Virus record (IMG/VR): IMGVR_UViG_3300025410_000098
Coordinates: 1-20,758 of that record
DNA from: a virus
DNA: 20,758 nucleotides
Strand: one strand, 5' to 3'
Shown: positions 1 through 20,758 of the stretch, one piece after another
Layout of the letters: the number at the start of each line of letters is the position of its first letter
Numbering within the stretch: position 1 is the first letter of the stretch
Notes under the pieces: generated by a model
Database searches by the model: none
What the model was told of the DNA's origin: nothing
The model's input: the letters and a program-made list of their open reading frames with translations, nothing else
Made by a program: the position numbers and the translations under genes

Positions 1-2195
1 ACATAGTATGTTGCATTTGTAGATGAAGTTGCTACGTTATCATAATATGACACGTTAGCAGTTGCCACTGTACCAGAAACTGATGTTGCTGCCAAAGTAC
101 CAATCAACGTAGTTGCATTAACTGTGTTAGCAAATAAAATGTTGACCCCGCTGATGTTACCGTTTGAGCCAGCAGTGGTCAAGTTACCAACTGTTGCATT
201 ACCAGTTAGTGTTACTGTTGCACCGTTGAATGCTGTGGCTGCGTTACCAATCGTAGCTGCGTAGACGTTGGTTGCATTGGCTGTTGTAAAGTAACCCAAG
301 TTTGGAGTTACGTTACCGATTACGCCTTGGAAGCTAGCACCTGTTGCAGTGTTCAAACTGGTTGAACCACTTACAGTCAGACCAGTTAATGTACCAGTGC
401 TTGTAATATTTGGTTGAGCTGCTGTACTTAATGTTCCAGTTAATACTGCACCAGCATTACCAATAGTAGCAGCCTGTAATGTAGTAGCATTAGCAGTTGT
501 AAAGAATGCAGTTGTTGGGGTTATGTTACCAATAACACCCTGAAAGCTACCTGCAGTCATGGTCGTAAATGCGCCAGTACCAGGAGTTACGTTACCAATT
601 GCCACTGCTTGCAATCCACCGACTGATTCAGTATTTGCTGTGACTGTTGTAAAAGTAGCTGCCGATGGGGTTACGTTACCAATAACACCTTGGAAACTAG
701 CACCAGTTACTGTAGTGAATGCACCAGTGTTAGGGGCAGCGTTACCAATCGGAGTATTTTGAACACCGCCACCAATGTAGGCCGCGCCGGTGATGCCTGC
801 TCCGCCCAATACTTGTAAAGCCCCGCTTGTTGTGCTTGTGCTTGCAGTGCCGCTGTTGGCCTGTAAAGTACCAGCAACAACTTCACTACCGCTTAACTGA
901 GTAATAGTAGTGTTCAAATATGTTAATATACCGTCAACTTCTAAGTTGCCAGTGACTTTTACGTTGCCACCAACAAACAAGTTGGCCTGTGTACTGATAC
1001 CACCAGTAACTTGCAGAGCACCAGTTGTTACACTAGTTGCTTGAGTACTGTTTGTTAATTGAGTGACTCCGCTGGCTGATAATGTAGTAAATGCCGCTGT
1101 GCCAGGAGTTACGTTACCAATTGCCACTGCTTGCAAACCACCAGTTGTAGCTGTAGTGAATACTGCTGTGCCAGGAGTTACGTTACCAATTGCCACTGCT
1201 TGCAATCCACCAGTTGTAGCTGTAGTAAACACAGCAGTACTAGGAGTTACGTTACCAATGATACCTTGAAAGCTAGCACCAGTTATTGTGTTTAGTGTGC
1301 TAGTACCACTGGAGTTTAATGTAGCAAATGTGCCAGTAGTACCGCTGAAAGCTGTTGCAGATAATGTACCTGTACTTGGGTTAACGTTTACTGTTGTAAC
1401 TGCACCAGTTACACTATTGCCGCTGGTTACGTTAGCAAATTCTAAGTAATATGTTTGATTGTTGCTCAGTGGGGTGATAACATCATAATATGCAACGTTG
1501 GCACTTTGAGCAGTAGTTGCACCACCAGTCAACGTACCAGTAAAGTTAGCAGCATAGACGTTACCATTGGTCAATACCAAGTTACCGTTTACACTGGTTA
1601 TGTTGCCTACTACGTTGATGTTTGCATAGTTAGTAATACCAAGAGTACCAGTATAGACAGCACCCATCGCATAAACAACGTTTGATACGTTGGCTGCGGC
1701 TGCTGGCACACTAGTATCAGCAAAGTTAATAATACCTGCCTGATAGTCAAAGAACCAGCTATCGTTGGCACCTGAACCCGCAACTGGTAGCTGTGTAAAG
1801 TTTGCTACGCTAGATGCACTAGCGCCCGGAGGACCTGCGTATAGTTTCAATTGATAACCAGAACCAAAGCTAGGAGGAATCCAGTTTGTAATACCTGTGT
1901 TCCAAGTTTCTTGGCTCACACTTTCACTCAATGCAGTTGCCTGTACTACTGCACTTGTGTTTGTGTTATATACTGAAACAATTGTACTGCCGTTGACTAC
2001 AGTGTTACTAGTTGGAGCAGATGCTGTGCTTGGGATATAATAGTCTTGCTGCCAAATATATTGACCTGGTGTTAATAATGGGCTAGCTATACTTTCGTTA
2101 AACGGATATTTTGCGGTAGATGTATCCGTTTTGGCTACACTATAACCAACCTTTTTATTTAAGTAGTCAACAATTTGCGTTTGTGATATTGCCAT
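1..2195 (-). CDS. Large tail-fibre-like virion protein, 3' end beyond window
   Basis: The frame is open from the ATG at 2195 to the left edge without a stop, giving about 731 N-terminal residues. The protein begins MAISQTQIVDYLNKKVGYSV and then becomes Thr/Ser/Asn/Gly/Val-rich with little Lys or Arg. It carries many copies of a motif like AIGNVTPGTAVFTT; two near-identical copies of a 23-residue unit (GGLQAVAIGNVTPG...) and a diverged third lie in tandem around 1103-1270. Another repeated element is a YYDxxTxxxxxxTYYLxF-type segment, seen near 1430-1500 and again at the left edge. Such repeats are common in fibre and other beta-rich surface proteins of environmental T4-like phages. The start follows the stop of the upstream gene by 15 nt with only a weak AAGAGA ribosome site, so it is probably cotranscribed with it. 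A structural or fibre role is well supported by composition and context. Whether it is the receptor-binding fibre is unknown, since the C-terminus is missing. Confidence 0.75.
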   Translation of the reverse strand, partial: MAISQTQIVDYLNKKVGYSVAKTDTSTAKYPFNESIASPLLTPGQYIWQQDYYIPSTASAPTSNTVVNGSTIVSVYNTNTSAVVQATALSESVSQETWNTGITNWIPPSFGSGYQLKLYAGPPGASASSVANFTQLPVAGSGANDSWFFDYQAGIINFADTSVPAAAANVSNVVYAMGAVYTGTLGITNYANINVVGNITSVNGNLVLTNGNVYAANFTGTLTGGATTAQSANVAYYDVITPLSNNQTYYLEFANVTSGNSVTGAVTTVNVNPSTGTLSATAFSGTTGTFATLNSSGTSTLNTITGASFQGIIGNVTPSTAVFTTATTGGLQAVAIGNVTPGTAVFTTATTGGLQAVAIGNVTPGTAAFTTLSASGVTQLTNSTQATSVTTGALQVTGGISTQANLFVGGNVKVTGNLEVDGILTYLNTTITQLSGSEVVAGTLQANSGTASTSTTSGALQVLGGAGITGAAYIGGGVQNTPIGNAAPNTGAFTTVTGASFQGVIGNVTPSAATFTTVTANTESVGGLQAVAIGNVTPGTGAFTTMTAGSFQGVIGNITPTTAFFTTANATTLQAATIGNAGAVLTGTLSTAAQPNITSTGTLTGLTVSGSTSLNTATGASFQGVIGNVTPNLGYFTTANATNVYAATIGNAATAFNGATVTLTGNATVGNLTTAGSNGNISGVNILFANTVNATTLIGTLAATSVSGTVATANVSYYDNVATSSTNATYY
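1103..1270 (-). repeat. Tandem 69-nt coding repeats (23-residue units)
   Basis: Three units begin at 1103, 1172 and 1241, exactly 69 nt (23 codons) apart. The first two differ at one base over about the first 55 nt; the third is conserved only in its first half and then turns into another version of the motif. Related copies lie at 581-620 in the same gene and at 4811-4850 in the neighbouring 1046-residue gene, the latter with about three differences in 40 nt. Identity at DNA level, beyond what the protein motif needs, suggests recent duplication or recombination. Confidence 0.85.
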
Positions 2196-2210
2196 TTTAT
2201 ATTTCTCTTA

Positions 2211-5200
2211 TTATGTAGCGATGCTTAATGCAGTCAACGATTGTCCGCTAGTCAGTTTAACTCTGACATAGATTTCATTACTCTTATTACCAGCACTTGA
2301 TGTATTTACAGATCCTAGTGTTACTTGGACGCTGTATGATCCGTTTGAGTTCAGTGTTGCGTTACCACCAACAGCACAGCCGTTAGTACCGTTACCGCCA
2401 GTACCTGTACCTGGAACACCAGCACCACCATAAGCAGAAGCACAGTTTAACCATCCGTTGGTTGGACTTGCTGGAGTATCTGTTACACCTGGACAAGCCA
2501 TCCACAAGCCAGCCAATGTGCCTGTATAGTTGATGTGGAATGTAGACAAAGCTGCCAATGAAAACTTGAATGTGTAATATTGGCTACTGCTACGACCCGA
2601 ACTTAAGTTTGGTCCTACTGGATAATAACCACTTGAGTAGTTTGTAATATCATATTGTAGTTTTGCAGCCACCACTGTTGCGTCTGTTGACAACAATGTA
2701 CTAGACGAACTGTTAAATGCACTTTCGCTACCAGTGTAAGCAGGAGTATCTGCCGCAGTTCCGCCGTCTGGGTTGACAATACGGAATGTACTTGGCGCAC
2801 CACTCAATGTGTTGGTCATTGCAGTTTCTTCAATCTGCGTAGTCGTACCTGTCTTATACAAAATAATGTTTCCTGGGGCAAATGCTCCGCTGCTAGTAGT
2901 TGCATATGGAGTTGAAACACTTACTGCTGGTCCAAGTGTTGAAGCTGCACTACCAAATCCTGTTGTTACGTTTGACGTAGTTGAGAATGAATAGGGTGAT
3001 GCATTATTGCGTGTCAGCGGAAGAGGAACACCCACCTGCGCTAGTGTTCTGTTGGCCGGAGCTAGTAGAGCCCCACCCGATCCAGTTGATGAGAAGAAGT
3101 TAGCACTAGTGCTTGACCAAGCTGAATAATACAAGTCACCGCTCAAGTTCTGCACAGTACCAGATAGAGTAAAGCCAGCACTGCTGTTCAAGTGAGGGAT
3201 AGTACTTGAATATGTAACTGTGTTACTACTCAATACCATGCTTGTTGCACTGAAAGCAGGGGAGCTAGGAGCACTTGCGTCATAGTACCAAGTAATTGTG
3301 TTTGTGCTTGCACCGTCACCAGTATAGTACAAGTTAGTTCTGTTCCAGCCACTAGAGATACCAGTCAGACTGCTAGAAACACTGAAAATATACCAGAACC
3401 CAGCTGGCACACTGCTTGATACTACGTGATAATCTTCTGCCGCAGAAATTGTTATTTGTCCATATGATCCGTTGTCTGCGCTTGAAGCAGTAGAACTAAA
3501 ATTATGATAACTGTTTGATGGAATAGAGCCATTGACAAACAACTGAATATTGCCGCCACTGGCAGTTGTACCGTTGTTTGATATTGTATTAAGACCAAAT
3601 GTACTTACTCTGGTAGAAGTTGAAACTAAAGTACCAGCACTTACTGCCAAGTTACCCCAACCACTGTTGTCTACCTGAGACCAACCACTTGTCATATAAC
3701 CCGAGTACTCGCCTGTACTTGTAGTCAGAGTGCTTGTTGGGAAACTTGATGGAGCGCTTGGTACTAGCTTACCTAAAATTGCGTTCAATTGAGCCACAGC
3801 ATCTGTTATATCAGTGCTACTAGTCAATGATACAGCGTTACTTACTAACTGTCCTGCTGTGTTAGCGCCAAGCTGAATACTATTACCCAGCAATGATGCG
3901 AAGCTCAAGTTACCCGCACCGTCAGTAACGATAGTATAGCCACTAGAGCCACCAGTGATCTGTACGTTGCTGATACTACCTAGACCAATCTTACCAGTGT
4001 TGCTACTAATTGCATTACCGTAAATAGTCAAGCTACCAACACCAGAGTTAGCGACAATGTTACCAGTAGTGTTTACTGTAGTGAATACTGCTGTGCTCGG
4101 AGTTGTACTACCAATTGGGGTAGCCTGAATGCTACCAGCGTATAATGAACCCTGAATACCAACACCACCTGCAATCTGCAATGCACCTGATGTAGTGTTT
4201 GTGGCTGCTGTAGTAGATTTAACTACGAAAGCGTTACCGTTGGCCTTGATACGACCGTATTCATAGACATTACTAATGTCTGTACCGTTTGTAGCAAATA
4301 TGATATCGTTATGAACAGATGCTAGTAATAGATTACCGCCACCAGTATTTGTATTACCATGAATATACAAATATCCGTCATTTGGACCTTGTGTTGCTGT
4401 GGGAGTGAAACCACTTGAGTTAATACCAAAGTCAATATATGTATCAACTGCTGTACCGTTGTCCGCAGTGGCCACATAGTCTGTACTTGCGTTCGAACCG
4501 CTGCTGATGTTTTGATGGTTAAGCTGTGCGTATCCGTTGAAGTTTGTACTGTTTTGTATTACTGTTTGTGGTTGATATACGTACCCACTATTGATACCAG
4601 CATACACTGCACCAAAGCCACTGGCATTACCAAAAAACTGAGCGCTGTTACCAGTAATAGTGCTTACTGCATTAGGAGTAAAGTTAATGTTACCAGCGAC
4701 CCACAAGTTACCAGCAATGTAAGTGCCGCCCGCAACTTGTAATGCCCCAGATCCAATGCCTGTTGTTGCTGTAGTTGCTGTAATGTTTGCTGTTGTGAAT
4801 ACTGCTGTACCAGGAGTAGCGTTACCAATTGCAACTGCTTGCAACCCACCCACTGTGGCAGTGTTTAAAGTTGTTGGGCCAGTTACGACCAATGTACCAG
4901 TTGTTTCGCTGACTGATACCAAGTTACCGACTTTGACGTTAGCAAACCCACTGCTGGTTAAACTTGTAGCATTTGTCGCAGTACTAGTTGTAGCAATAGC
5001 TTCAAAGGCCTGATCGTTTTCGACCCAAACCCAAGCAGTGTTGACTGAACCGTATGGGGCTAATGGTGTCAAGTTACGATTGATCAACATACCAATGTCG
5101 TAACCGCTCAGAGAGCCACCGTATCCGTTGTTGAAAGTAACGATTGGGTCGTTGATGTACGTGTTAGTAGCGTTAATGGTTGCAGCATTACCAGTATTCG

Positions 5201-5351
5201 CCAAGAACAAGTTACCGTTGATTGTGACGTTGCTGTTAAGCGTTAGTGATGACGCAAATAAGTTACCTGTCAAAGATCCAGATTGCAACTTCGCATAGGC
5301 TACGATGGTACTATCTGTGATCTGATTATTCTGAATACGGGTTATAGACAT
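2211..5351 (-). CDS. Fibre-like virion structural protein, 1046 residues
   Basis: This is a long Thr/Ser/Asn/Gly-rich protein with very few charged residues, typical of beta-structured phage fibres. The N-terminal third has an INDPIVTFNNGYGG-like segment resembling part of the 190-residue protein at 7690-8262, and AIGNATPGTAVFTT-type repeats shared with the gene to its left. A middle segment (about nt 3760-3975) containing VSNAVSLTSSTDITDAVAQL resembles residues about 80-155 of the 497-residue protein at 5433-6926. The C-terminal half is unique in the window, ending in a Gly-rich stretch and a beta-like domain. A late-promoter variant AATAAATA at 5392-5385 and an AGGAAG ribosome site precede the ATG. 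It probably starts a transcription unit that includes the next gene. The exact role (long fibre, whisker or baseplate-attached fibre) cannot be told. Confidence 0.75.
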   Translation of the reverse strand: MSITRIQNNQITDSTIVAYAKLQSGSLTGNLFASSLTLNSNVTINGNLFLANTGNAATINATNTYINDPIVTFNNGYGGSLSGYDIGMLINRNLTPLAPYGSVNTAWVWVENDQAFEAIATTSTATNATSLTSSGFANVKVGNLVSVSETTGTLVVTGPTTLNTATVGGLQAVAIGNATPGTAVFTTANITATTATTGIGSGALQVAGGTYIAGNLWVAGNINFTPNAVSTITGNSAQFFGNASGFGAVYAGINSGYVYQPQTVIQNSTNFNGYAQLNHQNISSGSNASTDYVATADNGTAVDTYIDFGINSSGFTPTATQGPNDGYLYIHGNTNTGGGNLLLASVHNDIIFATNGTDISNVYEYGRIKANGNAFVVKSTTAATNTTSGALQIAGGVGIQGSLYAGSIQATPIGSTTPSTAVFTTVNTTGNIVANSGVGSLTIYGNAISSNTGKIGLGSISNVQITGGSSGYTIVTDGAGNLSFASLLGNSIQLGANTAGQLVSNAVSLTSSTDITDAVAQLNAILGKLVPSAPSSFPTSTLTTSTGEYSGYMTSGWSQVDNSGWGNLAVSAGTLVSTSTRVSTFGLNTISNNGTTASGGNIQLFVNGSIPSNSYHNFSSTASSADNGSYGQITISAAEDYHVVSSSVPAGFWYIFSVSSSLTGISSGWNRTNLYYTGDGASTNTITWYYDASAPSSPAFSATSMVLSSNTVTYSSTIPHLNSSAGFTLSGTVQNLSGDLYYSAWSSTSANFFSSTGSGGALLAPANRTLAQVGVPLPLTRNNASPYSFSTTSNVTTGFGSAASTLGPAVSVSTPYATTSSGAFAPGNIILYKTGTTTQIEETAMTNTLSGAPSTFRIVNPDGGTAADTPAYTGSESAFNSSSSTLLSTDATVVAAKLQYDITNYSSGYYPVGPNLSSGRSSSQYYTFKFSLAALSTFHINYTGTLAGLWMACPGVTDTPASPTNGWLNCASAYGGAGVPGTGTGGNGTNGCAVGGNATLNSNGSYSVQVTLGSVNTSSAGNKSNEIYVRVKLTSGQSLTALSIAT

Positions 5352-5384
5352 TTAATCTTCCTGAGTTTTCGTCTTCTGTTCTTG

Positions 5385-5392
5385 TATTTATT
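5385..5392 (-). promoter_or_regulatory. Late promoter box AATAAATA
   Basis: On the minus strand AATAAATA differs by one base from the T4 late consensus TATAAATA. It lies 33 nt from the ATG of the 1046-residue gene, the same spacing as at four other promoters here. It sits in the 81-nt gap between that gene and the one upstream. Confidence 0.65.
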
Positions 5393-5432
5393 AATCCCGT
5401 GGTAGTACAGCCCTCGAACTAACTGTCTGAGA

Positions 5433-6926
5433 TTAGATATTAAAGTAAGTTCTTTGGATTCTGAGTTGATTTGAACTTGTAGTGCTTTTTGCAATAAAGT
5501 TCACTGTACTACCCGAGGCATTCGCATAAAAAGTCAAGTAGTTTGAGCCAGTATTGACGTTACCCAACGTACCAATACTCACAGTTCCGCCAAATTGAGT
5601 CAACAATACTGTTGACATAGAAGCATCGACTCCGTTACTGCTGGATACTACGTATTCTACGCTTCTGTATACACTAGAACTGAAACTGTCCACGATTACA
5701 TTAGAAGTCCCAACTACCACGTTGGCCACGTCTACTATTTCATAGTCTAAGGTAGTTGTTCCAGCGCTGGCAATGAAACGAACGTCAATGATATCAGTTG
5801 TTCTTGGAACTTCTGCAAATACCAGTGTTGTACCTGAGACAGTGTATGCTACTCCGGGTAGCTGCATTGTACCGTTGATGCTGACCATCAAGCCAGCTGC
5901 GGTACTTGCCTGACTTAGAATATAGCTGTTGCTGATTCCATCAGGAGTAATTTGTTGATCGGTAATTTGGTTATTGAACGGAATCCAACTTGTACCATTA
6001 TAGTATTCGATTGTTGCTATGTCAGAGTTGTATCTGAAATATCCAGCAATACCGTTTGGTCGTGTGCTAGTACTACCGCTGGGCAATTTGACTGCTGTGT
6101 TGTTTGTGAACACTACGACGTTGGTCTGATACGGGGTAATTGTATCTGCTATGATATTACCAACAAAATCTGCACCTGATGTTACGTTACCAGTCACAGT
6201 TAGATTGCTCAGTGTGCCCACGCTGGTTATATAAGGCTGCGCTGCTGTGATCAAGTTTCCGCTGATGTTTGCAAAAGTTGCATTAGTACCATTGACGTTA
6301 CCAGAGATAGTACCAGAGAAATTACCTGCAAAGTTGCCAGAGAATGTGTTGGCTGTCACAACGTTGGCTGTGATGTTACCACTGTAAACTGTAAGATAAG
6401 ATGCAGCATTTGCATTTGAATATTTTGCAGACTGTAGCGTGGTGACGTTTGCAGTGACGTTGCCTAAATTTTGATTTATCAGAGCAATACTATCTGCGAT
6501 GGTATACTGAGAACTAATGCTCACAGCATTGCTTAGACTGCCCTGTGTGGGTGTGCCCAATGTTATGCCGTTGCCAGTGAATCCCTCAAGCATGGCAACT
6601 GTGTTCAGTGTGCCAAACGTGATGTTGCCAAATCCGTCTGTGTACATAACAGAGTTTGCTGTACCACCGCTGATCGTCAGATTGCTGACGTTGCCCAGAT
6701 TTAGTTTGTAACCATTGTCAGTGGTAATTGTGTTGCCCTTGATGTACAGATTACCCAAGTGAGCGTTGCCGCCGATATCAAGAGCGTAAGATGGAGTAGT
6801 AGTATTGATACCAACGTAACGATTGTTTACGTCCCAATACATCAGATTTGCATCTAGGGCGATGTTGACCCCTTGGCGTTCCAAGTTGGGTTGTAACATT
6901 GGCCCATTAATGCGTCCTAACGACAT
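5433..6926 (-). CDS. Fibre-like virion structural protein, 497 residues
   Basis: The protein opens MSLGRINGPMLQPNLERQGV and continues with a GINTTTPSYALDIGGN-like motif (residues 39-54), a start I associate with structural proteins of marine T4-like phages. A middle part rich in GN, GNI and GNV turns (about 155-260) looks beta-helical. Residues about 277-386, from VKLPSGSTSTRPNGIAGYFR onward, contain an EYYNGTSWIPF element and a YTVSGTTLVFAEVP element. Both are shared in the same order with the 142-residue protein just upstream, so the two carry a homologous domain. Ribosome site AAGGAG lies 4 nt before the ATG; the gap to the upstream gene is 8 nt, so they are cotranscribed. It is likely a virion surface or fibre component; the precise place is not known. 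Confidence 0.75.
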   Translation of the reverse strand: MSLGRINGPMLQPNLERQGVNIALDANLMYWDVNNRYVGINTTTPSYALDIGGNAHLGNLYIKGNTITTDNGYKLNLGNVSNLTISGGTANSVMYTDGFGNITFGTLNTVAMLEGFTGNGITLGTPTQGSLSNAVSISSQYTIADSIALINQNLGNVTANVTTLQSAKYSNANAASYLTVYSGNITANVVTANTFSGNFAGNFSGTISGNVNGTNATFANISGNLITAAQPYITSVGTLSNLTVTGNVTSGADFVGNIIADTITPYQTNVVVFTNNTAVKLPSGSTSTRPNGIAGYFRYNSDIATIEYYNGTSWIPFNNQITDQQITPDGISNSYILSQASTAAGLMVSINGTMQLPGVAYTVSGTTLVFAEVPRTTDIIDVRFIASAGTTTLDYEIVDVANVVVGTSNVIVDSFSSSVYRSVEYVVSSSNGVDASMSTVLLTQFGGTVSIGTLGNVNTGSNYLTFYANASGSTVNFIAKSTTSSNQLRIQRTYFNI

Positions 6927-6934
6927 ATTGCTCC

Positions 6935-7363
6935 TTATGCAGGCACGTTAGTGCTGTTGATATTGTGAATCACAATAATTGTCGTTGGGTTAACTGTGCC
7001 CAATGGGGGCGCTGTAGTAAAACTTAGGCCATATCCACTGACTGTGTAGTGTGTTGTTGGCTGCTGATATACGCCACCCACAAACACTGCCACTGCTGTT
7101 GGATCAGTTTCTTGTTGACTCATGGTAAAGTTAATGGTCATACCATCGCCAGGACCCAACGTATCTACTACGATTTGTACGCTACCGATCTTGGCAATCT
7201 GACTCCACGCACCGTTGTAGAAAAACTCAATACGATTGGTTGCCTGATTGAAACGAATCAGTCCGTTGGTTGGTACATCACCATAAGCACTACTAGGCAC
7301 AATGGGCAATTTAGCTGCTTGTGCATTGTATGCCAGGTCAGGATTTTTAAGAAATCTTGCCAT
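6935..7363 (-). CDS. Small virion structural protein sharing a domain with the 497-residue protein
   Basis: This 142-residue protein starts MARFLKNPDLAYNAQAAKLP. Residues about 20-135 contain a GLIRFNQATNRIEFFYNGAW element and a YTVSGYGLSFTTAPP element, matching residues 277-386 of the next gene's product in order and spacing. It may be a stand-alone version of that domain, acting as a connector or decoration. Its ATG lies 2 nt after the stop of the upstream 103-residue gene, and its AGGA ribosome site sits inside that gene's last codons, which implies translational coupling. Structural assignment is by context and domain sharing; no enzyme motif is visible. Confidence 0.7.
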   Translation of the reverse strand: MARFLKNPDLAYNAQAAKLPIVPSSAYGDVPTNGLIRFNQATNRIEFFYNGAWSQIAKIGSVQIVVDTLGPGDGMTINFTMSQQETDPTAVAVFVGGVYQQPTTHYTVSGYGLSFTTAPPLGTVNPTTIIVIHNINSTNVPA

Positions 7364-7365
7364 TA

Positions 7366-7677
7366 TTAGAATCCTAGTGAACTTACTGTTGCTGTTACTG
7401 CACTACCTGCACTTACGTTGGCATAAATTGTATCACCGTTGGCTAACAAGAATTTTTCTTGATAGATAATCAAGGTGTTGTATGCACCAATAGTAACGTT
7501 ACCATAAATCACTGTTGTACTGTTGGCCACGTTACCAGTGCTAGGAGCTACATAAACGTTTGCCTGCACACTGCTGCCAGTATAGTTACATAAATGGATA
7601 GTAGTGATAGCGTTGTTGCCCGAGCTTACAAAGATTGGACTTGCTGTTGTTGTTAATGCTGTGTTTTGAATTGCCAT
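7366..7677 (-). CDS. Small virion protein, 103 residues, function unknown
   Basis: The sequence (MAIQNTALTTTASPIFVSSG at the start, ending VTATVSSLGF) reads as one compact beta-sandwich-like domain. Alternating hydrophobic strands include TIHLCNYTGSSVQANVYV and TLIIYQEKFLLANGDTIYAN. Small proteins of this type are common beside fibre genes in marine myophages. Without a search I cannot say whether it is a decoration, tail-completion or fibre-linked protein. It sits 12 nt after the preceding gene and 2 nt before the next, in one operon. The ribosome site is weak (GGA, 9 nt from the ATG). Confidence 0.65.
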   Translation of the reverse strand: MAIQNTALTTTASPIFVSSGNNAITTIHLCNYTGSSVQANVYVAPSTGNVANSTTVIYGNVTIGAYNTLIIYQEKFLLANGDTIYANVSAGSAVTATVSSLGF

Positions 7678-7689
7678 TTTGTTATTCCA

Positions 7690-8262
7690 TTATCCAAAAA
7701 TAATACTGTAGACAATGCTTTTAGTCTTAGACATTAGCTCTACGTTTGCGTATGTTGAGTTAGTTACAGTAACGCCAGTGCCTCCTGCGCCCGGTGCGCT
7801 CACGCTCCAAAGCTGAACCCCGCTGACGTTACTGTAAATTGAGTGATTATAAATGTTTAAATTACCACCGAGAACTGGACTTGTGTCTTGAGATACACTA
7901 GACAACAATACCCCAGTGCCAGTCTGTGTAGCAATATTTGCAGTAGTATAGCTACCGTTGACTACTTCACTGATTTGCCAAGCACCCAGTGTCTCATTCC
8001 AAGTAATTGCAGCATTTGATTGACCACTTGTGCCACGACTTACTACAATACTTGCACCTGCAGGATTGGGGCTAGTTACCCCAGCGTTCAACGTAATAAT
8101 GTGATCATTGATAGAAGTGTTGTTTGATGTGTAGCTCTGAGTGTTTCCAGAAACCCAAAGATTACCTTCAATATAAACATTACCACTATTGATGATAACT
8201 TTATCACCAGTGTTCACACTCTGAATGGTATAATCACCGCTAATTCTTTTAAATGTAGACAT
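7690..8262 (-). CDS. Fibre-like virion structural protein, 190 residues
   Basis: After MSTFKRISGDYTIQSVNTGD comes a turn-rich segment (GNVYIEGNLWVSGN) and then an INDHIITLNAG motif followed by a SIVVSRG...AAITWNETLGAWQIS region. The INDxIxTxN element is shared with the 1046-residue protein. The RG...ITWNE...W pattern is one I associate with structural proteins of T4-like marine phages. The gene is the first of a five-gene fibre-like run, preceded by a late-promoter variant and the terminator of the upstream gene, so it probably begins a transcription unit. The ribosome site before the ATG is weak. Confidence 0.7.
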   Translation of the reverse strand: MSTFKRISGDYTIQSVNTGDKVIINSGNVYIEGNLWVSGNTQSYTSNNTSINDHIITLNAGVTSPNPAGASIVVSRGTSGQSNAAITWNETLGAWQISEVVNGSYTTANIATQTGTGVLLSSVSQDTSPVLGGNLNIYNHSIYSNVSGVQLWSVSAPGAGGTGVTVTNSTYANVELMSKTKSIVYSIIFG

Positions 8263-8286
8263 TCTACTTTCTGCCCTGTTATATAC

Positions 8287-8294
8287 TATTTAGC
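8287..8294 (-). promoter_or_regulatory. Probable late promoter box GCTAAATA
   Basis: On the minus strand GCTAAATA matches six of eight bases of TATAAATA and keeps the TAAATA core. It lies between the terminator of the upstream gene and the ATG at 8262, 24 nt from the latter. Weak by sequence, supported by position. Confidence 0.45.
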
Positions 8295-8317
8295 TTACAG
8301 ACAAAGTTAAAATCCAT

Positions 8318-8346
8318 AAAAAAATGGTCCCCGAAGAGACCATTTT
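8318..8346 (-). terminator. Intrinsic terminator with UUCG loop
   Basis: Read on the minus strand, AAAATGGTCTC and GGGACCATTTT form an 11-bp stem with one G-U pair around a TTCG tetraloop, followed by a T run. The wobble pair works only in the minus-strand RNA, which fixes the orientation. It ends the unit of the 245-residue protein. A second small hairpin (8357-8372, TTGA loop on the minus strand) sits between it and the gene. Confidence 0.9.
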
Positions 8347-8380
8347 AACTTGTCGTGCTATATCAATATAGCTTATTGTT

Positions 8381-9118
8381 TTAGTTGCTTTGAACTTTTA
8401 CAAAAGTTGCGTTAGGACCTGCACTTGAGTTTAATACATAACGATACTTGGTAGGGTTGTAACCACTTGTGTAGTAAGTCACTGTACCATTTGTACTGTC
8501 CATTTGACCATCACTTGTGAAGTCATAGACAAACTTGTTAGTGATACGACTTGCATATGTGCTAGTTGTAACACCAGTTACGCTGCTTTGTGCACCAACG
8601 TTACCGTTTGTAGCAATAGTTACGTTACTTGTACTGTTGATTGCAGTAACACGTGCAACACCTGCGTTACCAGCGAAACCGATGATGTAATCACCGACAC
8701 GTGGAGTAGCATAAATGCCAGTTGGAGTAGAACCCCAAGTGACGTAAGTGCTTGTTGCGCCACCAGCTACGTTGGCTGCTGCTACAGAAGCTGTACCAGT
8801 GTTCAATGTAATCAAGATGTTCATTTGACCAGCTGTCAAGTTTGGACTGTTTACCAATGTGCAATCACCTGTACGTGTACCGTCAGTGACGCGGAACTTG
8901 TGAGCACCTTTTTGTGCAACAATACTACCAGTAGTAGATGAACCACCAGTCAAGTAGACCTGAGGTTGAATCTGTAGACCAGTATCGCTTGTCAATCCGC
9001 CTACGCCGCCAACGTGATAACCGTTGACCAATGTTGGGCTTACAAAACGATCACCTTCTGGTTGTGGATATGTGACGCTAGTTTGTGTTGTCTGATTTGC
9101 TATTTTTAGTTTTGCCAT
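8381..9118 (-). CDS. Virion structural protein, 245 residues, possibly head decoration
   Basis: This is a Thr/Ser/Val/Gly-rich protein starting MAKLKIANQTTQTSVTYPQP, with a GAHKFRVTDGTRTGDCTLVN element around residues 70-90 that I associate with structural proteins of T4-like marine phages. It has no transmembrane or enzyme motif. It forms its own transcription unit: a perfect late promoter at 9190-9183, a 5' leader hairpin (9150-9165), a strong AAGGAG ribosome site 6 nt before the ATG, and an intrinsic terminator at 8318-8346. The position two genes after the major capsid gene and the isolated strong signals fit an abundant protein made late, such as a decoration or tail protein. That reading is inference. 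Confidence 0.7.
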   Translation of the reverse strand: MAKLKIANQTTQTSVTYPQPEGDRFVSPTLVNGYHVGGVGGLTSDTGLQIQPQVYLTGGSSTTGSIVAQKGAHKFRVTDGTRTGDCTLVNSPNLTAGQMNILITLNTGTASVAAANVAGGATSTYVTWGSTPTGIYATPRVGDYIIGFAGNAGVARVTAINSTSNVTIATNGNVGAQSSVTGVTTSTYASRITNKFVYDFTSDGQMDSTNGTVTYYTSGYNPTKYRYVLNSSAGPNATFVKVQSN

Positions 9119-9149
9119 TTTGTTCTCCTTGTTACGGTGTTCTAGACCG

Positions 9150-9165
9150 CCACTTGGCTAAGTGG
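9150..9165 (-). promoter_or_regulatory. Hairpin in the leader of the 245-residue protein mRNA
   Basis: A perfect 6-bp inverted repeat (CCACTT / AAGTGG) with a 4-nt loop lies in the roughly 58-nt leader between the late promoter and the ribosome site. This leader is longer than the others in the window. It could stabilise the mRNA, which would suit an abundant virion protein. Function not shown. Confidence 0.5.
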
Positions 9166-9182
9166 AACTCAGTTGAGTAGTG

Positions 9183-9190
9183 TATTTATA
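9183..9190 (-). promoter_or_regulatory. Late promoter TATAAATA
   Basis: Perfect T4-type late promoter box on the minus strand, 64 nt from the ATG of the 245-residue protein and directly after the terminator of the 17-residue peptide gene. Confidence 0.8.
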
Positions 9191-9201
9191 GTTTGGTCAA
9201 T

Positions 9202-9224
9202 AAAAAACCCGCCGAAGCGGGCTT
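9202..9224 (-). terminator. Intrinsic terminator with UUCG loop
   Basis: On the minus strand CCCGC-TTCG-GCGGG, extended by weaker pairs, is followed by six T. It begins right after the stop codon of the 17-residue ORF. Confidence 0.9.
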
Positions 9225-9226
9225 GT

Positions 9227-9280
9227 TTATTCTTCTTCGCCGTCGTCTTCGTCTGGGCCGTAGATAGCTAGAGTGTTCAT
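9227..9280 (-). CDS. 17-residue acidic peptide gene
   Basis: The ATG at 9280 opens an ORF coding MNTLAIYGPDEDDGEEE and ending in TAA at 9229-9227. An AAGGA ribosome site lies 6 nt before the ATG. A late-promoter variant TCTAAATA at 9321-9314 lies 33 nt upstream, the common spacing of this window. Intrinsic terminators bound it on both sides: that of gp23 upstream and a UUCG-loop terminator 2 nt after the stop. The peptide has a short hydrophobic head and a tail with eight Asp/Glu in the last nine residues. I recognise no family. With its own promoter, ribosome site and terminator it looks like a real gene for a small late peptide, perhaps a virion or capsid-binding peptide. An alternative is a leader ORF or a small RNA that happens to be translated. 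Confidence 0.65.
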   Translation of the reverse strand: MNTLAIYGPDEDDGEEE

Positions 9281-9313
9281 TTTAGTTCCTTGTTAAGAGC
9301 TTACGCTCACCTG

Positions 9314-9321
9314 TATTTAGA
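9314..9321 (-). promoter_or_regulatory. Late promoter box TCTAAATA
   Basis: One base from TATAAATA on the minus strand, 33 nt from the ATG of the 17-residue peptide gene and just downstream of the gp23 terminator. The same variant precedes the gp67-like gene. Confidence 0.6.
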
Positions 9322-9332
9322 GTATAGCCAAC

Positions 9333-9355
9333 AAAAAAGAGCCTTGCGGCTCTTT
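9333..9355 (-). terminator. Intrinsic terminator of gp23
   Basis: On the minus strand AAAGAGCC-GCAA-GGCTCTTT is an 8-bp perfect stem whose 3' arm runs into a tract of T. It lies about 48 nt after the gp23 stop codon. Confidence 0.9.
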
Positions 9356-9403
9356 CTTGACTCCCTCTGTAACCCAGTCGAAACTGGGCTCCCGAACAGA
9401 AGA

Positions 9404-10576
9404 TTACTGGAACGACAAGTTAGCGATAGAGATTTCGCTAACGTAGTCACCTGCGTTACCTAGAGATGACGCAGTGTTTGTCAATTCAACATATCCGTAA
9501 CGAGTCATAAAGCCTACGACTGGTTCGAATGTGTTTGGATCTAGAACAACACCAGAAGACATCAATGGAATGTATGGGCAATAGAATGCTGGAGCATCTG
9601 CCTCAGACGAACCTTTGTAGCCAACCAATACTGGTGTGCTGTCGTTTGCGTATGCGTTTACATAGATGCGCATTGCGCCGTTCAATGTACCGACATATTT
9701 TGTGTTTGTTGGAGCTTCGAATGTACCTTCTGTAGTACGTGCGAATGCACTTGTTGTAGCAGATTGCAATACTGTCAAAGCAGCTGGGGATACAATCGCC
9801 CAGTTACCAGCACCACGACGTGTACGTTGTGCGATCAAGTTTGCAGAGCGGTTAATCAAAACAGCCAATGCAGCGTGTTCGTCACCAACGAATGTTGCTG
9901 TACCAGATACAGCAGATTGGTCGTATGCGTAGTCAGTAGCTGCCAATGCGCTCAAAGAACCGATGATTTCTTGGTCAATTTCAACAGTGATTTCTTGAGC
10001 CAAAGCTGCCATGATTTCTGCTTCGATATCCAAGCCGTGCATAGCTTGAGCATCTTGAGCAGCTTCAAATGTCCAACGTGCTGACAATTTGCGAGTTTTA
10101 GCTTCGACAACTTGTTTCAAGATTTGGACGTTGATGCGGTTTCCAGGTACACCTTCCAATGTCGCTGTAGAAGTTGCATAACCTGACGATGTACCAGAAT
10201 ATGCAGTAGCGATTTTGAATGGAGACAATGCTTCGTCACCAGGAACAGTACCAGTAGCACCGTTTGTGCCAGATACACCGTCAGTGTAACGAACACGTAG
10301 AGTGTGAATCTGAGATACTGGACCAGTCATTGGTTGAACACCAATGATTTCGTTAGCGATAACTGTAGGCATAACACGACGAATAACTGGAAGAATAACA
10401 CGGTTAAGTGTTGCTACGTTACCAGCTGTTGTTGCGCCAGCAGTAGCATTTTCAGCCAAGTGCTTGCGTGTGTTTTCCAAAATTACTGCCATAGAGGTTC
10501 TTTTCGAACCTTGTAAGCCCTCTAACAGGGCTTCTTTTGTCTCGCCCCAACGGCTTTCTAATAATGCTTGTGTCAT
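9404..10576 (-). CDS. 23: Major capsid protein, T4 gp23-like
   Basis: The protein is the hexamer-forming capsid subunit of the T4 superfamily (HK97 fold in the family). The hallmark is residues 69-90, MPTVIANEIIGVQPMTGPVS plus QI, followed by a RVRY segment. It has 390 residues against about 520 in T4, so it is a short member. The first 42 residues form the charged arm that the prohead protease removes. The family cleavage rule is Leu or Ile, any residue, Glu; LAE at 40-42 just before NATAGATTAG is the likeliest site here, and LLE at 5-7 and 17-19 also fit. Downstream of scaffold gp22 and followed by an intrinsic terminator, it ends the head-assembly operon. The start is supported by AAGGA-rich sequence about 7-20 nt upstream. 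Identification is secure; the exact cleavage site is inferred. Confidence 0.95.
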   Translation of the reverse strand: MTQALLESRWGETKEALLEGLQGSKRTSMAVILENTRKHLAENATAGATTAGNVATLNRVILPVIRRVMPTVIANEIIGVQPMTGPVSQIHTLRVRYTDGVSGTNGATGTVPGDEALSPFKIATAYSGTSSGYATSTATLEGVPGNRINVQILKQVVEAKTRKLSARWTFEAAQDAQAMHGLDIEAEIMAALAQEITVEIDQEIIGSLSALAATDYAYDQSAVSGTATFVGDEHAALAVLINRSANLIAQRTRRGAGNWAIVSPAALTVLQSATTSAFARTTEGTFEAPTNTKYVGTLNGAMRIYVNAYANDSTPVLVGYKGSSEADAPAFYCPYIPLMSSGVVLDPNTFEPVVGFMTRYGYVELTNTASSLGNAGDYVSEISIANLSFQ

Positions 10577-10608
10577 TTTTTTATTTCCTTTTTCCTTTTA
10601 GGGTTAAG

Positions 10609-11727
10609 TCACTTAAGCCCTGCTAATCTTTTTAATTCAAATACATTTGCTGTTTCTACAACTTCTTGTTTTTGAACTGGCTTAGCAGTTTTATCTCCTG
10701 TTACTTCGACTTTGCTTTCTGTCAACGCAACTTTTTGTGTTGCTTTGATAGCAGCGCCACCGTTTAGTACAGCAGGAAGATACTTATCAAATGCAGATTG
10801 TAACTTATCTGTCTGCACTGATTCGAGAAGTTCACTCATTACAGTGGCTTTCTCTTTGTTCAATGGCTTCAACATTTCAGCAAGTTTTGCCTTGCGATCT
10901 GCCGATTCCTTGATGATGCGTAATTCACGTTCTTTTGATTCAACTAATTTTGCTTTTTCTTGAGCAGCTCTACGTGCTTCGGCAACGACAGCTTTTTGTG
11001 CATCGATGACTTGACGTAGTTTTGCGATTTCTGTGTTCTCATTTAAGTGAGTAACTGCGAATTCACTTGCGAATGCTTCGAATAAGCGACGGCCAAACAT
11101 GTTCTCACGAGCAATTTGGATATCTTCTTTTAGCTGAGTCATTTCAGACTCTAGTTTAGCAGTAACGGATTCTTTAACCATCTCTGCGCTACGAGCAACA
11201 AAAGCAGCTTGTAGTTCAGCGAGTTTAGCTTTAGCGCCTGCAACAAGTTGGACTTTAGTCTCAACTACGGCACGCTTGTCTGCTTCGAATTCTTGGATTT
11301 CTTCTGCCAGAGCTTTCATCACAAATTGTTCTAACTTGCCAATACTGTTTTGGTATTGTTGACGGTCAGCACGTAATTCTTGAATTTCTTCTGCTAGTTT
11401 AGTAACTAAGAAATTGTCAAATTTTTGTGTAGCTTCAACCATACGAACATTGAATTTCGCACGATCTTCTGCCAATTTTTGTGTCTCTGTTTGGAATTCC
11501 GAAATTTCGGCTGTTAAAGATTCTGTCACCATCTTGTCTAGAGCTTCAACCATAACTTGTTTGTCGTGTTGGTAACGTTGTGAAAACTCCTCACGCAATT
11601 CTGCACGAACTTGTTCGCGGGCTTCGTTGATACGAGCCTCGAACGCTTCGCTTAGAGCTTGCTGAGTACCTTCGTTAATGATACCAGACTCCAACAATGG
11701 TTTGATAGCGTCTAACATTGGTTCCAT
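10609..11727 (-). CDS. 22: Prohead scaffold core protein, T4 gp22-like
   Basis: This is the internal scaffold around which the gp23 shell forms, degraded by gp21 before DNA packaging. The 372-residue product is larger than the T4 protein (about 270), almost wholly helical and rich in Glu, Lys, Ala and Gln. Residues about 63-205 contain three or four related heptad-like repeats (for example KLAEEIQELRADRQ at 110-123 and ALAEEIQEFEADKR at 139-152). A NMFGRRLFEAFASEF motif at 209-223 resembles the conserved C-terminal motif of gp22 scaffolds. Several Leu-X-Glu sites could be protease cuts. The ATG at 11727 stands only 1 nt after AAGGAG; Met4 (ATG at 11718) has a more usual 10-nt spacing, so the true start may be there. 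It lies between gp21 and gp23 as in T4. Confidence 0.9.
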   Translation of the reverse strand: MEPMLDAIKPLLESGIINEGTQQALSEAFEARINEAREQVRAELREEFSQRYQHDKQVMVEALDKMVTESLTAEISEFQTETQKLAEDRAKFNVRMVEATQKFDNFLVTKLAEEIQELRADRQQYQNSIGKLEQFVMKALAEEIQEFEADKRAVVETKVQLVAGAKAKLAELQAAFVARSAEMVKESVTAKLESEMTQLKEDIQIARENMFGRRLFEAFASEFAVTHLNENTEIAKLRQVIDAQKAVVAEARRAAQEKAKLVESKERELRIIKESADRKAKLAEMLKPLNKEKATVMSELLESVQTDKLQSAFDKYLPAVLNGGAAIKATQKVALTESKVEVTGDKTAKPVQKQEVVETANVFELKRLAGLK

Positions 11728-11733
11728 ACTCCT

Positions 11734-12372
11734 TTATATTTTAAGGTCTTTGATAAGGCGTTTGATGCCTTCTTGCACGTACTTCTGTACTTTTTGATCT
11801 TGAGATGCCTCACGAGCTACCTCAAATAACTGTGCGCCACCACGCATGTTCATCAGGCCTTCGTAAATCGCTTTAGGATAAGCATGAGGAGCACTTGGTT
11901 GTGCAACAATGTCCACAGTAATGATTTCAAAATCACTCACATGACCACTGCTTTCGTTAACATTACCACTACCGCGGCTGCTAACACCTAACTTAACCCC
12001 ACTGGTCAACATTGATTCAACAATCTTGCCCATCGGAGTCGGTAATACTTTTAACTTCCCATAACCACAGGGACCGTCCATCCACATTTGTTCAATCATA
12101 TGAGTGACACGGTCTAGGTTAATTTTTAAGTCATCAGGGTGATCTAGTTCACCCAAGACACTGTAACCACCTTTTAACTGTTCATTGATGGTGTCAACGG
12201 CTTTTGAAATTTCGTGAACGGGATACACACGTTGGTTAGCGTTCTTCACACCTCCCTCGATGAATATCCCCTTCATATAGAGATTTTTACCTTTACCATC
12301 AGCCGAATCTTCAGATATAATCTGCATATTCGCCTGATTGAAAGTCAAATCTTCTTTTAGGTACAAAGCCAT
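11734..12372 (-). CDS. 21: Prohead maturation protease, T4 gp21-like
   Basis: This serine protease cleaves scaffold, core proteins and the gp23 arm during head maturation. The 212-residue product matches the T4 family in size. GELDHPD (residues 74-80, candidate catalytic His78) and GVSSRGSG (129-136, candidate nucleophile Ser131 or Ser132) are the two motifs expected of this herpesvirus-protease-like family. The N-terminal part has a MKGIFIEGGVKNANQRVYP stretch (33-51), also typical. The last 35 residues are charged and helical and may be an autoprocessed tail. An AGGA ribosome site lies about 8 nt before the ATG, and the gene follows the gp67-like gene by 13 nt and precedes gp22 by 6 nt, so all are cotranscribed. 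Confidence 0.93.
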   Translation of the reverse strand: MALYLKEDLTFNQANMQIISEDSADGKGKNLYMKGIFIEGGVKNANQRVYPVHEISKAVDTINEQLKGGYSVLGELDHPDDLKINLDRVTHMIEQMWMDGPCGYGKLKVLPTPMGKIVESMLTSGVKLGVSSRGSGNVNESSGHVSDFEIITVDIVAQPSAPHAYPKAIYEGLMNMRGGAQLFEVAREASQDQKVQKYVQEGIKRLIKDLKI

Positions 12373-12385
12373 TTTCGTGTCCTAA

Positions 12386-13546
12386 TTACTTAGCGCCTGT
12401 GTTCTGCTTTTGAACACTGGTTTTGTTTACTGGGCGGCTACCGTCAGCACCAACTAGCTTGCCTTCTGGTCCAGATTTTTTCTCTGCGCCGTGACCTGGC
12501 TCTTTTGTTTTGAACGCTGTCTTACCTGCGTTGCCACCGGGAACGTTTTTAAACTGTCCTGCGCCTGGCAAGTCTCCGCGGCCTTTTGTGTATTCATTGC
12601 TTGGAGCTTTGAATGCTTTGCCGTCTGGATTAGCGTTGTCACCTTTGCCGCTAACGATATTTTCGTTAGTTCCGCCAAAGTCAGCGCCTGGGCCTTCGAT
12701 AGACTTGTGGTTGATAGTTGGCTCATCGCCGCCTGTACCAACTGTCTTACCTTCGCCACTAGCTGGCTCTTGTTTGTAGATTTCGCCGATCTTGTCAACG
12801 TATTCTTTCATGATTTCAACTTCTGACTTACGGCGTGTTACAGATTCCATTTTGCCAGAACCGCTTTTGCCTGAACCGGATTTGCCCATGCTTGTACCGC
12901 TACCAGATTTTCCAGAACCAGATTTAGCAAATGGGTTAGCAGATTCCATTTTACCAGAACCAGACTTGCCAGAACCGCTCATGCCAGAACCGCTCATGCC
13001 AGAACCCATAGTTTCCATCATGCCTTCATCTGCTTCTGCAGAACCAGAACCACTTGTGTGTTCTTCGCCGCCGTCCATGTCAAAGTCGCTTTCGCCTGCC
13101 TCGCCACCCTCGACGTCGCTAAAGTCTTCGCCGTGTTCAGCACCTTCGTCGCCCAACATGGCTTTCAATTCAGCCAATTGAGCTTCTAGGTCATCTAGTT
13201 TAGAAGTGATTTCTTCGTGTTCACCGTGCTCGCCGCCCATGCCCATTTCGCCGTCACCGCCGAATGTTTCTTCGTCACCGAATTCTTCGCCGTCCATGTC
13301 GCCACCGTCTAGTTCGATGTCGCCACCTTCCATGTCGTCTTCGCCCAAGCCCATGTCTTGAGCTTGATCGTTTTGGTTAGTAATGTCTTGAACGAAACCT
13401 TGTGAAGCGTTTCCGCCCATTTCTTCGTCCATTAGACTTTCGTAGATTTCACGTGACTTAGCAACCACGATATCGTGGAATAAAGCACGTGCTGCTTGTT
13501 CGTCTTCATTAAGAATGCTCTCAATGAGTTGTTCATACTTGTTCAT
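12386..13546 (-). CDS. Expanded prohead core protein, gp67-like N-terminus
   Basis: The first 40 residues (YEQLIESILNEDEQAARALF, then HDIVVAKSREIYESLMDEE) resemble the helical start of T4 gp67, an 80-residue acidic core protein. The position between gp20 and gp21 is that of genes 67 and 68. Here the protein has 386 residues in four zones: helix 1-42; an Asp/Glu/Gly/Met tract 42-165 broken by a coiled-coil-like helix at about 112-132; a Ser-Gly tract 165-234 built of GSGM and GSGK units; and a Lys/Gly/Pro-rich tail from about 235. The change from very acidic to basic along the chain is striking. A late-promoter variant and AAGGAG 8 nt before the ATG mark the start. Relation to gp67 is recalled homology of a short segment; the rest has no family I know. 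Confidence 0.7.
   Translation of the reverse strand: MNKYEQLIESILNEDEQAARALFHDIVVAKSREIYESLMDEEMGGNASQGFVQDITNQNDQAQDMGLGEDDMEGGDIELDGGDMDGEEFGDEETFGGDGEMGMGGEHGEHEEITSKLDDLEAQLAELKAMLGDEGAEHGEDFSDVEGGEAGESDFDMDGGEEHTSGSGSAEADEGMMETMGSGMSGSGMSGSGKSGSGKMESANPFAKSGSGKSGSGTSMGKSGSGKSGSGKMESVTRRKSEVEIMKEYVDKIGEIYKQEPASGEGKTVGTGGDEPTINHKSIEGPGADFGGTNENIVSGKGDNANPDGKAFKAPSNEYTKGRGDLPGAGQFKNVPGGNAGKTAFKTKEPGHGAEKKSGPEGKLVGADGSRPVNKTSVQKQNTGAK
12845..13054 (-). repeat. Coding Ser-Gly repeat tract in the gp67-like gene
   Basis: About 70 codons encode imperfect units of SGSGM and SGSGK, interrupted by MESANPFAK and MES segments. At DNA level units such as CCAGAACC recur with synonymous changes, so the tract is not a fresh slippage product throughout, but pairs of units near 12975-13010 are almost identical. 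Confidence 0.8.
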
Positions 13547-13580
13547 TTAAGGAACTCCTTTTGTTTGGCTTTGTATAATT

Positions 13581-13588
13581 TATTTAGA
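13581..13588 (-). promoter_or_regulatory. Late promoter box TCTAAATA
   Basis: One base from the TATAAATA consensus on the minus strand, 34 nt from the ATG of the gp67-like gene, in the 99-nt gap behind the 80-residue ORF. It probably drives the gp67-like, gp21, gp22 and gp23 genes, since no further box was seen before gp21, gp22 or gp23. Confidence 0.65.
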
Positions 13589-13645
13589 TAACTACGCAGA
13601 TTTGGGGGTTTTATGCGTGTTTTTTGAGGATTTTTCCAAGATAAA

Positions 13646-13888
13646 TCAGATACCACCTGGCCCCGCAACTGGTTCAGCACTGGCACCGTACTGATCCTTG
13701 ATATCTTTCATCTTGGTTTCGAATTCAAATTTACGCACATCGTTAGCCATACGTAGACGGTTTAGATGTGCTAGAGTAAGACGAGTCTTGCGTAAATCAC
13801 TGAGTTTCATTACGCTGTTATCATCTTGTTCACTCTGATAGCCTGGCTTTGCAGGCTCTGGTGATTCAAATAAATCTGATATAAACAT
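13646..13888 (-). CDS. 80-residue protein next to the portal gene, function unknown
   Basis: The product starts MFISDLFESPEP and continues with a helical, basic-acidic region (KLSDLRKTRLTLAHLNRLRM and DVRKFEFETKMKDIKDQY), ending in a Gly/Pro/Ala tail. A small conserved protein of this kind is common between portal and core genes of marine T4-like phages; a capsid-core role is possible but unproven. A perfect late promoter box ends only 5 nt before the ATG, so a transcript starting at the usual distance would have almost no leader, and no ribosome site is visible. Met27 (ATG at 13810) is an alternative start, also without a good ribosome site. Both readings leave the gene's expression unusual. 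Confidence 0.7.
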   Translation of the reverse strand: MFISDLFESPEPAKPGYQSEQDDNSVMKLSDLRKTRLTLAHLNRLRMANDVRKFEFETKMKDIKDQYGASAEPVAGPGGI

Positions 13889-13893
13889 ACTGT

Positions 13894-13901
13894 TATTTAT
13901 A
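13894..13901 (-). promoter_or_regulatory. Late promoter TATAAATA
   Basis: Perfect box on the minus strand, 7 nt after the gp20 stop codon and 5 nt before the ATG of the 80-residue ORF. It could instead chiefly serve the gp67-like gene further on. Confidence 0.7.
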
Positions 13902-13908
13902 TCTTTGG

Positions 13909-15618
13909 TTACATTACACCGGGTGGGCTTGCTGCGGGAGCGCCTGCAGCAGGAGCTGCGCCAGCTTCTGCACCCTGATCTAATGCACCGCCAGCTGGTT
14001 GTGCGCCAGCTTCGGGAGTAACGTTTTCAAGATCACTTGCAAGACCGCCAGGAGTAACACCAACGTTACGCAAGTTGGCTTGACCAGCATCTGCGCTTTC
14101 TGCTTTGCCTTTTTCTTCGGCCCACATAATCTCGTTTTCGCTCATCTCCATCTCACTTAAGCCCAAATAACGCTTCATCAAGAAACGTTTTGAGAAGTAT
14201 GGATATTGCTCTAACTGTGTGAATGTCCCAATCTTGGCACCGTCAATATCTGCCTGACGATACTGCGCAAAGTTCTGTGGCTCATTGAACTGTAGATCAA
14301 AAATCTGTCCGTCAATGTTGATGCCTCTCCAGCGCATAAACATCTTAAACTCTTGATCCAGCTTGTCAATGACCATACCCTGTAAGCGCTTACAATACTG
14401 ATTGAAACGCCATTCCTGAATCAGGGCTGTACCAACTTTACCATCGCTGATAGTCTGTGAACCATCGTCAATACCAGTTGGCAAGTAACTTGCAGGAATA
14501 CGTAGACCACGGAATAGTTTGTTAGTAAAGAACTTCAAGTCTGTGATCTCACCTAAGTTTTGACCACCTGGTAAGATTTCAACGCTACTACCACGACCGT
14601 CAGCCGTCTGTGGGAAGAAGAAGTCTTCGTTAGTCTGCAATGGATTGTATGTAGCATCCATCATATTCTGACCACTTGCTGATTGTGTTGGGATTCTGCG
14701 TTGATTGATTTCGTTTTTAATACGTTCAATAAAGGCCATAGCCATATGTGTTGGCATATTACCCACGTCAATCTTGAACATACGGCGTTCTGGCGCACGT
14801 TGCACACGATAGATAATGATCGAATCTTCAAGCAATTCTTTTTGTTTGAAAACTTTAAAGATGTTTTCTAGTACTGAGTTACCAAAAGGCCAGAATATAT
14901 CAAGACCTTCAGTTAAACTTAAGTGTACAACGTGTTCAGCGTTGACCACTGCTTCGTTTTGTGCGTGACTAAATCTTGAACCACCACTGTAAGGGCTGCG
15001 AGGTTGAACATAACTACCGCTTGGGCCACCTACTTGTGGGTGATTAGTGAATGTGTCTGACGTACTAACCGCAGTCACAGTCAAGTTTTGAAAGTTAGGG
15101 TTAATGTCTTTGACAACGTATTGTTCTGGCTTTTTGCCATCACTCTCGTTAACAATAACTTTGGTAACTTTTGACATTTCAACCCAAAATAACTTGAATG
15201 TCTCTGGGTCTCTGATGAAAACTTGATCGCCATACTTGATAGTATTGCGGAAAATTTTAAAGATACGCTTGTTAAATTCATTCAAAGTAATCCACTGTTG
15301 TAGCTGTTCTTTGATGATTTTGACTTCGTTGTCTGTGGGTTTTTCGTGGAAGTGCAGATCAAATGCACTGACGTTCTCTGTATTCTTCTGTGTGCTGAAC
15401 TCAGCAAGAATGTCTAGGGCAGCGTTAACTTCGCTGTCCATGTCCATTTGTTCGTACTGATTATAACGTTCAATACGGTTTGGGTGTCCGATATAAACTT
15501 CAGGTAGTGTGCTGGCTGTGGCACGATACGCTGGGTTTACTGTCTGTGACCCGCTGCCAATCGGGCTTACTGAACCCTGAAAGTTGCTGGTCTTAAAATA
15601 CTTTTTCCATCCGGCCAT
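13909..15618 (-). CDS. 20: Portal vertex protein, T4 gp20-like
   Basis: This is the dodecameric portal through which DNA enters the head and on which prohead and neck assemble. Hallmarks are VYIGHPNRIERYNQYEQMD (41-59), the RAPERRMFKIDVGNMP segment (274-289), and FFTNKLFRGLRIPASYLP (363-380). Length is 569 residues against about 524 in T4; the excess is mainly a Gly/Ala/Pro-rich C-terminal tail from about 520 that ends SPPGVM. Two further inserts look disordered (about 190-220, Gly/Ser/Pro-rich). A perfect late promoter box at 15647-15640 and an AGGGA ribosome site 8 nt before the ATG support the start. It heads the head-assembly block, in the T4 order. Confidence 0.95.
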   Translation of the reverse strand: MAGWKKYFKTSNFQGSVSPIGSGSQTVNPAYRATASTLPEVYIGHPNRIERYNQYEQMDMDSEVNAALDILAEFSTQKNTENVSAFDLHFHEKPTDNEVKIIKEQLQQWITLNEFNKRIFKIFRNTIKYGDQVFIRDPETFKLFWVEMSKVTKVIVNESDGKKPEQYVVKDINPNFQNLTVTAVSTSDTFTNHPQVGGPSGSYVQPRSPYSGGSRFSHAQNEAVVNAEHVVHLSLTEGLDIFWPFGNSVLENIFKVFKQKELLEDSIIIYRVQRAPERRMFKIDVGNMPTHMAMAFIERIKNEINQRRIPTQSASGQNMMDATYNPLQTNEDFFFPQTADGRGSSVEILPGGQNLGEITDLKFFTNKLFRGLRIPASYLPTGIDDGSQTISDGKVGTALIQEWRFNQYCKRLQGMVIDKLDQEFKMFMRWRGINIDGQIFDLQFNEPQNFAQYRQADIDGAKIGTFTQLEQYPYFSKRFLMKRYLGLSEMEMSENEIMWAEEKGKAESADAGQANLRNVGVTPGGLASDLENVTPEAGAQPAGGALDQGAEAGAAPAAGAPAASPPGVM

Positions 15619-15639
15619 GAATATATCCCTGTAATGCTA

Positions 15640-15647
15640 TATTTATA
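15640..15647 (-). promoter_or_regulatory. Late promoter TATAAATA
   Basis: Perfect T4-type late box on the minus strand, 21 nt from the gp20 ATG and immediately after the stop of the tape-measure-like gene. Confidence 0.8.
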
Positions 15648-15649
15648 GA

Positions 15650-17926
15650 TTACATACTTACATTAAGAAGTTTCTGCATTAGGTCTTTGTTGTCTTTAGC
15701 GTGGACAGCCATTTCTGAGCTTATATCTAGATGCTTGGCCATCATATCTTGTAGACCATTGAATGCGTTTGCAATCATATCGCCCTTATCAGACTGTGCT
15801 ACTACTGTTGCACCAGTCTGTGCTCCCAATACTGTAATCAATTGATCAATTTTTTGCATCAATTCTTCGCTACCACCACCTGCTCCTGACGCAGGAGTTC
15901 CGCCAACAGCTTTAACCAATTCGGTATATCCAGTGCTATTAGTGTCTAGCATACCTCCAGTTGTTGGAATGACAAGTTCAGTACCGTGTAGTTTCTCTAA
16001 GAATCCCGATGGGTCACCTGAAGCCCATCCACCGTCAGCCATACCAGACCAACCCTTAAATCCACCGTAGATTGCGCCACCAATACCACCAAGCGCAGCA
16101 CCAATGGCTGTACCAACCAATGGAACAACGCTGCCAACAATAGCACCTGCACCTGCGCCGACAGCGCCATAACCCAATGCTTGCTCACCAGCGCCAATGG
16201 CTTTTTCTTTTGTGGTCATATTAGCCATATGCACACCCTTCATCACAGTGTCAGATGCTTCTTTAAATGTATCTGCCAATAACTTAGCATACGTGTCAAG
16301 ATGACTGCCAGTAAACTTCTCCATCGCAGCCGCTGCTTTTTGAGATTGTGCTGTGATGTTGGCAAAACTTTGTTCTGTACTACCAGTTTTGCCAGCAAGA
16401 TTAGCCTGTGCATCTGCGCTCTTACTGCTGCTGTCTACCATCTCACCTAAATTTTGAGTACTCAACGATAGCATAGAGTTTTGAGTTTGAGAGAATGCGT
16501 CAATAGCTTCACCCGTTGCACCCATACCTTTTGCAAAGTCAGTAGCAGCCCCAACAGATCCTTTGTTTGCTGCGGCGGCTTCTTTTGAAGCGCTAGCCAT
16601 TGTACCAATAGCACCTTTAAAGTCCATAGTACCAGACTTGACACCTTTGGCCATGTCTTCAATCATCTTACGAGCAGGACCCGAAGTATATCCAACAACG
16701 TTAGTAGTACCAGTTTTCATAATCTGATACAACGCTTGTCGTGCTTTGTCAGCGTCTGGGCCCATTTTCTCTAGCGCAGCAAAGCTAGCCTGATACGCAG
16801 TCTTTTGTTTTGCATCCAAATCACTCATCAAACTTGCTCGTTGTGTTTCAGCCGCAGCTTTGTCCATGAGTTTTTTAGCATCTTGACCAGTAATGTCACT
16901 GATAACTTTTAAATTCTTAGCATATTCACGAGTACCTTGGGCAAGCTCTGTGGGAGAAAGATTCTTTAAATCTACCCCAGTACGTTTTAGCTGAGACATA
17001 TAATCAGCCTGAATAGCCATTTGGTCTTCATAGCTGTAACCCAAAGCCAACATTTCGTTACTCAGACTTGCACCGCTTTTACCAATAGTTTTGGTAGCTG
17101 CCGCAAACCCCTTTGCCAGCATTGCAGTACCCTCACCCTGTGAAAATCCTGCTTGTCTCAACGATTCACTTGATGTTGATGATGCCTTAGATAAGGTGGT
17201 AAGACTTAGACCAGCGTCATTGGCAAGATTACGCATCTCTGCCATACCACCAGCAAAACTAGCACCCTGTTTGGTATAATCTTTCAGAGCCTGTGTAGAC
17301 TTCTGAAATTCTTTGGCCATAACTTCGTTTGTGGCTTTTAGGATAGCAGCCGCAGCGTCACTGATACCAGTGACCAGACTGGCTAGCCCACCGACAAATG
17401 CGCCTGCAACAGGACCGAATGCATTAGCAAGTCCAGCAGCAGCATTGGCTACACCGTGAACTGCTGTGTTACCTGCGTCAATCCCAGCATTTAATACAGC
17501 GGCACCAGCAGCAATAGGATTGTTGGCAATGTCATCGTATGATGTTAAGAATGCAGTAGCTACACTGACAGCACTTTTTGCAATACTACCAAACGCACCA
17601 AATATCTCTTTGCCTGCGGCACCCATACCAGTTTTGGTCTTGTCCCACATCTCAGTGCGTTCTTTTTCACGCTTTTTCTTATCCTCAGCGGCCTTTCTCT
17701 CAGACGCAGTGAGTCCTTCTAAAGACTTTTCCCACTCTTTTGCAGCTTTTTGTGCTTCTGCTTCTTGCTTCTTGAGTTCAGCAGAACGTGCCTTTTCTTC
17801 TTTTCTCTTAGTGCCTTCGCTTTTCTGCATTGCTGCTAAGATTGCCAAGAGCGTGGCTTCACTGGCCGCATTTTCTGCTTCTACTGTGCCCACTCCGGGA
17901 ATGTTGACCTTTACTGAACTTGCCAT
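15650..17926 (-). CDS. Tail tape-measure-like protein, 758 residues
   Basis: Tape-measure proteins fill the tail tube, set its length and help DNA entry. The sequence shows the usual parts: a highly charged coiled coil at residues about 36-95; a Gly/Ala-rich hydrophobic zone about 100-195; long helical Ala/Lys/Ser-rich stretches to about 560; a second Gly-rich hydrophobic segment around 580-620; and near residue 630-650 a MADGGWASGDPSGFLEKL segment running into HGTELVIP, very like the GGxxSGPxSGxPxxLHGxExVVP signature near the C-terminus of many tape-measure proteins. In T4 this role belongs to gp29, but homology to gp29 itself is not evident. No ribosome site is visible before the ATG. It is transcribed divergently from gp26, through interlocked late promoters. 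A large internal virion protein is the alternative. Confidence 0.7.
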   Translation of the reverse strand: MASSVKVNIPGVGTVEAENAASEATLLAILAAMQKSEGTKRKEEKARSAELKKQEAEAQKAAKEWEKSLEGLTASERKAAEDKKKREKERTEMWDKTKTGMGAAGKEIFGAFGSIAKSAVSVATAFLTSYDDIANNPIAAGAAVLNAGIDAGNTAVHGVANAAAGLANAFGPVAGAFVGGLASLVTGISDAAAAILKATNEVMAKEFQKSTQALKDYTKQGASFAGGMAEMRNLANDAGLSLTTLSKASSTSSESLRQAGFSQGEGTAMLAKGFAAATKTIGKSGASLSNEMLALGYSYEDQMAIQADYMSQLKRTGVDLKNLSPTELAQGTREYAKNLKVISDITGQDAKKLMDKAAAETQRASLMSDLDAKQKTAYQASFAALEKMGPDADKARQALYQIMKTGTTNVVGYTSGPARKMIEDMAKGVKSGTMDFKGAIGTMASASKEAAAANKGSVGAATDFAKGMGATGEAIDAFSQTQNSMLSLSTQNLGEMVDSSSKSADAQANLAGKTGSTEQSFANITAQSQKAAAAMEKFTGSHLDTYAKLLADTFKEASDTVMKGVHMANMTTKEKAIGAGEQALGYGAVGAGAGAIVGSVVPLVGTAIGAALGGIGGAIYGGFKGWSGMADGGWASGDPSGFLEKLHGTELVIPTTGGMLDTNSTGYTELVKAVGGTPASGAGGGSEELMQKIDQLITVLGAQTGATVVAQSDKGDMIANAFNGLQDMMAKHLDISSEMAVHAKDNKDLMQKLLNVSM

Positions 17927-17936
17927 ATTGTGTCGC

Positions 17937-17944
17937 TATAAATA
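17937..17944 (+). promoter_or_regulatory. Late promoter TATAAATA for gp26
   Basis: Perfect late box on the plus strand, 35 nt before the gp26 ATG at 17980. It lies within what would be the leader of the oppositely directed tape-measure transcript. Confidence 0.8.
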
Positions 17945-17959
17945 TTGTATTACTACATC

Positions 17960-17967
17960 TATTTATT
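17960..17967 (-). promoter_or_regulatory. Late promoter box AATAAATA for the tape-measure gene
   Basis: One base from consensus on the minus strand, 33 nt from the tape-measure ATG at 17926. It lies within the gp26 leader; the two boxes face each other with 15 nt between them. Confidence 0.65.
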
Positions 17968-17979
17968 GGAGTTCGAACC

Positions 17980-18825
17980 ATGGTTAACCAAGCTAATCCA
18001 TTAGCCAAGCATTTCCGCCAACCCGCACTGTATCTTAGTCTACCCAGCAGAGGAGTGTTTTACCCTGAGGGAACAGTGGAACTATCTGCCACTGGGACTA
18101 TACCCGTTTACCCAATGACAGTCAAAGATGAGTTGGCCTTGAAGACACCAGATGCTTTATTGAACGGTCAAGCAGTTATTGATGTTATTCGCAGTTGCTG
18201 CCCTGGAATCAAGGACCCTTGGGAGATTCCTGCTGTGGATCTTGACCCTATATTCATTGCCATCAGATTGGCAAGTTATGGGAAAGTCATGGATTTCAGC
18301 GCTACTTGTACGCACTGCAAGACAGAAAGCGATTACTCAATAGACTTAAACATGGTTCTAGACAGTGTTGGTAAAGCAGATTACAACAGACCGTTTACGT
18401 TTGATAATCTAGTGTTCAAGTTCAAACCACAAAAGTACAGAAACATCAACAAGATGGGTATGATTACATTTGAACAAGACAAGCTAATACAAAACGTTGT
18501 CAAGAATGAGACCCTGAGCGAAGAACAAAAGATGCTAGAATTCAAAAAGGGATTTGAAAAGATACGACAGTTGAATATCGATACTGTAGTAGACAGCATT
18601 GCCAGTGTTACCACAGAAGAAGGTGTAGTTGTCACAGACCCTGCAATGATTGCTGAGTTCTTGGATAGTTGTAGTCGTCAGATATATGAAAGTATCAAAT
18701 CATCTGTACAAGAACTAACAGATACTTTTAAGATCCAACCCCTACAACTTAAATGCGATAATGAAGAATGCCAAAAACAATTTAGCACTGAGCTGACATT
18801 CGACCATAGCAATTTTTTCGGTTAA
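17980..18825 (+). CDS. 26: T4 gp26-like baseplate hub or tail-assembly protein
   Basis: The 281-residue product resembles the T4 gp26 family (hub assembly). Support: the opening LYLSLPSRGVFYPEGTVELS (17-36), a helical middle region, and two Cys pairs, C110/C113 in ATCTHCKTE and C259/C264 in LKCDNEECQKQF, which may bind zinc. It ends SNFFG. I chose the ATG at 17980, not the upstream in-frame ATG at 17920, because GGAG lies 8 nt before it and the late promoter box lies between the two. The last sense codons include TTT TTC, which with the preceding T form a slippery heptamer (18813-18819), and the -1 frame leads into the next ORF. Position beside the tape-measure gene suits a tail-assembly chaperone. 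Family call recalled, not searched. Confidence 0.82.
   Translation: MVNQANPLAKHFRQPALYLSLPSRGVFYPEGTVELSATGTIPVYPMTVKDELALKTPDALLNGQAVIDVIRSCCPGIKDPWEIPAVDLDPIFIAIRLASYGKVMDFSATCTHCKTESDYSIDLNMVLDSVGKADYNRPFTFDNLVFKFKPQKYRNINKMGMITFEQDKLIQNVVKNETLSEEQKMLEFKKGFEKIRQLNIDTVVDSIASVTTEEGVVVTDPAMIAEFLDSCSRQIYESIKSSVQELTDTFKIQPLQLKCDNEECQKQFSTELTFDHSNFFG
18813..18819 (+). promoter_or_regulatory. Candidate -1 ribosomal frameshift slippery site
   Basis: T TTT TTC in the gp26 frame fits the X XXY YYZ rule perfectly. Two codons after it comes the gp26 stop TAA (18823-18825). In the -1 frame the next codons are CGG TTA AGG CTT TTG CGG ATG, open through to the stop at 19047-19049. A strong stem begins 2 nt downstream, or 6 nt if the AT-rich base of the stem is melted. 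Confidence 0.65.
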
Positions 18826-18898
18826 GGCTTTTGCGGATGGATGAAGCTGAGATTATCAGTTTCATTGAAGAACTAGAATCATCGGCAAAAGCCCTTAA
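18822..18898 (+). promoter_or_regulatory. Two-layer RNA stem downstream of the slippery site
   Basis: TTAAGGCTTTTGC (18822-18834) pairs with 18885-18898 as a 13-bp stem with one bulged C. The 50-nt loop holds a second stem, ATGAAGCTGA (18841-18850) with TCAGTTTCAT (18856-18865), 10 bp with one G-T pair and a 5-nt loop. It can act as a frameshift stimulator. It also buries the AAGG that would be the ribosome site for the ATG at 18837, so it may couple translation of the two ORFs instead. Confidence 0.6.
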
Positions 18899-19049
18899 AC
18901 AAGAAACTCTATCTTTGTGCTGGTATATGCGTGGTGGTGTGACCTATGACGAGGCAATGATGCTAAGTTTAGAAGAAAGAAACATCATCGGGGATATAGT
19001 TAAGAGCAATATGGAAGCTACTAAGAAGTCAGGACTTCCATTCTTCTAA
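18831..19049 (+). CDS. Short ORF at the gp51 position, candidate frameshift extension of gp26
   Basis: The product (about 70 residues) reads MDEAEIISFIEELESSAKAL and then WYMRGGVTYDEAMMLSLEER, ending KKSGLPFF. The middle resembles the short helical downstream part of tail-assembly chaperone pairs. In T4, gene 51 follows gene 26, but T4 gp51 is larger, so orthology is uncertain. Two ways of expression are visible. One is a -1 shift at 18813-18819, joining it to gp26 as a protein of about 356 residues. The other is independent initiation at ATG 18837, with AAGG 9 nt upstream. The TTG at 18831 has too little room for that ribosome site. Hairpins and a likely terminator follow the stop. Confidence 0.65.
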   Translation: MRMDEAEIISFIEELESSAKALKQETLSLCWYMRGGVTYDEAMMLSLEERNIIGDIVKSNMEATKKSGLPFF

Positions 19050-19100
19050 GATGTGCTACGCACATCCATTGATTCGCTTGCGCTCATCAATATTATTTTT
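19050..19100 (+). terminator. Hairpins and T-rich tract after the gp26/gp51 unit
   Basis: GATGTGC-TAC-GCACATC (19050-19066) is a perfect 7-bp hairpin starting right after the stop codon. A second stem ATTGAT / ATCAAT (19068-19073, 19086-19091), with weaker inner pairs, is followed by TATTATTTTTAATTT. Together they look like an imperfect intrinsic terminator. The same bases have alternative long-range partners further on. Confidence 0.5.
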
Positions 19101-19326
19101 AATTTATTGAAGGAATATAATCAAGGGGAGCGAAGCGACATTACTGTTCATCTAGATTAATCGTCACACTTTGCCCGGTTACCCGGGACAAAAGGAAAGA
19201 GTTGCTTTCATCTGAGTAGCACATCACCTAGCGTTAGAGCAATTACAGAGGCGGTTGACCGGTACCTCGAGCTCCGTCTTATCAACGGCGATTCATATAA
19301 TATACGCTAACATACTATATGAACGT

Positions 19327-19350
19327 GTAGCATCGCTGCTACGTCTTTTT
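19327..19350 (+). terminator. Intrinsic terminator
   Basis: GTAGCA-TCGC-TGCTAC is a perfect 6-bp hairpin followed by GTCTTTTT on the plus strand. It would end read-through from the gp26 unit or a separate RNA from this intergenic region. Confidence 0.7.
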
Positions 19351-19373
19351 GCCTATATTACATCCTATTCAAA

Positions 19374-19504
19374 CAACCAAATCGCAGGTCTTACAAGCGA
19401 TCTTCATCCAACTGGGTAGTGGTTGAGCACTCTTTACAGCAAAGAGATTTCCGTCCGAGTGATCCTAGATCCTCTTATCGTGGGCACACGGAGTTAGCCT
19501 GTGC
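19374..19504. other. Second cluster of hairpins in the non-coding region
   Basis: Between the terminator and the accessory genes lie, in order: CAACCA / TGGTTG (19374-19379, 19420-19425) enclosing ATCGC / GCGAT (19381-19385, 19397-19401); CTCTTT / AAAGAG with 5-nt loop (19430-19446); GAG-GATC / GATC-CTC with one bulge (19457-19474); and GCACA-GG / CC-TGTGC with one bulge (19484-19504). This fits a folded RNA, but strand is unclear: no good U-tract follows on the minus side, and on the plus side an eight-T run at 19523-19530 is 18 nt past the last stem. No coding potential was seen. Confidence 0.35.
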
Positions 19505-19517
19505 GAGCCGTACTGTA

Positions 19518-20198
19518 TTACAATTTTTTTAAATCGGGGATTATGTTAGGATGCTGTTTAGAGAGCCAATAGTTTATGAGGTCGTATCTGATTAATTTGT
19601 ATTTTAAGTTTAAGTGTTCTGTAATTCGCTGATAAGTTTGTTCAAATTTGTCTTGATTAATAATGTCAGATAGAGTTAGATTTAATACACTGGGATGTTC
19701 TATGTGATTATACGAGTACGCTTTGTTTGTTACAACAAAATCAGTCAATTGATTTTTATTTTTTAAATTTGATAACCAATTTACTATATCGTTTTCGTAA
19801 GAGTTTGCCGGAGTGATTCTTATGATTTTTGCCTGAGAGAAATTTTCTAAAATTTTAGTGACTTCAATTATGCCATGATTGTGATTTGAAAGTATGATTT
19901 GATCGATTTTGCTGTAGTTGCTATTGTATTCGTTGGATAAAGTTTTGTTTATGTTCTCTACTACTAGTTCTAAACGTTTGTCGTTGTTAAGTTTTTTACT
20001 ATTTGAATCCCGAAATATGACTTGTCCATTATCTGCTATACCCAAGAATCTTGCTGCGGGTTTAGCATAATGTAATGAAATCATAGAAGCTATCAAATCT
20101 CCTGCTGCGCCAGCAGTGAAAACAACCCATATACAGGGATCGTCTTTGGTAAAATCTACAAAATCTACAAATTTCTCTACTTCAGGATTATAATCCAT
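19518..20198 (-). CDS. Unknown accessory protein, possibly nucleotide- or sulfate-transfer-like fold
   Basis: The 226-residue protein is not confidently recognised. Near the N-terminus the hydrophobic strand WVVFTAGAAGDLIASMI (24-40) is followed by a Gly-rich turn and helix. This is loosely like the P-loop region of phage sulfotransferase-like proteins, but it lacks a classical GxxxxGK[ST]. Later come an ILSNHNHG segment and alternating helix-strand pattern (AKIIRITPANSYENDIVNWL). The base composition is more AT-rich than in the virion genes (many Asn, Lys, Ile), suggesting separate acquisition. Its ATG overlaps the end of the upstream endonuclease gene by 11 nt, so the pair is translationally coupled. 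No ribosome site of its own is visible. Function should be taken as unknown. Confidence 0.6.
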   Translation of the reverse strand: MDYNPEVEKFVDFVDFTKDDPCIWVVFTAGAAGDLIASMISLHYAKPAARFLGIADNGQVIFRDSNSKKLNNDKRLELVVENINKTLSNEYNSNYSKIDQIILSNHNHGIIEVTKILENFSQAKIIRITPANSYENDIVNWLSNLKNKNQLTDFVVTNKAYSYNHIEHPSVLNLTLSDIINQDKFEQTYQRITEHLNLKYKLIRYDLINYWLSKQHPNIIPDLKKL

Positions 20199-20628
20199 TG
20201 AGTTTGTTTAAAATGTGTGAGCCATGAACACGGACTGAGATTTGTCCGTTATAATAATCTGTTGATTCTAATACTCTGTGTGTAAATTGTTCTCGGGCTT
20301 CAATGTAGCTACATTCTGCCTTTGATTTACAAATATAAAGTATTTCTCTGGTAAAGTTTTCGGTGCCGTGAGTTTGAACGTCTTTGTTTAGTTGATCGTT
20401 TGAGCCATAATAGGTTTGCCAATCAGAGTCGATTTTGCTTCGAATCTTTTGCTTTTTCTTTTTGCCGTTCTTGAGTTTTACTGTTTTATAAGTGGTTTTT
20501 GCGAATTTCGCTAGTTTTTTGCCTATGTACTTTTTGCCAGATAGATTATTTGTGATGAGATAGACGAAACCCACGCAGTCATCGGGAAGAGTTTCCACTG
20601 GTTTTCCTTGAAATATCCATGTCATCAA
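20188..20628 (-). CDS. GIY-YIG family endonuclease
   Basis: The 146-residue protein has the family's defining strands: GFVY at 20-23 and KYIG at 33-36, in GFVYLITNNLSGKKYIGKK. A basic insert (about 51-65, KLKNGKKKKQKIRSK) follows, then DWQTYYGSN (69-77). Candidate catalytic residues are Arg94 in NFTREIL and Glu110 or Glu113 in YIEAREQF. Such free-standing enzymes (Seg-like homing endonucleases) are frequent in T4-like phages, where they cut related genomes and spread with flanking DNA. No separate DNA-binding repeat region is obvious apart from the basic insert. It lies upstream of, and overlaps, the unknown 226-residue gene. Whether it homes, and its target, cannot be read here. The start has no clear ribosome site; Met1 and Met2 are both possible. 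Confidence 0.82.
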   Translation of the reverse strand: MMTWIFQGKPVETLPDDCVGFVYLITNNLSGKKYIGKKLAKFAKTTYKTVKLKNGKKKKQKIRSKIDSDWQTYYGSNDQLNKDVQTHGTENFTREILYICKSKAECSYIEAREQFTHRVLESTDYYNGQISVRVHGSHILNKLNGL

Positions 20629-20665
20629 CTACTTAGTTTTCAATGTGCCATGATAAAAATATTAG

Positions 20666-20758
20666 TTAAACTATGTCTACGTCTGTATTGTACGTAGTAT
20701 AGCCGCTTTCCTTAACAACTTTTAGCGTGTTATTTACCCGCCCAGCTAGTTCGTCTTT
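20666..20758 (-). CDS. C-terminal end of a further gene, partial
   Basis: On the minus strand a frame open at the right edge codes 30 residues (start KDELAGRVNNTLKVVKESGY, ending TDVDIV) and stops with TAA at 20668-20666. Codon choice and composition look like coding sequence, and it is followed after 37 nt by the GIY-YIG gene on the same strand. Too short to identify. Confidence 0.5.
   Translation of the reverse strand, partial: KDELAGRVNNTLKVVKESGYTTYNTDVDIV

Follow-up and report, generated by a model that had tools for sequence, protein, structure and literature searches.

The cassette behind the capsid gene

The window analyzed here, a 20.8-kb virus record taken over its full length, comes from an uncultured freshwater T4-like phage. 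Its gp23 product is a clear member of PF07068 / PHROG 138; among 2485 phage records, the 30 that were listed, most of them jumbo phages, show 63–69% identity to it. Directly behind this capsid gene lies a 17-codon open reading frame (ORF) enclosed by its own expression signals (Table 1). A sequence-only reading had described this arrangement as a complete miniature gene comprising a promoter, an AAGGA ribosome site, 17 codons, and a UUCG terminator; the cassette region was read on both strands, and each of these parts was found in place on the minus strand. The terminator closing gp23 is absent from the list of the consensus terminator scan.

Table 1. Elements of the mini-gene cassette and its borders in the window, in order of transcription
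Element	Position	Strand	Detail	Basis
Intrinsic terminator behind gp23 (upstream border)	9333..9355	-	stem AAAGAGCC/GGCTCTTT, GCAA loop, T-run	direct reading
T4-type late promoter variant	9314..9321	-	TCTAAATA	promoter scan
5' hairpin of predicted transcript	9297..9308	-	GAGC-GTAA-GCTC	direct reading
Ribosome binding site	9287..9291	-	AAGGA, 6 nt before ATG	direct reading
17-codon ORF	9227..9280	-	MNTLAIYGPDEDDGEEE + TAA (ATG 9280, TAA 9229-9227)	reading and homologues
Intrinsic terminator	9199..9224	-	UUCG loop; stem 9224-9205, then T-run	reading and terminator scan
Late promoter of next gene (downstream border)	9183..9190	-	TATAAATA	promoter scan

The promoter bordering the cassette downstream has the sequence given for the T4 late promoter in PMC3014915. 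The spacing between promoter and ATG had been likened to that of much larger genes, which is only partly borne out: the 33 nt of the mini-gene compare with 33 nt for a 1046-aa gene, 34 nt for the 386-aa gene at 13546 (where the same octamer TCTAAATA recurs), and 35 nt for the gene at 17980, but the 245-aa gene next door has 64 nt. Similarly, eight of the last nine residues had been counted as acidic, whereas PDEDDGEEE contains seven Asp or Glu residues; basic residues are absent, and the charge of the peptide is about –7. Elsewhere in the window, at 13888-13901 on the minus strand, TATAAATA ends 5 bases before the ATG of an 80-aa ORF, which may be a late gene almost without a leader, or a gene whose true start lies further in.

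The chance expectation for such a frame was evaluated by shuffling and by comparison with reversed controls. When the 89-base stretch separating the promoter from the terminator was shuffled with dinucleotides preserved, 33 of 20,000 shuffles gave a Shine–Dalgarno (SD) site followed by ATG, at least 17 codons, and a stop. Across 1.07 Mb of loci plus the window, short SD-preceded ORFs following a late-promoter motif showed no excess (17 versus 20 in reversed controls), and a terminator immediately behind such a promoter–SD–ORF arrangement occurred only in the window (1 versus 0). Short SD-preceded ORFs with at least six acidic residues among their last nine were confined, within 3.0 Mb of fetched DNA, to the micropeptide family described below.

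Divergent homologues and the reading frame

The first pattern searches for the mini-gene returned matches in the window's own species only. Three loci (L082-L084) carry it at 99.8–100% identity and, belonging to the same species as the window, are uninformative on constraint. A degenerate search of IMG/VR for YGPDEDD yielded 25 stretches, comprising three from the window's species, 19 unrelated, and three divergent homologues at the loci L173, L182, and L190. The L173 homologue, MNLLTIYGPDEDDGEEE, retains the full 17-residue frame with an SD site and the late promoter TATAAATA; it lies behind gp23 and one 75-aa gene, with a 50-aa gene immediately after it. L182 and L190 share the homologue MNLLAIYGPDEDDGEEE, again a full 17-residue frame with an SD site, preceded by the late-type promoters TATAAATA and CATAAATA, respectively. 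Here the mini-gene stands upstream of an AhpC/TSA (AhpC-like) gene, with a terminator ~60 bases past the mini-gene, and away from gp23 within the sequence examined. The gene before it encodes a 179-aa protein with no family assigned in L182 and a MUG113/T5orf172 nuclease-like protein in L190.

Ungapped comparison of the window with L190 gives identities of 7/30 upstream, 48/54 (89%) in the ORF, and 8/30 downstream, the flanks being at chance level, and the blastn local alignment covers 9225-9280 only, that is, the ORF and two bases past its stop. The corresponding values for L182 are 13/30, 49/54, and 8/30, with an alignment (9225-9295) that extends 15 bases upstream of the ATG and includes the ribosome site. 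The alignment with L173 spans 9227-9349, so that promoter and leader are common to both, and divergence begins exactly at the stop codon; the L173 hairpin is related to GAGC-GTAA-GCTC, but changed. Relatives had been proposed as the place to look for a conserved frame and codon-level constraint, with retention of promoter and terminator but loss of the frame pointing to a small RNA. The reverse is seen: divergent relatives keep the frame and the peptide while they differ in promoter, leader, terminator, and location within the genome. Start codon, SD site, and in-frame stop are all conserved among them, as expected of a micropeptide gene. Conservation restricted to the ATG-to-stop interval, together with the small number of residue changes, argues for a protein-coding unit, the opposite of a small RNA.

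Within the frame, codons 3, 5, 6, and 8 vary among the four lineages, with synonymous changes in all four codons and no insertions or deletions; residues change at two codons only (T/L at 3, A/T at 5), and the variable codons differ mostly synonymously (ATC/ATT, GGC/GGT, CTA/TTA, GCT/GCA). In neutral simulations, the probability of so few residue changes was 0.006 for window–L190, 0.021 for window–L182, and 0.06 for window–L173, and 0.08, 0.21, and 0.21 for the other three, closer pairs. These results suggest fewer residue changes than neutral substitution predicts for two of six pairs (P below 0.05), in tests that share sequences, are not independent, and involve few changes in all.

Of the 36 bases that run from codon 7 (TAC) through the stop codon, one varies among the four lineages (a synonymous GGC/GGT change), and the N-terminal codons vary more; the near-invariance of this tail DNA rests on four sequences. 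Between the window and L173, the codon is retained at 14 of 15 shared residues in the mini-gene compared to 216 of 331 conserved residues in gp23. Codon preference in the window is 0.78 for GAA and 0.55 for GAC. The near-invariant tail could reflect recent spread, codon preference, or a second, nucleotide-level signal acting in the RNA.

Genomic setting and distribution

To evaluate the position behind gp23, 80 other gp23-bearing loci from IMG/VR were checked over up to 420 bases downstream of the gene (8 of the 80 being shorter), and none carries the mini-gene there. In the 20 loci read, the position is taken by a gene beginning MKTLLVSFGDSW, by nuclease-like genes, or immediately by the leader belonging to the structural gene found next in the window, gene likenesses being judged by eye. 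The same variable picture was obtained among those read of 42 loci found via the next gene. The stretch just behind gp23 (window 9200-9400, minus strand; counterpart in L002-L025) has the character of a hypervariable insertion site: otherwise close relatives show by eye a hydrolase-like, nuclease-like, or membrane-protein-like gene, or no gene.

When 50 out of a set of 67 related records were searched with a profile, exactly the three known carriers matched (E about 1e-13), leaving 47 without the mini-gene, and a DNA pattern allowing three mismatches recovered the same three. The records are mostly fragments, and absence from any single one is therefore weak evidence; nevertheless, close relatives without the mini-gene mark it as accessory. 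It had been suggested that such peptides could be missed in many phages, a possibility that these four lineages and 47 of 50 related records do not support for the 17-residue family. Broader pattern searches revealed no new member among 55 of 57 stretches examined, among 38 new stretches examined of 41, or among 71 new stretches examined of the 80 matches listed (of at least 119). Two scans of genome contigs gave no matches, nor did a 26-residue tblastn search of phage records, in which low-complexity filtering may have masked the acidic tail. A DNA match in phi92 was rejected because it is a terminator adjoining the end of an unrelated gene, and the peptide sequence was not found in the literature searched.

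The surroundings of the homologues have features of their own. The L190 contig encodes proteins that by eye resemble UvsX, gp32, and the terminase large subunit. In L182, genes for an AhpC/TSA peroxiredoxin and a carboxymuconolactone-decarboxylase-family (AhpD-like) protein lie behind the mini-gene (2009-2548 and 3270-3842), and a borderline tRNA-Sec match at 4598-4682 on the plus strand (47.2 bits against a threshold of 47) may represent a tRNA whose variable arm is long. The 179-aa gene and the mini-gene face each other in L173 (1-324 and 510-563, respectively) and are co-directional in L182; one of them has therefore been inverted.

Candidate roles and alternative readings

The 17-codon ORF is very probably a real gene rather than a chance frame or a small RNA, and from its sequence we infer that it is translated. 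On the joint reading, which we consider highly likely, it represents a genuine late, mobile, trans-acting accessory micropeptide gene. A promoter identical or similar in sequence to TATAAATA lies upstream in all four lineages, making a T4-type late gene likely; because every member carries a late-type promoter, the peptide would likely be synthesized late in infection. Its N-terminus, short and hydrophobic, would read MNxLxIYGP; its C-terminus, acidic and invariant, would read DEDDGEEE and end at the stop. The unit appears to move between genome positions and to acquire new promoters, leaders, and terminators, with the ATG-to-stop frame kept. Since the downstream context changes, cis-acting roles are unlikely and a trans-acting accessory peptide is favored, presumably one acting through the conserved acidic C-terminus. 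Most likely, the acidic tail would dock onto a phage or host protein at a basic surface, the peptide serving, like other phage micropeptides, as a small inhibitor or modulator; the inhibitor role also raised by the sequence-only reading is possible. A more specific proposal, speculative and rather doubtful, is a mobile late effector that would block or redirect one protein, its invariant acidic C-terminus imitating the acidic surface of a partner, with the last 36 bases perhaps carrying a nucleotide-level signal. If true, such a 17-residue effector would be one of the shortest phage genes to travel alone between genome positions.

The peptide might instead be a small head component residing in the prohead core or the virion, comparable to the core-protein fragments of T4, which we judge unlikely. 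The late promoter and the location behind gp23 in the window, and likewise in L173 with one gene between, are consistent with this role, and T4 gp67/gp68 offer a likeness as small late head-region products, given that the window and L173 mini-genes lie in the head cluster. However, the L182 and L190 copies are not near gp23 in the sequence examined, and most relatives have no mini-gene. According to PMC9026906, the T4 core fragments are cut from larger precursors at L/I-X-E by a gp21-type protease, whereas the 17 residues contain no such site and would be encoded directly, with their own start and stop; the peptide thus does not appear to be an internal head peptide cut by gp21 from a core precursor. 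With the mini-gene before an AhpC-like gene in L182 and L190, its placement after the capsid gene is no constant feature, and a capsid-bound or scaffold-like role, suggested earlier, is not established given two of four lineages that carry it away from gp23.

A small regulatory RNA, made up of a promoter, a 5' hairpin, a short body, and a terminator around an accidental frame, would fit the compact promoter–hairpin–terminator layout and the nearly invariant tail DNA, and RsmY, matching below threshold (19.1 bits where the gathering score is 57, E 0.03), points the same way. Yet L182 and L190 conserve the interval from ATG to TAA but not the structured parts, leader and terminator; moreover, in L173 a second small gene directly follows the ORF with no terminator there. 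No Rfam family scores above threshold at the cassette, and the chance-level flanks between the window and L190 hold no sign of conserved sequence outside the frame, leaving this reading quite improbable. The RsmY, isrB, and Trp_leader matches were rejected as far below their gathering scores.

It is very improbable that the ORF is a leader peptide or upstream ORF controlling the following gene in cis through attenuation or translational coupling. In the window, a few bases separate the stop codon from the stem of the terminator, and in L173 the stop codon overlaps the SD site of the 50-aa gene (TAAGGAGACTGCAATGG), but what follows differs among the lineages: a terminator and late promoter in the window, the 50-aa gene in L173, and a terminator and AhpC-like gene in L182 and L190. 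No downstream gene is constant across these settings, and the conserved acidic C-terminus would be unneeded in a leader. Least credible is that the ORF is what remains of a longer gene, in decay or cut to its N-terminal stub, such as the genes beginning MNTLLVSFGDSW or MKTLxVxFGDSW at the same place in L005-L007: position and first codons agree in L005, but residues past position 4 are unlike that gene, four lineages share the same frame and stop across at least two settings unrelated to each other, and this shared stop codon led us to reject the simple form of the reading.

Among known phage products, T4 Stp is a 26-residue peptide that inhibits type Ic restriction and activates PrrC (PMC3014915). 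Like the predicted mini-gene product, it is a phage peptide far below the usual gene length and conserved among relatives. Stp acts on a host complex, and the two are likened in kind only, by description; unlike Stp, the mini-gene stands behind late promoters and its peptide is acidic at the C-terminus. The kind of gene is therefore known from phage micropeptides such as Stp, and the family is apparently new. Fremin et al. reportedly predicted phage small-gene families in 2022, and these would resemble the mini-gene as short, conserved, unannotated phage ORFs. Because gene finders usually set a minimum length above the size of such ORFs, the 17-codon ORF is a concrete test case: very probably under protein-level selection and moving as a unit, as judged from sequence alone. 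Intergenic gaps elsewhere in phage genomes could be examined by the same criterion, a stretch conserved exactly from ATG to stop between flanks at chance level.

Structured RNAs also occur near the cassette and elsewhere in the window. The leader of the next gene (9116-9190, minus strand), right after its late promoter, matches the freshwater-2 RNA (RF02980) at 18.3 bits; this neighboring late-promoter leader (9184-9116) belongs to the next gene and differs from that of the mini-gene, which has no UAGAAC hairpin. Freshwater-2 RNA matches of 40.3–45.7 bits, just below the gathering score of 49.9, were obtained in L129, L110, and L114, in the latter two upstream of a homologue of the window's next gene, and no match was found in L091. 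Since the leader matches after a late promoter, the freshwater-2 RNA is tied to late genes of T4-like phages. In addition, a Polynucleobacter-1 RNA (RF01718) lies within this phage window at 19371-19509 on the minus strand, with a score of 101.8 bits.

Follow-up and report, generated by a model that had tools for sequence, protein, structure and literature searches.

Frameshifted tail-assembly chaperones have been described in lambda (gpG/gpGT) and P2 (E/E') (Xu, Hendrix and Duda 2004; PMC5009743), and a 2016 review still regarded T4 as an exception to tail frameshifting (PMC5009743). According to the PRFect paper, frameshifting is replaced in some T4-like phages by a short gene plus a separate, fused long gene (PMC10885494). 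As cited by later papers, the chaperones of T4-like phages were identified by Vladimirov, Gautam and Davidson in 2022 (Virology 566:9-15), and the phage Adele paper (PMC12846349) credits the same 2022 work with poly-T frameshift signals in the T4-like genes for the short form of the chaperone (TAC-N).

Here, we analyzed a window of 20,758 nucleotides that makes up positions 1 to 20,758 of the viral record IMGVR_UViG_3300025410_000098 and that also carries T4-type portal, prohead protease, and major capsid genes. Its gp26-family gene shares with the T4-like gp26/gp51 chaperones, as far as the citing papers present them, the family PF12322, the existence of a short and a long form, and the poly-T signals in TAC-N. 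However, while the long form of T4 is the product of a separate gene, 51, that of this phage is predicted to arise by frameshifting, i.e., the same pair of proteins would be made in two ways. In the 2022 study of Vladimirov and colleagues, frameshifting is said to have been kept in several T4-like groups, with the T4 group using genes 26 and 51. The locus differs from lambda gpG/gpGT and P2 E/E' in its gene order and in combining the heptamer T_TTT_TTC with a downstream stem conserved within its clade. Another related system is the TAC locus of the Vandenendeviridae and Andersonviridae (phage Adele), which has a poly-T signal where TAC-N ends, a -1 frame open in every genome, and a C-terminal part annotated as a hypothetical protein, but the motif there is GTTTTT and the phage families are others (PMC12846349).

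Tail chaperones made by frameshifting are already known, also in T4-like phages, and this locus is a further, well-supported case. A first-pass annotation, made from the sequence alone, had suggested that the signal could be widespread and unnoticed; the second part is not supported, as the gp26/gp51 chaperone assignment and T4-like -1 sites were already published in 2022, by the account of the citing text. Possible additions to this knowledge are the stem and the wide scope of the survey. On strong comparative evidence, frameshifted tail chaperones are extended to a large group of T4-like jumbo and freshwater phages, in whose public records the two halves stand as unrelated genes, labeled "hypothetical" or "baseplate hub," and the combination of T_TTT_TTC with FFRxRLL provides a simple rule by which many annotations could be corrected.

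The gp26 locus and its two predicted products

The zero-frame open reading frame (ORF) (positions 17980 to 18825, plus strand) encodes 281 residues and is the putative TAC-N. It matched PF12322 (T4_baseplate) with an E value of 7.4e-18 (65.5 bits versus a cut-off of 24.5) and PHROG 150 ("baseplate hub") at 1.2e-22. Its AlphaFold model had a pLDDT of 90, and the matches in BFVD were predicted T4-like baseplate hub or hub-assembly proteins; a Foldseek search of the model against the PDB found nothing. Against a chaperone, some phage records label the protein as structural or as a baseplate protein.

The ORF ends with the codons AAT TTT TTC GGT TAA, the stop finishing at 18825, and its C terminus in the window is ...HSNFFG*. 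The heptamer T_TTT_TTC (18813 to 18819, plus strand) lies in the zero-frame phase appropriate for a -1 slip, and the -1 frame has no stop from 18810 to 19049. With a slip at this site, gp26 up to FF (280 residues) would continue directly into RLRLL..., for a product of 356 residues in total. The phase of the heptamer, the open -1 frame, and the sizes of 281 and 356 residues had all been put forward in the first-pass annotation and were confirmed. The extension, or TAC-C domain (18813 to 19049, plus strand), is predicted to be read only after the slip, on the strength of its open frame, an invariant arginine (Arg-3; see below), its structural model, and its likeness to gp51. The model is all-helical (pLDDT 91), with a first helix that starts at the slip site; the C-terminal domain found no match in BFVD.

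T4 gp26 matched PF12322 at an E value of 8.8e-64 and residues 1 to 201 of T4 gp51 did so at 3.9e-52; since both belong to this family, they are paralogs. T4 gp51 has about 48 further residues at its C terminus, and hhalign aligned the -1 domain to this extension with an E value of 6.7e-5 (score 26.5; probability only 64%), versus E values of 0.29 (score 9.7) for the reversed profile and 0.16 (score 13.3) for the N-terminal part. Aligned locally as a whole, the fusion gave only a partial match to gp51. We therefore propose, with moderate confidence, that the -1 domain is similar to this gp51 extension. The labels originally given to the two ORFs, T4 gp26-like and "gp51-position," are in part retained: membership in the gp26 family is upheld, and the link to gp51 is favored by the homology of the C-terminal extension, but the position does not correspond, gene 51 being separate and divergent from gene 26 in the T4 genome, where gene 25 follows gene 26.

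In other records the -1 domain has been filed as separate hypothetical proteins with arbitrary late starts (retrieved stretches L009, 3328-3537; L010, 3379-3555; L007, 2615-2737; and others), and PHROG 18291 (unknown function) corresponds to this domain minus its first residues.

Conservation of the slip site and the downstream stem

A tblastn search in annotated phages retrieved 64 records, from which 18 named phage genomes were examined. T_TTT_TTC was found in phase near the end of gp26 in 16 of them, including RaK2, 121Q, GAP32, CBB, Munch, PA5oct, and Atu_ph07. In the Xanthomonas phage XacN1 the slip site was TTTTTTT, not TTTTTTC, followed by a stable hairpin after a 6-nt spacer, and Microcystis phage Mel-JY01 was the only one of the 18 without a slip site. 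The 17 phages with a site had a -1 frame open across the slip for about 70 to 80 codons. None of the phage records examined marks a joined, slippage-type gene at the gp26 locus. In a broad alignment of homologs, conservation was nowhere high enough to allow a collection scan, and no relatives were found in prokaryote genomes. A scan of viral contigs for relatives found at least 583 encoding stretches.

The comparative set comprised 83 sequences, 62 of them clearly distinct. In all 83, the heptamer was identical and in phase and the -1 frame was open, three of the sequences being truncated where the contig or stored stretch ended. Absence of the heptamer, or stops between the frames, had been named beforehand as observations that would speak against the frameshift; the heptamer was kept throughout the set, and no stop appeared in any of the 83. 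Phenylalanine codons in these genes were TTT in 632 cases and TTC in 261, and a T preceded phenylalanine in 253 of 893, so that T_TTT_TTC would be expected at about 6% of Phe-Phe pairs from codon usage. Against 83 of 83 observed, the conservation of the heptamer is not explained by chance. The -1-frame protein was also conserved, with a mean column identity of 65%.

Downstream of the heptamer, the region from 18820 to 18910 folds with -33.5 kcal/mol (z = -6.15 versus dinucleotide shuffles, and -3.8 versus shuffles preserving the -1-frame protein). The conserved pairing joins a 5' arm (18826 to 18838) to a 3' arm (18881 to 18893), both on the plus strand, and in the window 12 of the 13 pairs are formed, with a G-G mismatch at 18835/18884. 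The first-pass annotation had counted the stem from 2 nt after the heptamer, or from 6 nt if its AT-rich base opened; this base is a variable extension. As the conserved pairing starts at 18826, the spacer is 6 nt long (GGTTAA, 18820 to 18825, plus strand), consisting of the final zero-frame codon and the TAA stop, and falls within the 5 to 9 nt typical of -1 programmed frameshift signals.

Across the 62 relatives, 12 of 16 pairs showed changes on both sides, and the covariation score was reached by none of 500 shuffles; when one arm was shifted by a single base, the score fell from 0.198 to at most 0.087. For example, U-A was replaced by C-G at alignment columns 18/83 in nine sequences, a synonymous leucine change being paired with, e.g., a lysine-to-arginine replacement, and G-C by A-U at columns 21/80 in eight. 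An average of 10.8 of the 13 pairs was kept versus 6.9 ± 0.17 in synonymous-codon shuffles of the -1 frame (0 of 1,000 shuffles). As judged from these comparisons, the stem is conserved beyond the demands of protein coding in most of the 62 distinct relatives. RNAalifold predicted no pairing for the complete set of 62, probably because some lineages lack the stem, and we relied instead on the pair counts and on shuffling synonymous codons. When independent double changes were counted on the tree, most went in the expected direction, their number being too small for a significant sign test. The frameshift element matched no family in Rfam.

The stem is missing in about 8 of the 62 relatives, which are divergent, and no significant equivalent was seen in most RaK2-type enterobacterial phages; hence, it cannot be essential everywhere. 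One tentative reading, which we consider possible although rather doubtful, is that within this phage's clade the stem, placed at a 6-nt spacer, sets the frameshift and at the same time hides the one plausible start for the C-terminal domain, leaving slippage as the sole route to the long chaperone, while sister clades have kept the heptamer but lost or replaced the stem. If this were true, the loss of the stem in sister clades would imply evolved changes in the ratio of the long form (TAC-NC) to TAC-N, perhaps tuned to tail length.

Junction signature, alternative explanations, and proposed mechanism

Evidence that the -1 frame is translated through the junction comes from the bases that follow the slip. 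In the 62 distinct relatives, TTTTTT was always followed by C and then G, while the next base was free (1.90 bits). This free base changes the zero-frame residue (Ala in 25, Gly in 15, Glu in 11, Val in 9, and Asp in 2) and is the wobble position of a -1-frame arginine that was invariant in 62 of 62. An invariant arginine with a free wobble base implies that selection on the -1 frame begins at the slip, before any start codon, and the pattern, read from the alignment, shows translation in the -1 frame through the junction. The locus has an overlapping -1 frame under coding selection across the junction and a conserved heptamer of the X_XXY_YYZ type in the zero-frame phase.

This signature bears directly on the possibility that the second ORF is a gene in its own right, expressed through coupled re-initiation from the ATG at 18837, with the stem controlling only the coupling. 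The window does contain a Shine-Dalgarno-like UAAGG about 9 nt upstream of this ATG and overlapping the gp26 stop (18823 to 18839 together, plus strand), an ATG overlaps the gp26 stop in Phosso, Atu_ph07, and 121Q, and a separate coding sequence is annotated in several genomes. However, the element lies mostly within the stem and is not conserved: only 17 of the 62 relatives had an ATG no more than eight codons from the slip, 31 had none in the first 30 codons, and PA5oct and Paride have a -1 frame without any ATG, GTG, or TTG. Re-initiation would also leave the invariance of the heptamer unexplained. Since the coding constraint precedes the start codons and many relatives lack an ATG, it is very unlikely as the general mechanism, and as the explanation of this locus we consider it improbable, although the UAAGG and the ATG at 18837 could supply some of the product in this phage.

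Slippage of the RNA polymerase on the run of six T's, by which part of the mRNA pool would gain or lose one base and encode the fusion, is still less probable. The run is present, but slippage of this kind by bacterial polymerase is described on runs of about nine A's or T's, and the helper hairpin as lying upstream, in the nascent RNA behind the polymerase (PMC5009743), whereas here the stem is downstream; moreover, the heptamer ended in C in 83 of 83 sequences, with no extension of the T run, and its exact phase was kept. Finally, the heptamer might be the by-product of a conserved Phe-Phe C terminus, followed by a decayed or coincidental frame. Phe-Phe at the slip was indeed invariant in the zero frame across 14 diverse homologs. 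The fixed choice of T-TTT-TTC codons, far above the expected frequency, the -1 frame open in all sequences with its conserved protein, and the invariant arginine of that frame refute this explanation, to which we assign practically no probability.

A programmed -1 frameshift at 18813 to 18819, as predicted from the sequence, is thus very probably real, and we predict that it produces a short and a long tail-assembly chaperone. Most ribosomes would terminate at the gp26 stop, giving TAC-N with its 281 residues. A minority would pause at the downstream stem with TTT in the P site and TTC in the A site; both tRNAs would then slip one base back and re-pair on TTT TTT, and the ribosomes would bypass the stop two codons on and continue in the -1 frame to 19049, giving a 356-residue TAC-NC with a helical C-terminal domain. 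We infer the efficiency of the shift and the presence of both proteins in vivo. The chaperone function suggested for the pair derives from homology and shared design, and the equivalence to lambda G/GT and P2 E/E' drawn in the first-pass annotation fits what we found. By analogy with lambda gpG/gpGT, many copies of TAC-N and a few of TAC-NC would coat the tape measure protein and recruit the tail-tube protein, and then leave.

Gene order and neighboring genes

The adjacent gene, on the minus strand (15650 to 17926), encodes 758 residues and is a candidate for the tape measure protein. A gene in the same place in RaK2 was noted by its annotators as similar to tape measure proteins, and there is a homolog in CBB, while profile searches against Pfam and PHROG gave no convincing match. 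The ORF contains a hydrophobic stretch rich in Gly and Ala, and its C-terminal motif, HGTELVIPTTGG, is tape-measure-like; PHROG places its homologs in family 14121 ("head and packaging"). In the lambda-like arrangement the chaperone gene lies between the tail-tube and tape-measure genes in one operon; here, the candidate tape measure gene is divergent, which counts against a lambda-type module. In the virion of CBB, the homolog of the 758-residue protein (CBB_251) is abundant, with 29 peptides, and CBB_250 (gp26) and CBB_249 (a fragment of the -1 ORF) are absent from the examined excerpt of the virion table (PMC5259590). Their absence from that excerpt would fit a chaperone that leaves the particle.

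The order in Microcystis phage Mel-JY01 was sheath, tube, gp26-like ORF, small ORFs, and a long ORF. The gp26-like ORF (stretch L025, 1700-1970) ends with a run of seven T's, and the frame of the next ORF, +1 (equivalently, -2), stays open across the junction; a different kind of shift may therefore operate in this lineage.

Shortly after the gp26 locus, the minus strand of the window strongly matches the small-RNA family Polynucleobacter-1 in Rfam (RF01718; 19371 to 19509; 101.8 bits, E value of 2.3e-21). Further on, also on the minus strand, is a SegE-type GIY-YIG endonuclease (20188 to 20628; PF19835, E value of 1.5e-34), whose PHROG family, 447, is labeled "NAD synthetase," probably a mislabel.
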